A DNA stretch of 64,000 nt from Acetobacteroides hydrogenigenes. GTDB taxonomy: Bacteria; Bacteroidota; Bacteroidia; Bacteroidales; ZOR0009. The stretch lies in the NCBI RefSeq assembly GCF_004340205.1, contig NZ_SLWB01000001.1, positions 124,001 through 188,000 on the forward strand, in the 5' to 3' direction. Shown here piece after piece: positions 1 through 64,000 of the stretch. Below the pieces are notes generated by a model, which was not told the DNA's origin, did not search any database, and saw nothing but the letters and a program-made list of their open reading frames with translations. Each line of letters begins with the position of its first letter. Within the stretch, counting starts at the first letter, position 1. The translations under genes and the position numbers were made by a program.

Positions 1-8
1 ATTTTGAG

Positions 9-25
9 TTGTTAGGGATTTGTGC
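9..25 (-). repeat. Partial attC-like end at the window edge
   Basis: GTTGTTAGGG followed by ATTTGTG lies just beyond the stop of the first gene. It corresponds to the GTTRGCGG-type end that precedes the stop codons of the next two genes. The rest of the element would lie left of the window. It suggests that the cassette array continues leftwards. The match is short, so this is tentative. Confidence 0.35.
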
Positions 26-57
26 CCCACATTCTATACAATACATAGTCTTTAAGT

Positions 58-798
58 TTAGATGAAATTTAAAAGCATTTTTACAATTGAGTTTACGTTG
101 TCTCTTAAGTAAACAGCAAGCCACTTTTCCGCTCTGTTTCCGCTATGAGAGTCACTGAAATTATTCCTGGCATTACAAACTGCATTTGTTACTGTTGAAA
201 TTAGTGTCAATACTTGATCTGGGTAAGCTATACCATTAGCGTCTAATTGGCTTTTGATATAGTTTCTGATATGAACTGACATTGGGGTCAATTCTGTTAA
301 TGCTATTTGAGCAGGTATTTTCTCTCGTATGAACGACTTATAAAACCCTTCAAGGCAAGTATAAGCTAAGGTCAAGGTGTATTCATAGTTTACCTCCGTA
401 ATTGCATTATCCATTCCTTCCAAATATTCGGTAAGTCGGTCAGCATTCCAAAGGTCTTGAGGAATCGCAGCTTGAGGTCCTTGTACTTGTTGGGGATGTC
501 CTAAAAGTTGTCGAATGGCAGCCTCTTTTTCTGGTAGTAAGTGTCCAACCGTATCAAGAATTGAATTTGCAATTTGTAGTCTGTCAGGCTCTGTTTGTTC
601 CATAAACAAATCAAAGTAATAATCCCTTCGACTTGTGCTTTTATTTTGTTCTCGTCTTTGGTCAATATAGGTCTGATAGTTAGGAACACCATAATTTACT
701 TCTCTAATAGTGTCAAGAAACCTTGTTCCACCGTAATAGGTTTCACCCTGTGTGTTTATTATTTCAAAAAGTCTGTTGAAAATTGCAACCCAATTCAT
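58..798 (-). CDS. Abortive-infection (Abi_C-like) family protein
   Basis: A 246-residue cytoplasmic protein with no signal peptide or membrane segment. The C-terminal third carries RNNFSDSHSG followed by a helix. This resembles the RN..g.aHG pattern of the Abi_C domain, found at the end of many phage-exclusion proteins. The N-terminal half (a YYGG motif, then KSTSRRDYYFD) looks like the N-terminal part that often accompanies it in Bacteroidota. Abi proteins are generally thought to block phage growth by stopping the host cell, but no activity can be read here. The gene is AT-rich, unlike the core genes further right. It lies between two attC-like ends in the same orientation as its neighbours, so it is probably a cassette gene. 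Family call moderately sure; role in defence inferred. Confidence 0.55.
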   Translation of the reverse strand: MNWVAIFNRLFEIINTQGETYYGGTRFLDTIREVNYGVPNYQTYIDQRREQNKSTSRRDYYFDLFMEQTEPDRLQIANSILDTVGHLLPEKEAAIRQLLGHPQQVQGPQAAIPQDLWNADRLTEYLEGMDNAITEVNYEYTLTLAYTCLEGFYKSFIREKIPAQIALTELTPMSVHIRNYIKSQLDANGIAYPDQVLTLISTVTNAVCNARNNFSDSHSGNRAEKWLAVYLRDNVNSIVKMLLNFI

Positions 799-830
799 TT
801 ATTGTTTTTTTGTAGTGTCGTTTTAAAATT

Positions 831-964
831 ACCGCCAACGTGTAACAATATGGCCAGAAAGGAATTGCGGGCGATTACCTATCAAGTTACACGAAAAGTT
901 AAAGCGGGCTGCAAACCTCCGTATACCACCGAAACCCTTATTGGCTATATTGTGTGTTGGCGGT
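831..964 (-). repeat. attC-like 134-bp imperfect palindrome, copy 1
   Basis: The element begins ACCGCCAACG and ends GTTGGCGGT. The outer bases pair for 9 bp, and after a spacer ACAATATGGCC pairs with GGCTATATTGT. It fills the gap between the start of the Abi_C-like gene and the stop of the next gene. The second copy at 1720-1853 has exactly the same length and shares the ends and internal words such as GCGGG and TGCAAACC. This two-step stem with conserved AAC/GTT cores is how integron attC sites are built. The core bases differ slightly from the classical RYYYAAC. Confidence 0.6.
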
Positions 965-973
965 ATGTGCATT

Positions 974-1687
974 TTATTTACTTATTAATCCAAGTCCTTT
1001 TATATCTGTCCGTTTGTCAAGTAAAGTCGGGTCAATACTCCAATTACCTGCAATAGTCATTACTAATTGTTCGTCTGGAAATACTAAATCTTCTCGGTCA
1101 AAATAATTATCCTTTTTTGCTTCTTCGGAAAAAGTATCAATCAAGTTGTATTTTTTCTCAATTTCGGTTGGTTGACCTTTAATCACAATATTTTCTCCCC
1201 TCTCTCCAAGATAAGAGTATATCCTATCAATCTTGCCGTTTGTTGATTTAATCCAACAATGATACTCTACAACTCTATGAGTACAGAAGAATTGAGCTTC
1301 TCCAAATTGTTTGCTTAATCGGTTTAATAAATCAGAAACTTGGTCAATACTTTCTTTACTGTCTCCTGTCGGTAAGCCCATTCCTACAATCAGTGTCCAA
1401 TTATCAATCACTGGCGTTATAAATATTGCATCCTTGTAGGCTTTATCAATCCCGTTTTTCCAATTTGAAGGTTTAGTCTTTTTTAATCCAATCGTTTGAG
1501 CGACTAATTCTTGGCTGTCTGTTTTAACAGCAATCCACATTATTTTATATCCAAAACCTACAGGTGTATCAGGATTAGATTGAGCTTTTAATTGACCAAA
1601 TCCTTTATTAATCAATGGAACTATCACAAGAAATACAATCACCCAGATTATTATTGACCCAATATTCATTCTCTTATTTTTAATCAT
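974..1687 (-). CDS. Membrane-anchored conserved protein of unknown function
   Basis: About 237 residues. A single hydrophobic segment follows the start (IGSIIIWVIVFLVIV), so the protein is probably anchored by its N-terminus. The soluble part has WIAVKT, a stretch reading WTLIVG, then FGEAQFFCTHRVVEYHCW and YLGERGE. These words recur in a widespread uncharacterised bacterial family, but no function can be assigned. In-frame ATG codons lie at 1708, 1687 and 1669. I chose 1687 because it places MIKNKRM directly before the membrane segment. The gene is AT-rich and lies between the two attC-like elements, with its stop 10 bp from copy 1 and its start 12-33 bp from copy 2, as expected for a compact cassette. 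Confidence 0.6.
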   Translation of the reverse strand: MIKNKRMNIGSIIIWVIVFLVIVPLINKGFGQLKAQSNPDTPVGFGYKIMWIAVKTDSQELVAQTIGLKKTKPSNWKNGIDKAYKDAIFITPVIDNWTLIVGMGLPTGDSKESIDQVSDLLNRLSKQFGEAQFFCTHRVVEYHCWIKSTNGKIDRIYSYLGERGENIVIKGQPTEIEKKYNLIDTFSEEAKKDNYFDREDLVFPDEQLVMTIAGNWSIDPTLLDKRTDIKGLGLISK

Positions 1688-1719
1688 AATGTTACAATTT
1701 TGTAGCATCTTTTTGCATT

Positions 1720-1853
1720 ACCGCCAACGTTCGCGGGTATAAAACGTGCCGGATTGCGTGCTGCGTCTGTATCCGCCGTAACAAACCACGATGCGGGACG
1801 AAATGTTGCAAACCCACTTAAACCGGCATGTTTTATGACCCGTTGTTAGCGGC
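1720..1853 (-). repeat. attC-like 134-bp imperfect palindrome, copy 2
   Basis: The left end is ACCGCCAACGTTCGCGGG and the right end is CCCGTTGTTAGCGGC. Past the cores, GGGTATAAAACGTGCCGG faces a right arm whose complement reads GGGTCATAAAACATGCCGG. The two arms therefore pair over about 30 bp with one extra, unpaired base in one arm. Unpaired bases of this kind set the recombining strand in true attC sites. The element ends 4 bp from the stop of the efflux gene. It is the same length as copy 1. Confidence 0.65.
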
Positions 1854-1857
1854 TGCC

Positions 1858-3078
1858 TTATTTTTTCATTTTGTTTTTTTTGAAACTTTTAATCAACAAA
1901 ATTAAACTAATCAGTGTAAGTAAGGCTGCAATTAAAAAAGAAATGCCTGGAAAATAAATTGCAGAATTCTTACCTGTAAAATATGAGAAGCTACTTGTCA
2001 TTAGCGGCGGGGCAATGAGTGTTGTTAAACCCATTAAACTGCCAAGACTACCTTGCAATTCTCCTTGTTCATTGTCGGGTATAATAGAAGACGTAATACT
2101 TTGAATAGCCGTTCCCTGAACTCCACCAATAATATATATTAACAATGCTCCTAAAAGCAACCATTGCCACTCTGTAAAAGCAAAAAGAAAAAATCCTGTC
2201 ATCATAAGCATGAGACCAAATACTGCCATTCGTCTGTCGCCAAGTTTCTTTGCCAAAATGCCGACTAGCCATAACTGAACAATAATTGATAACAAACCTA
2301 TCACGGCTAATGAATAACCAATAAGCGATGTATTCCATTTAAATTTTTCAATTGTGAAATAAGCCCAAACGCTTTCCATGCTATGGTTTGCTATTGATAC
2401 AAAAATCATTGAAAGTAACAATGTATTTATCAATGGGAATTCACTTAAATGCTTTAGAGAACCAAATGGGTTAGCCCTTTTCCACTCAAATGTTCTACGG
2501 GTATCAGTATTTAGCGATTCGGGAAAAAAGAAATAGCCAAAGGTGAAATTGATAAAACTAAGTATGGCTGCAACTATAAAGGGAGTATGCGTTCCGAACC
2601 GACCTAATGTTCCTCCAATTACTGGGCCAATAATAAATCCCAAACCGAATGCTGCGTTTACAATCCCAAAGTTTTTTGTTCTATTTTTCTCGGTACTTAT
2701 ATCCGCGATGCAGGCAGATGCTACAGAATAACTTGCACCAGTTATTCCTGCGATTGTCCGCCCAACAAAGAGCCACAGAATATTAGGTGCAAAAGCAAGA
2801 AAAACACAGTCAATGCTGAAGCCAAACAACGAACTTAAAATCACTGGTCGCCTTCCATATTGGTCACTTAAATTGCCGAGAATTGGTGCAAACACAAATT
2901 GCATAGCGGCATAAGCAAATGAGAGCCAGCCTCCATATTTAGCTGCCGTACTTATATCGGAATGAAGTAAATTAGTTAAAAGTTGTGGAAGTACAGGAAA
3001 TATTAAACCAAAACCTGCCGTGTCAATTACGACCACAACAATAATGAATATTAGCGTTGAATTTTTATTCGATTTCAT
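1858..3078 (-). CDS. TetA-like MFS drug:H+ antiporter
   Basis: A 406-residue inner-membrane transporter of the DHA1 branch, the usual length for the Tet(A) group. DTAGFGLIFPVLPQLL opens the first membrane segment, and GNLSDQYGRRPVIL is the loop 2-3 motif A. GPVIGG in segment 5 fits antiporter motif C. Twelve hydrophobic segments are apparent. The family exports tetracyclines and other drugs in exchange for protons, but the substrate cannot be read from sequence. The first in-frame ATG (MKSNKN) is at 3078; a TTG lies 12 bp upstream. It is the third same-strand gene of the AT-rich cassette-like block. Its stop abuts attC-like copy 2, but no clear attC-like end was found upstream, so the array may end here. 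Confidence 0.8.
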   Translation of the reverse strand: MKSNKNSTLIFIIVVVVIDTAGFGLIFPVLPQLLTNLLHSDISTAAKYGGWLSFAYAAMQFVFAPILGNLSDQYGRRPVILSSLFGFSIDCVFLAFAPNILWLFVGRTIAGITGASYSVASACIADISTEKNRTKNFGIVNAAFGLGFIIGPVIGGTLGRFGTHTPFIVAAILSFINFTFGYFFFPESLNTDTRRTFEWKRANPFGSLKHLSEFPLINTLLLSMIFVSIANHSMESVWAYFTIEKFKWNTSLIGYSLAVIGLLSIIVQLWLVGILAKKLGDRRMAVFGLMLMMTGFFLFAFTEWQWLLLGALLIYIIGGVQGTAIQSITSSIIPDNEQGELQGSLGSLMGLTTLIAPPLMTSSFSYFTGKNSAIYFPGISFLIAALLTLISLILLIKSFKKNKMKK

Positions 3079-3448
3079 CTTATGAAGCAATTAAATTCAC
3101 ATTATGCTTTCAGAGAAGCATAATACAATTTGTTTAACAATAAATGCATAACAAAAGTCCCAATCAGAATTGATTGAGAATAAAGATTACGATATGGAGT
3201 TATTATTGCCTCATAATGCCACAAAGATAAAATTTTTTTTGAGAAGTTTTATTATTAGAATTGTTTATTGGTTATCAAAGGGTGCTGTTTTTTTTAAGGT
3301 TCTGACTAACGTTTTTGTAAAACGCTGTTTTTGTGACATTTACAACTCCGCAATTTAATCTCCATTCTCATGCCTATTTTTGCCCTCTTAAAACGTTCGC
3401 CCAAGTAATCAATGTCTCTGGTATAGGGTGGATTGCCGCTAACTTACT
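3079..3448. other. AT-rich intergenic sequence between cassette block and repeats
   Basis: No supported gene. It holds the presumed promoter side of the efflux gene. A short inverted repeat built on CTAACGTTTTTGTAAAACG occurs near 3307. It begins with a CTAACG that could be a decayed attC-like core, but no partner 134 bp away was found. The region marks the shift from AT-rich cassette sequence to the host's higher GC. Confidence 0.4.
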
Positions 3449-3486
3449 TATATATGCACCTTCATCCTCCAAAAGGTGCATATATA
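3449..3486. repeat. Perfect 14-bp inverted repeat
   Basis: TATATATGCACCTT (3449-3462) and AAGGTGCATATATA (3473-3486) are exact complements around a 10-base loop. There is no T-run on either side, so a plain terminator is unlikely. The word GGTGCAT recurs once more, near 3530. A further small hairpin, CCCCGAAAGGGG with a GAAA loop, lies at 3560-3571. This could be a protein-binding site or the end of a small RNA; nothing decides. Confidence 0.6.
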
Positions 3487-3837
3487 CACCCAAATCGGTA
3501 GGTATTGTATACCTTTTCCGCAAAAGAGGTGCATCTATCTATACCGTAAACCCCAGCAACCCCGAAAGGGGCGCACACGAAGCGTTGTTCTACTACAATA
3601 CTTATCCTAGGTTTACGATTTAAAAATAGATGAGCGAAATGTAGCTAAAATATCCTACGGTTGTTCGGTAAAGGTTAAAAAGTTGTAGCGTTCTATCGGC
3701 AGCTGTAGCCATAGGATGGGCGGGTAGTACCGTTGTTTGGTTCAGCTTCATCGTTGGTCTAACAGGTGGGCAGAGTAGTGCTTTGGGCTATATTTTTACG
3801 GCTACGGGTAGGCCTGATACTGCTACGGGCTAGCCCG

Positions 3838-4026
3838 TAGCTTCTTGAGGCTAGCCTGTAGCTCCTTCGGGCTGGCCCGGAGTTCCTTGGGGCTGACCCG
3901 GAGTTCCTTGGGGCTGGCCCGTAACTTCTTGGGGCCGACCCGTAGCTTCTTGGGGCCGACCCGTAGTTACTTGGGGCTAGCCCGTAGCTCCTTGGGGCCG
4001 ACCCGTAGCTCCTTAGGGCTGACCCG
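3838..4026. repeat. Nine 21-bp tandem repeats
   Basis: Nine contiguous units of exactly 21 bp, typified by TAGCTCCTTGGGGCCGACCCG, with one to five differences each. They are preceded by a perfect 20-bp palindrome at 3822-3841 (GCTACGGGCT and its complement). Because 21 is a multiple of three, a frame stays open and gives a heptapeptide repeat, but it has no credible start or domain. The array sits in a gene-free stretch. Confidence 0.9.
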
Positions 4027-4278
4027 TAGACGTAAAAAACTTAGAGCGCAAAACACTCAACAACTTGATAGACAACAATTAAATTACTCCAATAAATTCG
4101 AGGTATCGTATGGCAAGGTCGGTGCTAACCGTATGCGTTTTGCTGAGAACGCTGCATCGGTGGTTGTTTACAGTGTTGGAGCTAATGGGAGACATACCTA
4201 CCGGTTACGGATGCAGGTCTCCTTTGGGCTTCTCCAAATACCCATAGAGTAAAAAAATAGAGGCTTTGAACTTCTCGG

Positions 4279-4439
4279 AGCATGATCGGAGAAGCTCCAA
4301 GCATGTTTCGGAAAGTTTGAAGCATGATCGGAGAAACTCCAAGCATGTTCCGGAAAGTTTGAAGCATGTTCGGAGAAGTTCCAAGCATGTTCCGGAAAGC
4401 TTGAAGCATGATCGGAGAAACTCCAAGCCTATTCGGAGA
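4279..4439. repeat. 21/42-bp tandem repeats, second array
   Basis: Seven full 21-bp units and one partial. Units of the type AGCATGATCGGAGAAACTCCA alternate with AGCATGTTCCGGAAAGTTTGA, so the larger period is 42 bp. The sequence is unrelated to the array at 3838 apart from the period. Open frames across it are by-products of the period. Confidence 0.9.
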
Positions 4440-4625
4440 TAGGGAAAGAGTGCTTCTAATCTCAGATTAAAGAAAACCCGCCAAGCAAGATCAAAGGCTA
4501 TCTTGCTATTTACCTATTGTTTACAAAATGAAGCCCATTAAAAAAACATCTATCCCTACTGAATAATCAGAGTTTTTAAAGGCATAGGGTTTTCTAGTAC
4601 AGCCCATACAAGATGGTACCACAAG

Positions 4626-4659
4626 AAGAAAGGGCCACCTCAACGGGTAGCCCTTTCTT
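4626..4659 (-). terminator. Intrinsic terminator of the Sel1/PDZ gene
   Basis: A 10-bp perfect stem (AAGAAAGGGC with GCCCTTTCTT) lies about 25 bp past the stop of the minus-strand gene. A short T-rich tract (TCTTGT) follows on that strand. Confidence 0.6.
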
Positions 4660-4685
4660 TGTATCAATAGCAACACATGCTGCAC

Positions 4686-7600
4686 CTACTTGCCGCAAAC
4701 CTGGATTACCCGGCGCAGGATTTCGCCCGGCCGAATGAAGGTGATGTAGCAGCAGCCCCCTTTTTCGTCGCTCGTGAAGGAGCGCATCAGCTCGCGAGCC
4801 TGCCAGGGCTCCAGCTTCTCGACAGGGATGCCATCGATGTGGGTAATCACGTCGTTGAGCTGCAAGCCACTTCCCTCGGCGGGGTAGCCCTTTAGCACCG
4901 CGGAAACTACGAGCTTGCCCTTGGTCCAGTCGTCCTTGGTGCTCGGATCGTAGCCGAAGCCTATACTCCGCTCGCCGTATCCGGGCAGCTTCTTCATGCA
5001 CTTCTGCGCCTTCTTCACGAATCGAGACGCCTTGCCCGAGCTGGAGTGGGTGAAGGCCGCTATTAGGTAGAGCCGCTTGGCGCTGGTGTAGTAATCCCAC
5101 TTGTAGTCGTACTTGGCCGCGTTGGGGTAAACAAAGTCGATTACGTTGGTCAGGTTCTGGCGAAACTTGCCGTTGGGGAAGCAGGCCAAGTAGAAGCTGA
5201 GCTTATGATGATCGGACGGAGAGGTAAAGCCGAACGAGTACCCGCGCATTTCGCTGTACACGAACTCCTCGAGCTTGGGCAGGATTACGGCCAGCTTCTG
5301 CTGGTCGGCTCCCACCAGCTCGCCCGCCTCATCGTAGGCTTTCCGAGCATTGTACCGGTCCTTTTTTTCGAGGAAGAGCTGGTCGGCATTGGCGAGCAGC
5401 GCCTCAAAGAGGCGATCCTTCACCTGGGCATCCTTAATGATGTTGTAAGCGTCCCTATAGCTCCGAATGGCGCTGGGGTAGTCCTTTCGGTTGAAGTAGG
5501 TATTGCCCCACATCTTGCTATCGAGGAACGAGGAAACCTCGTTGGCCTTCTTCTGGGCTAGCTTCTGGTACACTGAGTGGGACTGCTGGGCCGCCCTGTT
5601 GTACCAGAAGGAGGCCCAGTAGTAGTTGGGTTCGCCGCAGCGGCCGTAGCGGCAGATTTGGCCGGTGAGGAACATAGCGCCATCGGCATCCGGGTTATCC
5701 CGCTGCGTCTGGCTCATTTCGTAGGCCTTTTTGAAGAGTTCAGCAGCCTTATCGGCATCTCTTCGGAAGTTTCCAAGGCCATCGAGGTAATGGTAGGCGG
5801 CTAGGGTAACGCCCTCCCAGTCGTTGGCCTCCACGGCCCAAGTCAGGTACTTGGCCGAGCGGTTCGGATCGGGCTTCACCCTACCTAAGCCGGTATAGTA
5901 GAGCAGCCCCGCCTTACCGCAGGCCTTGGGGTGCTTCTGCTCGGCGCTGCGCGTAAGCTGCTCCATCGCCCTTCGGTAGAGCTGGCTCCTGTAGAAGACC
6001 ATGCCCAGCTGGTACTGCTCCTCGGCGTTGCCGCTCAGGGCGGCGGCCACGCGCTGGTAGCCGAGCCCCAAGCCGTCGTACCGCTGCTGTAGCGCCTGTA
6101 CCTCGGCGTACTTTTCTTTTATGGGATAGCTGGCGTAGGTGCTCAAGTAGCTGTTGATGGCCTGGTGCATGGGCAGCAGCAGCTCCAGCGAGTCGGTATG
6201 CGGATAGGTAAGGAGCTTATCGTAGGCCCATATCTTGAGGTAGGCACCCTGCTCGGAGCTACCCCCGGGCTGACGTTCGGTATCGAAGAGCTGCTGTAGG
6301 GCAGCGTCGTACTTGTCGCTGGCAAAGAGCTGCTCGGCCCCCTCGAAGCTGGCCTTTAGCGCAGGGGCCACAGCGGGCATCGGCTTGGGCAGCACCGTGG
6401 CCACCTTACCCGCGTACGCCTTATCCTTAAAGGCTACCCCTGTTTTCTGCAGCATGCTCATAAACAGCTGCCGGGCCTGCTCGGCCTCGTCGTAGGTGCT
6501 GTAGGCTCCGTGCAGAATGCAGGAGGAATAGAACGTCAGCCTCAGCTCACCCTCTACGTTGGAGGTGTAGGGCCAAGTACCGTCGGCACGTCGGCCCACC
6601 TCAAAGGTTGGGGTGATGAGGAACGTGCAGGTGTTGTCCTTGAGCATGTCGCTGCTGAACGAGTAGCCAAAGTAGTAGAGCTTATCACTCGAGCCCTGCT
6701 CCGACGATAGCGGAATGTCCGAAGCATTAAACTCGTTGACGATGGCCAAACGGTTCTGCCCAAGCAGGGTTGCCTGAGCAGCCTTGGCCTCCTGCTCGCG
6801 TCGGCGCTCCTCGGCCTTCTGGCGCATGCGCTCCTCGTACTGGCGCTCGAGTTCCTCCTTCTCGCGCTTCTTGCGGGCTTCGTTCGCCTCCCAAGCGCGA
6901 TCCTTGGCAGCGCACTCCGCCTTCCACTTTTCATTCTCTATGCGGTTTTTCTCGGCGATTTGTACCCAGGTGTTCATCATATCCTGCGCACCCTGCTTCA
7001 CCTTGTCGAGCATCTCCTGGGTTTCGCGCTGCGAGTCCTTGTAGTAGTTATTGGCCATTTCACTCTCGAAGCGGCGAGCCTCGCCGGGCGAAGTTTGTCG
7101 GATGGTCTGCTGCTGGCGGCTGCGATCGGTTTGCTGCTGACGAGCTCGCTCCTGAGCCGCCCGTTGCTGCTGTTGCTGCTGCTGTTGCTGGCGCTGCTTG
7201 CTCTCCTCCTCGAGCTTGCGCTGCTTGGCCTGCAGCTCGGCCATCCGCTGCGACTGCGACGAGCCCGTTACCGTAGTGGTTGGTGTGCCGCCACCTCCAG
7301 TGCCCGACGATTGAGAAGTATTGGGCTTGTCGGCATCGAGCCCGCCCGAGCGCACCAGCGACACGCCGGCAACCGAGAAGCCCTTTTTCCATATTTCCTT
7401 GGTCTTTTCGGCCGAGTAGCCGAGGCTGTTGCCCTCCGAGTCGCAGAAGATCGACGTCCACGAGGGCGATCCGCCCGTGTTGTGGCCGTACCCCTTACCC
7501 GAAACGGGGCAATCGCCGCCGCTGCGGATGTAGCCCACCACCTGCGAGCTGCCTTTGGCAACGCAGCGCAGCACGATAAAGTCACGGCTATCGAAAAAGT

Positions 7601-7823
7601 TGGCAGGAGTATTGGCGCCAGCCGTCCACTTAAACGATATGCGAACAAGAGGCTCGCCCATTAAGGAGGTAATCCTCCAGTTGGCGGTTAACGATTGGAT
7701 GCTGGCGCAGCTGTTGGGGCTGTGGCAGTGGCGTAAGCCGGAAACCGTCATCTCGCCCTCGCCTTGGGCAAAGAGGGAGATAGCGGCTACCAAACTCAGA
7801 AAAAGAAGAGCGGCTTTTTTCAT
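4686..7823 (-). CDS. Secreted Sel1/TPR-repeat protein with C-terminal PDZ domain
   Basis: About 1045 residues. The start is the ATG at 7823, which gives a clean signal peptide (MKKAALLFLSLVAAISLFAQ); the frame is open further upstream only from a TTG. In order: an N-terminal domain of unknown type to about residue 160; a low-complexity linker with nine consecutive Gln; a strongly charged coiled coil rich in E, R, K and Q (about 200-370); a middle region with Sel1-like and TPR helices (YYTGLG and LDGLG words, about 580-830); and a PDZ-like domain near the C-terminus (GYPAEGSGLQLNDVITHIDG). The layout suggests a periplasmic scaffold, perhaps one linked to protein quality control. It has no protease triad. 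The gene is notably richer in G+C than its neighbours. Function unknown. Confidence 0.75.
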   Translation of the reverse strand: MKKAALLFLSLVAAISLFAQGEGEMTVSGLRHCHSPNSCASIQSLTANWRITSLMGEPLVRISFKWTAGANTPANFFDSRDFIVLRCVAKGSSQVVGYIRSGGDCPVSGKGYGHNTGGSPSWTSIFCDSEGNSLGYSAEKTKEIWKKGFSVAGVSLVRSGGLDADKPNTSQSSGTGGGGTPTTTVTGSSQSQRMAELQAKQRKLEEESKQRQQQQQQQQQRAAQERARQQQTDRSRQQQTIRQTSPGEARRFESEMANNYYKDSQRETQEMLDKVKQGAQDMMNTWVQIAEKNRIENEKWKAECAAKDRAWEANEARKKREKEELERQYEERMRQKAEERRREQEAKAAQATLLGQNRLAIVNEFNASDIPLSSEQGSSDKLYYFGYSFSSDMLKDNTCTFLITPTFEVGRRADGTWPYTSNVEGELRLTFYSSCILHGAYSTYDEAEQARQLFMSMLQKTGVAFKDKAYAGKVATVLPKPMPAVAPALKASFEGAEQLFASDKYDAALQQLFDTERQPGGSSEQGAYLKIWAYDKLLTYPHTDSLELLLPMHQAINSYLSTYASYPIKEKYAEVQALQQRYDGLGLGYQRVAAALSGNAEEQYQLGMVFYRSQLYRRAMEQLTRSAEQKHPKACGKAGLLYYTGLGRVKPDPNRSAKYLTWAVEANDWEGVTLAAYHYLDGLGNFRRDADKAAELFKKAYEMSQTQRDNPDADGAMFLTGQICRYGRCGEPNYYWASFWYNRAAQQSHSVYQKLAQKKANEVSSFLDSKMWGNTYFNRKDYPSAIRSYRDAYNIIKDAQVKDRLFEALLANADQLFLEKKDRYNARKAYDEAGELVGADQQKLAVILPKLEEFVYSEMRGYSFGFTSPSDHHKLSFYLACFPNGKFRQNLTNVIDFVYPNAAKYDYKWDYYTSAKRLYLIAAFTHSSSGKASRFVKKAQKCMKKLPGYGERSIGFGYDPSTKDDWTKGKLVVSAVLKGYPAEGSGLQLNDVITHIDGIPVEKLEPWQARELMRSFTSDEKGGCCYITFIRPGEILRRVIQVCGK

Positions 7824-8016
7824 GGTAAGCGGTGTGATTTTTTTAAACGGATTGCTGTTGTTCAATTATAACCTCTCCCACCCAACTACTACCGACAAGG
7901 GAATAGAGCATATACTGGAAAAGACGATTACAAAAGATGGCGCAAAATTAGCTTTATTTTTAATAATACCAATCGGCATAGCACCATCCATCAGCGGTTT
8001 AACCTGAAAGATCGCA

Positions 8017-8043
8017 CAAAAAAAGCCATCCTCAACAGATGGC
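8017..8043 (-). terminator. Intrinsic terminator of the lipid kinase gene
   Basis: GCCATC and GATGGC pair around a 7-base loop, followed on the minus strand by a run of seven or eight T. It lies about 25 bp past the stop of the kinase gene. Confidence 0.8.
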
Positions 8044-8067
8044 CAAGCAGCGGCACTTTAGCGGCAG

Positions 8068-9063
8068 CTAAGGGTGCGCACAACAATTTACCTTAGGCGA
8101 ATTTTCGCTACTTGAGACAAGCGCCTTGCAAACGGCCTTCGCCCGATCTGCATCAACGAGAAAGCGAACGGCACCTGGCAGCAGCTCCACCTCCAGCGGC
8201 GCGGCGCCCAGCACCTCGCCGTCGAGCTCCAGCGGGCAGTCCATCGTATCGGAGAGAATTCTGCATTGGGTTACATCTACGTAGTGTACTTCGGGGTGGA
8301 TTACCGGCTCGGCTTTCCGCAGCTTACCGGTGAATCGAAGAAAGGTTAAGGCCGATACGCGCCCAACAACAACTAGGTTGAGTACGCCATCGTTGATAAT
8401 GGCTCCAGGAGCGATACCCAGCCCGCTGCCAAAGTAGCGCCCATTAGCCATGCAAACAGCCATTGCTCGTCCTCTAAAGCGGTAGCCGTCGGCCTCTATG
8501 GCCACCATCCTCGGCCTACGGAAAAAGATGGTACAAAAACCTCCAATCCAAAAGGCAATTTTTGGCCCAACCAGCCGTTTTAGCCTCTCCACCATTAGAA
8601 CGGTACTGGGACCAATGCCGATATCGCCGATGTTAACGAAGTAGCGAACTGCAGCCAACCCGTTGGGCTGCGTATACTGCACCTTCCCCACATCCGTCGA
8701 ACAGGTATCCCCCCTTTCAATCTGCGCATACAATTCCTCTACCAAAGCCGAAGCCCCAACTGAGCGGGCAAAATCGTTACCGGTACCCCAAGGAAGAACA
8801 GCAACAGCAACGGCCCTACGCTGTGCTTCGGAGAGCGACATCAGGCCATTTACCACCTCGTTTACGGTGCCATCGCCACCTACGGCCACCAAATATGAGC
8901 AACCATCCTCCACTGCAGCAGCCGCTAACCGTTCAGCATCTCGGCTGGCCGAGGTGTACCGGATAGTTGTTTGGTAACGAGCACCAAAGGCAGCCTCTAT
9001 TTGGCTCACCAGGTTTTCTGCCCGTTTCTTCTTAGAGTTTACTATAAAACAGATTGTCTGCAT
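8068..9063 (-). CDS. Diacylglycerol kinase / YegS-like lipid kinase
   Basis: A 331-residue cytosolic enzyme of the DAGK catalytic family, the usual length of the bacterial YegS/DgkB type. VAVGGDGTVNEVVNGL (about residues 60-75) is the glycine-rich ATP-binding motif. LPWGTGNDFARSVG (about 110) is the second conserved loop, and GDIGIGPSTV and GSGLGIAPGAIINDG follow in order. Family members transfer phosphate from ATP to diacylglycerol or another lipid alcohol, or to a sphingoid base in some Bacteroidota; the acceptor is not determined here. The gene stands alone with its own terminator. Confidence 0.85.
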   Translation of the reverse strand: MQTICFIVNSKKKRAENLVSQIEAAFGARYQTTIRYTSASRDAERLAAAAVEDGCSYLVAVGGDGTVNEVVNGLMSLSEAQRRAVAVAVLPWGTGNDFARSVGASALVEELYAQIERGDTCSTDVGKVQYTQPNGLAAVRYFVNIGDIGIGPSTVLMVERLKRLVGPKIAFWIGGFCTIFFRRPRMVAIEADGYRFRGRAMAVCMANGRYFGSGLGIAPGAIINDGVLNLVVVGRVSALTFLRFTGKLRKAEPVIHPEVHYVDVTQCRILSDTMDCPLELDGEVLGAAPLEVELLPGAVRFLVDADRAKAVCKALVSSSENSPKVNCCAHP

Positions 9064-9176
9064 GCGGATTTTAAGTGGGGCAAAGGTAGCAGAATTTAAG
9101 GAAGGCTTAACGACTGAACAACTATTCTACCATGGCCTATGAATAGAAAACAGCTAAACATGCAACACCTTTCGCT

Positions 9177-9209
9177 AAAAAAAGAGGAAGGCTTAGCACC
9201 CTCCTCTTT
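9177..9209 (-). terminator. Intrinsic terminator of gyrB
   Basis: AAAGAGGA and TCCTCTTT form an 8-bp stem about 35 bp past the gyrB stop. A run of T follows on the minus strand. Confidence 0.75.
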
Positions 9210-9242
9210 AATATCTAAAGTCTATTGTCTAACAGTTGGCTA

Positions 9243-11323
<2,081 letters not shown>

Positions 11324-11426
11324 ACATGCAAATATAGCAATTATATCCCAAAAACGAGCCAATAGCAACCTTTAGGGCAAAAGATTATTGCTAGCTTTTA
11401 ACAGCTTAACCTAGCCCCAGCCAGTG

Positions 11427-13127
11427 CTAAAACGAGTAACTAGCCCCTACTACGCCATTAATCCCGTAGGTTCTGTACTGGTAGTAGGTGTCCGAATTGC
11501 TATTTAGCAGGTTGTTGATATTGATGAAGGCATGAATACGCTTGGTGAATTGGTATTCACAACCAATATTAACGTCAACAAACGAGCTTAACTTAACAGC
11601 AGGCATCCTTGGCAAGATAAGTTCACCCTTGCTGTTGTAGTTGTCCATCCATCTTACGTAGCGCGATCCAACGGTAAATACAGATGCCTTAAACGTCCAT
11701 TTCTCGTTATGGCGGTAGGCTGCATCAACCGACGATTCGAAGGCTGGCATACCCCAAGCCTTTGCCTCGTTATCCAGCGAGTAACTGTAGACCTGTGCGC
11801 GCACACCAATATCCAAGAAATTCTTTACGGCTAGGGCAATCTCACCGCCAAAGGTTGTCTTCGACATATTATCGTAAATCACGTTGAAATTGTTATAGTA
11901 GCGCTTGCTTCCCTTCTCGTTAAGGAAGAAGAACTGATGATCGATCAGCTCGTAGCCACCCCAAACGTTGTACGATACAGAGGCGCTTACATTACCCTTT
12001 ATTCCTCCAGAGAGTACCATCTTATGCGCCGTATTTTCCACGTAAATCCCCGGCATTACAAAAGAATTTTCAGAGGTAATCTTCTTGTAGGAGTTCACCT
12101 CAAGATAGCCTCCAACCTTAACATAGGGAACAAAAAAACTACCAGCAGCATCGAGGGTCAAATGCCCCATAGGGAAGAAGTAGCTTCTAGTGTTATTGCC
12201 CCACACATCGTTGGTAAAGTTCACCCCAATTGATGCCGTATAAAAACTTCCATACTTGCGTAGCATTGGCAAAACCGAAACTACCGTATTCGACACGGTA
12301 TCGAAACTACCCGATTTGCCAACGTGCAATATATTCAAGCCAGCACCTAAGTAGTCTTTCTGAATATACTTAAAGACTTCACCTCCTACCGAAACGTGAT
12401 TTTCACCAAAATCAGACTTATCGTTGTAGTAATCGTAGCCAACCGATGCTTTGTAGTTGATGTGAGTAGAGTCTAGGTAAAACGACTTTAGGTTAACCTC
12501 TGCTCTAATATTATTAAAATACTGCGTTAAGGAATCTTTATTGAAGCGGAACGTAGGCTTAGCCATCTGGGCCGAATCAATGCCATAAAACAGGTTCCGA
12601 TTGTGGCTATAGGATACTCCTCCGCTTAAAATTGCACTACTAAAGATCTTCTTTCCAAAAAGGGCAATCTCATTCTTCGAATTATTTGTTGGAACCTTAG
12701 GTCCTTTTTCCAACTCTACCTTGCCCGTTGAAGCGCGATGCTTAAAGTAGGCACCATAGCTGTAGTCTTGGTTCCGCGGACTATTGTAGTAGATATCAAA
12801 AAGCGTGGTAGAGTAGTTGCCAATACCGCCTCGAATAAAGAAGTCGTACAAATCGGTTTTCGGTTCGTCCACCAGCTTTGCCGCTGCAATAGGCTTTACC
12901 GGAAAGTACGACTCTAATGGTTTCGAGAATATGGAGTACTTAAAGTTAGGGGTTAGCTTAAGCGTATCCGTAATCTTAGGCATTATGTTTAGCTTAGAAG
13001 CATCGTTGATGGTAGGCTCGTACGAACGGGTTACCTCAACCTGCTTGTTAAGCGTTTTCTCTTGGGTTTGTGCAAGCGCAGCTACGGGAGCCAGCGCAAG
13101 TAACGTGTATAGAATCTTCTTCATCAT
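11427..13127 (-). CDS. Outer-membrane beta-barrel (TonB-receptor-like) protein
   Basis: 566 residues with a signal peptide (MMKKILYTLLALAPVAALAQ). A short N-terminal stretch with VEVTRSYEPTI is followed by alternating aromatic and polar strands and a terminal aromatic residue (GVVGASYSF), which point to a barrel in the outer membrane. It lacks an obvious plug domain and TonB box, so it is not a full TonB-dependent receptor, though homologues are often labelled that way. Its start lies 3 bp past the stop of the long TPR lipoprotein-sized gene, so the two are translated from one message and probably act together in the envelope. Substrate or role unknown. Confidence 0.7.
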   Translation of the reverse strand: MMKKILYTLLALAPVAALAQTQEKTLNKQVEVTRSYEPTINDASKLNIMPKITDTLKLTPNFKYSIFSKPLESYFPVKPIAAAKLVDEPKTDLYDFFIRGGIGNYSTTLFDIYYNSPRNQDYSYGAYFKHRASTGKVELEKGPKVPTNNSKNEIALFGKKIFSSAILSGGVSYSHNRNLFYGIDSAQMAKPTFRFNKDSLTQYFNNIRAEVNLKSFYLDSTHINYKASVGYDYYNDKSDFGENHVSVGGEVFKYIQKDYLGAGLNILHVGKSGSFDTVSNTVVSVLPMLRKYGSFYTASIGVNFTNDVWGNNTRSYFFPMGHLTLDAAGSFFVPYVKVGGYLEVNSYKKITSENSFVMPGIYVENTAHKMVLSGGIKGNVSASVSYNVWGGYELIDHQFFFLNEKGSKRYYNNFNVIYDNMSKTTFGGEIALAVKNFLDIGVRAQVYSYSLDNEAKAWGMPAFESSVDAAYRHNEKWTFKASVFTVGSRYVRWMDNYNSKGELILPRMPAVKLSSFVDVNIGCEYQFTKRIHAFININNLLNSNSDTYYQYRTYGINGVVGASYSF

Positions 13128-13130
13128 TGC

Positions 13131-16100
13131 TTACTTTTGAATAACCTCAACCGGTGCTTGTTGAACGTTCTGCTTTGCCTTTTCGATCTCTTCGATCTCC
13201 TTCAGCAGCTTATTTGCTTCATCAACTACCCCATCATCCTTTACGGAGTAACCATCCAGAACACTTTGGATCGTTGCTTTAGCTTGGAAGGCATCATTTT
13301 TATCCATGTACAATCGTCCAAGTATCAAGAAACTCTTTCCGATCCAGTACTGGAATGGAGTATTCATATCGGCAAACTCGAACACTTCCTTCTCCACCGC
13401 ATCAAGCTTCTTTTGCTGATAGGAGATTTGAATCTTCATAAACTTAGCCTCGGCACCCTCTTTGGTACGAACGTTGGTGGCAATCTGAGCAAATTCGGCA
13501 GAAGCACCATCCAAATCTCCCAAACCGTAAAGCGACTTAGCCTTTACGTAATGGGCCTCACGAAGCAGCTCTGCCGAAGCCTTTTCGGTTGATAGCAGCT
13601 TAGTTGCGCCATCTGCTGCCTGCTGGAGCAGCTTTTCCTCGTTGGCGCTTCGCATCATTCCAACACGCGCTTCAAGTAGGGTCGACTTATTCTCGGCATT
13701 AACCTCCAACTTTTCGTAGGCTGCTAATGCCTCCTTATAGTTCTTTAAGCCAAAGCTTATATTAGCATACTTTTTAAGCGACACCTCCGAGAATTGGTTC
13801 TTTGGCATTTCGCTAACGTACTTGTAGGCTGTAGCAGCATCGCCAAGGTTTCCGCTTCGCTCTTGGCAATCGGCCAGATAGAAGTACGAGTTTAGCAGGA
13901 AGTCGCCATTAGGGAAGGTTGCTATGTACTTCTTAAACCCTGGAATTGCCTTGGCGCAGTCATTAGCCAAATACGCGCGCTCCGAAGCAGAATACATCAG
14001 CGAATCCTTTTCGGCCATGCCAAGGCTTACATCCTTACCCAACTTCTGAGCATAGGTAAAGTATGAATCCACATCATTCTTATCGACATAAATTTCCTTT
14101 ATAGCAAGAAGCGAATTCTTAGCCTCGTTGGTTCCAGGGAAATCTTCCACAACCCTTTTATAGTACTCAAGCGCCTTATCGTCGTCGTTCTTGTTCACGT
14201 TAATCAAGCCTAACTCTACAAGAGCCTTTATATAGTAGTTCGACCCCTTATTCTTATCCACCAGTTTCTGGAATGTTTCCTCTGCCTTGTCAAACTGCTC
14301 GATTTGAGTGTAAGTGCGACCTATTTCAAACAGGGCATCGTCTACAAGCGGTGATTTTGGATACTTCTGAAGGAAGGTATTCATCGACTCGATCTTTCGC
14401 TCGGGACGATCGACCAAGCCAAGCGCGAAGCTACGCTGATAAAGTGCGTAGTCGGGATCGGAGGCGTTGAGCGCATAAGCCTTATCGTAGTTCTCAATTG
14501 CCAGCCAATACTTTCGCTCGAAGAAGAGAATATCAGCTATACGATTGTAGGCATCGGCCAATGCTGGTTTCGAAGGAACTTCTTGGAAGCTGGTATACTT
14601 ACGAAACCAGACCATACTCTCGTCGTACTTCTTTTGCTTAAAGGCACTATAGCCTAGTCCATAGTGGGCAAGCTTATACTCTGACTGATCGAAGGCACCA
14701 GCAGCAAGCAAGAACTCACCATAAAGCCTCTGGGCGCTATCGTAGTCCTCTAATCGGTAGAAGCTCTCGCCCTTCCAATACTTCGTCAGTGCTCCAAGCG
14801 TGTGATTGTAGCTCGAGTTCTCTAACGACAAATCGAACGATGCAATTGCATCCTTAAAGTTCAAGTTCTGGAATTGCTCCAGCCCGCGATAGTAGGCAAC
14901 GCGCTGAATGGCCGACTTCGTCTTGACGTCCTGCTTCTTTATCTTTTGCAGCGATTCGAGCGCGGCCTTGTAGTTTTTCGTATTGGTGTAGGCAATCATC
15001 AGGTACTCGTAGGCATCGTCAACGCGTGGGCTATTGGGATACTTTTCGATGTAGCTGTTAAATGCCGTGATGGCCTCGTTAAACGGATTATAGTTAAGTT
15101 CGAAGGTTAGCTTGGCAAAGTTGAAAAGCGCGTCTTCCTGAATATCCTTATCGAAGCTCATTTTAGATGCCATGCCGAATGCCTGAAGGGCTTTTTGCTT
15201 GGCATCGAGCTGCATTTGGCTATAGGCAAGGTGGTAGTAGGCGTTTTGGCTCAACGAGTCGTCGCCAGAAACAATACGCTCGAACGACTCTACCGCCTTT
15301 TTATGGTTGTTTGCCTTAAAGTTGATGAAGCCGATCAGGTAGCTATCCTCTCGGGTTATGTTCTTGGCCTCGTCGGCATAGCGGTTGATGTAGGGCAAGG
15401 CCTCGGGGTACATCTTCAACCGGTAGTACGACTCGCCAATTAGGCGCGATATCTCGGCAGAACGCGACTGCGTAGACGATTCGAGCAGCTTTGGCCCCTG
15501 CTCTATCACCTTTTCGTAGTTGCGCTGGATGTAGTATATCTGAACGATATAGTAGGGCGCAATTGGCCCAAACGACTCATCGTTGAGCAGCACCGTAAAT
15601 CCTTTTAACGCGGTAGCGTAGTTCTTCTCCTCGTAGGCAATCTGCGAGTAGTAGTAGGTTGCCGGCGACGAGTACTTGTTATCTACATCCTTTATGGCGG
15701 CAAAAGATTGCGCCGCCAAGTCCTTCTTGTTAATGTAGTAGTACGACAGGCCTCTCTTAAAGAAGCACTCGCACTTATCGTTGAATCCAAGGGCATTGGT
15801 TTCAACCCTACCATACCAGTAAACCGCATCGGCATACTTCTTTTGCTTGTAGTAAAGATTTCCTAAAGCAAAGTTTGCATAGTTTACCTTTTGGTTTTCG
15901 GGATAGTGCATCACGAAGCTACGCACCTCGCGTTCGGCATCCCGATTTTCGAGATGAACGCCGCACATTGCCTTGTAGAACTCGGCATTCCCCTTCTGCA
16001 TCGTATTTTTGGAGCCTACCGCCGAAAGATACTCCTCGAAAAGATGCTGAGCGGATGCATACTTTTCCTTCTCGAACAACTCCAGCGCCTCACGATATAG

Positions 16101-16205
16101 GCGCTCCTCACTTCTATTGATCTGCGTGGTTTGTCCTATTCCTGAGTAGCTTACAATCACAAAGAATAGGAAGGAAACACAACCTTTAGCTAAGTTTTTT
16201 ACCAT
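13131..16205 (-). CDS. Large periplasmic tetratricopeptide-repeat protein
   Basis: 1024 residues. The signal peptide (VKNLAKGCVSFLFFVIVSYSGIGQ) is followed almost entirely by TPR helices. The words ALEYYKRVVEDFPGTNEA and AEETFQKLVDKN are typical. Fifteen or more repeats can be counted by eye, and the C-terminus ends in a short acidic/Gln tail. Such superhelices bind other proteins. No catalytic motif is present. It is the first gene of a tight two-gene operon with the outer-membrane barrel 3 bp downstream, which suggests a periplasmic partner for that barrel. It diverges from ftsE, with about 270 bp between the starts. Confidence 0.8.
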   Translation of the reverse strand: MVKNLAKGCVSFLFFVIVSYSGIGQTTQINRSEERLYREALELFEKEKYASAQHLFEEYLSAVGSKNTMQKGNAEFYKAMCGVHLENRDAEREVRSFVMHYPENQKVNYANFALGNLYYKQKKYADAVYWYGRVETNALGFNDKCECFFKRGLSYYYINKKDLAAQSFAAIKDVDNKYSSPATYYYSQIAYEEKNYATALKGFTVLLNDESFGPIAPYYIVQIYYIQRNYEKVIEQGPKLLESSTQSRSAEISRLIGESYYRLKMYPEALPYINRYADEAKNITREDSYLIGFINFKANNHKKAVESFERIVSGDDSLSQNAYYHLAYSQMQLDAKQKALQAFGMASKMSFDKDIQEDALFNFAKLTFELNYNPFNEAITAFNSYIEKYPNSPRVDDAYEYLMIAYTNTKNYKAALESLQKIKKQDVKTKSAIQRVAYYRGLEQFQNLNFKDAIASFDLSLENSSYNHTLGALTKYWKGESFYRLEDYDSAQRLYGEFLLAAGAFDQSEYKLAHYGLGYSAFKQKKYDESMVWFRKYTSFQEVPSKPALADAYNRIADILFFERKYWLAIENYDKAYALNASDPDYALYQRSFALGLVDRPERKIESMNTFLQKYPKSPLVDDALFEIGRTYTQIEQFDKAEETFQKLVDKNKGSNYYIKALVELGLINVNKNDDDKALEYYKRVVEDFPGTNEAKNSLLAIKEIYVDKNDVDSYFTYAQKLGKDVSLGMAEKDSLMYSASERAYLANDCAKAIPGFKKYIATFPNGDFLLNSYFYLADCQERSGNLGDAATAYKYVSEMPKNQFSEVSLKKYANISFGLKNYKEALAAYEKLEVNAENKSTLLEARVGMMRSANEEKLLQQAADGATKLLSTEKASAELLREAHYVKAKSLYGLGDLDGASAEFAQIATNVRTKEGAEAKFMKIQISYQQKKLDAVEKEVFEFADMNTPFQYWIGKSFLILGRLYMDKNDAFQAKATIQSVLDGYSVKDDGVVDEANKLLKEIEEIEKAKQNVQQAPVEVIQK

Positions 16206-16479
16206 TGACTTGAGAATAGATTCTGCCTAAAAATAGAAAGTTTTGTCCGAACATCGTGCAGCAACCTAAATTTTATAGCTGCGAGCACCCCGATTCTCTC
16301 CACTTTATTTATTTATTTTGTAAGCGAATGCGAACTAAAACATTTACTATTTTTGAATGGCAATTCGCTATGCCAGCCTTCCTTCCCAAACCCTAGGGGA
16401 AGGTGTCGCGGAGAGATGCTTTCGGAACAAACCGCTCAGACAAAGGCTTAGCCTCTTAGGGTCTTAAAAAACTACAGCA

Positions 16480-17175
16480 ATGGCATTGAACACAATTATT
16501 GAGATAAAGAATGCGGCCATATACCAAGGCAACCACATGGTGCTGAACAACGTTAACCTAGAAGTGGAAAAGGGGCAGCTTGTCTACCTTGTTGGCAAGG
16601 TGGGCAGCGGAAAGTCTAGCCTGATAAAGGTTCTTACCGCCGAGATAGGCATAAAAGAAGGGGAAGGCTCCATTTGCGGATTCGACCTTAGAAAGATACG
16701 AAACAAGGAAATTCCAATGCTCCGCCGTAAGCTGGGGGTCGTTTTTCAGGATCTTCAGCTGCTAAACGATCGTTCGGTGCGCGAAAACCTTGAGTTCGTT
16801 CTTAAATCTACCGGATGGAAGAACAAGTTTGAGATCGACAAACGCATCAACGATGTCCTCGAAAAGGTAAAAATGGAGCTCAAGGACTACAAATTCCCGT
16901 TTCAGCTATCGGGCGGCGAACAGCAGCGCATTGCCATTGCCCGTGCCCTACTCAACAACCCCGAGGTGCTTTTAGCCGACGAACCAACGGGCAACCTAGA
17001 CCCCGAAACATCGGAAGACATCATGAAGCTGCTGCTCGAGATCAGCATTACCGGCTGCACCGTTATTGTTGCAACCCACAACTACAACCTCATTAAGAAG
17101 TTCCCTTCTAGGATCATTCGTTTCACAGAGGAGGCCATGGTGGAGGTTAATCCGAATACAAGCATCGACTTATAG
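16480..17175 (+). CDS. ftsE: Cell-division ABC ATPase FtsE
   Basis: A 231-residue ABC ATPase. Walker [10 protein letters not shown] is at 39-47, the Q-loop is in VVFQDLQLL, the signature LSGGEQQR is at 143-150, Walker [14 protein letters not shown] is at 163-175, and the switch is ATHNYNLI. The THNY switch, the D-loop context and the size are characteristic of FtsE, which with the membrane protein FtsX couples septal peptidoglycan hydrolysis to division at the inner membrane. No ftsX lies beside it, which is common in Bacteroidota. The gene is monocistronic, with a terminator 20 bp downstream. Other small MacB/LolD-like ATPases are the main alternative. Confidence 0.8.
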
Positions 17176-17193
17176 TGCTAATCAAGAATAGAT

Positions 17194-17232
17194 CAAAGCG
17201 GGGTAGGCTCTTAGAAGCGCTACCCCGCTTTG
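17194..17232 (+). terminator. Intrinsic terminator of ftsE
   Basis: CAAAGCGGGGTAG (17194-17206) and CTACCCCGCTTTG (17220-17232) are exact complements around a 13-base loop. The T-run after it is weak. Confidence 0.7.
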
Positions 17233-17299
17233 GCGTTTAGCCCCAAGAGCAGATGGGTGGTCGTAGGATAAGGATCTGCCGAAACAAAACATCACTCTT

Positions 17300-17404
17300 T
17301 TGCTCGGGTAAATGATTTATTCGAGTTAAAAAATCATTTATTCGATCGGGCAAGTCGTTCATTCGAGCGAGAAAATGATTTATTCAGTCGAGGAAGTCGT
17401 TCCC
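17300..17404. repeat. Five 21-bp tandem repeats with a 42-bp alternation
   Basis: Five units of exactly 21 bp. Units ending AATGATTTAT or AATCATTTAT alternate with units ending AAGTCGTTCAT or AAGTCGTTCCC, giving a 42-bp period. The array lies in the convergent gap between ftsE and the GH13 gene, between their two terminators. The sequence is unrelated to the arrays at 3.8-4.4 kb. Confidence 0.85.
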
Positions 17405-17423
17405 TAAGCAGGGTCAAGGCTAA

Positions 17424-17457
17424 AAGAGGGTGCCTGTAGCATGTCAGACACCCTCTT
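17424..17457 (-). terminator. Intrinsic terminator of the GH13 gene
   Basis: AAGAGGGTG and CACCCTCTT pair over 9 bp, followed on the minus strand by TTTTAG. It lies about 36 bp past the amylase stop. Confidence 0.7.
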
Positions 17458-17492
17458 GGCAGTACCTTAATATGTGCAGCTTCTTGAATCGG

Positions 17493-19337
17493 CTAGCGCA
17501 CCCTTACGATAGCGCCCCATTTAGGCGATATGCTGAGCGTTAAGCGCCCCTTCGCCGAACTGTAGCTTTGGCCGTTAAGCAGATCCTTCATTTGCCTACC
17601 GCTAACTCCAGCAACGCTTACCGTTTGCGCCTTGCTGGAGTTGTTTAGGGCTACAATAAGCCTACGCCCCATATACTCGCGCTCAAAAACGTAAACATCC
17701 TTAGCATCATCGGCAATAAGCGTCTTGATGGAGCCCAATTGCAGCGCAGGATTAGATCGTCGAATTTCAACTAGCTTTTTGTAGTGCGCCTGAAGGTCCT
17801 TGTTTACCTCCACCCTATCGGGGGTGCGCTTGGAGCCATCTACGTTGTACACCTCATCGGCGTAGGCAATGTCGTCCCAAACCATTGGCTTACGGCAGTC
17901 GGGATCGTTGCCGCCCCACATGCCAACCTCATCACCGTAGTACACCATAGGCGCTCCAACGTAGGTCATCTGCATAATCACAAAAAGCTTTTGCAGCTGC
18001 AGCTCCTCTGCATTAGGCTTACGAACGCTATACTTCGGATTATTTGCAGCCTGCGACTTGCCAAAATACTCGCCCCAGCTGCGGAAGTTGCCAACACCAC
18101 GGTTTACAATGTGCGATCCAATTCGGTTGGCATCATGGCTGCCAAAGAGGTTTTGCACCACATAGGCAACGCCCTGTGGGTAGTACTCCCTCAAATCTTT
18201 CAGCTTTCTATCGAACTGCGTTGCGCTGATGCGCATCGTATCGGGATTAAAGAAGAACTCGGCACAGGTAAAGGCAAAGTTGTAGTTCATTTCGCCATCA
18301 AACTCATCGCCCATCAGGTAAGGCTTAACCTTTTCGGGAGTTTCAACAATCTCTGCAGTCAAATAGGCTTCAGGATTGATGGAACGAACATGCTTGCGCC
18401 ACTGCTTCCAGAAGGGATGTCCAATGCAGTAGGCCACATCCAGGCGCCAGCCATCGATGCCATACGCTGTTCCCATGCCCTTCGGGTTCATCCAGCGCTG
18501 GGTTGCGGCAAATATGTACTGCTTGGGGCCATCAACAATGCCATTCTCATCCTCGCACAGCTCGGGTAGCGACTTCACTCCAAACCACCCAACGTAGTCG
18601 AACGTGGTTCCCTTAGCGCTATCGTCGTACGACTTAACCGTAAACCAATCCTTATATGCCGACTGCTGCTGGTTCTTCTTCAAGTCTCGAAATGCGAAGC
18701 TGTTTATCCCTAAATGGTTGAAAACGCCATCGAAGATGATACGAATACCACGGCTGTGCGCCTCATTAATAAGCTTTAGCGCCAGCAAATCGGCCTTGGT
18801 CCACACCCAAGTGGATGGATCCAATGGATTTTCCTTTTCCATTAACACCCTATCGCCTACCGGATCGGGGCCTAGATTTGGGTCAATGTGGTGATAGCTG
18901 GCCCCATCGTACTTGTGCGACGAAGGCGAGTCGAAAATAGGGTTAAGGTAGATAGCGTTAAAGCCCATACCCTTTAGGTAGTCGAGCTTTTCGATAATAC
19001 CCTGCAAGTCGCCCCCATAGCGACGACGAAGAATATGCTTCCAGAGTTCCGGTTCGCCGTTAGCCTTTTCGTAGGGCTGACGCTCGTACCAGTCGCTACC
19101 CCATGGGTGCACCTGCCACTGCTTGGGCGGATCGGAAGGATCGGCCCCCTTAATGTCGTTCACGGTTGGATCGTTGGTGGGATCTCCATTACGGAACCGT
19201 TCGGGAAAGATTTGGTACCACACCGCGCTCTTAGCCCATTGAGGGACAAACTCTGCTGTTTGGGATGGCTTCTTTGCCACCGATTGCTGCGCCAGCGCAA
19301 CCAGCAGCACAACACAAGGTAAGGTTATTCGTTTCAT
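17493..19337 (-). CDS. Secreted alpha-amylase family (GH13) glycosidase, SusA-like
   Basis: 614 residues from the ATG at 19337, which places MKRITLPCVVLLVALAQQSVA at the N-terminus as a signal peptide; the longer frame upstream adds 11 polar residues. The four GH13 regions are present: DGVFNHLG; GIDGWRLDVA with nucleophile Asp about 300; LTAEIVE with acid/base Glu about 329; and LFGSHD with Asp about 402. The C-terminal beta domain ends GAIVRVR. WYQIFPERFRNGD at the start is typical of cyclomaltodextrinase/neopullulanase enzymes. It most likely hydrolyses alpha-1,4-glucans in the periplasm. No SusC/D pair or regulator lies beside it, so it is not part of a full utilisation locus here. Confidence 0.85.
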   Translation of the reverse strand: MKRITLPCVVLLVALAQQSVAKKPSQTAEFVPQWAKSAVWYQIFPERFRNGDPTNDPTVNDIKGADPSDPPKQWQVHPWGSDWYERQPYEKANGEPELWKHILRRRYGGDLQGIIEKLDYLKGMGFNAIYLNPIFDSPSSHKYDGASYHHIDPNLGPDPVGDRVLMEKENPLDPSTWVWTKADLLALKLINEAHSRGIRIIFDGVFNHLGINSFAFRDLKKNQQQSAYKDWFTVKSYDDSAKGTTFDYVGWFGVKSLPELCEDENGIVDGPKQYIFAATQRWMNPKGMGTAYGIDGWRLDVAYCIGHPFWKQWRKHVRSINPEAYLTAEIVETPEKVKPYLMGDEFDGEMNYNFAFTCAEFFFNPDTMRISATQFDRKLKDLREYYPQGVAYVVQNLFGSHDANRIGSHIVNRGVGNFRSWGEYFGKSQAANNPKYSVRKPNAEELQLQKLFVIMQMTYVGAPMVYYGDEVGMWGGNDPDCRKPMVWDDIAYADEVYNVDGSKRTPDRVEVNKDLQAHYKKLVEIRRSNPALQLGSIKTLIADDAKDVYVFEREYMGRRLIVALNNSSKAQTVSVAGVSGRQMKDLLNGQSYSSAKGRLTLSISPKWGAIVRVR

Positions 19338-19655
19338 GCTTCTGCAAGATTTATTGTAACTACTCAGCACCCTATGGAATCACAACACACGCCGCACGCA
19401 TCACGAAAATCGAAAAAACGTTGTAAGAACCATTACTATGTAAGCCCTCGTTATCCATGCTATGTGAGTCGACCTCCTCAATGCCAGTAGTTCCGATTTA
19501 TTTCACGTCCAAATTTCGCCTGTTTAATCTTCTAATAAAACAGGAAGAACAAGCCACTATACATAATGCGCCCCATCTTATATCAACAACCAAATTGCAA
19601 CATTAAAGGAAGCATGTCCACCAGATAAAGGCATTGCTGGCTTCGGTTAGCTTTT
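19338..19655. other. Divergent intergenic region, no gene seen
   Basis: About 360 bp separate the starts of the GH13 and CDF genes. Apart from the CDF promoter at its right end, no repeat, hairpin with T-run or credible small ORF was noticed. Confidence 0.4.
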
Positions 19656-19687
19656 TTTGGTAAAGTAGGCTAGCCCTTCTATCTTTA
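19656..19687 (+). promoter_or_regulatory. Bacteroidota-type promoter of the CDF gene
   Basis: TTTG at 19656-19659 and TATCTTTA at 19680-19687 are 20 bp apart. This matches the TTTG-N19-21-TAnnTTTG pattern of the primary sigma factor in Bacteroidota except for the last base. The ATG follows 14 bp after the box, so the leader is very short. Confidence 0.55.
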
Positions 19688-19701
19688 CACAAAAAAACAT
19701 C

Positions 19702-20700
19702 ATGCAAAACAATGCCCAGCAGAATATAAGCGCACAAAAGATAGTTGCCGTTGTAGCCGTATCGCTCTTTGCCATCAAAACGGCAGCGTGGTACATTACC
19801 GGATCTGTAGCCATTTTTACCGATGCCATGGAGAGCATCGTAAACGTGGTTGGCGGCGTTGTTGGCCTATACAGCCTTTACCTTTCTGCGGTTCCGCGCG
19901 ATAAGAATCACCCCTACGGACATGGAAAGGTTGAGTTCATATCGGCAGGATTCGAGGGTGCGCTAATTGCCATTGCAGGAGCGCTCATTATCTACAAATC
20001 GATACTGGCCCTTATATCACCCACCCCATTGGCTAAGCTCGACTACGGGATCTACCTTGTGCTCTTCTCGGCAATTGTAAACTACGGCGTTGGTCTAATG
20101 GCTATCCGCCAAGGCCGAAAGACCCGATCGCTAGCCCTTGTTGCCAGCGGCAAGCACCTTCAATCGGACACCTACACCACCCTAGGCATCATCGCTGGAC
20201 TAATCATCCTTAAGCTTACGGGGAAAACTTGGCTCGATGCCGTTACCGCGATGATCTTTGCAGGATTAATCATCTACCAAGGAGTAAAGATTGTTCGGCA
20301 TGCCCTTGCTGGAATTATGGACGAAGCCGACACGAAGCTCATATCCGAAGTTGTTGAGCACATCAATAGCAACCGCCGGATGCAGTGGGTAGACCTCCAC
20401 AACTTTCGAATTGTAAAGTACGGAGCGGTGTACCATATAGACTGCCACCTAACGGTACCTTGGTACATCACCGTAAAGGAAGCGCACATCGAGGCCAGCC
20501 AACTCGAAGGCCTTATCGTTGAAAAGTTCGGACCTAACGTAGAGATGAGCGTGCACGTGGAGGACTGCCACCTTTCGGCCTGCTCGATATGCGAGGTGAA
20601 GGACTGCATCCATAGAATTGCACCTCTCAACCAACGAGTAGAATGGACATCGGAGAATGTGGCAAACGCCAAGCGCCATACCGGAAACGAAACACGGTAA
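19702..20700 (+). CDS. Cation diffusion facilitator (CDF) metal transporter
   Basis: A 332-residue inner-membrane antiporter exporting a divalent metal (Zn, Fe, Mn, Co or Cd) for protons. Six hydrophobic segments fill the first 200 residues. FTDAMESIVN in segment 2 and SDTYTTLG in segment 5 carry the metal-site aspartates, and HPYGHGKVEF is the loop signature. The C-terminal cytosolic domain ends in a Cys/His-rich tail (EDCHLSACSICEVKDC), often seen in Bacteroidota members and likely to bind metal. The metal cannot be read. It converges with the Gcr-like gene, with only 5 bp between the stops. Confidence 0.85.
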   Translation: MQNNAQQNISAQKIVAVVAVSLFAIKTAAWYITGSVAIFTDAMESIVNVVGGVVGLYSLYLSAVPRDKNHPYGHGKVEFISAGFEGALIAIAGALIIYKSILALISPTPLAKLDYGIYLVLFSAIVNYGVGLMAIRQGRKTRSLALVASGKHLQSDTYTTLGIIAGLIILKLTGKTWLDAVTAMIFAGLIIYQGVKIVRHALAGIMDEADTKLISEVVEHINSNRRMQWVDLHNFRIVKYGAVYHIDCHLTVPWYITVKEAHIEASQLEGLIVEKFGPNVEMSVHVEDCHLSACSICEVKDCIHRIAPLNQRVEWTSENVANAKRHTGNETR

Positions 20701-20705
20701 AAACC

Positions 20706-22706
20706 CTAGCGCCTCCGCCTAGGAATCCTCAACGGGAGTATGTACTGGTGTGGAGCCCTAACAAAGTCTAGAACCAATACCCTTACCAGCCTTAGGTAAT
20801 CGGATGGGTTGGCTCCATGCGAGTATAGGGCTATTGCAATGGAAAGGCCAAAGCTCACAACAACGTTCATCAACCCAATACCAAAAACACCTACTGCCAC
20901 TTCGACAACCATCGCCAACGATGGAAGCCCTGGGTAATCGGCCAGCGCAATACCAAAGTTAGCAGCCGAGAATGTGACGTGGCGAATATCCAAGGGAAGT
21001 CCTATGAAGTGTCCTAGGGTAGATGTTGATCCAAGGAATAGCCCTAGCGCAACATTTCCGGCTATGTTCCCCATATTATTAGAAAGGTATTGCGCCAGCC
21101 TGCTAAGACGTCGCTCGCCAAGCAGCCGCCTCAACCCCCTGTGCGATTTAACCCGCAGGCAAAAGCTGTTGTGAAGAATCAAGTTATCGTAGTATCCGGC
21201 AATAAGCCCCGAGAGCATCAGGTACACCCCTGCAATGGCGGCATAGAAAAGCGAGAGGCTCGTCCAAGGGCTGATATCGCTCATAAGGGCAACGCTCTTC
21301 CCCGCATCAACAACATGTCCGCCGCCAATATAGGTAAGGCTAGCTGCTAGCAGCCATGCAAAAGGTAGCGATGCCATTACGTTACCCAGCAGCGACACAA
21401 ACTGGCTTCGGGCAATCTGGCGTATCAGCAGCAACGTATCGGGAGTAACAAGCTGGTCGGTGCTTCCGTTGGCTAGAGTTTTGGCTATGGTAGAGGCTGT
21501 CATGGCAGGCTGCTTGGTGGCAAGGGTAAAGTGCAGCATGTATATGGCAACAAACCCCATTGCATAGTTAAGGCTGTAGCCTACGGCTGTGCCTAAAGGC
21601 GACAGCGGCAGGTACGACACGCCAAGCTTAAGGCAGGCCAAAATTCCCACAACCAATCCCCCCCCAAGAGCACCCCTAAACATCTGAGCATACTCTTTCA
21701 GGTTGGCCACCTTGTAGTGTTCGCCCGTCTTCGAGGTGTTTACAGCTATCTTATAAAGAAGCAACCGAGTGTTGGTGTGCAGGTGCTTGCGGATGCTGTT
21801 CCTCTGCTTTTCAACCTTAACGAGGTGTACCATTAGGTTCGAAATCCCGTCGTCTACCCGCTTACGATCAGAAGACCAAATGGTGATAAAGAGCATGGCA
21901 TAGCGCTCTACCTGCTGCTCGAACCGCTTAATCAGGTAGATGAAGTGCATGCTAACTCCGTAGCGATCCTTATTCTCGTAGATGTGATCGATGAGCTTTC
22001 GGCACCTATCCAGATGGCCAAGGATGGCCTCTTCGAAGCGGATTACCTCGTGGGTTGAGGCAGGGTTGCTGCGCGCCTTTACCAGCTTGTTGGTGGCCCG
22101 CGCCAGCTCCAGAAACGGGGAGTTAATATTCTCCAGTTCGGGCAGCTTCGAGTCGATTTCGGGCTCGTAGGCAATGGCGGTGATGCGCTGGGCCAGCACA
22201 ATGAGCGAATCGGCAATGGCACCTTCGAGACCCGACAGCTCGAGCGGCACTCCGGATTTACGGAGCGCCTCTACAAAGCGGTGCCAGCTGGCGTACGAAA
22301 GCATGGAAAGCCAAAGGTAGTCGGTTCGACGATGGAATACCTCGTGCAGCAGCAGTCGGGCATCGTTGTCGGGGTAGTACTCGGGCAGGAACTTACGGTT
22401 TAGCTTGGCCACCAGGTCGGACCAGAAGCTACGGGTTGATACGATTCCGCTTTCGGTAAACAGCTTCTCGAAGCTGTGGCTCCTAAGCACGCCAAAAAGG
22501 TTATCGGCGACCCTCCCGGCAAGCTGAACATCGTGCTCGAGCAGCTCTACCAGCCACCCAAAGCGCTCTTGGGCGTAACCAGTATCGGAGGCAACGCTGG
22601 GCCGAACCAGCCCAACCAAATCCACCAGCACCTGCTTGGGGCTTCGACCCCCATCGTCCATCAGCAGCCTTAGCTCGCCTTCAAAAGCATCCTTATCCAT
22701 ACGCAT
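20706..22706 (-). CDS. Gcr-family (so-called site-specific recombinase) membrane protein
   Basis: 666 residues. The N-terminal 330 residues are helical and soluble. The second half has about six to seven hydrophobic segments, beginning GALGGGLVVGILACLKLG and including the family word TKQPAMTAS. This matches the family named after neisserial Gcr and annotated site-specific recombinase. No tyrosine or serine recombinase motif is visible, and the membrane segments make a recombinase unlikely. An in-frame ATG (MDKD) lies 6 bp further in. No partner is evident; the only near gene is the convergent metal transporter. Confidence 0.65.
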   Translation of the reverse strand: MRMDKDAFEGELRLLMDDGGRSPKQVLVDLVGLVRPSVASDTGYAQERFGWLVELLEHDVQLAGRVADNLFGVLRSHSFEKLFTESGIVSTRSFWSDLVAKLNRKFLPEYYPDNDARLLLHEVFHRRTDYLWLSMLSYASWHRFVEALRKSGVPLELSGLEGAIADSLIVLAQRITAIAYEPEIDSKLPELENINSPFLELARATNKLVKARSNPASTHEVIRFEEAILGHLDRCRKLIDHIYENKDRYGVSMHFIYLIKRFEQQVERYAMLFITIWSSDRKRVDDGISNLMVHLVKVEKQRNSIRKHLHTNTRLLLYKIAVNTSKTGEHYKVANLKEYAQMFRGALGGGLVVGILACLKLGVSYLPLSPLGTAVGYSLNYAMGFVAIYMLHFTLATKQPAMTASTIAKTLANGSTDQLVTPDTLLLIRQIARSQFVSLLGNVMASLPFAWLLAASLTYIGGGHVVDAGKSVALMSDISPWTSLSLFYAAIAGVYLMLSGLIAGYYDNLILHNSFCLRVKSHRGLRRLLGERRLSRLAQYLSNNMGNIAGNVALGLFLGSTSTLGHFIGLPLDIRHVTFSAANFGIALADYPGLPSLAMVVEVAVGVFGIGLMNVVVSFGLSIAIALYSHGANPSDYLRLVRVLVLDFVRAPHQYILPLRIPRRRR

Positions 22707-22943
22707 CCATCGTTAAGCAACCCATGCATCTTGCTAAGATAGCTATTGAAACCGAGAAAAGAGCATCTGCCTTTGCCTTCGAAATGTTTGTTAACAAGAA
22801 ACATCTTGCTAACTTTAGGACACTCTTGCGGCTCGTCCAGATGTAGCGATCTGCCAGCAACCCTGCTAGGGCTGTAGGAGCACCCAAAATAGATTAAAGC
22901 CATGCAGCTACATGGTCGTACGAATTTCAAAAACTTTACGCCT

Positions 22944-23420
22944 ATGAAAAGTTCGATTACCGACAAGCTGGTGAAAGATCATCTAAAAGAAATTGAGGAG
23001 CACATAACCGCGCTCGAACAGCTGGTGAACCCCAATACGCCCGTCATCACCAACGAGGATCGACACCTGTACGGCAGAGGCGGCGGAAACGCCAACAAGC
23101 TGTTGGTTGCCGATGTGTCGCAGCTCGCCAAAACTCAGCCGCAGCTGAACTCCCCGCTGATTGACTGGTCCGAATTCGCCAGCGACAACCTAGCCGGAAG
23201 CACCATTGGGGGCTGGGTGTCGCGGATTAACGCCGTTGCCTACAAGCTCGAAAGCGCCAAGATGATGCACGAGTTCGACAACTACAACGACGCCATCGAC
23301 CAGTACGCCCATCTTCAGTACCTAACCCGAAACAACGTACAGGGTGCCAGCGAGGCCTACAACCAGCTTAGGGGGCACTTCAGGAAGGGTAAGGCTAGCA
23401 AGGATAAGCCCGACAAGTAG
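22944..23420 (+). CDS. Small conserved helical protein, function unknown
   Basis: 158 residues from the ATG at 22944 (MKSSITDKLVKDHLKE). The upstream in-frame ATG at 22902 would add a polar stretch with no obvious role. The protein is soluble, without signal or membrane segments, and predicted mostly helical (KDHLKEIEEHITALEQLV, then SRINAVAYKLESAKMMHE). It ends in a Lys-rich tail. No motif I recognise. It stands alone, with a strong terminator 150 bp downstream, and the codon use looks normal for the region. Confidence 0.6.
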   Translation: MKSSITDKLVKDHLKEIEEHITALEQLVNPNTPVITNEDRHLYGRGGGNANKLLVADVSQLAKTQPQLNSPLIDWSEFASDNLAGSTIGGWVSRINAVAYKLESAKMMHEFDNYNDAIDQYAHLQYLTRNNVQGASEAYNQLRGHFRKGKASKDKPDK

Positions 23421-23570
23421 CGTATGGCCATCCAACAGTAGGGTATCACTACACACAGCACAAGTATCACGAACCAGACGTACCGGCTGTCAGGGATAGC
23501 TGGTGTAAGCCTCCTGATTCAGGACTCGTAATACGCGATCCCATAACAGGGTTGCGGAATAGCGTACCAC

Positions 23571-23593
23571 AGGTTCCTTCGGGAACCTTTTTT
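23571..23593 (+). terminator. TTCG-loop intrinsic terminator
   Basis: AGGTTCC, loop TTCG, GGAACCT, then a run of T. It is a textbook stem-loop on the plus strand, 150 bp past the small helical gene. The distance leaves room for an unannotated transcript between 23430 and 23570. Confidence 0.85.
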
Positions 23594-23690
23594 ATGGGGT
23601 TGGCTTTGTTTAAGGTCCACCCAAACGGCATTAGCGCCACCCCTAGCGCCGATTCGGACCGGTGCGATGACCGATCGGGACCACCCCTAG

Positions 23691-23822
23691 GACCGGTACG
23701 GCGATGGCCTAACCGATCAACGAACCACCCCCAAGACCGGTACGGCGATGGCTTAACCGATCAACGAACCACCCCCAAGACCGGTACGGCGATGGCTTAA
23801 CCGATCAACGGACCACCCCCAA
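23691..23822. repeat. Three 44-bp tandem repeats
   Basis: Three units of 44 bp beginning GACCGGTACGGCGATGGC and ending CCACCCCCAA, nearly identical, with a decayed copy before them (from about 23651) and a fragment after. Because 44 is not a multiple of three, the frame cannot stay open, so the array is not coding. Each unit splits loosely into two 22-bp halves. Confidence 0.9.
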
Positions 23823-24233
23823 GACCGATCGGAAGTAGGGCTAGGCCATCGGCCGATCTGGCATCACCCCTCTCCGAAGCGATGCTGAGCCATCCAAGAG
23901 CCAGGATAAGCTAGCCGTAGGGCATCGTCGGCTCAACCTATGGGGAAATTGCATCAGACAGCCTATCGCCGCCACATTAAGCGTTCGGAAAGATGGGATA
24001 AATGAAAAATAATCATAAACCGACACGCCAATGCAAAGATTTGCCCTTTAAGATACCGTCCAAATCACCATTACAAGTCTCTTGCCTTAAGAGTAAAAGA
24101 GCAAAACCCCATCCATACGCCCCTTGTCGGCCAAAAACCGTTTAATACTTTATAAGAATCCATCGCACAGCAAGCCCTTTTATGAGACATAAAAATAAAT
24201 AGTTTCGACACCGCTACATTTTTAAATAAAACT
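23823..24233. other. Intergenic leader of the sensor gene
   Basis: About 400 bp without a supported gene. A near-match to the -7 box (TACATTTT, 24215-24222) lies 12 bp before the sensor's ATG. Nothing else structured was noticed. Confidence 0.35.
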
Positions 24234-26594
24234 ATGTTGGAATCATTCAGGGGCTTCTTTTCGCTTAAGAAGCATCAAACTTTAAGGGGGAAAGTTTTCA
24301 AATTGGTGGGAATCTCGTTTAGTTCAATTCTACTTCTGACGGGGGTATTCTTCACCTACACGAACTGGAGCAACAGTACGTCGAACGCACAAAAGTACTA
24401 CATCGAACAGGCTCAGGTAAACGCCACCGGAGCCAAGATGCGCACCTACCGAGCCATTGGTACCGTTCGAACGCTCAGCATTGCCATCGACAACCTAATC
24501 GAAGAGAGGAAGACGCTACAGGATAGCACCATTTCGCACCTTCTTAACGATGTCACCCAAAGGCTGACCAAGTACAACGACATCACGCTCTACCATGCGG
24601 CCTACATATCGCTGGATAGGCGATACCTACAGGCTGGCAACGGAGATGGCCGGGCCACCTTTATCTCGACAGAGGACAAGGTAGGGATGACCCGCATCGA
24701 TAAGCCGAACTTCGACCAGAGCGAGCTCGACCAGTGCCTTCAGCGCTCGGAGACGGAACGAAAGACAGCCATCTCGCGCCCCTACATGAGCAGCTATCCC
24801 AACGGATCGCCCTCGGCTTTTGTGGCGTCGATATCGGCTCCAATTGAGTACAAGAATAAGGTAATCGGCAGCGTGGCCGTAGACATCCCGCTGCAACAGC
24901 TACAGCGCATCATCAAAAAAACGGAGGTTCCCGAAGGGGCATCGGCCTACCTGATATCCCACGATGGTCAGGTGGTTGCCCACACCAACGACGCAATGAA
25001 CGCCAAGCCGCTCCCCAGCGATACCGATCCCAAGCTGATGGAGACCATCCAGTCCATCACCCACGACAAGAACAACCAAACTCCTCACTTCGTCGATTTA
25101 AATGGCAAATCGCACTTTGTGGTTCCGGTAAATGTCGATCAAACCTACACCACCTGGGCGTTTGGCCTATCCATTCCGAATAACGAGCTCTACAAGAAAG
25201 CACGCACCAACACCCTTATCGCCATTTTGGTGTCCTTGGTAGGCCTTGCAATTGGCCTCGCGTTGAGCCGCTTTATTGCAACACGAATCACCGAGCCTAT
25301 TAACGAGATCAACCAAAGCATCAACAAGCTGGGCAAGGGCGAGGTTAAGAGCATAACCAAGCTGAACTCGGACGATCAAACCGAAATTGGTCAGATATAC
25401 CGCTCCATGAACAACCTGATTGACTCGCTAGGAAGCGCAGTCCACTTTGCCTTCGAGATCGGCAAAGGGAACTTCAACGAGAACCTAGCCCGCCAAAGCG
25501 ATAACGACGACATCAGCAATGCCCTTATAGAGATGAAGGAAAGCCTAATCCGCAGTAAGGAGCAGGAGCAGCAGCGCCAGCAGGAGGAGCAGATCAACAA
25601 CTGGGCCAACGAAGGGGTAGCCAAATTCTCCGAAATCCTTCGCAGCAACCATACCGATATAAAGGAGCTGTCGCACCAGATCATCAGCAACCTGGTTCGC
25701 TACCTAGGCATTAACCAAGGAGGCCTATTCGTTCAGAACGACAGCGAAAAGCAATACCTGGACATGACAGCCTGCTTTGCCTACAGCCGTCGTAAGATGA
25801 TGGAACAACGCTTTGAGGTTAACGAAGGCCTTGTTGGCCGCTGCTTCGTAGAAGCCGAGCCCATATACCTGCTGGAGGTTCCAGAAAGCTACATTACCAT
25901 AACCTCTGGCCTAGGCGATACGCCTCCTAGGTGCCTTCTCCTTGTTCCGCTTAAGGTTGATGGAGAAGTAAACGGAGTAATCGAACTTGCATCGCTGGAG
26001 CCAATCGCCGAGTATAAGGTAAAGTTTGTGGAGAAGGTGGCCGAGAGCATTGCCTCTACGCTCAAAAACGTGCGCATCAACGAGCATACCGCTAAGCTAC
26101 TCGAACAAACCAAAATTCAGGCCGAAGAGATGGCTGCAGCAGAAGAGGAAATGCGCCAGAACCTTGAGGAGCTACAATCAACGCAAGAGGAGATGGCCCG
26201 TGTTCAAGAAGAGCAAAAGCGTGCAATGGACAAGGTTACAACCGACAACCAAATGTTCGAAGCACTACTTCGAAGCACATCGGAGTATGTTTACTTTAAG
26301 GACAGCTCGGGCCGCTACGTAAAGGCCAGCGAATCTGCCCGAATGCTGCTTGGCGTAGATCGAATAGAGGAGGCCCTCGGCAAAACAGCCTTCGACCTAT
26401 TCCCCGCTGACGTTGCCCAAGAAATAGACAAGGAAGACCAAGCCGTTATGAAAAGTCAAACACCGCTCCTAAAGCAGCAAGGAAAGCTAACCTATAAGGA
26501 CGGAACAACCAAAACGGTAGAGAAGAATAAGTACCCAGTTAAGAATACAGGACAAGAGGTCGTTGGATTAATTTCAATATACAAAGAGGTGTAA
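24234..26594 (+). CDS. Membrane sensor dCache-HAMP-GAF-PAS without an output domain
   Basis: 786 residues. Membrane segment 1 is at about 22-42, followed by a periplasmic double-Cache domain (about 45-315; AYLISHDGQVVAHTND and the preceding SVAVDIPLQQLQ are typical), membrane segment 2 at about 325-345, HAMP (about 346-400), a GAF domain (about 470-620; NEGLVGRCFVEAEPIYL), a Gln/Glu coiled coil (620-680) and a PAS domain to the end (VYFKDSSGRYVKAS). The protein binds an external small ligand and passes a signal inward. No kinase, cyclase, phosphodiesterase or chemotaxis-receptor module follows, and the stop is clean and followed at once by a terminator, so it does not look truncated. It may signal through a partner encoded elsewhere. 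Confidence 0.85.
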   Translation: MLESFRGFFSLKKHQTLRGKVFKLVGISFSSILLLTGVFFTYTNWSNSTSNAQKYYIEQAQVNATGAKMRTYRAIGTVRTLSIAIDNLIEERKTLQDSTISHLLNDVTQRLTKYNDITLYHAAYISLDRRYLQAGNGDGRATFISTEDKVGMTRIDKPNFDQSELDQCLQRSETERKTAISRPYMSSYPNGSPSAFVASISAPIEYKNKVIGSVAVDIPLQQLQRIIKKTEVPEGASAYLISHDGQVVAHTNDAMNAKPLPSDTDPKLMETIQSITHDKNNQTPHFVDLNGKSHFVVPVNVDQTYTTWAFGLSIPNNELYKKARTNTLIAILVSLVGLAIGLALSRFIATRITEPINEINQSINKLGKGEVKSITKLNSDDQTEIGQIYRSMNNLIDSLGSAVHFAFEIGKGNFNENLARQSDNDDISNALIEMKESLIRSKEQEQQRQQEEQINNWANEGVAKFSEILRSNHTDIKELSHQIISNLVRYLGINQGGLFVQNDSEKQYLDMTACFAYSRRKMMEQRFEVNEGLVGRCFVEAEPIYLLEVPESYITITSGLGDTPPRCLLLVPLKVDGEVNGVIELASLEPIAEYKVKFVEKVAESIASTLKNVRINEHTAKLLEQTKIQAEEMAAAEEEMRQNLEELQSTQEEMARVQEEQKRAMDKVTTDNQMFEALLRSTSEYVYFKDSSGRYVKASESARMLLGVDRIEEALGKTAFDLFPADVAQEIDKEDQAVMKSQTPLLKQQGKLTYKDGTTKTVEKNKYPVKNTGQEVVGLISIYKEV

Positions 26595-26633
26595 TATGGG
26601 AATGTAAGAGGGAATTAAAGCACCTTGAATTGC

Positions 26634-26675
26634 GAGAAAGGCGGGACTCTAAGAGTTCCGCCTTTCTCATTTATT
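26634..26675 (+). terminator. Intrinsic terminator of the sensor gene
   Basis: A stem of 13 bp starting GAGAAAGGCGG and closing CCGCCTTTCTC, with a 9-base loop and a T-rich tail. Confidence 0.85.
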
Positions 26676-26725
26676 TTTAGACACCAGAGGAAGGTGAAGG
26701 ATAACGAATCTTTAAGCCCCCCTTG

Positions 26726-29197
26726 CTAAACATCCAGTTTCACGATGGTGATGCCGGCACCGCCCAGTTCCTCGCGCTCGTCGCTGAAGGACTTCACCAG
26801 GTCGACCGTTTTGAGGTAGTCGCGAATAAGCTGCTTTAGGATACCGTTACCCTTGCCGTGCAGGATGCGCAGGTCGGAGATGCTGAGCATGATGGCCTCA
26901 TCTACCAGGTCGCGCACCATCTCCAGCGCCTCGTCGGCGCGCATGCCGCGCAGGTCGACGTTGCTCTTAAAGTTGTTGCGGCGGGTGCTCATCTCCACCA
27001 CGGTCGACGAAACGGTACGGTCTTCGCGGATCTTCTGCTGGTACTCGGCGTTGGAGGCTCTATCCAGTTTCTCCACCTTTACCGATGTGTAGATGTTTCC
27101 AAAGGCGACGGTTGCGTTTTTACCGGAGATTTGGGTGATTTCGCCAACGGCATCCTGCCCTCTAAGACGAACCTTATCGCCAACTTCGAAGGGCTTTTGC
27201 GCCTTCGCCGTTGGAACCTTAATCTCTTTTTCGACCTTTTCAGACTTCCGCTCTTGGCGCTGGCGCAGCTGCTCCATCTTACGGGCGATGCGTGTATCCT
27301 CGTCTTCCGATTCCGACTCGATACGCTCCTTCTCCTTTTCGAACTGTTGACGGGCTAAGCGCGTCTTTTCGCGTTCGGCGTTGCTCTCCTTAATCTCACG
27401 AATGGTACGCTCGATGCTCTTGTTGGCCTCGGAGAGAATCGTCTTAGCCTCAACCTTTGCCTTTTCTACCACATCCTTACGCAGGTCCTTAATCTCCAAG
27501 AGATCCTTTTCGAACTTAGCCACCAGCTCGTCTAACCGCTTTTCGTTGCGCTTAATCTTATCGCGCTTGCCCTCCCAGTAGTTCTTGTCGCGGGCAATCT
27601 GCCGAAGCTGCTTCTCCATGCTCACGTACTCGTCGCCCACCTTTTCGGAGGCCGAGGCAAGCACGCTCTCGGGCAAGCCGATCTTTCGCGCAATCTCGAA
27701 GGCAAACGAGCTGCCGGGCTTGCCCATCTCCAGCTTAAACAGCGGCTGGATGTTGGTAACGTCGAACATCATTGCCCCGTTGACGATACCCTTGGCGTTC
27801 GACGCGAAGTACTTTAGGTTGGAGAAGTGGGTGGTGATCACCCCAAAGGTCTTCCGCTCTAGGAACTGGCCCAGCAGCGCCTCGGCGATTGCTCCACCAA
27901 CGGTAGGCTCGGTTCCCGAACCAAACTCATCAATAAGGATGATAGACTTGGGGCTGATGCTGCGTAGGAACATCTTCATGTTGAGCAGGTGCGAGCTGTA
28001 GGTGCTCAGGTCGTTCTCCAGGCTCTGCTCATCGCCAATATCTATAAGAAGGCTTTCGAAGATTCCCATCTCCGATATCTCGGATAGCGGAACCAGGAAG
28101 CCCGATTGCACCATGTACTGCAGCAGCCCAACCGTGGTAAGGCATACCGATTTACCTCCGGCGTTAGGCCCCGATATCAGCAGCAGGTGGGTATCCTTGT
28201 TCAGCTCGATGTTGAGCGGAACCACCTGCTTGCCCTCCTTCTTCAGGGTAAGCATCAGGATTGGGTGCTTGGCGTTGCGCCAACTCAGGTGCGGATAGTC
28301 GACCAAAATCGGCTTTACCGCATCGATATCTAGCGCCACCTTGGCCTTTGCCTTAACGAAATCGACCGTAGCCATATAGTCGATGGCGCCCAACAGATCG
28401 GGCAGCATCGGGCGCAGGCCGTCGGCAAAGGTGGTTAGGATTACCACAATCTCGCGGCGCTCGTCATAGTAGAGCTCCTTTATCTCGTTGTTGAGCTCAA
28501 CCACCTCTATGGGCTCAATGTAGAAGGTCTTTCCGGTGGCCGATTCGTCATGAACGAATCCCTTTATCTTACGCTTGTTGGCAGCGCTCACCGGAATCAC
28601 GGGTCGCCCCTCGCGGATGGAAATCTGTACGTCCTCGTCTACCACACCGCTAGCTTGGGCGCTCTTAAGGATGGCAGCCATCCTGCGCGATATCTGCGAC
28701 TCCTTAGCGCTGATCTCTCGGCGAATCTCCAGCAACCTTGGCGAAGCGTTATCCTTCACCTTGCCAAATCGGTCGATGATGCCATCGATACCTGCAACCA
28801 CCGACGGGAATGCGCTTATCCCCTCCGACATGCGCACGAAGTAGGGGTACTTCTCCGCATCAACCCTTCGGAGGAAACTGAGGATGGAGTTTACCACGTC
28901 CAGCGCGCTACGGAGCAGCACCATTTCGTTGGGATCTAGAAAGGTGCCAATAACGGCCAGCTTCTTCAGGAGGTTGTCCACGTTAACGTAGCCCGTCTGA
29001 GGGAAGCCCTCCTCCATCATAAGGATTTGGCGGAGCTCTTCCACTAGGCATATCTCGCGGGTAATCCACTCGTAATTGGTGGATAGCTTAACGACATGCA
29101 ACTTCTCCTTAGCCAGCTCGGTAGCGCAGTAGCGCTCGGTTAGCTGTCGGATTCGGTCGAATCCAACCTTTTCCTCAAAAGTATTTGGGTAAATCAA
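26726..29197 (-). CDS. mutS2: MutS2 family ATPase/nuclease
   Basis: A MutS-family protein without the mismatch-binding domain. In other bacteria MutS2 suppresses recombination or splits collided ribosomes. The clamp/core region is followed by the P-loop ISGPNAGGKSV (about residues 330-340), Walker B IILIDEFGSGTEP, a long Glu/Arg coiled coil, a KOW-like stretch (FEVGDKVRLRGQDAVGEI) and a C-terminal Smr domain (VDLRGMRADEA ... ILHGKGNG). No ATG lies near the conserved N-terminus. The family start (IYPNTFEEKVGF) is preceded by TTG at 29197, which I chose; another TTG at 29224 would add nine residues. Typical total length, about 823. Confidence 0.9.
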   Translation of the reverse strand: MIYPNTFEEKVGFDRIRQLTERYCATELAKEKLHVVKLSTNYEWITREICLVEELRQILMMEEGFPQTGYVNVDNLLKKLAVIGTFLDPNEMVLLRSALDVVNSILSFLRRVDAEKYPYFVRMSEGISAFPSVVAGIDGIIDRFGKVKDNASPRLLEIRREISAKESQISRRMAAILKSAQASGVVDEDVQISIREGRPVIPVSAANKRKIKGFVHDESATGKTFYIEPIEVVELNNEIKELYYDERREIVVILTTFADGLRPMLPDLLGAIDYMATVDFVKAKAKVALDIDAVKPILVDYPHLSWRNAKHPILMLTLKKEGKQVVPLNIELNKDTHLLLISGPNAGGKSVCLTTVGLLQYMVQSGFLVPLSEISEMGIFESLLIDIGDEQSLENDLSTYSSHLLNMKMFLRSISPKSIILIDEFGSGTEPTVGGAIAEALLGQFLERKTFGVITTHFSNLKYFASNAKGIVNGAMMFDVTNIQPLFKLEMGKPGSSFAFEIARKIGLPESVLASASEKVGDEYVSMEKQLRQIARDKNYWEGKRDKIKRNEKRLDELVAKFEKDLLEIKDLRKDVVEKAKVEAKTILSEANKSIERTIREIKESNAEREKTRLARQQFEKEKERIESESEDEDTRIARKMEQLRQRQERKSEKVEKEIKVPTAKAQKPFEVGDKVRLRGQDAVGEITQISGKNATVAFGNIYTSVKVEKLDRASNAEYQQKIREDRTVSSTVVEMSTRRNNFKSNVDLRGMRADEALEMVRDLVDEAIMLSISDLRILHGKGNGILKQLIRDYLKTVDLVKSFSDEREELGGAGITIVKLDV

Positions 29198-29338
29198 GAT
29201 GTTTATATGTGTTTGGTGATGCAAATTTAATCACCCACTACGGTTTCGTCAAATCGGGAAGCTAGTTAGTTGCCAAGCGCATGCAAATTATCGAAAGGTT
29301 TTTCTAACTTTATCGCTATAAACCTAATGCTCCTAATT

Positions 29339-29653
29339 ATGATTGTTAGTACAACTCCATCCATCGAGGGACGTCAGATAGTGGAATACCTCGGTATTGT
29401 AACTGGTGAAACCGTAATCGGTGCTAATATTTTCAGAGATTTTATGGCAGGCATTCGCGATATCGTTGGTGGTCGATCTTCGTCGTACGAAGAGGTGCTT
29501 AAGGAGGCAAAGGATACTGCGCTCCGCGAAGCTATCGACGACGCTATTCGCCTTGGAGCCAATGCGGTTGTCGGCATCGATATCGACTACGAAACCATAG
29601 GCCAAAGCATGCTAATGGTATCGGTAAGTGGCACTGCCGTAAGGCTTCTATAG
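29339..29653 (+). CDS. YbjQ/UPF0145 family protein
   Basis: 104 residues from the ATG at 29339 ([11 protein letters not shown]); a longer open frame upstream is not conserved in this family. [18 protein letters not shown] and [14 protein letters not shown] are the conserved stretches. The family forms pentamers of unknown role, sometimes described as heavy-metal binding. The gene is monocistronic, diverges from mutS2 and has its own terminator. Confidence 0.85.
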
Positions 29654-29672
29654 CCCACTAAACGATGACGAT

Positions 29673-29710
29673 AAAGGTTGCCCGAATAGGACAACCTTTG
29701 TTGTTTTAGA
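29673..29710 (+). terminator. Intrinsic terminator of the YbjQ gene
   Basis: AAAGGTTG and CAACCTTT pair across an 11-base loop, followed by GTTGTTTT. Confidence 0.75.
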
Positions 29711-29787
29711 AGAGATGGAGCGGCCTTCAATGATTGCCATTTAACCAACGAATGGGCAGATGATGCGCAATCACCATCCTTTTTTTA

Positions 29788-29795
29788 TATTTTTG
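29788..29795 (+). promoter_or_regulatory. Candidate -7 box before the peptide-binding lipoprotein gene
   Basis: TATTTTTG fits TAnnTTTG exactly, but there is no TTTG 19-21 bp upstream. The ATG lies 10 bp after the box, which leaves almost no leader. Chance match possible in this T-rich stretch. Confidence 0.35.
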
Positions 29796-29805
29796 AGCCA
29801 AATTG

Positions 29806-31440
29806 ATGCTGGTGGTAAGAAGGATACTTATACTAATAATGGCAATGGCGGCATTCGGATGCTCGAACAAGAAGCACGAGCTCGCCGATGTGATTCGCTA
29901 CAACGAATCGAAGGGGATTGCAACGCTCGACCCCGCGTTTGCGAGCAACCTGCCAACCATTTGGCCTACCGTTCAGCTCTTCAACGGGCTCGTTCAACTT
30001 AACGACAGCCTTAACGTTGAGCCATCCATAGCAAAGTCGTGGGACATCAGCCCCGACAAAACCCTGTACACCTTCCACCTGCGCAACGACGTAGCCTTTC
30101 ACGACGACCCAGCGTTCCCAAAAGGAATCGGGCGTAAGGTAGTCGCCGCCGACTTTGCCTACTCGTTCAGCCGCATCCTCGACAACGATGTTGCTAGCCC
30201 CGGAAGATGGATATTCTCAGGGCTCGACACTACCTTCCACACTAAGGGCTTTTTTGCGGTAAACGACTCCACCTTTCAGGTTAAGATAAAAACCCCAGCC
30301 CCTTTCTTCCTTGGGATGCTCGCAATGCCCCTTACCTACGTTGTACCCAAAGAGGCGGTAGATCGTTACAAGGAGGACTTCCGCAAGCACCCCGTAGGAA
30401 CTGGACCGTTTATGTTTAAGATGTGGCGCGAAGGTGAGATGCTCGTGCTGGTAAAAAATCCCAAGTACTTCGAATTCGATAGTAAAGGTCAGCGCCTACC
30501 ATACCTCAAGGCGATAAACGTAACCTTCATCACCGATAAGTACTCCGAGTTTATGGAGTTCATCCGGGGCAACCTCGACTTTATCTCGGGGATTAACCAA
30601 TCAACCAAAGATGAGATCATCACCAACTCCGGCAAACTTAACCCGAAGTATGGGGATAGAATAAAGATGCTCACTTCGCCATACCTCAACACCGAGTACC
30701 TAGGCATAACGCAGAACCTACCCAAGAACCACCCGTTGATGAACCCGCTGGTGCGAAAGGCCATAGCGATAGGATTCGACAGGCAAAAGATGCTCAAGTA
30801 CCTGCGCAAGAACATGGCGCTGGCCGCCGAAAGCGGAATGATTCCTCAATCGATTCCTGACTATACGCCTAACGGCAAGCCGTATACGTACAATCCAACG
30901 CTTGCAGCGGAATTGCTCCGAAAGGCTGGTTACCCCAACGGTAAGGGAATAGCACCTATTAAGCTAACCTCTACCGAAGATTACGCCGACCTGTTGGAGT
31001 TTGTTCAGCACGACCTCTCGGCTATTGGAATTGCGATTGAAATCGATATCGTTCCTGGACCATCGTTCCGCCAACAAATGGCATCCGGCAAGCTGCAATT
31101 CTTTAGGGGATCATGGATTGCCGACTATCCCGATCCCGAGAACTACATGGCGCTCTTCTACTCGAACAACGAAAGCCCCAATGGGCCAAACTATACCCGG
31201 TTTAAAAGTCAAGAGTTTGATCAGCTCTATTTAGAATCCTTTTTTGAATCAAGTGGGAATAGGAGTAAAATCTTCGGCAAAATGAACCAGCTGCTTGCCG
31301 AGCAAACACCTGCAATCCCGCTATACTTCGACAAGGCCGTAAGGTTTGTCAAAAAGAAAATCGTTGGGTTAGAACCCAATCCAATGAACTATTTGTACTT
31401 AAAAAAAGCCTACAAGACTGATGATAGTAGTAGCCTATAG
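29806..31440 (+). CDS. ABC-type oligopeptide-binding lipoprotein (SBP family 5)
   Basis: 544 residues. The signal ends in the lipobox AAFGC, so it is a lipoprotein. The SBP_bac_5 pattern is clear: DPAFASNLPTIWPTVQLFNGL near the N-terminus, WDISPDKTLYTFHLRNDVAFHD, GTGPFMFKMWREGEMLVLVKNPKYF and NNESPNGPNYTRFKSQEFDQL. The family captures peptides, nickel chelates or murein peptides for an ABC importer. No permease genes adjoin it. The next gene, a BadF-type sugar kinase, starts 20 bp before this stop, so the two are translationally coupled. The pair suggests uptake or recycling of a peptide-linked amino sugar such as a murein fragment (inference). Confidence 0.85.
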   Translation: MLVVRRILILIMAMAAFGCSNKKHELADVIRYNESKGIATLDPAFASNLPTIWPTVQLFNGLVQLNDSLNVEPSIAKSWDISPDKTLYTFHLRNDVAFHDDPAFPKGIGRKVVAADFAYSFSRILDNDVASPGRWIFSGLDTTFHTKGFFAVNDSTFQVKIKTPAPFFLGMLAMPLTYVVPKEAVDRYKEDFRKHPVGTGPFMFKMWREGEMLVLVKNPKYFEFDSKGQRLPYLKAINVTFITDKYSEFMEFIRGNLDFISGINQSTKDEIITNSGKLNPKYGDRIKMLTSPYLNTEYLGITQNLPKNHPLMNPLVRKAIAIGFDRQKMLKYLRKNMALAAESGMIPQSIPDYTPNGKPYTYNPTLAAELLRKAGYPNGKGIAPIKLTSTEDYADLLEFVQHDLSAIGIAIEIDIVPGPSFRQQMASGKLQFFRGSWIADYPDPENYMALFYSNNESPNGPNYTRFKSQEFDQLYLESFFESSGNRSKIFGKMNQLLAEQTPAIPLYFDKAVRFVKKKIVGLEPNPMNYLYLKKAYKTDDSSSL

Positions 31441-32269
31441 CGGCTTGAGCCAAACCGAATGGCGTTTATGTGTTAGCACAACCGAAATCATTCAGTTTAC
31501 AACCGAAGAGCTTAATCCAATTTACGTGGATAGCTACACGGTGGTGCGAGCGCTTATGAACCGCTTCCCTAATGATGTCGATCCACGTAATGTTACTAAA
31601 GTATTCTTTTACGGTACCGGTTGTACCGCCCAACAGCACCAGCAGAGAATCGTCTTTTGCTTAGAGAGCTTTTTCGAAGAGGCAGAAGTAAACGTGGATA
31701 CCGACCTATTAGGTGCCGCAAAAGGTGTGTTTGATAGAAAGTCAGGCTTAATCGCCATCTTAGGCGCCAGTACAAGTACCTGTGCTTACGATGGATTGTC
31801 TGTTATAGAAACATCGACTCCTCTTAACTTCCATATCGGCAACGAGGGTGGAGGCATAAGCATCGGATCTGAAATAGCACAAAGCTACTACTACAAATAT
31901 ATGCCTGACGACCTTTTAGGGTTGTTCCAAAAAGAAACAGGGATGACTCAAGAGGAGCTTTACAGCCGACTAAATAGCTTCGAAACCCCTCATACATTCC
32001 TTACAAACCTAGTTACATTTGGAAGTGCCCATAAAGAGCATTCCTTTATTAAGCACCTAGTTCAGAAATCGTTCCGAAAATTCTTAGAGTTGCACCTATT
32101 GCCGCTCTCTATTAAAACAGGGATGAAAAACATCGGGATAGTGGGACCTATAGGCTTCCTTTTCGAGGAAATCGTGCAAAACGAGCTCGATTTGCACCAT
32201 CTACAAACCGATAAAATGCTGTATTCGCCTATCGAAGTGCTAACGCGATACCGTTGTTCCTATCTCTAA
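31421..32269 (+). CDS. BadF/BadG-type ATPase, probable N-acetylglucosamine kinase
   Basis: 282 residues of the ASKHA fold. The N-terminal VVAYSGLSQTEWRL is the phosphate-1 loop, VFFYGTGC the connecting strand, ILGASTSTCAYDG the phosphate-2 loop and NEGGGISIGSEIA the conserved substrate loop. Bacteroidota members are usually annotated N-acetylglucosamine or N-acetylmuramic acid kinases. In phosphate-2 the common GTGSNS is GASTST, a mild departure. It overlaps the preceding binding-protein gene by 20 bp and the convergent NACHT gene by 4 bp. Confidence 0.75.
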   Translation: MIVVAYSGLSQTEWRLCVSTTEIIQFTTEELNPIYVDSYTVVRALMNRFPNDVDPRNVTKVFFYGTGCTAQQHQQRIVFCLESFFEEAEVNVDTDLLGAAKGVFDRKSGLIAILGASTSTCAYDGLSVIETSTPLNFHIGNEGGGISIGSEIAQSYYYKYMPDDLLGLFQKETGMTQEELYSRLNSFETPHTFLTNLVTFGSAHKEHSFIKHLVQKSFRKFLELHLLPLSIKTGMKNIGIVGPIGFLFEEIVQNELDLHHLQTDKMLYSPIEVLTRYRCSYL

Positions 32270-34812
32270 ACAACGTTGTAGAGTTCGCGATTTTTATCGT
32301 TGACCATTGTCATGGAGTAGTCTCTAAACCTTTGAGCTTGTGTTTGCATTTTAAAGTTATCGAGAGTATCTGCCAATCGCTTTAGCTTCGATATTTCGAA
32401 TAGCTTAAAATTAGCGTTGCTACAAATTTCAAGTGCGGTATGATAGTAGCTCATAAACGTCTGCTTATCATCTTGCTGAAGGTGGCTGTACGCAAGCAGG
32501 ACATACCCAGACACCCTATTAATATAGCTCTGAGATATAGAAAGCGTATTTATGTGCTGCTCAAGACTGTACAATTGCATTGGAGTAAGCTTAAACCCAA
32601 AGTTCTCCATGCTCTTAATGTCCATTTGGTAAAGACTGTAAAGCATGGTTAACTTATCATCCTTCACCATTTCTTCCTTTATAGGATGATTCTCGATTAG
32701 CTCAACGATAGCCTTGGCCCCAGCCGTATTCTTGAAAAGGATTAGGTGAGGGATCAACTCTAAGTAAAAGTGGAAAATAGAAAGTTGATTTGAACTAGCA
32801 TTACGGTTAATCAATACATCTGCCCTAGCAACCTTTTTGCCAATATCACCAAGAAGTGCTGCATCATTGGTTATATGAGCAAAATAAACATTCCAAATTG
32901 TCCATATTAATATGCTATAGAAACAGCAAGATTCATCTATATCTAAATCTTTAAGTTCCTCTGAAAACGCAAGAAATCCATCACGATCGAGCAATTGAGC
33001 CCTAGAAATAGCCAATCCTGCCAAACAGTAAATCTTCTCATTTTTTGTAGTCGCCGAATACAGTATTAACTCCAAAAGTTTGTAGAATGAAGTGTTTAGG
33101 TAGTCAAAATCAAAGTACGAACTAATTAAAAATTCCTTTGCAGAAGAATGCTTGCAGTAATCCTGAACTAACAGTTGAAGAATTGGCTTATCATTCCTAA
33201 ACTGGAAAATGATAAACTTCAAAATATCTTTATCCTTACTAATTGTATCGGGGAGAAGGTAGAAATTCTTTATAGCCTCAAAGTTATTTTCTGAATATGC
33301 TATCGAATAAAGATTGTTGATTAAACGTATACGCAAATCCGAATTGGTATAATCCTTATCAACCTTTATGAATAGGTCTTGAGAAATTCCACCATTAGCT
33401 TCAACAATGTAACGAGTGATGAGCAAATCCCTTAGATTCGAATGCGAAAAATCTACTTGAACAACAAGGTTCTTAAACTTATTTGCCACAGTTTCTTCCG
33501 ATAGAATGCTAAATGCCAAAAGGTGCTCGTATGCCGAAAAGTAGTTTCCTCCTTTTCGAAGATGGATAGGATACATCTCTTTTAGATCGCTCTTCTTTAC
33601 AGGTTGTAGATTCTGTCCATAGCACTGCTTCTTTAGCATGAAGTTGATGATATCCAGGTTTTCATCCGCAAATTTTGCATGAGCAATTTCCCTAGAGATA
33701 AACTCATCAATAACATCATTGTAGTTCTGCAGTTTTAGCGTACTGCTATTATAGATTGAAATGAACAACTTTAGCATGTAAGGATGCGATATAGTTTCTC
33801 TAAGCATAAAATTCAGCTGTTCAACCAACAACGCTCTTCCTTTCGATTTTTTATTGATAAAATTATTGAAAGCATCTTGCAACTCTTTATGGTTCAACAA
33901 GGGCATGTTGGTAGTATCGCTATCAAATGCAGCAGACCGCAACCCCATCCAATGTGCAGATGCCCCCTTGTTGTTAATAACCTCCTGAACCAAACTCCTA
34001 CCCCAAACACTCGACCGTGTAGTAACCAAAACCTTAACACTTTTACTCCCAGAGTATTTACTTACAAACTCAACAACTTTCGAAAAAAAAGTTGCTGATT
34101 TAGTCATCGTGCTATCTATTTCATCAAGTGCATCAACTATAAAAATAAAGTACCTATCTCTAAATAATTCGGGACTCCCAAAAACATTCTCGTTGACTTT
34201 AAACAAGTTCCTTGAGATCCATGTATCAATTGGCATAGAATGGCTATAGGAGTCATCAACTTGGCTACCAGTTAAGAAATAGATAATACTATGTTTAAAA
34301 GTCTTACGATTCAAGTTCCTCATAACCCAAGAGGCTATACCCAAAGACTTTCCATAACCACCAGGAGCAATTATACTGGTAGCCATATAATCAGAACTAA
34401 CAAGTGCCGACATTTGATCATCAATACACTGCCTATAAATTACATCTTTTAAAACAACTCCTGATTTTTTTAAAATAAATGCCGATGTACCCACCGAAAT
34501 CGCTTGTGCGTTTTCTTTCGCAGTATCCCAAACTGTTGACAGATCTCCAATTTCTTTTCCTCCCTCAATGCTATTAAGAAAATCAGCCCACGACTTCTTA
34601 CCTATAAACTGCGAAAGGAGATCTAAAGTACTAGTAGAAGGCTTTTGTGGACTTGGAAGTAGACCCCAAATTCTACGCAATGTAGAATCGCTAATTCGTG
34701 CACCACAACGGTCGTATATCAACTCGGAAAGCGATTGGCAACTTTTTACATTAACCACTTTCCCTCCAAATTTTTGTTCAACCCGTCTTTTTAGTTCATC
34801 TACCATCTTCAA
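32266..34812 (-). CDS. NACHT-type STAND NTPase with N-terminal HTH-like domain
   Basis: 848 residues, cytosolic. Residues about 10-85 (SLSELIYDRCGARISDSTLRRIWG, then LDLLSQFIGKKSWADFLN) form a small helical module that Bacteroidota fuse to many effector and STAND proteins; it may bind nucleic acid. The NTPase core has a P-loop GGYGKS (151-156), the NACHT Walker B FIFIVDALDEID (222-233) and a sensor strand VKVLVTTRSSVWGR. The remaining 500 residues are helical, with no recognised repeat, and probably form the sensing arm. Prokaryotic NACHT proteins include antiphage sensors, but no effector domain was recognised here, so that role is inferred. The gene is clearly more AT-rich than its left-hand neighbours, which suggests acquisition. 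An ATG at 34806 is an equally good start. Confidence 0.8.
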   Translation of the reverse strand: MKMVDELKRRVEQKFGGKVVNVKSCQSLSELIYDRCGARISDSTLRRIWGLLPSPQKPSTSTLDLLSQFIGKKSWADFLNSIEGGKEIGDLSTVWDTAKENAQAISVGTSAFILKKSGVVLKDVIYRQCIDDQMSALVSSDYMATSIIAPGGYGKSLGIASWVMRNLNRKTFKHSIIYFLTGSQVDDSYSHSMPIDTWISRNLFKVNENVFGSPELFRDRYFIFIVDALDEIDSTMTKSATFFSKVVEFVSKYSGSKSVKVLVTTRSSVWGRSLVQEVINNKGASAHWMGLRSAAFDSDTTNMPLLNHKELQDAFNNFINKKSKGRALLVEQLNFMLRETISHPYMLKLFISIYNSSTLKLQNYNDVIDEFISREIAHAKFADENLDIINFMLKKQCYGQNLQPVKKSDLKEMYPIHLRKGGNYFSAYEHLLAFSILSEETVANKFKNLVVQVDFSHSNLRDLLITRYIVEANGGISQDLFIKVDKDYTNSDLRIRLINNLYSIAYSENNFEAIKNFYLLPDTISKDKDILKFIIFQFRNDKPILQLLVQDYCKHSSAKEFLISSYFDFDYLNTSFYKLLELILYSATTKNEKIYCLAGLAISRAQLLDRDGFLAFSEELKDLDIDESCCFYSILIWTIWNVYFAHITNDAALLGDIGKKVARADVLINRNASSNQLSIFHFYLELIPHLILFKNTAGAKAIVELIENHPIKEEMVKDDKLTMLYSLYQMDIKSMENFGFKLTPMQLYSLEQHINTLSISQSYINRVSGYVLLAYSHLQQDDKQTFMSYYHTALEICSNANFKLFEISKLKRLADTLDNFKMQTQAQRFRDYSMTMVNDKNRELYNVV

Positions 34813-34916
34813 ATACCTTCTTTTTTATGCAGAAATAAGCCATACTAAATAAGAGAAAAAATTTGACAACGATGACATTTGTTTCGCTAAATCTTTGAAT
34901 CTACTTTTACAACATC

Positions 34917-35038
34917 AAAAAACAGCGCTCCTTGATCGATTAAAAAAATTTCGGATAGGAGATAAAGTATTAGCAAAAAGATAGTGGTACGGGCAGTGAA
35001 CTAAAATAAAAATAAACATAAAGGAGCGCTTGTTTTTT
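34917..35038 (+). ncRNA. Candidate structured RNA, element 1
   Basis: ACAGCGCTCCTT (34922-34933) pairs with AAGGAGCGCTTGT (from 35021) across an 87-base interior, and a run of six T follows. The interior holds GGGCAGTG (34991-34998), which recurs in element 2 at a similar place. A closed long-range stem ending in a T-run suggests a short independently terminated transcript of about 120 nt. A weak -7 box (AATCTTTG) lies at 34890-34897. No known RNA family was recognised. Confidence 0.45.
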
Positions 35039-35093
35039 GAGATTAAAAAGTAAATCTAGATAAAATATATACTAACTATTAGATCATAAGGAA

Positions 35094-35208
35094 AGCGTCT
35101 TGCCCTTTGGCTATAGTAATGCTAATAGAAACAGCTAAGCATAGCAAAATTGATTCAAATACAGGGCAGTGTTAAAACCTAACGACCAAAGGGCGAGACG
35201 TTTTTCAA
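35094..35208 (+). ncRNA. Candidate structured RNA, element 2
   Basis: CGTCTTGCCCTTTGG (35096-35110) pairs with CCAAAGGGCGAGACG (35186-35200) with one wobble, followed by TTTTT. The interior is 75 bases and includes GGGCAGTG at 35164-35171. Its arms differ completely from those of element 1, yet the architecture and the interior word are the same, as expected for two copies of one RNA fold. TGCCCT in the left arm could also pair with AGGGCA inside, an alternative structure. Confidence 0.45.
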
Positions 35209-35490
35209 AGCAATAATTTCAAAGTATCACTTCATCCCCCCATTATCTTCCCTAATCTCGTACCAGAAATAGCATTTTATTAAGTTACCTCTTCTTGGAA
35301 TTACAACATCTTATTGCAACTTCAATTCAATTTTCACTAAAATAAAATCCATCTAAATTACACTCCTTAAGTATTTAAAAAACCAACACTTACAGTTTGA
35401 AACAAAATAACCCAAATTCTCTTACACTTTTCTTTTATATCAAGAGGAAAGATTTCGTATATTCACCGAAATTTTAATTCGTAAACAACT
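35209..35490. other. AT-rich leader region of aspA
   Basis: About 290 bp without a gene or clear repeat. No exact TAnnTTTG box was found. The aspA promoter must lie here, but I cannot place it. Confidence 0.3.
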
Positions 35491-35495
35491 GGAGG
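35491..35495 (+). promoter_or_regulatory. Strong Shine-Dalgarno site of aspA
   Basis: GGAGG sits seven bases before the ATG at 35503. Such a full site is unusual in this phylum, where most starts in the window have none. It fixes the aspA start and suggests efficient translation. Confidence 0.7.
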
Positions 35496-35502
35496 GTAAA
35501 CC

Positions 35503-36963
35503 ATGGAAAGCCTATTTGCTAAACTAAGTTCCCAAAATGTAAATATTCCTTTTTCAGGAAAGACGAGAACAGAACACGACCTATTGGGAGACAAGGAAGT
35601 ACCAGTAGAAGCATTTTTTGGAGTGCAGACTTTAAGAGCATTGGAAAACTTCAATATTAGCGGCGTTACGCTAAAGTTTTTCCCTATGCTTATAGAATCA
35701 TTTGCAATGGTAAAGGAGGCTACTGCCGAAGCCAACTGCGAACTAGGGCTTCTTGAACCAAATGTTAAAGATGCCATTGTAGAAGCCTGTAAGGTTGTAA
35801 AATCAGGCTCGCTAAATGAGCACTTTATCGTGGATATGGTGCAAGGAGGAGCAGGCACATCTACAAACATGAACGCCAATGAGGTTATTGCCAATATGGC
35901 TCTAGTTTCTATGGGCAAGAAGAAGGGTGAATATTCATTTGTTCATCCCAACAATCACGTTAATCTATCTCAATCTACAAACGACGCCTATCCTACTGCC
36001 GTTAAGCTTGCTGTAATTTTTAGCAATCAACAGTTGATAGACGTTTTAAAATCGCTTATTGAAGTCTTTAGAACTAAAGGCGTTGAGTTCAAAGACATTA
36101 TTAAAATGGGAAGAACTCAACTTCAAGATGCTGTACCTATGACTCTTGGACAAGCATTTGAAGCATATGCCGTTACTCTTTCTGAAGAGATTGAGCGTTT
36201 GGAACAAAACGTAAAGCTTTTTCACGAAATAAACATGGGAGCAACTGCAATCGGAACCGGAATTAACTCCGACCCTGACTACGCCCCTCTTGTTACAAAA
36301 ATTCTTGCACGCATTACAGATCTTCCGCTAGTCCAAGCAGCCAACCTTGTTGAAGCAACACAAGATACTGGTGCATTTGTAATGTACTCTTCTGCACTAA
36401 AACGCCTTGCCGTTAAGCTATCAAAAATATGTAACGATCTTAGACTACTATCGTCAGGCCCTCGCACAGGAATTGGAGAAATTAACCTTCCTCCAAAACA
36501 GCCAGGATCGTCAATTATGCCAGGAAAGGTTAATCCAGTAATCCCAGAAGTTGTTAATCAAATCGCTTTTAAGGTAATTGGGAACGACCTAACAGTTACA
36601 ATGGCTGCAGAAGCAGGACAACTTGAGCTCAACGTAATGGAGCCTATCATTGTATACAGCATCCACGAGTCTATAGAGCTACTTAGAAATGGTATGAGAA
36701 CTCTAAAAGATGAGTGCGTAATTGGAATTACAGCGAATGAAGAGCACTGTCGCAACCTAGTTCTTAACTCAATTGGCTTGGTAACAGCGCTTAACCCTTA
36801 CATTGGCTACGAAAATTCAACAATTGTAGCAAAAGAAGCGCTTGAGACAGGAAAGAGCGTTTACAATCTTGTACTCGAAAAAGGATTGCTTTCTCAGGAT
36901 GAGTTAGATAACATTCTCAAACCTGAGAATATGATTCAGCCAAGAAAGTTTACAAAGAAATAA
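35503..36963 (+). CDS. aspA: Aspartate ammonia-lyase
   Basis: 486 residues. Reversibly converts L-aspartate to fumarate and ammonia in the cytoplasm, feeding fumarate respiration or nitrogen metabolism in anaerobes. Fumarase/aspartase superfamily motifs appear in order: GGAGTSTNMNANEVIAN, the NLSQSTNDAYPTA stretch, MGRTQLQDAVPM and the flexible catalytic-loop signature SSIMPGKVNPVIPE with its serine. The N-terminus carries about 25 extra residues before the usual RTEHDLLGDKEVP, which is common among AspA proteins. The start follows a GGAGG site and a strong terminator lies downstream, so the gene is monocistronic. AspA is preferred over FumC because of the RTEHDLLGDKEVP word and the overall pattern. 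Confidence 0.9.
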   Translation: MESLFAKLSSQNVNIPFSGKTRTEHDLLGDKEVPVEAFFGVQTLRALENFNISGVTLKFFPMLIESFAMVKEATAEANCELGLLEPNVKDAIVEACKVVKSGSLNEHFIVDMVQGGAGTSTNMNANEVIANMALVSMGKKKGEYSFVHPNNHVNLSQSTNDAYPTAVKLAVIFSNQQLIDVLKSLIEVFRTKGVEFKDIIKMGRTQLQDAVPMTLGQAFEAYAVTLSEEIERLEQNVKLFHEINMGATAIGTGINSDPDYAPLVTKILARITDLPLVQAANLVEATQDTGAFVMYSSALKRLAVKLSKICNDLRLLSSGPRTGIGEINLPPKQPGSSIMPGKVNPVIPEVVNQIAFKVIGNDLTVTMAAEAGQLELNVMEPIIVYSIHESIELLRNGMRTLKDECVIGITANEEHCRNLVLNSIGLVTALNPYIGYENSTIVAKEALETGKSVYNLVLEKGLLSQDELDNILKPENMIQPRKFTKK

Positions 36964-36977
36964 GGTAAAGTAAAAAG

Positions 36978-37007
36978 GAAGGAGGTCAATTGGCCTCCTT
37001 CTTTTTT
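36978..37007 (+). terminator. Intrinsic terminator between aspA and xseB
   Basis: GAAGGAGG and CCTCCTTC pair around an 8-base loop, followed by TTTTTT. The reverse strand also has a T-rich tail, so it probably ends both convergent transcripts. Confidence 0.85.
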
Positions 37008-37017
37008 AGATGTTCAT

Positions 37018-37221
37018 CTACTGCTCCTTCATGCCTTTCAGAATTCCGTCAACCTCACCCTCCGTCTTTCGAAGTTTTTCTTTGCAGAACTTAATAAGTT
37101 CTGAAGCACGCTTAACGTCTTCTGCAATTTGATCTATATTGACATTTTGCTCCTCAATGCGAGTCAAGATCTCTTTAAGTTCATAGAGGGCAGCACTATA
37201 AGTTAGTTCCTTTTTTGCCAT
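37018..37221 (-). CDS. xseB: Exodeoxyribonuclease VII small subunit
   Basis: 67 residues, the usual size. Two long helices contain YELKEILTRIEEQNVNIDQIAEDVKRASELIKFCKEKL in pieces typical of XseB. It binds XseA in the cytoplasmic complex that degrades single-stranded DNA to oligonucleotides. Its start lies 19 bp inside xseA, so it is translationally coupled. Confidence 0.9.
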   Translation of the reverse strand: MAKKELTYSAALYELKEILTRIEEQNVNIDQIAEDVKRASELIKFCKEKLRKTEGEVDGILKGMKEQ

Positions 37222-38606
37222 AAATATTCTGTTTTACTATCAACTTCTACAACCTCACTCTTAATTCTACCTGTACTTAAAACTGTTTCTATAACCTGAC
37301 CCACCAAGCCTTCTGTTTGCCTCACTACAAAACCATTACAAAGCGTAAGAGAATACCCTCTTTTTAGAATTTCATTAGGATTTGAAGCATTGATCCTAAT
37401 TTCGAGATTCTCTAAAGCATTCTTTAATTTGGTCAAACCAATTTTCGAACCGAGATTCAACTCACGATCAACTTGCTCCAAACGATCCTTATTACGCTTT
37501 AGGCTAAACGACACCAACGATTGTAGCGAAAGCGCCATCTCATCCGAGATTCTTTTATGTCTATTCAGGACAGTACTAGCCTGATTAGATATTGCAAAGG
37601 CAAGATCCCCAAGTAAAACCTCTTGCTGATTCAGCATACTTCGGACTCTATTTAAGAGATCATATTCTACTTCAAGCGCTAAAAGTTTTTGATCTTGAAT
37701 CAGCCGTTGGGCCATAAGTCCAATACCTCTTACACAATCATCTAGGTCCCCATCAAACTCTCCCAACTTATCAACCAAGAAGTTTGCTACTGCAGTCGGT
37801 GTTTTAAAGGATTGATGAGCAACAATATCAACCACACTCTCATCTTTATCATGACCAATTCCCGAAAGAATCGGCAACGGGAACTGGGCAACATTTGCAG
37901 CAACTTCATATGAGTCAAAACAAGCCAGATCGGTTTGCGAGCCCCCTCCTCTAATAATCACAACAACATCAAAACGGGTTAACTGACTGTATATTTTGTC
38001 CAACGCTGCGACGATAGATGCTTCAGCCTCATCCCCCTGCATTACTGCTGCAAACAGTTCTAAGTTAAAGGTATATCCAAACGGATTATCAGATATATGA
38101 TTCCTAAAGTCTTGATAACCGGCAGCACCTCGAGATGATATCACCGCTATACGTTGTGGAACCATCGGGAAGCTAAGTTCCCTATTCAGATCAATAATTC
38201 CATCATCCATTAACCGCTGAATAACGAGATTCCGCTGCAGTTTCATCTCGCCGATTGTATACGATGGATCGATATCCACAATGTTTAAGCTGAGCCCATA
38301 CACCTCGTGAAAACGAACATCAACCTTAATAAGAACCTTAAGGCCTTCTTCGAGAGCAACCCTTGTTGATGTCTCGAAGTATGTTTTTAAAAGACGAAAC
38401 TTGTTAGCCCAAATATTAGCACTTACCTTGGCCCTTATTTTTACGCCATCAGAATCCTCCTTCTCTACCAATTCTAGATAGCAATGCCCTGCATAGTTAA
38501 GCTTCATTTCTCCTATTTCAGCAACCACCCATACAGGTAATGGGAAGGAATCTATAAGGCTATCCCTTATTTTTTTCTGTAAATCAAATAATGATAGATA
38601 CTCCAT
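37203..38606 (-). CDS. xseA: Exodeoxyribonuclease VII large subunit
   Basis: 467 residues, with an N-terminal OB fold (VWVVAEIGEMKLNYAGHCYLELVEK in part) followed by the catalytic domain with ISSRGAAGYQDF, the RGGGSQTDLACFDS motif and PILSGIGHDKDESVVD, then a long coiled-coil C-terminal arm. It cuts single-stranded DNA from both ends without metal. The start ATG shares one base with the TGA of the upstream protease gene, and xseB overlaps downstream: a tight operon. Confidence 0.95.
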   Translation of the reverse strand: MEYLSLFDLQKKIRDSLIDSFPLPVWVVAEIGEMKLNYAGHCYLELVEKEDSDGVKIRAKVSANIWANKFRLLKTYFETSTRVALEEGLKVLIKVDVRFHEVYGLSLNIVDIDPSYTIGEMKLQRNLVIQRLMDDGIIDLNRELSFPMVPQRIAVISSRGAAGYQDFRNHISDNPFGYTFNLELFAAVMQGDEAEASIVAALDKIYSQLTRFDVVVIIRGGGSQTDLACFDSYEVAANVAQFPLPILSGIGHDKDESVVDIVAHQSFKTPTAVANFLVDKLGEFDGDLDDCVRGIGLMAQRLIQDQKLLALEVEYDLLNRVRSMLNQQEVLLGDLAFAISNQASTVLNRHKRISDEMALSLQSLVSFSLKRNKDRLEQVDRELNLGSKIGLTKLKNALENLEIRINASNPNEILKRGYSLTLCNGFVVRQTEGLVGQVIETVLSTGRIKSEVVEVDSKTEYLWQKRN

Positions 38607-40228
38607 CAGCCTTGCTTAACGATTTTCTTTTCCACGCTACCATCTCCAAAGATAAGCTTTATAATTATTACCCCTGAAGGTAAACTCTCCAAATCATCAA
38701 TTCGAGTAAAACCTTCAGCAAAACTAACATGCCCTGCTTTTACAAGTTTTCCTTGCATATTATACATATAGTAATTTACAACTCCGTTATACACCCATTC
38801 CGTCTTAATCGTTATTGATCTTGTAAAAGGATTAGGAGACACTGAGACATGTCGATTAGTCGGATTATGCTCCAACTTTAACATTTGATATGCCTTTTCG
38901 AAATTGGGGATACCATACCCCATCAAATTATCAGGATTCGAATAGTTTGAAGACGATTTGCATATTACATTTTTAAGTTCAACTGCTGATAAGAATGGAA
39001 AGGCCTGCCACAAGCATGCCGAAAAACCCGCTATTTGAGGAACCGCATAGGAAGTCCCACTACCTTGTACTACATTACCAGCTGCATCTATCATTAATGC
39101 AGCAACGCCCATTCCTACCACATCGGGTTTTACTGTTTTGGGAAGTCCTATTGAACTAAATTCACCCAATAGCCCATCACGATCAACAGCCCCCACAGCC
39201 ATTACATCAGGAGAATCGGCAGGAAATGTAATATACCGCCAAACCTTATCGCCCTCGTTCCCTGCAGATACCACAACAAATATACCCTTCTTAAAAGCAG
39301 TAGAAGCTGCTATAGAAATAGGGACTACTTGCTTTGATAAATTGCATACGGCATGATCCATTAACGGATTATCGAAATAATTATACCCTAGCGATGAAGC
39401 AATTATATCACAACCAAGACTATCTGCTCGTTCTGCTGCTACACACCAGAAATATTCCTCTATAAGCTGTTCATATTTTTCTGATTCTGTCACATACAAC
39501 GCATAATTGGCATCGACTGCCGATCCACAATAGTTTCCAGGCAGCATAGCCGCCAAAAGCGAGAGCACCTTTATTCCATGATTCCCGTTATCCTCTAACT
39601 TCGGCTTCTGAGTGGTAAAGTCGTACACATCAACCACCTGACCGTTCCTTAGATTAGAAAATGCAGCATCATTCTCATAGTTCGAGAAACCGGCGTCAAG
39701 AACTGCAATAGTCACCCCTCTCCCCTTAAAACCATTATCATGCAAAAAGCCACCTTTAAGCAGATTAACCTGATCAAAGACACCTCCATAAACAGCATTA
39801 GTAGAAGAATTTTGGTTTTCTACACAAGACAACTCTTTGTCGAATTGGCAATCTTTGGGTGAACTAAAATCAGAATAAACAAGCCTAACATCCTTTACAA
39901 AATCCAATAATAAGAGAGAGTTTGCCTGATTGTCAGACGTCTCTACCAAAGCTCCGTTAAACCACTTTGAAGAAAGTATTACACGACCTCCCAAAGAACG
40001 AACTATACCAAGATAGGCCCTTGAAACGGGAAGATCAGATGAATCGACTATAATTCTTTGGCTAATACGCCTCCTGATAGACTTATCCGTTAGATAGGCT
40101 GAAGGATTATTCAAGGAAACCCCCTTTGAGGTTTTATACTTAAACGTCACAAAATAAGTAGAAGCTGAAGAACTAAGCCCAGCAAGCAAAAGAATTAGCT
40201 GACATGTAAGAATAATAAAAAATCTCAT
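38606..40228 (-). CDS. Secreted subtilisin-like (S8) protease with type IX sorting tail
   Basis: 540 residues with a signal peptide to about residue 22. A propeptide-like region is followed by the S8 catalytic domain: Asp178 in AVLDAGF, His217 in GNHGIKV, Asn324 in SAGNEG and Ser393 in GTSYAVP. The last 80 residues (VSPNPFTRSITIKTE ... YNMQGKLVKAG ... GSVEKKIVKQG) are a type A type-IX secretion sorting domain, so the enzyme should be carried across the outer membrane. Its TGA overlaps the ATG of xseA by one base. The start codon lies inside the 3' arm of the terminator of the preceding gene, which may limit expression. Confidence 0.85.
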   Translation of the reverse strand: MRFFIILTCQLILLLAGLSSSASTYFVTFKYKTSKGVSLNNPSAYLTDKSIRRRISQRIIVDSSDLPVSRAYLGIVRSLGGRVILSSKWFNGALVETSDNQANSLLLLDFVKDVRLVYSDFSSPKDCQFDKELSCVENQNSSTNAVYGGVFDQVNLLKGGFLHDNGFKGRGVTIAVLDAGFSNYENDAAFSNLRNGQVVDVYDFTTQKPKLEDNGNHGIKVLSLLAAMLPGNYCGSAVDANYALYVTESEKYEQLIEEYFWCVAAERADSLGCDIIASSLGYNYFDNPLMDHAVCNLSKQVVPISIAASTAFKKGIFVVVSAGNEGDKVWRYITFPADSPDVMAVGAVDRDGLLGEFSSIGLPKTVKPDVVGMGVAALMIDAAGNVVQGSGTSYAVPQIAGFSACLWQAFPFLSAVELKNVICKSSSNYSNPDNLMGYGIPNFEKAYQMLKLEHNPTNRHVSVSPNPFTRSITIKTEWVYNGVVNYYMYNMQGKLVKAGHVSFAEGFTRIDDLESLPSGVIIIKLIFGDGSVEKKIVKQG

Positions 40229-40259
40229 AACTTAATATTTTCACCTAAGTTATGAGATT
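40221..40259 (-). terminator. Terminator hairpin containing the protease start codon
   Basis: AATCTCATAACTTA (40221-40234) and TAAGTTATGAGATT (40246-40259) are exact complements. On the minus strand the stem is followed by TTTTTATT, the form of an intrinsic terminator for the upstream YwqK-like gene. The ATG of the protease (40226-40228) is in the second arm. Confidence 0.8.
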
Positions 40260-40284
40260 TCTTAAATATTCACAAAAAAAAACA

Positions 40285-41073
40285 CTATCTTAAAAAATCG
40301 CTCTCTGTAGGTTCCTGAAGTTGTCCTTTCATCTTACGAAAAGAATTGAGCATTTCAGTTTCCTTTTTAACCATATCATCGGTTATTGTAGGATAGCCAT
40401 TTTTATAAAAAACTTTTGAAAAAACAGTTCCGCCCTGATTAAAGGTTATCCATTCCCCTTCCTTATCTCCATTAACGTATAAGCCCACAATTCGCTTTGC
40501 ATTATTATCGTAGTATGCCCTGTAAGGACCAACAGGCTTTCCAACCTGATTGTATGTCAACTCCTCCATCAGCGTACCATTCGAGTAGTACTGAAGTGCA
40601 ACTCCAACTCGACATCCATTAGCATACTGATACTTAAACATTACGGCACCATTCTTGTAATAACCATTCGACTTACCTTCTTTCAGATTATTCTTATAAT
40701 TATCAACGTACATTATTTCTCCATCTGAATAGAAGGTTATCCACTCTCCAACCTTTTTACTATTCTCATATTTACCCTTTGCCAACAAAATGCCATCGGC
40801 ATTAAACAGCTGCGCATCGACAATATTTGAATTTGGCACATAATTCAGTATCGACTTAATTTTCCCGTTTTTTGAGTAGCGCTTTACCACGCCTACAGGC
40901 TTATCGTTTTCGAAAAACGCAATGTACTGAATGGTACTATCCTCGTAGGTCTTTTTCCACCATCCAATCTTTTGTCCCTTTGCATTTTTCTGGTTAAATA
41001 CGGTATCCTGCTGGGCAGAAACCGACATCGCACAGCACAAAAAACACCCAACTAGAAAAAATATAAACTTCAT
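40285..41073 (-). CDS. Secreted YwqK/MORN-like repeat protein
   Basis: 262 residues from the ATG at 41073, where MKFIFFLVGCFLCCAMSVSAQ is a signal peptide. The body consists of repeats of about 23 residues with the pattern GEWITFYSDGEIMYVDNYKN and GVALQYYSNGTLMEELTYN, as in YwqK/MORN-2 proteins. These form long beta sheets and often serve as surface or periplasmic scaffolds. YwqK is named as an antitoxin in Bacillus, but no toxin lies beside this gene, so that role is not implied. It is followed by the terminator that overlaps the protease start. Confidence 0.75.
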   Translation of the reverse strand: MKFIFFLVGCFLCCAMSVSAQQDTVFNQKNAKGQKIGWWKKTYEDSTIQYIAFFENDKPVGVVKRYSKNGKIKSILNYVPNSNIVDAQLFNADGILLAKGKYENSKKVGEWITFYSDGEIMYVDNYKNNLKEGKSNGYYKNGAVMFKYQYANGCRVGVALQYYSNGTLMEELTYNQVGKPVGPYRAYYDNNAKRIVGLYVNGDKEGEWITFNQGGTVFSKVFYKNGYPTITDDMVKKETEMLNSFRKMKGQLQEPTESDFLR

Positions 41074-41140
41074 TCTCCTTATTTTAAGATTTACCATTCA
41101 CATTGAACTTACGACACCAAAATTAGCTGCTATATAATAA

Positions 41141-41165
41141 AAAAGCCCCAATATGGGGCCTTTTT
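41141..41165 (-). terminator. Intrinsic terminator of dnaK
   Basis: GCCCC and GGGGC pair around AATAT, flanked by A and T runs on both sides. On the minus strand it ends in TTTTTT, 20 bp past the dnaK stop. Confidence 0.8.
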
Positions 41166-41185
41166 ACTATAATTATACGAGATGT

Positions 41186-43108
41186 TTATTTCACCTCTTC
41201 GAAGTCTACATCTGTAACAGACTCATCCTTTTGACCACCTGCATTAGCCCCTTGTCCGGCACCAGCACCTGCACCTGCCCCGGCATCTTGAGGACCAGCC
41301 TGTGCGCCTGCATTGTACATTTGCTGTGATGCTGCATTCCAAAGTTCATTTAGAACCTTAGTGGCCTCATCTATAGCAGATAAATCCTGGCTAGCATGAG
41401 CAGCCTTCAACTTACCAACAGCCTCTTCGATAGATTTCTTCTTATCGGCAGGGAGCTTGTCGCCAAACTCCTTAAGCTGCTTTTCGGTTTGGAAGATAAG
41501 CGAATCGGCATGGTTAAGCTTATCGATTTTTTCTTTTGCTTCGCGGTCGGCGTTTTCGTTTGCTTTTGCCTCGTCGCGCATGCGCTTGATTTCGTCATCA
41601 GAAAGACCAGATGAAGCGGTAATGCTAATCTTTTGCTCCTTACCTGTTGCCTTATCCTTCGCTGTAACATGTAGAATACCGTTTGCATCGATATCGAAAG
41701 TTACCTCGATTTGAGGCACGCCACGTGGTGCTGGTGGAATTCCATCAAGCGAGAAGCGTCCGATAGTTTTGTTATCTCTTGCCATAGGACGCTCACCCTG
41801 TAGTACGTGGATTTCAACCGAAGGTTGGTTATCCGCAGCAGTGGTAAAGGTCTCCGACTTACGAGTTGGAATAGTTGTATTGGCGTCGATCAGCTTCGTC
41901 ATTACGCTACCCATTGTTTCGATACCTAACGAAAGTGGGGTAACGTCGAGAAGAAGAACGTCGGTAACATCGCCAGAAAGCACACCACCTTGAATTGCAG
42001 CACCAACAGCCACAACCTCGTCAGGGTTTACATTCTTAGATGGAGTCTTTCCGAAGAATTTCTCAACCTCTGCTTGTACGGCAGGAATACGGGTCGAACC
42101 ACCAACCAAAATAACATCGTCAATATCAGAGGTGCTTAAGCCAGCATCCCTAAGCGCAATCTTACAAGGCTCAATTACGTTGCGAATTAGCTCATCGCAA
42201 ATTTGCTCGAACTTAGCACGAGTAAGCGTCTTAACAAGGTGTTTTGGCACACCGTCAACTGGCATAAGGTATGGCAGGTTGATTTCGGTAGAAGTTGTGC
42301 TCGAAAGCTCGATCTTAGCCTTTTCAGCAGCCTCCTTTAGGCGTTGTAGCGCCATTGGGTCTTTTCGAGGATCGATGTTAGCATTTTCTGCCTTAAACTC
42401 TTCGGCCAACCAGTTAATGATGCGGTTATCGAAGTCGTCTCCACCTAGGTGTGTATCACCATTAGTTGATTTTACCTCGAATACGCCATCGCCAAGCTCT
42501 AGGATTGAGATATCGAAGGTACCACCACCAAGGTCGAATACGGCAACCTTCATATCGGCGCCCTTCTTATCCAAACCGTAGGCAAGTGCAGCTGCTGTTG
42601 GTTCGTTGATGATACGAAGAACTTTAAGACCTGCAATTTCGCCAGCTTCCTTGGTAGCCTGACGTTGTGAGTCGTTAAAGTATGCAGGAACAGTGATAAC
42701 CGCTTCGGTAACTTCTTGTCCAAGGTAATCTTCAGCAGTTTTTCTCATCTTTTGAAGAACCATTGCTGAAATTTCCTGTGGAGAATATAGGCGATCGGTA
42801 ATTTTTACACGAGGGGTGTTATTGTCGCCACGAATCACGTTAAATGGCACACGCGTTGTCTCTTCTTGAACCTCATTGTAGGTTTCGCCCATGAAGCGTT
42901 TAATCGAGTATACGGTTTTTTCTGGATTGGTAATTGCCTGACGTTTTGCTGGATCACCAACCTTAATTTCGCCGTTCTCGGTAAATGCAACTACCGAAGG
43001 TGTTGTTCTTTTTCCTTCATTGTTAGGAATTACAACTGGCTCGTTACCCTCCATTACGGAAACGCAAGAGTTGGTTGTTCCCAAGTCAATACCAATGATT
43101 TTACCCAT
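41186..43108 (-). CDS. dnaK: Chaperone DnaK (Hsp70)
   Basis: 640 residues, full length. ATP-driven chaperone of the cytoplasm. The nucleotide-binding domain begins [18 protein letters not shown] and contains [15 protein letters not shown] and [13 protein letters not shown]. The substrate-binding domain has the [11 protein letters not shown] linker and ERPMARDN. The C-terminal tail is rich in Gly, Ala and Gln and ends [10 protein letters not shown], the usual EEVK-like end. dnaJ and grpE are not adjacent. The gene has its own terminator. Confidence 0.98.
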
Positions 43109-43292
43109 AGTATGTATTTTAATTCAGTTTTACTTTTGTCGGTTTGACAGGAATGTTTCAATACTTATGCCAAAGGAAGAACTCCGCCAAATTGTCATAT
43201 TTTACACCAATCAGGCTCATTGAACTTGTTGAAACGCTAAAATGCTGTCAGAAAAAACTGACAAAAGAGTTCTGCAACTCCATTACTATAAA

Positions 43293-43323
43293 CAAAAATG
43301 GTTGAGAGTAACCTCAACCATTT
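43293..43323 (-). terminator. Intrinsic terminator of the FAH/exonuclease operon
   Basis: AAATGGTTGAG and CTCAACCATTT form an 11-bp perfect stem, followed by TTTTTG on the minus strand. Confidence 0.8.
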
Positions 43324-43345
43324 GCTGTATTATTTAATACCAGAC

Positions 43346-43960
43346 TTACTTCACCTCAAAGTCGAACATTAGCGTATCGGCAATGTAGCCTTGCAGACGA
43401 TCGCCGATGGCAACGGAGCCAACACCGGCAGGCGTTCCCGTATAAATAAGGTCGCCAATCTTAAGGGTGACATACTGCGACACGTACGAGATAATACGGT
43501 TGACGCTAAAGAGCATATCACCAGAATTTCCCTGCTGCACCACTTCGCCATTCTTTACCAAGCGAAACGGGATACGATCCACCGATTCGAAATCGCTAAT
43601 CGGCAAGAATTTGCTGCTAATGGGTGCAGAGAAATCGAATGCCTTGGCAACTTCCCAAGGAAGCCCCTTCTCCTTACATCGCTGCTGCACGTCGCGCGCG
43701 GTAAAGTCGATGCCAAGGCCAACCTCGCTGTAGTAGCGATTGGCAAACTTTTCGCCAATGCAACGCCCTACCTTGTTGATCTTAATGATTAGCTCCACCT
43801 CGTGATGGATATCCTTCGAGAAGGAAGGATAAAAGAAGGGAGCATTGTTGCGCAGCAACGCGGTATCGGGCTTCATAAAGAAGACCGGCTCCTCGGGAAC
43901 CGGATTATTCAACTCTTTTGCGTGATCGACGTAGTTGCGCCCTATACAGATTATCTTCAT
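43346..43960 (-). CDS. Fumarylacetoacetate hydrolase (FAH) family enzyme
   Basis: 204 residues, the short FAHD1-like type. MKIICIGRNYVDHAKEL opens the fold; HHEVELII supplies metal ligands; GIDFTARDVQ and KIGDLIYTGTPAGVG are the conserved C-terminal motifs. Members hydrolyse or decarboxylate acylpyruvates and oxaloacetate with Mg; the substrate is not determined. Its start lies 12 bp after the stop of the exonuclease gene, so the two form an operon. Confidence 0.85.
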   Translation of the reverse strand: MKIICIGRNYVDHAKELNNPVPEEPVFFMKPDTALLRNNAPFFYPSFSKDIHHEVELIIKINKVGRCIGEKFANRYYSEVGLGIDFTARDVQQRCKEKGLPWEVAKAFDFSAPISSKFLPISDFESVDRIPFRLVKNGEVVQQGNSGDMLFSVNRIISYVSQYVTLKIGDLIYTGTPAGVGSVAIGDRLQGYIADTLMFDFEVK

Positions 43961-43972
43961 CTCGAAACAGAA

Positions 43973-44743
43973 CTATTTCTTCACCATCATGCCCAGCTTA
44001 ATGCGGGTAAGTACGTTTTTCGTGTAAAGCGGGAAATCACCGTTCATCATCCATGCGTAGTAGCCTGGTTCGGTTTCCAATACCTCAACTACAGGACGTC
44101 CCCTGTGCTTGCCAAAGTTGAACACCTCCACATCCTTATCGTTAAGTACGATTCGTCCGGCGAAATCGACGTTACGCGTTTTTGCCGAGAAATCGGAAAG
44201 GAAGTCGATATCGTTCTTCAGCTCAGGATATCGGTCGAGCTGCGCCTTGAGCACCTCGTAGGTGGCAACGGTATCGGCCTCGGCGCTATGGGCGTTATTC
44301 AGATCCTTATCGCAGTAAAACTTGTAGGCGGCAACCAGCGTGCGCTGCTCCATCTTATGGAAGATGGTTTGCACGTCAATAAACTTGCGCTTCTTTAGAT
44401 CGAAGTCGATTCCGGCACGAATGAACTCCTCGGCCAAAAGCGGAAGATCGAACTTGTTGGAGTTGTAGCCCGCAAAATCGCACCCCTCGATTAGCTGCAC
44501 CAGCGACTTGGCAATCTCCTTAAACGTTGGGCAATCCTTAACATCCTCGTTGGTGATGCCGTGGATGGCGGTAGCCTGTGCGGGAATAGGAATGGTTGGG
44601 TTGACCCTGCGCGTTTTAACCTCGGTTCGCCCATCGGGGAATACCTTAAGGATGCAGATCTCAACGATTCGATCGTTTACCATGTCGATTCCCGTAGTTT
44701 CGAGGTCGAAGAATACGAGCGGATTCTTTACATTTAACTCCAT
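43973..44743 (-). CDS. DEDDh 3'-5' exonuclease (DnaQ-like)
   Basis: 256 residues. The exonuclease domain carries FFDLETTG (Exo I), GYNSNKFDLPLL (Exo II) and AHSAEADTVATYEV (Exo III with the catalytic His). The C-terminal part has FNFGKHRGRPV, followed by YYAWMMNGDFP, a small module also seen in other bacterial DnaQ-like proteins. It trims DNA or RNA 3' ends with two metal ions; it could be a polymerase III epsilon-like proofreader or a stand-alone repair nuclease. First gene of a two-gene operon. Confidence 0.85.
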   Translation of the reverse strand: MELNVKNPLVFFDLETTGIDMVNDRIVEICILKVFPDGRTEVKTRRVNPTIPIPAQATAIHGITNEDVKDCPTFKEIAKSLVQLIEGCDFAGYNSNKFDLPLLAEEFIRAGIDFDLKKRKFIDVQTIFHKMEQRTLVAAYKFYCDKDLNNAHSAEADTVATYEVLKAQLDRYPELKNDIDFLSDFSAKTRNVDFAGRIVLNDKDVEVFNFGKHRGRPVVEVLETEPGYYAWMMNGDFPLYTKNVLTRIKLGMMVKK

Positions 44744-44898
44744 TACTAGATAATTAATTGGGTAAAAGAACGGTTTAAAACCTCAGCGAAGGTAGCAATT
44801 TTAGAATAAAAGGCTCCGGGATGACGGCGTTTTAGCAGAATCGGCATCCAAATTTCAGCAAAATGCACGCCCACCAACTTTTGTTAGGAATATCTTAC

Positions 44899-44906
44899 TA
44901 ATTTTG
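44899..44906 (+). promoter_or_regulatory. Candidate -7 box of the SAM hydrolase/mazG operon
   Basis: TAATTTTG fits TAnnTTTG exactly, 63 bp before the ATG. The only upstream TTTG (44880-44883) is 15 bp away, shorter than the usual 19-21. Confidence 0.45.
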
Positions 44907-44969
44907 ATAATCGGTAAATGGATCTACCATAAGACCACAAGATAAAACTCCAACAGCGCACTAAAGTAG

Positions 44970-45749
44970 ATGGCAATTGCAACGCTCACAACCGACTGGA
45001 CACGGCACGACTTCTACGTGGCCGCCCTTAAAGGTGAGATTCTGAGAAGGAATCCGGTAGCAGCCATCGTAGACATAAGCCACCAGATTCCGGCATTTCA
45101 GCTGCAAGGTGCAGCCTATGTTCTAAGGGGTGCCTTCCGTCATTTTCCCGAAAAGAGCGTACATATTATAGGTGTAGATAGCGAGCCTACACCCAAAAAG
45201 CCTATTGTTGCGGTTAGCTACCTCGGCCAGTACTTTGTTGCGGTGGATAACGGGGTGATGGGGCTCATCTGCGACACCCAGCCCGATGCGGTGGTGACCA
45301 TCGACTACGAGGATCTCGGAAACGGCTTCAACGCACTAATTCCCTTTGCCAAGGCAGCGGCAGCGCTCACCTTGGGCGAGCCCATCGAGAGCATCGGAAC
45401 GCCAAAGCCTTCGGTAAACCATATGCCGATGCTGCTGCCGGTGCTCGATGCCAGCTTCATCATCGGCAACGTCATCTACATTGATACGTTTGGCAACATC
45501 ATCACCAATATTACCCGCAATGAATTTGACCGGGTAGCAAAAGGTCGCCGATACGAGATTCTGATACAGAGCAACCGCTACAAGGTAAAAACCATATCCA
45601 GCAGCTACAGCGCCGTGGAGGATGGCGAGTTTGTGGCCATCTTCAACTCGGCAGGGCATCTGGAGGTGGCCCAGAACAAGGGTCGCATTGCCTCTATCCT
45701 AAACCTCGATATGAGCTCGTCGGTGCGCATCAACTTTTTTAACCAGTAG
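44970..45749 (+). CDS. SAM hydrolase (SAM hydroxide adenosyltransferase, DUF62)
   Basis: 259 residues. TLTTDWTRHDFYVAALKGEI is the N-terminal signature, with the usual TTDFG changed to TTDWT. IVDISHQIPAF, AVDNGVMGLI and YIDTFGNIITNI follow in order. Enzymes of this group split S-adenosylmethionine to adenosine and methionine using water; the related chlorinase and fluorinase use halide. It is followed after 18 bp by mazG, forming a two-gene operon. Confidence 0.85.
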   Translation: MAIATLTTDWTRHDFYVAALKGEILRRNPVAAIVDISHQIPAFQLQGAAYVLRGAFRHFPEKSVHIIGVDSEPTPKKPIVAVSYLGQYFVAVDNGVMGLICDTQPDAVVTIDYEDLGNGFNALIPFAKAAAALTLGEPIESIGTPKPSVNHMPMLLPVLDASFIIGNVIYIDTFGNIITNITRNEFDRVAKGRRYEILIQSNRYKVKTISSSYSAVEDGEFVAIFNSAGHLEVAQNKGRIASILNLDMSSSVRINFFNQ

Positions 45750-45767
45750 ACAAAACCATCAACCATA

Positions 45768-46541
45768 ATGAACGACAAGCAGCAAAGCTTCGACAGGCTT
45801 TTGAAGATCATGGACGAGCTCCGCGAAAAGTGCCCTTGGGACCGCGAGCAAACCTTCGAGAGCCTGCGCAGCAACACCATAGAGGAGACCTACGAGCTGA
45901 TCGACGCCATCAACACCAGCGACATCCCCAACATCAAAAAGGAGCTGGGCGATATCCTGCTCCACGTGGTTTTCTACTCGAAGATGGCCTCCGAGAGGCA
46001 GTGGTTCGAGATATCGGACGTGGTAAACGCCCTTTGCGATAAACTCGTGTACCGCCACCCGCACGTATTCGGCCAAACGGAGGTGAGCAACGCCGCTCAG
46101 GTGGTGAAGAACTGGGAGGAGCTGAAGCTGAAGGAGAAGGACGGCAACAAGAGCGTGCTCTCGGGCGTGCCCAATGCCCTACCAGCGCTAATTAAGGCCA
46201 ACCGAATTCAAGAAAAGGTTAGAGCCGTGGGCTTTGACTGGGAGGAGCGCAGCCAGGTGTGGGACAAGGTGCAGGAGGAGCTGGACGAGCTGCGCCACGA
46301 GGTAGAAGCGATGGATCGCGAAAAGATGGAAAAGGAGTTCGGCGACCTGCTCTTCTCGGTGGTCAACGCCGCTAGGCTCTACGGCATCGACCCGGAAGCC
46401 GCCCTCGAGCTCACCAACCGCAAGTTCGCCAAGCGCTTTAGCTACCTCGAGGAGAAGACCATCAAGCAGGGGCAGCCGCTCAAGGATATGTCGCTCGACC
46501 AGATGAATGAGATCTGGGAAGAAGCCAAGAAGTACGACTAG
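45768..46541 (+). CDS. mazG: Nucleoside triphosphate pyrophosphohydrolase MazG
   Basis: 257 residues with two MazG all-alpha modules. The first holds CPWDREQTFESL, EETYELIDAI with metal-binding Glu residues, and KKELGDILLHVVFY. YRHPHVFG bridges to the second (VQEELDELRHEVE, EFGDLLFSVVNAARL). It hydrolyses NTPs and dNTPs to monophosphates, cleaning the pool or lowering alarmone-linked nucleotides. Cotranscribed with the SAM hydrolase upstream. Confidence 0.92.
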   Translation: MNDKQQSFDRLLKIMDELREKCPWDREQTFESLRSNTIEETYELIDAINTSDIPNIKKELGDILLHVVFYSKMASERQWFEISDVVNALCDKLVYRHPHVFGQTEVSNAAQVVKNWEELKLKEKDGNKSVLSGVPNALPALIKANRIQEKVRAVGFDWEERSQVWDKVQEELDELRHEVEAMDREKMEKEFGDLLFSVVNAARLYGIDPEAALELTNRKFAKRFSYLEEKTIKQGQPLKDMSLDQMNEIWEEAKKYD

Positions 46542-46609
46542 TAGGGGCTGGTTCTCAAACCACCCCTACTATTATGATGAAGTGAAGGGCAGGTTCGAAA
46601 CCTGCCCTT
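46540..46609 (+). terminator. Two hairpins after mazG
   Basis: AGTAGGGG/CCCCTACT (46540-46570) overlaps the mazG stop. AAGGGCAGGTT/AACCTGCCCTT (46585-46609) is a perfect 11-bp stem with a 3-base loop. Neither has a long T-run; together they may protect or end the message. Confidence 0.55.
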
Positions 46610-46613
46610 GCTG

Positions 46614-46865
46614 CTTTCCACGAAGTACGGAAGGCGATTTCGGTTCAGCTTGGACCTTCCGTAGTAGTACGGAGGGTGTTTCGGGTTCCGATTAGTGCTT
46701 CCGCAGTAATACGGAAGGTGTTTTGGATTCCGATTAGCGCTTCCGTAGTAGTACGGAAGGTGTTTCGGGTTCCGATTAGTGCTTCCGCAGTGGTACGGAA
46801 GGTGTTTTGGATTCCGATTAGCGCTTCCGTAGTAGTACGGAAGGTGTTTTCGGTTTCGATCAGTG
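46614..46865. repeat. Six 42-bp tandem repeats with an 84-bp super-period
   Basis: Six contiguous 42-bp units fill the convergent gap between mazG and the Crp-type regulator. Each begins with a self-complementary half such as CTTCCGTA GTAG TACGGAAG, an 8-bp stem. Units 2 and 4 share one version of the second half and units 3 and 5 another, giving an 84-bp order. The open frame across it is a by-product of the period. Confidence 0.92.
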
Positions 46866-46875
46866 CTTCCCTACA

Positions 46876-47544
46876 TCATCGAATAATCTTCACCAGCCCC
46901 TCCCTATCGAGCAGCGTTACCTTGCGGCGGTCGAAGGCTACAAGGCCATCGTGCTCCATATCGGCAAATACGCGGGCCAGCGACGAGCGGGTAACGCCGA
47001 AGTAGTCGGCCAGCTCCTGCTGCCCCATGGGTAGCGAGAAGGTGATGAGCTGCCCTTTAGAGAGATCGAGCAGGTAGTGCGCCAGCTTCTCCTTAATGGA
47101 CCGAAACGAGAGGAAGTAGAGCTTGTTCGAAAGAAAGGTTGCCCGATTCGACATCATATCGAGGTAGTTGGTGAGCACCTGCGAGCTGGCCTGCATGATA
47201 CCGACCATCGACGGACGGGGGATGATCACCACCTTAACGACATCGTTGGCTACCACATCAACCGGCAGCCGGTTGTTTTGACCAAAAAGGAAGGCTGGAG
47301 CAATGGGACGTGGAGCCGAAATATCCTCAATCTTTACCACTTTCCCTGAGCTATCTACCATCTCGCCCTTAACGCTGCCCTCCAGGACCACCATCAGCCC
47401 CGCGTACTCGTCGTCGCGCGAGGCCAGCACGTTGCCTTTTACGTAGCTTTTTACGGCGTAGGGATACATCGACAAAAGGTTCTCCAGCTCCACAGGATCA
47501 ACCCCATGGAATAGCGGACAGCGGGATAGCAGGGTAAAATTCAT
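46876..47544 (-). CDS. Crp/Fnr-family regulator, probable HcpR
   Basis: 222 residues. The N-terminal cyclic-nucleotide-binding-like barrel (LFHGVDPVELENLLS, GLMVVLEGSVKGEMVD) is followed by a dimer helix and a C-terminal winged helix (GQQELADYFGVTRSSLARVFADM). There is no N-terminal cysteine cluster, so it is not an FeS-type FNR. It diverges from a ferredoxin-hcp operon, the usual target of HcpR in Bacteroidota such as Porphyromonas, where it answers nitrosative stress. The assignment to HcpR rests on this position and on the dyad found upstream of the operon. Confidence 0.75.
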   Translation of the reverse strand: MNFTLLSRCPLFHGVDPVELENLLSMYPYAVKSYVKGNVLASRDDEYAGLMVVLEGSVKGEMVDSSGKVVKIEDISAPRPIAPAFLFGQNNRLPVDVVANDVVKVVIIPRPSMVGIMQASSQVLTNYLDMMSNRATFLSNKLYFLSFRSIKEKLAHYLLDLSKGQLITFSLPMGQQELADYFGVTRSSLARVFADMEHDGLVAFDRRKVTLLDREGLVKIIR

Positions 47545-47605
47545 GTTGGTTGGTTTATGTTGGTCTTATCAAAACTTTGCTTTTAAAATAGACAACCTCG
47601 CCAAG

Positions 47606-47642
47606 AGCGAACTCCCCTCCTTTCTAAGGAGGGGAGTTCGCT
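47606..47642. repeat. Perfect 17-bp inverted repeat
   Basis: AGCGAACTCCCCTCCTT and its exact complement are separated by three bases (TCT). It lies between the divergent regulator and ferredoxin genes. There is no T-run, so it is not an ordinary terminator. It resembles REP-type palindromes scattered in related genomes. Confidence 0.8.
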
Positions 47643-47774
47643 GATTATGCGTTGTTGAAATTCGTCAGCGTCTTTGACTTCTTCATTCATTCCGTCTAAC
47701 TCCGGTATAACTTCCGTATACTTCCGATTAACTTTTTTCAAATCCAAAGTTAACAATTAAAAATGTTTGCTGTT

Positions 47775-47790
47775 TGTATCATATGGTACA
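47775..47790 (+). promoter_or_regulatory. Putative HcpR operator dyad
   Basis: TGTATCATATGGTACA is a 16-bp dyad with seven of eight pairs matching. Its centre is about 33 bp upstream of the centre of the TAGCTTTG box, or near -41.5 from the expected start, the usual place for a Crp/Fnr-family activator touching RNA polymerase. Confidence 0.5.
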
Positions 47791-47811
47791 GACTTAGGGT
47801 TGCAATTGCCG

Positions 47812-47819
47812 TAGCTTTG
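47812..47819 (+). promoter_or_regulatory. -7 box of the ferredoxin-hcp operon
   Basis: TAGCTTTG fits TAnnTTTG exactly, 38 bp before the ATG. No TTTG stands at -33, consistent with a promoter that needs an activator. Confidence 0.55.
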
Positions 47820-47857
47820 CTTCATCAAAAGAAAGTAAAACGACAAAACTGAAACCG

Positions 47858-48745
47858 ATGATACGCGACATTGTTAGAATAGACCGAGAGCTTTGCAACG
47901 GATGTGGGAACTGCATCACCGGATGCCACGAAGGGGCGCTACAGCTGATTGACGGAAAGGCAACCCTCGTAAGCGAGCTGATGTGCGACGGATTGGGCGC
48001 CTGCATTGGCACCTGCCCTGTAGGAGCCATCACCATAGAGAAGCGCGAGGCCGAGGCCTACGACGAGGTGGCCACCATCATAGAGATGATCCCTAACGGT
48101 AAGAACGTGGTTATGGCTCACCTTCAGCACCTGCTCGACCATAACGAAACCGAGTACCTCCGTCAGGCATTTGGCTACTTAAGAGAAAAAGAGAAGAGCA
48201 TTCCATTTGACATTAACGAGGTGATCGACTCGCTAAGGCAAAAGGCTCAGCCAGCTGCGCCTCAGGTGCACCAACACCACCATGCAGGAGGCGGATGCCC
48301 CGGATCGGCGGCACGCAGCTTTGCCCCTAAGATGGCGGCAGCACCTACAGCCGACGATCAGCCATCGGCGCTTACCCACTGGCCCGTGCAGCTACACCTC
48401 ATCAACCCAATGGCAGCCCACTTTAAGGGATCGAACCTGCTACTGGCAGCCGACTGCGTAGCCTATGCGCTAGCCAACTTCCACAGCAAGCATCTACAAG
48501 GAAAAACGCTGGCCATTGCCTGCCCAAAGCTGGACTCCAACAAGGAAGTGTACATCCAAAAGATTACAGCCCTCATCGACAATGCACAGGTGGATACCAT
48601 CACCGTTATGCGCATGGAGGTTCCCTGCTGCGGAGGTCTGGTACAGATGGCCCAAATTGCCCGCGATGCCGCCAAGCGACACATACCAATTAAGGTGGTG
48701 GAAGTCGGTATTCAGGGAGAAATACTTGATTCGAAGTGGATCTAA
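47858..48745 (+). CDS. 4Fe-4S ferredoxin-type protein of the hcp operon
   Basis: 295 residues. The N-terminal 65 residues hold two clusters: LCNGCGNCITGCHEG (Cys 13, 16, 19, 23) and LMCDGLGACIGTCPVG. A helical linker with a His/Gly patch (QVHQHHHAGGG) follows, then a C-terminal domain with AIACPKLDSNKEVYI and MEVPCCGGLVQMA, whose cysteines may bind a further cofactor. The position before hcp and the FeS motifs suggest that it hands electrons to the hybrid-cluster protein. Confidence 0.8.
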   Translation: MIRDIVRIDRELCNGCGNCITGCHEGALQLIDGKATLVSELMCDGLGACIGTCPVGAITIEKREAEAYDEVATIIEMIPNGKNVVMAHLQHLLDHNETEYLRQAFGYLREKEKSIPFDINEVIDSLRQKAQPAAPQVHQHHHAGGGCPGSAARSFAPKMAAAPTADDQPSALTHWPVQLHLINPMAAHFKGSNLLLAADCVAYALANFHSKHLQGKTLAIACPKLDSNKEVYIQKITALIDNAQVDTITVMRMEVPCCGGLVQMAQIARDAAKRHIPIKVVEVGIQGEILDSKWI

Positions 48746-48752
48746 TAACTGA

Positions 48753-48835
48753 TATGAGATGTGAGATATGAGACATGAGATGTGAGATTTCGCAAATCAC
48801 AAATCACAAATCACATTTCGCAAATCGTAAATCAA
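48753..48835. repeat. Short low-complexity repeats between ferredoxin and hcp genes
   Basis: Copies of TGAGATG/TGAGATA are followed by copies of AAATCAC, about 7-8 bp each. The two blocks are partly complementary and could fold back. The sequence looks like slipped simple repeats and may tune the ratio of the two proteins. Confidence 0.6.
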
Positions 48836-48857
48836 ACAAAATTTAAAACTGATAACC

Positions 48858-50507
48858 ATGAGCATGTTTTGTTACCAATGTCAAGAAGCAGCTAAAGGAT
48901 TTGGCTGTACCATCAAGGGTGTTTGCGGAAAAGACGCATCGACCTCTAACCTTCAGGATTTGCTGCTATTCGTAAACAAGGGAATCAGCATCCTCCATAC
49001 GGAGCTTCGCGCCAAAGGATACAAGAATAGCGCAGTCGACAAGTACGTTATTGACTCCCTGTTCTGCACCATCACCAACGCCAACTTCGACGATAACGCT
49101 ATTTCCAACCGAATTATAGAAGGACTTGAAATTAAAAAGAAGCTTACTGCCGAATGCAGCAAGCATGGAGTGGCAGTTCCTCAATCAAAAGAAGTAACAT
49201 GGACCGGGAATCGCGAGGATTTTGCCTCTGAATCTACCAAAGTGGGCACCATGTCGATATCCGACAACGAGGATATCCGCTCGCTGAAGTCGCTCATAAT
49301 CTTTGGTCTTAAGGGTATGGCCGCCTATGCCGAGCATGCCGGTAATCTAGGCTTTGTGGACGATTCCATTAGCGAGTTCATCCAAGGTGCACTTGCAAAA
49401 ACAACCAGAACCGATATCGGTGCCGACGAGCTGGTAGCCCTGACCCTCGAAACGGGCAAGTACGGCGTTACCACCATGGCGCTGCTCGACAAGGCCAACA
49501 CCACCCGCTACGGCAACCCCGAAATCACCAAGGTGAACATCGGAACACGAAATAACCCAGCTATCCTTATCAGCGGTCACGACCTGAAGGATATGGAGGA
49601 GCTGCTAGCCCAAACCGAAGGTACTGGTGTAGATGTGTACACCCACAGCGAGATGCTTCCCGCCAACTACTACCCTGCCTTTAAGAAGTACAGCCACTTT
49701 GTGGGCAACTACGGCAGCTCGTGGTGGAAGCAAAGAGACGAGTTCGAGACCTTTAACGGCCCAGTGCTCTTTACCACCAACTGTATTGTTCCGCCAATGC
49801 ACAACGCCACCTATAAGGATAGAATCTACACAACAGGTTCGGCAGGACTAGAGGGAGCTACACACATCGGTCCTCGCGAGGATGGCAAACCAAAGGACTT
49901 CTCGGCTATCATCGAGCATGCAAAGCGCTGCAAGGCTCCTATCCAGATTGAGGAGGGCGAAATTATCGGTGGATTTGCCCACGAGCAGGTGTTTGCCCTT
50001 GCCGACAAGGTGGTGGATGCCGTTAAGTCGGGTGCCATCCGCAAGTTCTTTGTGATGGCAGGCTGCGATGGCCGCATGAAGGACCGCAGCTACTACACCG
50101 AGTTTGCCGAGCAGCTGCCAAAGGATACCGTAATCCTTACCGCAGGATGCGCCAAGTACCGCTACAACAAGCTGCCGCTGGGCGATATCGGAGGTATCCC
50201 ACGCGTGCTCGATGCAGGACAGTGCAACGACAGCTACTCGCTGGCCCTGATTGCCCTTAAGCTGAAGGAGGTATTCCAGCTAAACGACATCAACGAGCTG
50301 CCTATTGCCTACAATATTGCCTGGTACGAGCAGAAGGCCGTTATCGTGCTGCTAGCGCTGCTATCGCTGGGCGTAAAGAATATTCACCTAGGGCCAACCC
50401 TCCCAGCCTTCCTATCGCCCAACGTGGTGAAGGTGCTAGTTGAGAACTTCGGCATCGCCGGCATCAACACCGTCGACGAGGACATTAAACTATTCATGGG
50501 AGCCTAG
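48858..50507 (+). CDS. hcp: Hybrid-cluster protein (hydroxylamine reductase)
   Basis: 549 residues, class I size. The N-terminal cysteines 5, 8, 17 and 23 in [19 protein letters not shown] have the spacing C-x2-C-x8-C-x5-C of the first FeS cluster. Further hybrid-cluster ligands lie in [47 protein letters not shown] and [10 protein letters not shown]. Hcp reduces nitric oxide or hydroxylamine in the anaerobic cytoplasm and protects against nitrosative stress. It is cotranscribed with the ferredoxin gene and likely controlled by the divergent Crp-type regulator. Confidence 0.95.
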
Positions 50508-50536
50508 CCCCCATCTGCTAGGAATTTTGAATTGTA

Positions 50537-50568
50537 GTGGGGTGCACAAAATATTTTGTGCACCCCAC
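50537..50568 (+). terminator. Perfect 32-bp palindrome after hcp
   Basis: GTGGGGTGCACAAAAT and its exact complement follow each other without a spacer, 30 bp past the hcp stop. The hairpin would have a very small loop. No T-run follows, so it may be a weak terminator or a message-protecting stem. Confidence 0.55.
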
Positions 50569-50678
50569 ATCCGTTTATACGGTTTCGTTGTTAGATACAA
50601 AGCAAGGATTTTGTGTTAATGATAATCTTTCTCTTGCCAAACAACTTTGCTTATGAGGCAATATACCCTAAATAGCAC

Positions 50679-50781
50679 TGTCATGCCGGGCTTGTCCCAG
50701 CATCTAAACAGGAATCCAATAGATTCTGAAAAAAAAGCCCTTCGGGCGACTCCTTAGATCCCGTGACAAGCACGGGATGAC
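50679..50781. repeat. REP/MITE-like palindromic element
   Basis: TGTCATGCCGGGCTTGTC opens the element and GACAAGCACGGGATGACA closes it as an imperfect complement. A small GCCC-TTCG-GGC hairpin lies within. The 103-bp layout is typical of dispersed palindromic repeats in bacterial genomes. No coding capacity. Confidence 0.65.
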
Positions 50782-50896
50782 ACTCCGAGGGAAACTTTTT
50801 TAAGTTCAGACCTTTGCCATCTATATGGAATGGATACTAGACGACTCTTCTTATAACTTCGTATAACTTCTCCCATTCTTTTAACTTCTATACGAT

Positions 50897-51178
50897 ATGC
50901 GCGCCATTTGGAAAGGCACCACCATCGCCGAGAGCGACGACGCCATTAAGCTGGAGGGGTTCTACTATTTCCCCCGATCGTCGGTAAAAATGGAGTACCT
51001 AAAGGAGAGCAGCCACCGCACCTTCTGCCCGTGGAAGGGCACTGCATCGTTCTACGACGTAGATATTAATGGCGATATCAATAAAGATTCTGCATGGTAC
51101 TACCCCACTCCATCGGAGCGGGGCGCCATGGTTAAGGATAGGATTGCATTCTGGAAGGGGATTGTGGTACTGCCATAG
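50897..51178 (+). CDS. DUF427 family protein
   Basis: 93 residues. The family pattern is complete: GFYYFPRSSVKMEYLKES, then FCPWKGTASFYDV and SAWYYPTPSERG. It is a small beta-rich protein whose biochemical role is unknown. It stands alone, downstream of the palindromic element. Confidence 0.85.
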   Translation: MRAIWKGTTIAESDDAIKLEGFYYFPRSSVKMEYLKESSHRTFCPWKGTASFYDVDINGDINKDSAWYYPTPSERGAMVKDRIAFWKGIVVLP

Positions 51179-51254
51179 AGACCACGAACCCAATGCTGGT
51201 AGGCTTGCCCAACCGTCGATCAGATTTCACAGCCAACGCCGAACACCGATACCT

Positions 51255-51359
51255 CCATAAACTCGGTGAAACTCCATATTTGTATACAAAATAGCCAACG
51301 GAACTCCGGCGAAGCTTTTGTACCATATACAAAGCACCCAACGGAACTTCGGCGAACCA
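51255..51359. repeat. Degenerate repeats of about 40-43 bp
   Basis: CCAACGGAACTCCGGCGAAG recurs 43 bp later as CCAACGGAACTTCGGCGAAC. A weaker copy (AACTCGGTGAAACTCC) lies 40 bp before. Each copy is joined by a TATACAAA-containing stretch. It fills the gap between two plus-strand genes. Confidence 0.7.
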
Positions 51360-51503
51360 ACCAAAGGGGGTTGGATGCACCCAAGCTAAGCCGCGAAACC
51401 CTGTAGCACCTCAACAAACCACCCCGCATAGGCCATCTTCTAGCAGATTTTAGCTGCTATCCGGATACATTTTACGTAAAATGAAGCACAAACAACTAAC
51501 GCC

Positions 51504-52052
51504 ATGCGAGTAGAAGGTAACACCATTATGCTAACCCCCCAGTTCAATCGCGAGAGCTGGGACGATGTGGAGTTTGTGTGGAACCACAAGCCCTTCATCC
51601 GTTCGACCGTATCGGAAGTTATGCACTTTCCTATTGTCGATAGCCTCGAGACCATCAACCAGTCGCTGCTCCATAAGGCCTACCAAATGAACGTTATCCC
51701 CAACGATAACGAGGCGCTACTGCTGCGCCACCCCATCTCGCCCTGGAAGGAAGAGGTGCTGCTATCGGTTACCAAACCTGTAGACGACAAGGACTACGTA
51801 GAGCTGTCGGGAACCTTCCGCAGCCGGGTCTTTGAAGGAAAGAAGACGCAGCTGCGCAGCTTCTTTAGGCAGATGGAAAGCTTCTTGGTGGGGCGCAACG
51901 AGCAGCCGCTCACCTACTACGTAAGCAAGGTGGCCTCAAGCACCGATGTCGATGGCCACGAAACCTGCACCTACGTCATTATCGCCCAAGTTACCAACCT
52001 GAGCAAAGACTCCGAACCGCTCGACATCGATCGGTGGTTCCCATTCACCTAA
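51504..52052 (+). CDS. Conserved protein of unknown function
   Basis: 182 residues, soluble, no signal peptide. It is mixed alpha/beta with WDDVEFVWNHKPFIRS near the start and ends IDRWFPFT. No motif I recognise. It lies 22 bp before the DUF4251 gene on the same strand, so the two are probably cotranscribed. Confidence 0.65.
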   Translation: MRVEGNTIMLTPQFNRESWDDVEFVWNHKPFIRSTVSEVMHFPIVDSLETINQSLLHKAYQMNVIPNDNEALLLRHPISPWKEEVLLSVTKPVDDKDYVELSGTFRSRVFEGKKTQLRSFFRQMESFLVGRNEQPLTYYVSKVASSTDVDGHETCTYVIIAQVTNLSKDSEPLDIDRWFPFT

Positions 52053-52074
52053 AAAGAGAATTGCACCACAGCAT

Positions 52075-52644
52075 ATGAAGCTAAAACAACTAGCCGCAAC
52101 GCTGGCTTTGGCGGTTCTCCCCGCCATCAGTTTGTTGGCACAGGAAGATTTTCGGGAGCTAACCCCTCAGGAACGAAGGGAGCTGCGCCAAAAGGAGCAA
52201 CAGCAGCTCGACTCGGCCAGCTACGCGAAGGCCGTAGAGGCGCTATCGGCGCAAAACTGGGTACTCGAAGCCTATACCATTCAAGGGCAGCGAGGCAACC
52301 TATACCATGTAAACAGCACGCTCAACTTCGTGATGGTAGAGGACGAGACCGCAACGCTGCAGCTCTCCTCGCCCCTACGAGCAGGGTATAGCGCCCTTAA
52401 CAGCGTTACCGTAGAGGGCCGAATTCGCGATTACCAAATTACAACCGACAAGAAGGGCTACGTAAACGTAAGCTTCATGGTTATAGGATACGCCATTAAT
52501 GCCGATATCCGTGTTTCGCTATACCCCAACACCAACCGGGCAGAAGCCTCCATCTCGCCCAACACCTGGGGTCGAAGAATTACCTATCGCGGCTTCATCG
52601 TTCCGCTCGAAGACTCGAGCGTATACAAGGGCATGCCGCGGTAG
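52075..52644 (+). CDS. Secreted DUF4251 protein
   Basis: 189 residues with a signal peptide (MKLKQLAATLALAVLPAISLLA). A charged helix (ELTPQERRELRQKEQQQLD) leads into a beta domain with NFVMVEDETATLQL, which matches the DUF4251 family confined to Bacteroidota. Likely periplasmic; function unknown. Confidence 0.8.
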   Translation: MKLKQLAATLALAVLPAISLLAQEDFRELTPQERRELRQKEQQQLDSASYAKAVEALSAQNWVLEAYTIQGQRGNLYHVNSTLNFVMVEDETATLQLSSPLRAGYSALNSVTVEGRIRDYQITTDKKGYVNVSFMVIGYAINADIRVSLYPNTNRAEASISPNTWGRRITYRGFIVPLEDSSVYKGMPR

Positions 52645-52706
52645 CATCCCCAGCCGTAGCCAAGGAGAGCCCTAAAGCCCTCCTTTTCTTTTTGCCTGCG
52701 GATTGC

Positions 52707-52714
52707 TACTTTTG
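52707..52714 (+). promoter_or_regulatory. -7 box of the WbqC-family gene
   Basis: TACTTTTG fits TAnnTTTG exactly and lies 18 bp before the chosen ATG. It overlaps the upstream part of the longer open frame, which supports the shorter start. TTTT stands 19 bp upstream in place of TTTG. Confidence 0.5.
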
Positions 52715-52732
52715 CCCAACAAAACAACGACA

Positions 52733-53371
52733 ATGCAACAGGTAGCACTTTCAACGGCATACTTTCCGCCCCTTCAATACATCAGCAAGTTTTTAGCAGG
52801 AAGCGTAACCATCGAGGCGCACGAGAGCTACCGCAAGCAAAGCTACCGCAACCGCTGCAAAATACATGCAGCAAACGGACCAATGGCGCTTACCGTTCCC
52901 GTAGCAAAGTGGCATGGCGAGCGAATGCCCATCGCCGAGGTACAAATCGACTACGACAAGCCCTGGCAAAATAACCACCTCAAGTCCATCGAGTCGGCCT
53001 ACAAAAACTCGCCCTTCTACGACTACTACATCGACGACTTCATGCCCTTCTTCGAGAACCGCTACGAGCGCCTATTCGACTACAACCAGCAAATCCTTGA
53101 GGTAATCCTAAAGACGCTCGGTATAAAGCCAAGCATAGCCTACACTACCGACTTCGACAAAACGATCGAGGGGAAAGCAGACCTACGATACAGCATATCG
53201 CCTAAGGAGAGCCAACAGCAGCCCGATCCGTACTTCACCCCAGTAGAGTACTACCAGGTATTCGCCGACCGACACGGCTTTACGCCCAACCTCTCCATTC
53301 TCGACCTCCTCTTTAACGAGGGTCCCATGGCCAAGAGCATTCTAGAGCAGAGCATAAAAAAAGGCGAGTAG
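52733..53371 (+). CDS. WbqC-like family protein
   Basis: 212 residues from the ATG at 52733 (MQQVALSTAYFPPLQYI). The promoter box at 52707 makes the longer frame unlikely. The WbqC pattern is clear: ESYRKQSYRNRCKI and LTVPVAKWHG, then DYDKPWQNNHLKSIESAYKNSPFYDYY and a C-terminal SILDLLFNEGP. The family occurs in sugar and O-antigen loci, but its reaction is not established. A terminator overlaps the stop. Confidence 0.85.
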   Translation: MQQVALSTAYFPPLQYISKFLAGSVTIEAHESYRKQSYRNRCKIHAANGPMALTVPVAKWHGERMPIAEVQIDYDKPWQNNHLKSIESAYKNSPFYDYYIDDFMPFFENRYERLFDYNQQILEVILKTLGIKPSIAYTTDFDKTIEGKADLRYSISPKESQQQPDPYFTPVEYYQVFADRHGFTPNLSILDLLFNEGPMAKSILEQSIKKGE

Positions 53372-53385
53372 AAATACCCGCCTTT
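53360..53385. terminator. Shared terminator between WbqC-like and FadL-like genes
   Basis: AAAGGCG and CGCCTTT pair over 7 bp. A and T runs on the two sides suit termination in both directions of this convergent gap. Confidence 0.6.
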
Positions 53386-53405
53386 CATCTTATATTTTGA
53401 TGATT

Positions 53406-54932
53406 CTAGAACTTAAACCCAACGGTAACAATGTAGGAATTACGGTTGATGCTGGAGGTAGCAGTACCAGAATAAATATCAATTGTAGTACTAGCGTCCT
53501 TATAGTAGTAATCGTACAGCGAATAGCCGTTTTTCATCGTCATTAAACTATAGGCAAAATCGAAGAAGAACGAACGCGTACGGTAGCCAAAACCTGCCGA
53601 GTAAACGTTTGTTGCGTTATCAGAGTTAATAAAGTCCTTTTTATAAGGATTTTGATAGTACTGATAACCGGCGCGAAGAGCAAACTTGTCAAGTTTCAAT
53701 TCTCCACCTAATCTGGCATTTACCGTGTTTCGGTAACTATTTTCCACCGCATTATTGATATCGCTAAAAAGCTTGCGATAGCTATTCGATCCATGAATCC
53801 TCATGCCGGCATAGTTTACCCAATCAACGTCAGCACTTATTATCCCAACATTACCAAGGACAAAACCAAGGCTACCAGTAAGGCGTTGTGGCGAGGATAT
53901 GCGATAGCTGAATGTATTTATAGGAGTGTCATATTCCGCAAACCCGCTTTCGTTGGGAATAATAAACTTAGAGTTCATATAAGCTGAATAATCCTCATCA
54001 ATAGAATTCCACGTTGGTGACTGATAGGCAACTCCGACGCGTAGGAACTGCACAGGTTTAAGGATTACCCCTAGCCCCAAAGAAACACCTGTTCCGTAGG
54101 CATTATAGATCTCATCAAAGTTTAATTCATTAAAAGAAGACTGATTACCTTCGGCTGCCTGTTCGTGATAAGTTTTAGAAGAATGATAGTTAACGTTAGT
54201 AACATTCAGAGAACCACCAACATAAACTACATCCATTACGTTCCCACCAAAGGCAATATTTACAACATCATTAAAGCCTCGAATTTCCTCCCATTGGTCT
54301 TGAAATACAACATCATCCTGCTTAAGAGGAGAACGATACTCAATATTACCATCTGTCTCGTTTAAAGGATCAATTAGGTAAGTTTTCCACGCCAGAATTG
54401 AGTTCCAAGGTAAGTTAGAATCGAAAGGACGCTCGCTTAGCAATTCAGATCTCTTAATGCCGTATGTCGATTCCGCAAAATAATCTGTAATAGAGTTATC
54501 CTTGTTGATACCCGTTAAAAACGTATTCTGGTTAAAGTCGTTTACCCTATTGTAAGCAATTCCAAGGTTGAAATTTCTCAGTCCATTATCAGGTTTGTTA
54601 AAAAAATTAAGCACCACTCCTGCGTTTCCAATATTTACAGAAGTATGACCATCAAAGGAACGAGTACCACGATAGTCTATTTTTTGGTTGCTATTAAAAA
54701 TCCCTGTAGAAAAGGAGAATTCCGAAGAACGATAAACACCTACGCCTGCAGGATTTATCATAAACGAGGACATATCGCCACCAAGTGCACCAAAGGCTCC
54801 GCCCATGGCGGTAAACCTAGCCGATCCCTTCATAAAGGTTTGCGAATAGCGAAGCACGTCGGTTTCGCTTTGGGCAAGGGCTACACCAGCCATCAGGCAG
54901 CTAGCCCCCATAAGTATTGCGCGAAGTCTCAT
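53406..54932 (-). CDS. FadL/OmpP1-family outer-membrane transport protein
   Basis: 508 residues with a signal peptide (MRLRAILMGASCLMAGVALA). The mature N-terminus has ARFTAMGGAFGALGGDMSSFMINPAGVGVYR, the family's NPA-type plug motif in two parts. A barrel follows, with repeated aromatic strands and a terminal IVTVGFKF. FadL proteins let hydrophobic molecules cross the outer membrane. It lies 53 bp downstream of the low-complexity lipoprotein gene on the same strand and may share its transcript. Confidence 0.85.
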   Translation of the reverse strand: MRLRAILMGASCLMAGVALAQSETDVLRYSQTFMKGSARFTAMGGAFGALGGDMSSFMINPAGVGVYRSSEFSFSTGIFNSNQKIDYRGTRSFDGHTSVNIGNAGVVLNFFNKPDNGLRNFNLGIAYNRVNDFNQNTFLTGINKDNSITDYFAESTYGIKRSELLSERPFDSNLPWNSILAWKTYLIDPLNETDGNIEYRSPLKQDDVVFQDQWEEIRGFNDVVNIAFGGNVMDVVYVGGSLNVTNVNYHSSKTYHEQAAEGNQSSFNELNFDEIYNAYGTGVSLGLGVILKPVQFLRVGVAYQSPTWNSIDEDYSAYMNSKFIIPNESGFAEYDTPINTFSYRISSPQRLTGSLGFVLGNVGIISADVDWVNYAGMRIHGSNSYRKLFSDINNAVENSYRNTVNARLGGELKLDKFALRAGYQYYQNPYKKDFINSDNATNVYSAGFGYRTRSFFFDFAYSLMTMKNGYSLYDYYYKDASTTIDIYSGTATSSINRNSYIVTVGFKF

Positions 54933-54985
54933 AATTACACGTATTAGTTGTTATTTAAGTGGGTTGGTTGTAATCTTTATCTTTT

Positions 54986-56293
54986 TTACCTACGTCCGCG
55001 GCTGCTACCCGAACTGTTATCCGAACGGCTGCTAGAGCTGGACGAAGAGCTGCTAGAACTAGAAGAAGAACTACTACCCGAGTTGTAGCTGCGCGATGGC
55101 GACGAATAGCTGCTACCCGAATTGTAGCTGTCGTTGCTACGCGATGGATAGCTGCGGCTATTATCGTAAGAGGTAGTTCCCTGCGAGCGAGGAACAACTA
55201 CAGTAGAAGAACGACGTTCGTAGCTTCGTGTTGTTCCCGAGCTGCTACCTTCATTAAACACAGGCTGTCCCGAACGGCTAGGACGGCTATACGTTGGCGT
55301 ATAAGAGCCAGTATTGCTGTTTGGTTGACGGGTTGGTGTAACCGTAGTAGACGAGCGTCGTGCTGGCACCGACTGATATTCGCGAGACGTAGCTGTTTGC
55401 GTAGAACTAGAGTAGTCACGTCGTACAGAAGAGCTACCTCGGGTCGAGCGCATTACAGCACCATTATCTCCGCTTACCCTAGATGTATTTCTTGTGTTCG
55501 AATATCCATAATCTCTCGATGGATAGTTACGAACACTTGAAGTTCCATAGCGCATACCACCATCTCGTGGTCCATAAGTTATATCACGATATCGGCTAGG
55601 ATAATAACCACCATTCGAATAATATCCTCCATAATAAGGGTATCCCCCTCCATGCCAATGATGATGACCGTAGTACGGATAATCCCAATAAGGATCGTAG
55701 CCCCAGCCCCAGTTGGTACTCCATCCCCAGCCCCAACCAATACCAAAGCTCAAATTCCAATAGTTTCTGTATGGACTGTAGTAAGGGCTAAAGTTAACGT
55801 ATGAGCTGTAGTAAGGATAGCCAAACATCGACGAAATGTATTTTGGCTCTGCCCATACGGTATTGCCCATTACGATGATGTTATAGAAAGCAGGGTCGTA
55901 AGCCGTAGCATACCACAAGTTTTGCGAATAGGCAGCACTCGATGGCATACCATACCAAGGGTCTTTATAACCCAACTCTCGATTGCGCTTTGCTTTTTCG
56001 TAGGAATCGGCCAGAACATCCTGGTAAGGGTTTCCCGTCGAGTCGGATTCCGAAGCGACATAAATAGTATCCGCCAAAGCATTATTGGTTTCATTAATTA
56101 GATCGTTATATGACTTATCGAGCGGCACTCGCTTTCCCTTTGAAGCGCTCGCCACCTGTTCCTGAGCATCCTGAGTTGGATTGTAGTAGATATCGTCACC
56201 AGCCGAACTGCCGCCTAGCCTCGAACTCGTACCACACGACACTCCTAGAAGTGCTACTGGAATCAGTAATGTGAATAATTTTAAAGCTTTCAT
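54986..56293 (-). CDS. Low-complexity Tyr/Gly- and Ser/Arg-rich lipoprotein
   Basis: 435 residues. The lipobox is in [11 protein letters not shown] mixed N-terminal domain (to about 180) is followed by an aromatic stretch rich in Tyr, Trp, Gly and His (residues about 150-245), then a Ser/Arg/Tyr-rich tail with a run of fifteen or more Ser. Such sequences are disordered and sticky and suggest a surface or envelope-associated matrix protein. Similar proteins are present in other Bacteroidota without known function. It diverges from proS; the starts are about 100 bp apart. Confidence 0.7.
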
Positions 56294-56390
56294 AATGACC
56301 CCTCCAGCGTTTTATGAGAAACCGATTTTATTTATTTATTTTGCGTTCACAAATCTTACAAAAATAAAGCAAATTTCATACCAAAGTCGC

Positions 56391-57866
56391 ATGGCAAAGG
56401 AAGTAACTCCACGTTCGGAGAATTATTCGCTTTGGTACAATGACATTGTACTAAAAGCCAACTTAGCTGAGAATTCGGCTGTCAGGGGCTGTATGGTGAT
56501 TAAACCTTACGGTTACGCCATCTGGGAGAAGATGCAGCGCACGCTCGATCAGATGTTTAAGGACACAGGTCACGAAAATGCATACTTCCCGGTATTCATC
56601 CCGAAATCATTTCTTAGCAAGGAGGCCGCCCATGTTGAGGGATTTGCTAAAGAGTGTGCCGTAGTAACCCACTACCGCCTTAAGAACGATCCAAACGGCA
56701 AAGGTGTTGTTGTTGACCCCGAAGCCAAGCTCGAAGAAGAGCTTATCGTTCGCCCAACTTCGGAAACCATTATTTGGAACACCTACAAAAACTGGATTCA
56801 GTCGTACCGCGACCTTCCTATTCTTGTAAACCAATGGGCCAATGTGGTACGATGGGAAATGAGGACCCGTCTTTTCCTTCGCACTGCCGAATTCCTTTGG
56901 CAGGAAGGGCATACCGCACACGCAACCTCGCAGGAGGCACTGGAAGAAACTGAGAGAATGATTAATGTTTACGCCGATTTTGCAGAGAACTGGATGGGCG
57001 TTCCTGTAACCATTGGTCGCAAATCGCCAAGTGAGCGTTTTGCTGGTGCTGTTGAAACCTATACCATCGAGGCTATGATGCAGGATGGCAAGGCGCTTCA
57101 ATCGGGAACCTCGCACTTCCTTGGCCAAAACTTCGCAAAAGCTTTCGACGTACAGTTCACCAATAAGGAGGGGAAGCTCGACTATGTATGGGCAACCTCT
57201 TGGGGCGTATCAACCCGACTTATGGGTGCCCTTATCATGAGCCACTCCGACGATAACGGGTTGGTTTTACCTCCTAAGCTTGCCCCAATCCAAGTTGTTA
57301 TGGTTCCTATCTACAAAGGTGCTGAAGAGTTGGCTAGCATTAGCGGAAAACTAAAGGAGATAAAGAAGCAGCTCGAAGCAAAAGGAATCTCTGTGAAACT
57401 CGACGATAGAGACAACTTTAAGCCAGGGTTCAAGTTTGCCGAATATGAGCTAAAAGGTGTACCAGTTCGCGTAGCCATGGGGCCTCGTGATTTCCAAAAC
57501 GGAACCATCGAAATTGCTCGTCGCGACACACTAGAGAAGCAATCTCTTTCGCAGGAAGGTATTGCCGAATACATCGAGCAGCTTCTTACCGATATCCAGC
57601 AAAACATTTACAACAAAGCCCTTGCCCGTCGTAAAGAAATGACCACAAAGGTTGACAGCTACGACGAGTTTAAGCGTCTTCTCGACGAAAAGGGAGGCTT
57701 CTTCCTTTGCCACTGGGATGGAACTGCCGAAACAGAAGAGCTCATTAAAGAAGAAACAAAAGCAACCATTCGCTGTATTCCATTAGATGGTGAAATGGAA
57801 GAGGGGAAGTGCATGGTCACAGGAAAACCTTCAAAGCAGCGCGTAATAATTGCCAGATCGTACTAG
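56391..57866 (+). CDS. proS: Prolyl-tRNA synthetase (type 3, archaeal-like)
   Basis: 491 residues from the ATG at 56391 ([18 protein letters not shown]); the longer open frame upstream is AT-rich and runs into the divergent gene. Class II motifs: motif 2 region [32 protein letters not shown] and motif 3 near [19 protein letters not shown]. There is no editing insertion. The C-terminal Zn-like domain ends RVIIARSY, characteristic of the eukaryote/archaea-like form that Bacteroidota possess. It charges tRNA-Pro in the cytoplasm. Confidence 0.95.
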
Positions 57867-57886
57867 CATAATAGCATTTAATGCAA

Positions 57887-57921
57887 AAAAAAGGGGAAAT
57901 AATCTTTCCCCTTTTGCCATT
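57887..57921 (+). terminator. Intrinsic terminator of proS
   Basis: AAAAGGGGAAA and TTTCCCCTTTT pair around a 5-base loop, followed by GCCATTTTTA. Confidence 0.8.
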
Positions 57922-57960
57922 TTTATATATTTATGCCTCGAATAACTAAAACAACCGGAA

Positions 57961-58665
57961 ATGGATTCTGACCCGCAAGAAAATAAGCAAAGCATTAACG
58001 GCATCATCAACATCCTTCAACTAAAGACAAATACAAAGCAGAAGGTTTACGATAATACGTTCGAAGTTTTCAACCAGCTCAAGGAGATGCTTCATGAGCT
58101 AACCAACGATATCAACGAAGAGCTATCAGGCGTAGACCGTAGGGTTAAACTAGAATACCGAGATCGTGGTAAGTTTGAAGCAGAAATACGCATAGCCGAA
58201 GACATCCTTATCTTCAGCATGCATACCAATGTCTTTCAGTTCGACAGGGACCACCAGATCTGGAAAACTTCGTATGTCGAAAAAGACAAACTTAACGCTC
58301 TTTGCGGAGTAATCAACATCTACAACTTCCTTACCGATTCGTTTAAGTATAATAGGCTAGACGACTTGGGCTATCTTATTGGCAGAATATTCATCAACAA
58401 GGATATGAACTACTTTGTTGAAGGAAAGCGCCAAATGGCATTTATATACAGCAATTTCGGAAATGCTTCAATAACATCTGAAGCTCTAAAGAAAATTATA
58501 GAAACCGCGATTGTCTATTCTTTAGAGTTCGACCTACTAGTTCCTCCATACGACACCGTAAAAATAGCCTCGGTGGCACAGATGAACACCAAGATCGAGA
58601 ACTCTAAAATGCAAACGGGCAAACGTCTTGGCTATAAATTTAATTCTGACGATGTTAACGGATAA
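57961..58665 (+). CDS. Conserved Bacteroidota protein of unknown function
   Basis: 234 residues, soluble. The N-terminal helix (TKQKVYDNTFEVFNQLKEMLHEL) is followed by a mixed domain (RRVKLEYRDRGKFEAEIRIAEDILIF; FQFDRDHQIW). No catalytic motif recognised. It is the first gene of a three-gene unit with an M49-like peptidase 23 bp on and a SiaB-family kinase after that. Confidence 0.7.
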   Translation: MDSDPQENKQSINGIINILQLKTNTKQKVYDNTFEVFNQLKEMLHELTNDINEELSGVDRRVKLEYRDRGKFEAEIRIAEDILIFSMHTNVFQFDRDHQIWKTSYVEKDKLNALCGVINIYNFLTDSFKYNRLDDLGYLIGRIFINKDMNYFVEGKRQMAFIYSNFGNASITSEALKKIIETAIVYSLEFDLLVPPYDTVKIASVAQMNTKIENSKMQTGKRLGYKFNSDDVNG

Positions 58666-58688
58666 TTAGACGACTACAAATATTTAAA

Positions 58689-60362
58689 ATGAAGAAGAAC
58701 TTCCTTTTTGGACTAGTCATTGTTGCAATACTTTTCTCTGCTTGTGGGGGTAGCAACGACAATAAAAAAACGGCAAAAGTTGATATAAAAGCAAAAGAGG
58801 ATAGCCTCCTTAATGCAAAAGTCGCCGAGTATGCCGATTTTAAGCTTACCGCTGACATTAGTAAGCTATCGGACAAGGAGAAAAAAATCCTTGTCAAACT
58901 TTTTGAGGTTAGCCGCATAATGGATGACATTTACTGGCTACAAGCATTTGGAGATAAGTCGCAAGTGCTAGACACCATAAAAAGCAAAGCAGCAAAAAAG
59001 TACTTTAGCATCAACTACGGACCTTGGGATCGTATGGATGGAAACAAACCTTTCATTGCAGGTTTTCAGGAGAAGCCGCTCGGAGCCAACTTCTATCCAA
59101 CAAACATGACGAAGGCTGAATTTGAAGAGTGGAAATCGAAAGATAAGAAAAGCCAATACACTATAGTAAGGCGCGACGAAGCCGGCCAGCTGGCATCAGT
59201 TCCCTACTCTGTTGCCTATGGCGAACAAATAGGTAAAGCAGCAAAGTTGCTAGACCAAGCAGCAAAACTTGCTGAAAACAAGCAGCTAAAAAAGTACCTA
59301 TTAGCAAGAGCAAAATCTCTACGAACTGACAACTACTACCCAAGCGATTTAGTTTGGATGGACATGAAGAATAGCAACATCGACTTTGTTGCGGGTCCTA
59401 TTGAAAACTACGAAGACGAACTTTTCAACTACAAAACGGCCTTCGAAGCGTACATCCTTATAAAGGATCATAGCGAGACAAAATACTACAACCAGTTTAT
59501 CAAATATCTGCCTAAGCTGCAAAAATCGCTGCCAGTTCAGAAAAAATACAAAAAGGAAGTTCCTGGCAAAGGTTCCGACATTGGCGTTTATAGCGCTATT
59601 TACTACGGTGGAGACTGCAATGCCGCTGGAAAAACTATTGCAATCAATCTTCCCAACGACCCCAAAGTACAGCTAAAGAAGGGTAGTCGTAAGCTAATGC
59701 TCAAGAATGTCATGGAAGCCAAGTTCAACCTCATTGTCAAACCCATATCGGAGGTTGTAATAGACCCATCTCAAACAAAATTTGTCACATTTAATGCTTT
59801 CTTTCAAAACACCATGTTCCACGAGGTGGCGCATGGACTCGGAATAAAGAATACCATAAATAGAAAAGGGAGTGTCAGAGACGCTCTTAAGGAACAATAT
59901 AGCGGTATAGAAGAAAACAAAGCTGACATTCTGGGACTTTACATGATTGGGGATCTCGTAAAGCAAAAAGTTCTTCCCAAAAAAGCGCTAATGGAAAACT
60001 ACGTAACCTTTGCGGCAGGAATCTTCCGATCTGTACGATTTGGAGCTGCAAGTTCTCACGGGAAAGCGAATATGGCAACCTTTAACTACTTTGTAGACAA
60101 AGCTGCTCTTACTAGAGACGAAAAGACTGGCTACTATACAGTCAACGAGCGAGCCATGAGGCAGGCCATTAAAAACTTATCCCACGAAATTCTTGTCATC
60201 CAAGGAAACGGAGATTACGAGGCTGCACTTAAACGAGCAACCGAAAAAGGAATCATATCTGAAACCCTCAAAAAAGACCTAAAACGTATAGACGACAAAC
60301 GCATTCCTCGTGACTTGAACTTTATACAAGGACCGAGTGAAATAGGATTGTCTAAGTTTTAA
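58689..60362 (+). CDS. Zinc peptidase lipoprotein, M49 (dipeptidyl-peptidase III)-like
   Basis: 557 residues. The lipobox is in ILFSACGG, so it is anchored in the envelope facing the periplasm or outside. FHEVAHGLG (His378, Glu379, His382) is a five-residue HEXXH zinc motif, and EENKAD (about 407-412) supplies the third ligand, matching the EE.RAD motif of M49. Classical DPP III has the six-residue HEXXGH, so this belongs to the branch with the shorter motif. YGPWDRMDG and FYPTNMTKAEF are other family words. It probably trims dipeptides from periplasmic peptides. Confidence 0.75.
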   Translation: MKKNFLFGLVIVAILFSACGGSNDNKKTAKVDIKAKEDSLLNAKVAEYADFKLTADISKLSDKEKKILVKLFEVSRIMDDIYWLQAFGDKSQVLDTIKSKAAKKYFSINYGPWDRMDGNKPFIAGFQEKPLGANFYPTNMTKAEFEEWKSKDKKSQYTIVRRDEAGQLASVPYSVAYGEQIGKAAKLLDQAAKLAENKQLKKYLLARAKSLRTDNYYPSDLVWMDMKNSNIDFVAGPIENYEDELFNYKTAFEAYILIKDHSETKYYNQFIKYLPKLQKSLPVQKKYKKEVPGKGSDIGVYSAIYYGGDCNAAGKTIAINLPNDPKVQLKKGSRKLMLKNVMEAKFNLIVKPISEVVIDPSQTKFVTFNAFFQNTMFHEVAHGLGIKNTINRKGSVRDALKEQYSGIEENKADILGLYMIGDLVKQKVLPKKALMENYVTFAAGIFRSVRFGAASSHGKANMATFNYFVDKAALTRDEKTGYYTVNERAMRQAIKNLSHEILVIQGNGDYEAALKRATEKGIISETLKKDLKRIDDKRIPRDLNFIQGPSEIGLSKF

Positions 60363-60393
60363 TGGTCTAAATTTTTAAATCAGGACTGTCATT

Positions 60394-60975
60394 ATGGATC
60401 TTTCATTTTCTTTCATTAAATCCATCTCGAACATTTACGACGAGATGATCGGGAATGGGTTTTCGCTAGTCTATCTTGGTGAGTTTAACCACGAAATCAC
60501 CCGCATGTTTACAACTATGACGGAATCTAACATGGAACGAAACAGCGAAGAACGATCGGTTCAACGTAAAGTATTCCATGTTATGGTTGAGACGTTGCAA
60601 AACATGAACAAGCACTCCGACGAGCTTAGCAAAACAAGTCAAACAGGAAGCGGGCTCTTTATTATCGGAAAGAAAAACGACACCTACTACGTTATCACCT
60701 CCAATAAAGTAGCAGCCGAGCACCGCGAGTTTCTCGAAGAAACGCTCATAAAGGTGAACAATGCCACGAAAGAGGAACTTAAAGAGATGTACAAAAAGCA
60801 AATGAAAGAGGGTGTACTAACCGAAAAAGGTGGAGCAGGGCTTGGACTTATAGACATTGCCCGCAAAACAGAGGAAAAGCTCAACTTCCAGTTCATCCCG
60901 TTTGACGACAAGTACTACTTCTTCATTCTAAAAGTAGAGGTAAGCACCAAAAAGATATACCAAGATGGTAAATAA
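60394..60975 (+). CDS. SiaB-family protein kinase (GHKL fold)
   Basis: 193 residues. The GHKL N-box is in VETLQNMNKHSDEL and the G-box in KGGAGLGLIDIARK. The family (SiaB in Pseudomonas) phosphorylates the small protein SiaC in a partner-switch that controls surface attachment. No siaC-like gene or phosphatase adjoins it here; the partner is presumably elsewhere. It is the last gene of the unit beginning at 57961 and is followed by a strong terminator. Confidence 0.8.
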   Translation: MDLSFSFIKSISNIYDEMIGNGFSLVYLGEFNHEITRMFTTMTESNMERNSEERSVQRKVFHVMVETLQNMNKHSDELSKTSQTGSGLFIIGKKNDTYYVITSNKVAAEHREFLEETLIKVNNATKEELKEMYKKQMKEGVLTEKGGAGLGLIDIARKTEEKLNFQFIPFDDKYYFFILKVEVSTKKIYQDGK

Positions 60976-60983
60976 CCATAATT

Positions 60984-61020
60984 AAACAAAGAGAGAGCCA
61001 AGGCTCTCTCTTTGTTTATA
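60984..61020 (+). terminator. Intrinsic terminator of the SiaB unit
   Basis: AAACAAAGAGAGAGCC (60984-60999) and its exact complement (61002-61017) leave a minimal loop, with a TTTGTTTAT tail. Confidence 0.85.
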
Positions 61021-61066
61021 TGACCTATTTTTATCGTATTTTAGCCTCAGGAACTTTACCAAGACT

Positions 61067-62992
61067 ATGCGAGGATTACGAATACTTTTTGTCACTCTTT
61101 TTTGCCTACTTCTTCTACTAAACGCAGAGGCAAAACGAGATAAAGTTTCAAGAGACTCGGTACGAATAAAGAGTCCGGCTAGAATTTTGCTCGGCAAAAG
61201 GGAAATGGTAATATCCAAAGATACCATAATTCACCTCCCCGATTCTGTCGAACTAGTAATTCTTCGTAAAACTAAAAAGGTTAAACGGAAGTACAGAAAT
61301 AGTTCTGTAATCCAGCACCTAAACGCTTGGATATTCGCAGGAAAGCCAGACACATCCCAAATATACATAGGAAGGCAAGAGTACTTGAACCGTTTTGAAG
61401 GCAAAATAGTTCGCAACATTACCATTCAAAATGTGAATGTTTTTGGTGGTACCGTTAGCTATTCTAAGCCAAACGAAGAGCTGTCTCTTATTGAAAAAAC
61501 AGGCAATAGAATACATCGAAATACTAGAGAAAAAACTCTTCGGAACTCCTTAAACATAAAAGAAGGGCAAACGCTTGCCCCTTACGAGCTCTCCGAAAAA
61601 GAGGTAATTATCCGTAATCTCCCCTACATCTCCGATGTACTGATTACCCCCAAGGAGGTTCCTAATTCCGATTCGGTAGATTTGAATGTGGCAGTTCAAG
61701 ACATCTGGTCCATAGGCTTGCACTGGGAGCCCTATGCTACCTCTAAAGGACTAGTGGAAATATACGACGAAAATGCATTCGGATACGGACATGAGGCTGT
61801 CATAAGAACAAGGTACAACTCTCAAAGAAGCCCTGCAGTTGGCTACGAGGCCTACTATACAATCAATAATATCGGAAATGAAATTGTTCGAATTAAGACA
61901 GGCTTCTCAAACTACTTCGACCTCAAGAACCTAATTTTGGACATTCAGAAAGACTACTACTTCAAAAGCAGCTACGCATATGGGTTGACGCTACAGAAGT
62001 ATCAAAACATTGTAAAGTTTCCTCTACATCCAACAGGGGTGTCAGTAAAGGAAATAAACAACGATATATGGACTGGACGAAGCATCCCGCTTTACTCCCA
62101 TCACCAATTCGACATAAAAAAGCCTCAGATTTACTTTACAGCAAGAATTGCAAGCAACCAATTTAGTGGCAACCGATATGTTTCTGCCAATGAGAATCCA
62201 CTATTCCACAACAGAGTGGCATACTTGGGCTCCATTGCCATAGCCAAACAGTGGTATACTCAAACCAAGCTTCTTTTAGGATATGGACGCATTGAGGACA
62301 TACCAACGGGCTACAAATTCGAGCTTGTTGGCGGCATGGAGAAAGGAGAGTTTCACGACCGCCCCTACTTTGCCCTAAAAACATCTCAAGGAGGTATTGT
62401 TGATGGTATAGGGTACATTAGCGGCTATGCTGAAGTTGGCGGATACATCAAAAACGAAAGCATCCAGCAGGGAACCCTAAAAACCGGAATGTTCTACTAC
62501 TCGAATCTTATGAGGGCAGGATTGTACCGCTTTAGGCAATTCGCAAGTATCGACTACACCCATGGATTCAACCGATTTAAAGGACTTGGAGAAAGCCTAT
62601 ACCTCGACGATTACAACGGTATTAGAGGCTATGTGGGCGATAGCGTAAGAGCGCAACGAAAGTTCAGCCTCCATCTCGAAACCATTGCCTTTTCGCCCTA
62701 TGCCCTATGGAACTTTAAGATGGCCTTCTTTGCCTACTCCGATTTTGCTTGGATAAATGCATACGGCAACACCCCCTTCAAAGGACCAATATACAGCGGC
62801 TTTGGCATTGGGGTAAGGATCAGGAACGACAACCTAGCCTTTAAAACCTTCACCATACGATTAGGGTTCTACCCTCGAGTTCCATACGGAGGAACAATTG
62901 ACCAATTTGAAATATCGGGCTCCGACAGGTTGCGCCTATCCGGCTTTAAGCCATCTAGGCCCGACTTCGTCCAGTACCAAAATCAGCCGTAG
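61067..62992 (+). CDS. POTRA/BamA-like outer-membrane barrel protein
   Basis: 641 residues with a signal peptide (LRILFVTLFCLLLLLNAEA). A basic stretch is followed by a POTRA-like region (RNSLNIKEGQTLAPYELSEKEVIIRNLPYISDVLI, about 160-200), then beta-barrel strands to the end. GIRGYVGDS near residue 525 resembles the conserved barrel loop motif of the Omp85 superfamily. Omp85 proteins insert or export other proteins across the outer membrane. With one or two POTRA units rather than five it is not BamA itself. Monocistronic as far as seen. Confidence 0.7.
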   Translation: MRGLRILFVTLFCLLLLLNAEAKRDKVSRDSVRIKSPARILLGKREMVISKDTIIHLPDSVELVILRKTKKVKRKYRNSSVIQHLNAWIFAGKPDTSQIYIGRQEYLNRFEGKIVRNITIQNVNVFGGTVSYSKPNEELSLIEKTGNRIHRNTREKTLRNSLNIKEGQTLAPYELSEKEVIIRNLPYISDVLITPKEVPNSDSVDLNVAVQDIWSIGLHWEPYATSKGLVEIYDENAFGYGHEAVIRTRYNSQRSPAVGYEAYYTINNIGNEIVRIKTGFSNYFDLKNLILDIQKDYYFKSSYAYGLTLQKYQNIVKFPLHPTGVSVKEINNDIWTGRSIPLYSHHQFDIKKPQIYFTARIASNQFSGNRYVSANENPLFHNRVAYLGSIAIAKQWYTQTKLLLGYGRIEDIPTGYKFELVGGMEKGEFHDRPYFALKTSQGGIVDGIGYISGYAEVGGYIKNESIQQGTLKTGMFYYSNLMRAGLYRFRQFASIDYTHGFNRFKGLGESLYLDDYNGIRGYVGDSVRAQRKFSLHLETIAFSPYALWNFKMAFFAYSDFAWINAYGNTPFKGPIYSGFGIGVRIRNDNLAFKTFTIRLGFYPRVPYGGTIDQFEISGSDRLRLSGFKPSRPDFVQYQNQP

Positions 62993-63019
62993 CATGCCTC
63001 TCCTTTTGACGCCTTTACG

Positions 63020-63027
63020 TACATTTG
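63020..63027 (+). promoter_or_regulatory. -7 box immediately before pabB
   Basis: TACATTTG fits TAnnTTTG exactly but ends only four bases before the ATG at 63032. A transcript starting there would be leaderless or begin inside the gene. TTTG at 63005 is only 11 bp upstream. Confidence 0.35.
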
Positions 63028-63031
63028 CGCC

Positions 63032-64000
63032 ATGAATTTCTCGGAAAAGATTTTTGAAGCAAAAAAGCGGCTACTCTCCTGGGGAAACCAATTCGGCATC
63101 TTTGCGCTGATCGATAGCAACGAGCTATCCCAAAATCCCATTGAAACAGAATTCGGCCAATACGCGCTAGTTCTTGCAGCCGATGTGGATGCTGAAATGT
63201 GCGAATCGGAAGCCCCATTCAGCGAGCTGCAAGCCTTCGTATCCAATCAGTACGCCTTCGGATTTCTGGGCTACGACCTTAAGAACTACGTAGAGGATCT
63301 CACCTCCACAAACCCTGATGGTGTTGGCTTCCCCGACATCCACTTCTTCATCCCAAAGCATATCATTGCTGTAGATAACGCTGGGAGTTTTAAGATTCTA
63401 AAATCGGACAAAGACATCGCCACTATTCTTGATGAAATAAGCCGATGCCAGTTCGAGGCTAAGCCCCATAATCCGCTAGCGGTAGAGAGCCGGATTAGCC
63501 ACAGCGAGTATATCGACTCCGTAAAACGGATTAAGGAGCACATCCGCCGAGGCGATATCTACGAGATGAACTTCTGCCAGGAGTTCTTCGCAACAGCTGC
63601 CGACATCGACCCGCTGACCACCTACATCGAGCTATCAACCGTATCGCCAACCCCATTCGCCTGCTTCTACAAGCTGCACGACAGGTACCTCATATCCGCA
63701 TCGCCCGAGCGGTTCCTGCTTAAGCAGGGCAGCCGGGTTATCTCGCAGCCCATAAAGGGAACCATCCGCAGGGGAAGCACCCCCGCCGAAGATGAAATGC
63801 TAAAGCAGGAGCTTAGGAGCAACCCCAAGGAGCAATCGGAAAATGTGATGATCGTCGATTTGGTTCGGAACGACCTCTCGCGAACGGCCAAAGATGGGTC
63901 GGTAAACGTCACCGAGCTGTTCGGCATATACCCCTTCCGCCAGGTGTTCCAGATGATCTCGACGGTAGAGTCGGAGGTTAAGGAGGGCATCAGCGGCGTG
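63032..64000 (+). CDS. pabB: Aminodeoxychorismate synthase component I (partial, runs off window)
   Basis: The reading frame opens at the ATG at 63032 (MNFSEKIFEAKKRLLSWGNQ) and is still open at the window end, giving 323 residues of a protein normally near 430. Chorismate-binding motifs are present: VKRIKEHIRRGDIYEMNFCQ, then LISASPERFLL, SQPIKGTIRRG and ENVMIVDLVRNDLSR. With glutamine amidotransferase PabA it makes 4-amino-4-deoxychorismate for folate. The compact N-terminal part favours PabB over anthranilate synthase TrpE. The catalytic C-terminal third is outside the window. Confidence 0.85.
   Translation, partial: MNFSEKIFEAKKRLLSWGNQFGIFALIDSNELSQNPIETEFGQYALVLAADVDAEMCESEAPFSELQAFVSNQYAFGFLGYDLKNYVEDLTSTNPDGVGFPDIHFFIPKHIIAVDNAGSFKILKSDKDIATILDEISRCQFEAKPHNPLAVESRISHSEYIDSVKRIKEHIRRGDIYEMNFCQEFFATAADIDPLTTYIELSTVSPTPFACFYKLHDRYLISASPERFLLKQGSRVISQPIKGTIRRGSTPAEDEMLKQELRSNPKEQSENVMIVDLVRNDLSRTAKDGSVNVTELFGIYPFRQVFQMISTVESEVKEGISGV

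Follow-up and report, generated by a model that had tools for sequence, protein, structure and literature searches.

A putative HTH-NACHT regulator gene divergent from two predicted stem-closed small RNAs in Acetobacteroides hydrogenigenes

Introduction

The sibling small RNAs of Neisseria meningitidis are reportedly arranged in tandem and said to expose a common word. In the available excerpts of the paper that describes them (PMC5362039), two small RNAs are likewise called siblings, whereas the two RNAs predicted in the present work, EL1 and EL2, are closed by a stem of their own ends, occur in Bacteroidales and lie behind a STAND gene. When the neighbouring protein is considered, MalT and AfsR are described in the accessible portions of three papers as STAND transcription regulators that respond to signals (PMC4381067, PMC10427625, PMC10936776). 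As far as those portions go, the likeness resides in a NOD/STAND ATPase regulating transcription through an attached DNA-binding domain, an arrangement that is predicted here; in contrast to MalT and AfsR, the NTPase of the present protein is NACHT-like, a lambda-repressor-like HTH is predicted at its N-terminus, and its putative output is either RNA or a micropeptide/peptidase operon. A NACHT-type STAND core is also found in the antiphage proteins of the bNACHT25 type, to judge from extracts of PMC12169576. Unlike these, the present protein carries an N-terminal HTH-like domain and keeps the same gene neighbourhood across several families, and none of three NACHT proteins searched against the PADLOC models gave a match at E 0.001 or 0.1. 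Finally, in the peptidase/STAND conflict systems, as set out in the partial text of PMC7159879, trypsin-like peptidases lie near STAND NTPases, as they do here; in contrast to those systems, no MoxR/vWA, GTPase or NucA core was recognized in the gene lists of 23 loci, and the loci treated here have a divergent promoter with a shared repeat, a micropeptide and a replacement by RNA. Sibling RNAs and STAND regulators are both of known kinds, but we have seen no description of the two combined, with RNA as the divergent output of an HTH-NACHT switch, and nothing that we recognized as the present locus was found in the open-licence PMC papers searched.

The locus described here lies in a stretch of 64,000 nucleotides of A. 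hydrogenigenes, analysed as a whole and hereafter called the window, which was compared with two genomes of the same genus (G001 and G002). We consider it probable, with moderate confidence, that it encodes an HTH-NACHT STAND regulator with two structured small RNAs as its divergent output.

Two stem-closed elements between the NACHT and aspA genes

A sequence-only reading of the window had proposed two tandem inverted-repeat elements, 57 bp apart. Both are present at the place it gave, EL1 at 34915–35040 and EL2 at 35090–35206 (plus strand), and the gap between them measures 49 bases instead. The arms of EL1 (34915–34933 and 35021–35040) form a stem of 19 pairs with one bulge, and those of EL2 (35090–35110 and 35186–35206) are paired at 21 of 21 positions, three of them as G.U. 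The loops enclosed by these stems span 75–87 bases, and each holds the motif GGGCAGTG on the plus strand, at 34991–34998 in EL1 and at 35164–35171 in EL2. This motif had been placed 20–30 bases before the right arm, which holds for EL1 (22 bases) and fails for EL2 (14 bases), while the T-runs noted after the elements belong mostly to the right arms themselves.

Folding z-scores reach −4.5 on the plus strand versus −4.1 on the minus strand for EL1, and −6.6 versus −3.5 for EL2; among plus-strand shuffles, 1 of 200 folded as well as EL1 and none of 200 as well as EL2. The best stems around 400 positions drawn at random from the window have a median score of 18, with 26 at 95%, 33.5 at 99% and a maximum of 41; under the same scoring, EL2 attains 47.5 and EL1, without its bulge, 28. 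Since the arms of EL1 alone barely exceed the 95th percentile, the case for this element rests on its homologues. Similarly, GGGCAGTG occurs in the window in two copies only, one per element, with 1.6 expected by chance in 64 kb, so that the word by itself is weak evidence and its conservation has to carry the argument. Its antisense form, CACTGCCC, is absent from the plus strand of the window.

Searches against known RNA families returned no match to any of 4227 Rfam models at gathering score over the whole window, nor was any tRNA found in it. At a relaxed threshold over 34800–35500, the best hit was the RalA antitoxin with 18.9 bits versus a cut-off of 170, and the RNA family formed by EL1 and EL2 is absent from Rfam 15. 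These searches bear on the very improbable explanation that EL1 and EL2 represent the lineage's 6S RNA, stem-closed and binding RNA polymerase. An end-to-end stem enclosing a large loop would suit such an RNA, and 6S RNA is otherwise unaccounted for, as none of the three genus genomes matches RF01693 (E ≤ 1) or RF00013 (over the cut-off), the search with RF01685 (6S-Flavo) having covered the window. Against it stand the length of about 120 nt, the presence of two copies, an invariant GGGCAGUG that lies off-centre, a promoter that bears an operator-like repeat, and the lack of any Rfam 6S match both in the window at gathering score and in 34800–35500 at the relaxed threshold.

Outside the elements, GGGCAGTGWW occurs at 16 further loci in the genus, which disclose no conserved gene target by eye and no Rfam match; the best stem enclosing one of these sites scores 22.5, versus 27.5–47.5 for the elements. 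In viral contigs, CAGGGCAGTGTTAAAA gave six matches with a best stem of 18. Searches of plasmids and phages, as well as a first scan of genome contigs with three genus proteins, produced no match.

Homologues, covariation and strand

Both elements recur in G002, in the same order and flanked by the NACHT and aspA genes; in G001, a single element is found at the NACHT-side place. Across the five copies in the three genus genomes, GGGCAGTG is unchanged and the arms remain paired, in keeping with the earlier suggestion that the arms differ in sequence and still pair; the three EL1 copies have six unpaired positions in all within their gapless stems. When the window is compared with G002, for instance, a G-C pair is seen to have become A-U in EL1, and a U-A pair C-G in EL2. 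When the five copies are aligned, changes on both sides are found in 10 of the 20 stem pairs and 90.9% of the cells are paired, counts to be read with the structure being taken from the same alignment and with paralogues and orthologues being mixed among five sequences from three genomes. None of 500 shuffles paired as well or matched the covariation score, further pair types were unremarkable in number (reached in 117 of 500), and sliding the partner along the alignment lowered pairing to 64.6% at most.

With regard to the strand, the five gapless terminal stems contain, when read on the plus strand, nine G.U pairs, no A.C and six other mismatches. R1, a covariance model built from the plus strand, gives EL2 112 bits on that strand versus 28 on the other, and folding energy prefers the plus strand in four of the five copies, G001 preferring the minus strand (−31.7 vs −27.8). 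It is mainly because of the G.U pairs and the promoter described below that the plus strand was chosen, and an RNA read from this strand is well supported by the sequences compared.

Apart from antisense readings and one match at E 2.9, the R1 matches in the genus genomes are the elements themselves, with two, two and one copies per genome. The same elements had been expected at other NACHT loci of this type, an expectation borne out in all three genus genomes and not beyond them: none of 20 other-family loci, and none among at least 33 loci of named GTDB records, matches R1 convincingly. Nothing convincing was found outside the genus in 295 genomes of the order, a sample from a larger group scored with stricter filters (best E 0.022), nor in 78 sources (next non-genus E 0.026). 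Weak R1 matches at 18 loci (L036–L053) were dropped; the motif GGGCAGTG is found only in L053, where it lies inside a 500-codon gene, L036 and L038 being the other loci whose sequence was read.

This distribution leaves very little room for the elements as miniature transposon-like repeats (MITE), a reading that we deem exceedingly improbable: a length of about 120 bp, terminal inverted repeats and two copies would fit it, whereas the arms diverge between copies that share an interior word, the elements hold the same syntenic place in three genomes, and many dispersed, near-identical copies are lacking. Almost no credence is given either to the elements being small-protein genes. An 18-codon ATG frame (22 codons from TTG) is indeed open in EL2 of both the window and G002, but all three codons that differ change the residue, the corresponding EL1 frame closes two codons short of the motif in both the window and G002 and lacks a start codon in G001, and the arms covary. 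A small peptide in EL2 was accordingly rejected, with its differing codons all nonsynonymous and its frame not kept in the EL1 copies.

Conservation is unevenly distributed along the region. Compared with G002, the interior of EL2 is 92% identical (69 of 75 bases) and that of EL1 62%; the operator stretch stands at 97%, the spacer between the elements at 50% and the spacer after EL2 at 47%. The aspA gene (aspartate ammonia-lyase, 35503–36963, plus strand; NCBIfam aspA equivalog above cut-off) follows downstream in the same orientation, its start separated from EL2 by 296 bases. With this position and the U-rich right arms in mind, it could be argued that EL1 and EL2 serve as long-range terminators, as processing hairpins or as an aspA leader and yield no free RNAs. 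We consider this improbable, since loops of 75–87 bases hold an invariant motif, the loop of EL2 is strongly conserved and the spacer from EL2 to the aspA leader is not, and aspA has a conserved leader of its own (35441–35502; 56 of 62 bases identical in G002), with the -7-like box TATCTTTG in G001. The view of EL1 and EL2 as conserved structured small RNA genes, by comparison, is well supported by the genomes aligned, and the initial suggestion of paralogous small RNAs gains from the covarying stems, the conservation, the position of the promoter and the G.U pairs that mark one strand, their transcription being predicted from these same features.

A promoter and a direct repeat before EL1

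Promoters of the Bacteroidota type have a TTTG sequence as their -33 box. Such a box lies at 34878–34881 (plus strand; TTTG in the window and G001, CTTG in G002), and is followed after 20 bases by a -7 box of the TAnnTTTG type, TACTTTTA, at 34902–34909 (plus strand; TACTTTTG in G001 and G002). In the parts available of PMC10309648, TAnnTTTG is given as a Bacteroidetes-specific promoter sequence. Five bases separate this -7 box from the first pair of EL1, and both arrangement and spacing are kept in the three genus genomes, each of which equips EL1 with its own promoter at the 5' end. By eye, no conserved promoter was found before EL2.

Adjoining the -33 box on its upstream side, with the NACHT promoter on one flank and the RNA promoter on the other, there is an operator-like direct repeat, TGACAACGATGACA (TGAC-N5-TGAC, 9-bp period; 34864–34877, plus strand), which is kept in G001, G002 and other families. 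TGACN5TGAC occurs once in the window, with 1.1 copies expected by chance.

The HTH-NACHT protein

The gene divergent from EL1 occupies 32266–34806 on the minus strand, with an open frame that reaches a TTG at 34812. An AlphaFold2 model of its 848-residue product, built with 12 homologues, has a pLDDT of 84.6 and matches STAND proteins best, namely 6mfv, NLRP proteins, AVAST5 and CED-4, with full-length TM-scores that are low, about 0.2. Pfam NPHP3_N falls below cut-off in all four proteins scanned, that of the window included, and NACHT below cut-off in two of the four, both homologues; it is the fold match to STAND/NLR chains that identifies a STAND NTPase core. Weak EruA matches, far below cut-off, were seen in two NACHT homologues.

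The N-terminal 86 residues (34555–34812, minus strand), modelled alone with 26 homologues, have a pLDDT of 90.8. Most of 50 VIA-align rows are XRE/Cro-C1/POU domains, at Z 4.6–6.0, values which, according to the note of that tool, may reflect merely a common arrangement. The best Foldseek match is the TP901-1 CI repressor, weak at E 0.26 and with none below 0.1, and in a sequence profile search ComR comes second (E 0.16). On these models and matches, the N-terminus is predicted with moderate confidence to be a lambda-repressor-like HTH.

On the other side of this gene lies a syntenic marker, a gene for a BadF-type ATPase (31421–32269, plus strand), which is also found beside NACHT in G002 and 10 other-family loci and not in G001; its product has no Pfam or NCBIfam match. 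The labels BadF, SBP, MutS2, XseA and DnaK for genes at these loci are our presumptive assignments.

The repeat keeps its distance from the -7 box and follows the HTH residue

Homologues of the HTH-NACHT protein were found in 23 of 393 genomes of the order, the three genus genomes included, and at no fewer than the 33 GTDB-record loci mentioned above, e.g., in Perlabentimonas gracilis (Tenuifilaceae). In a scan with free position, the -7 box follows the repeat by 24 or 25 bases at 10 of 10 sites, one of them with CATATTTG. A second such scan placed all 15 box-bearing repeats (14 TGAC, one TGAA) at 24–25 bases, two of its loci coming from genomes already present in the first. When 0–52 bases after the repeat were scanned at 23 loci, chosen for having a box at 24 or 25, 15 boxes stood at 24, eight at 25 and one other at 38. 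As a fixed-spacing pattern, repeat and box were found at 27 sites, 22 adjoining NACHT and five elsewhere. The combined operator and promoter pattern occurred 14 times in 12 of 13 genomes, which had been chosen for carrying the NACHT gene, and once in its reversed control; it is present once per genus genome, and nine of the 14 occurrences adjoin NACHT.

The half-sites of the repeat were then set against the HTH at 48 distinct loci, eight inferred duplicates having been dropped; 47 have the HTH motif and one (L174) does not. The helix is of the LRR type (R) at 29 loci and of the LKR type (K) at 18. A repeat plus -7 box is present at 23 of the 29 R-type loci versus one of the 18 K-type loci (Glaciecola, TGAA form). 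A TGAC repeat lies near the gene in 24/29 R versus 0/18 K (Fisher p 7e-9) and a TGAA repeat in 0/29 R versus 9/18 K (Fisher p 4e-5), with p values that take no account of descent, R and K types being clades. LRR pairs with TGAC and LKR with TGAA without any crossover; loci with no repeat are G187, G084, G139, L178 and L184 among the R types and nine among the K types. Near the gene, two control words were found at one and none of the 29 R loci and at none of the 18 K loci. Of all the evidence, the way in which the half-site letter tracks a residue of the HTH at the loci compared speaks most strongly for the NACHT protein itself reading the repeat. The K-type locus in question, L183 on the Glaciecola amylolytica chromosome, encodes an HTH-NACHT homologue and has its TGAA-type repeat 24 bases from the box TACATTTG. 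This organism, we assume, lies outside Bacteroidota, and horizontal transfer of the homologue is possible.

It is at this point that the strongest rival has to be weighed, in which the structured small RNAs have NACHT merely as a neighbour, the repeat serves the NACHT promoter or another regulator, and the RNAs are siblings from a housekeeping promoter. The repeat, 58–71 bases upstream of the NACHT start, could well serve NACHT alone, and the RNAs are found in the genus only. But the repeat lies anywhere from 46 to 105 bases from the NACHT start at 10 loci while staying 24–25 bases from the -7 box, it also precedes second trypsin-like genes and other stretches away from NACHT, and its half-site follows the HTH residue. 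We regard this rival as unlikely, if worth keeping in mind, and continue to favour an HTH-NACHT protein with a divergent RNA output.

What the divergent promoter drives elsewhere

Gene order was read at 23 loci: that of the window, two of the genus and 20 others. Ten of these 20 have the BadF-type gene beside NACHT, nine of them with an SBP gene as well and the stretch of G275 ending there, and the remaining ten have a different gene neighbourhood. Across from NACHT, nine of the ten syntenic other-family loci have a trypsin-like gene, with another gene first in two of them (family f81), and seven of the ten continue to aspA. The four trypsin-like proteins scanned all match Pfam Trypsin_2 above cut-off, and two trypsin-like proteins of these loci also hit the protease portion of the PADLOC model RT-Protease_XI (E 4e-10). 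A search with one query found no peptidase homologue in the three genus genomes (best E 0.27), and there is no peptidase at the NACHT site of G275. At that same site, a stem-closed RNA that had looked promising by eye was dropped at z = +0.64.

Close behind the HTH-NACHT-linked promoter outside the genus, 13 of 14 leaders encode a peptide of 32–52 residues (usually about 35–43) with one hydrophobic stretch, G187 being the exception, in a scan that set aside L154, L158, G084, G275 and the f81 loci. This conserved transmembrane micropeptide has a core like IDxGVFxxFFxVTxxFVxT and is found at L025:9709–9816 (G026), G375, G234, G311, G139, L153, L157, L159, L160, L161, L163, L165 and L182. L162 and L179 encode a similar peptide, with a cytidine deaminase gene and neither peptidase nor aspA in the stretch read. 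No such peptide is encoded in the first 330 bases of the three genus leaders; conversely, long stems right after the promoter were sought in 18 leaders outside the genus, with one weak case (L154, score 26). In the gene orders compared, the RNA pair of the genus occupies the slot of the micropeptide/peptidase operon.

The same operator and promoter are also found at second places in some genomes. In three genomes of family f83 (L142, L143 and L144), they precede a second trypsin-like paralogue. In L143 and L144, this paralogue is followed by a frame with an AspA-type N-terminal extension, which we take to be cNMP-binding-like. In two f81 genomes (L150/G185 and L151/G082), a second operator-promoter stands before a stretch with no 60-codon frame, which folds with z of −3.1 and −4.9 (the terminator at its end included), has an end stem of merely 6–7 pairs, below the stem threshold, and gives no R1 match. 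The two f81 stretches have the word TTGCGGCGT in common, and the genes near them are presumably msrB-like and LysM-like.

AspA itself differs among these genomes. The genus protein (486 aa) is without an N-terminal extension of roughly 130 residues, a label that we assume for the AspA of the other families, that of G026 being 619 aa long (L025:10850–12709). In G311, aspA (L129, flipped coordinates 8021–9881) is split into two open frames of 388 and 204 aa, by either a frameshift or an assembly error.

Proposed mechanism and meaning

Taken as a sequence of events, the HTH-NACHT protein would, on meeting its signal, bind the TGAC-N5-TGAC repeat beside the -33 box and, once bound, activate the divergent RNA promoter. 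Transcription of EL1 would start directly after this Bacteroidota-type promoter, and EL2 would probably be co-transcribed and then cut apart, or be reached by read-through. The two ends of each RNA would join in a closing stem with 15–22 paired positions, and the loop would display GGGCAGUG in its 3' half. The RNAs would, most likely, work in trans by way of this exposed word, which would either base-pair or bind protein. Pairing of GGGCAGUG with targets is a guess, because no conserved target is seen at the other motif sites, and protein binding or sequestration is equally possible. The link to NACHT that had been suggested earlier stands as a shared regulatory site, through which the divergent promoter of the RNAs is probably switched by the HTH-NACHT protein; for the RNAs as a guard or binding partner of that protein, no support was found.

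NLR-like proteins of bacteria are mostly discussed as defence effectors. More tentatively, and as a possibility rather than an expectation, the present protein may be an NLR-like sensor with an RNA output, in which two stem-closed RNAs functionally replace a protein effector module, while the switch of family f81 would run both a peptidase operon and a separate small RNA. The locus provides a case in which a conserved promoter is followed by RNA genes in place of a protein module. It also joins a predicted DNA-binding head, a conserved candidate site that varies with this head and a defined output promoter; since a NACHT protein comes here with all three, sensing, switching and output would each be directly testable.
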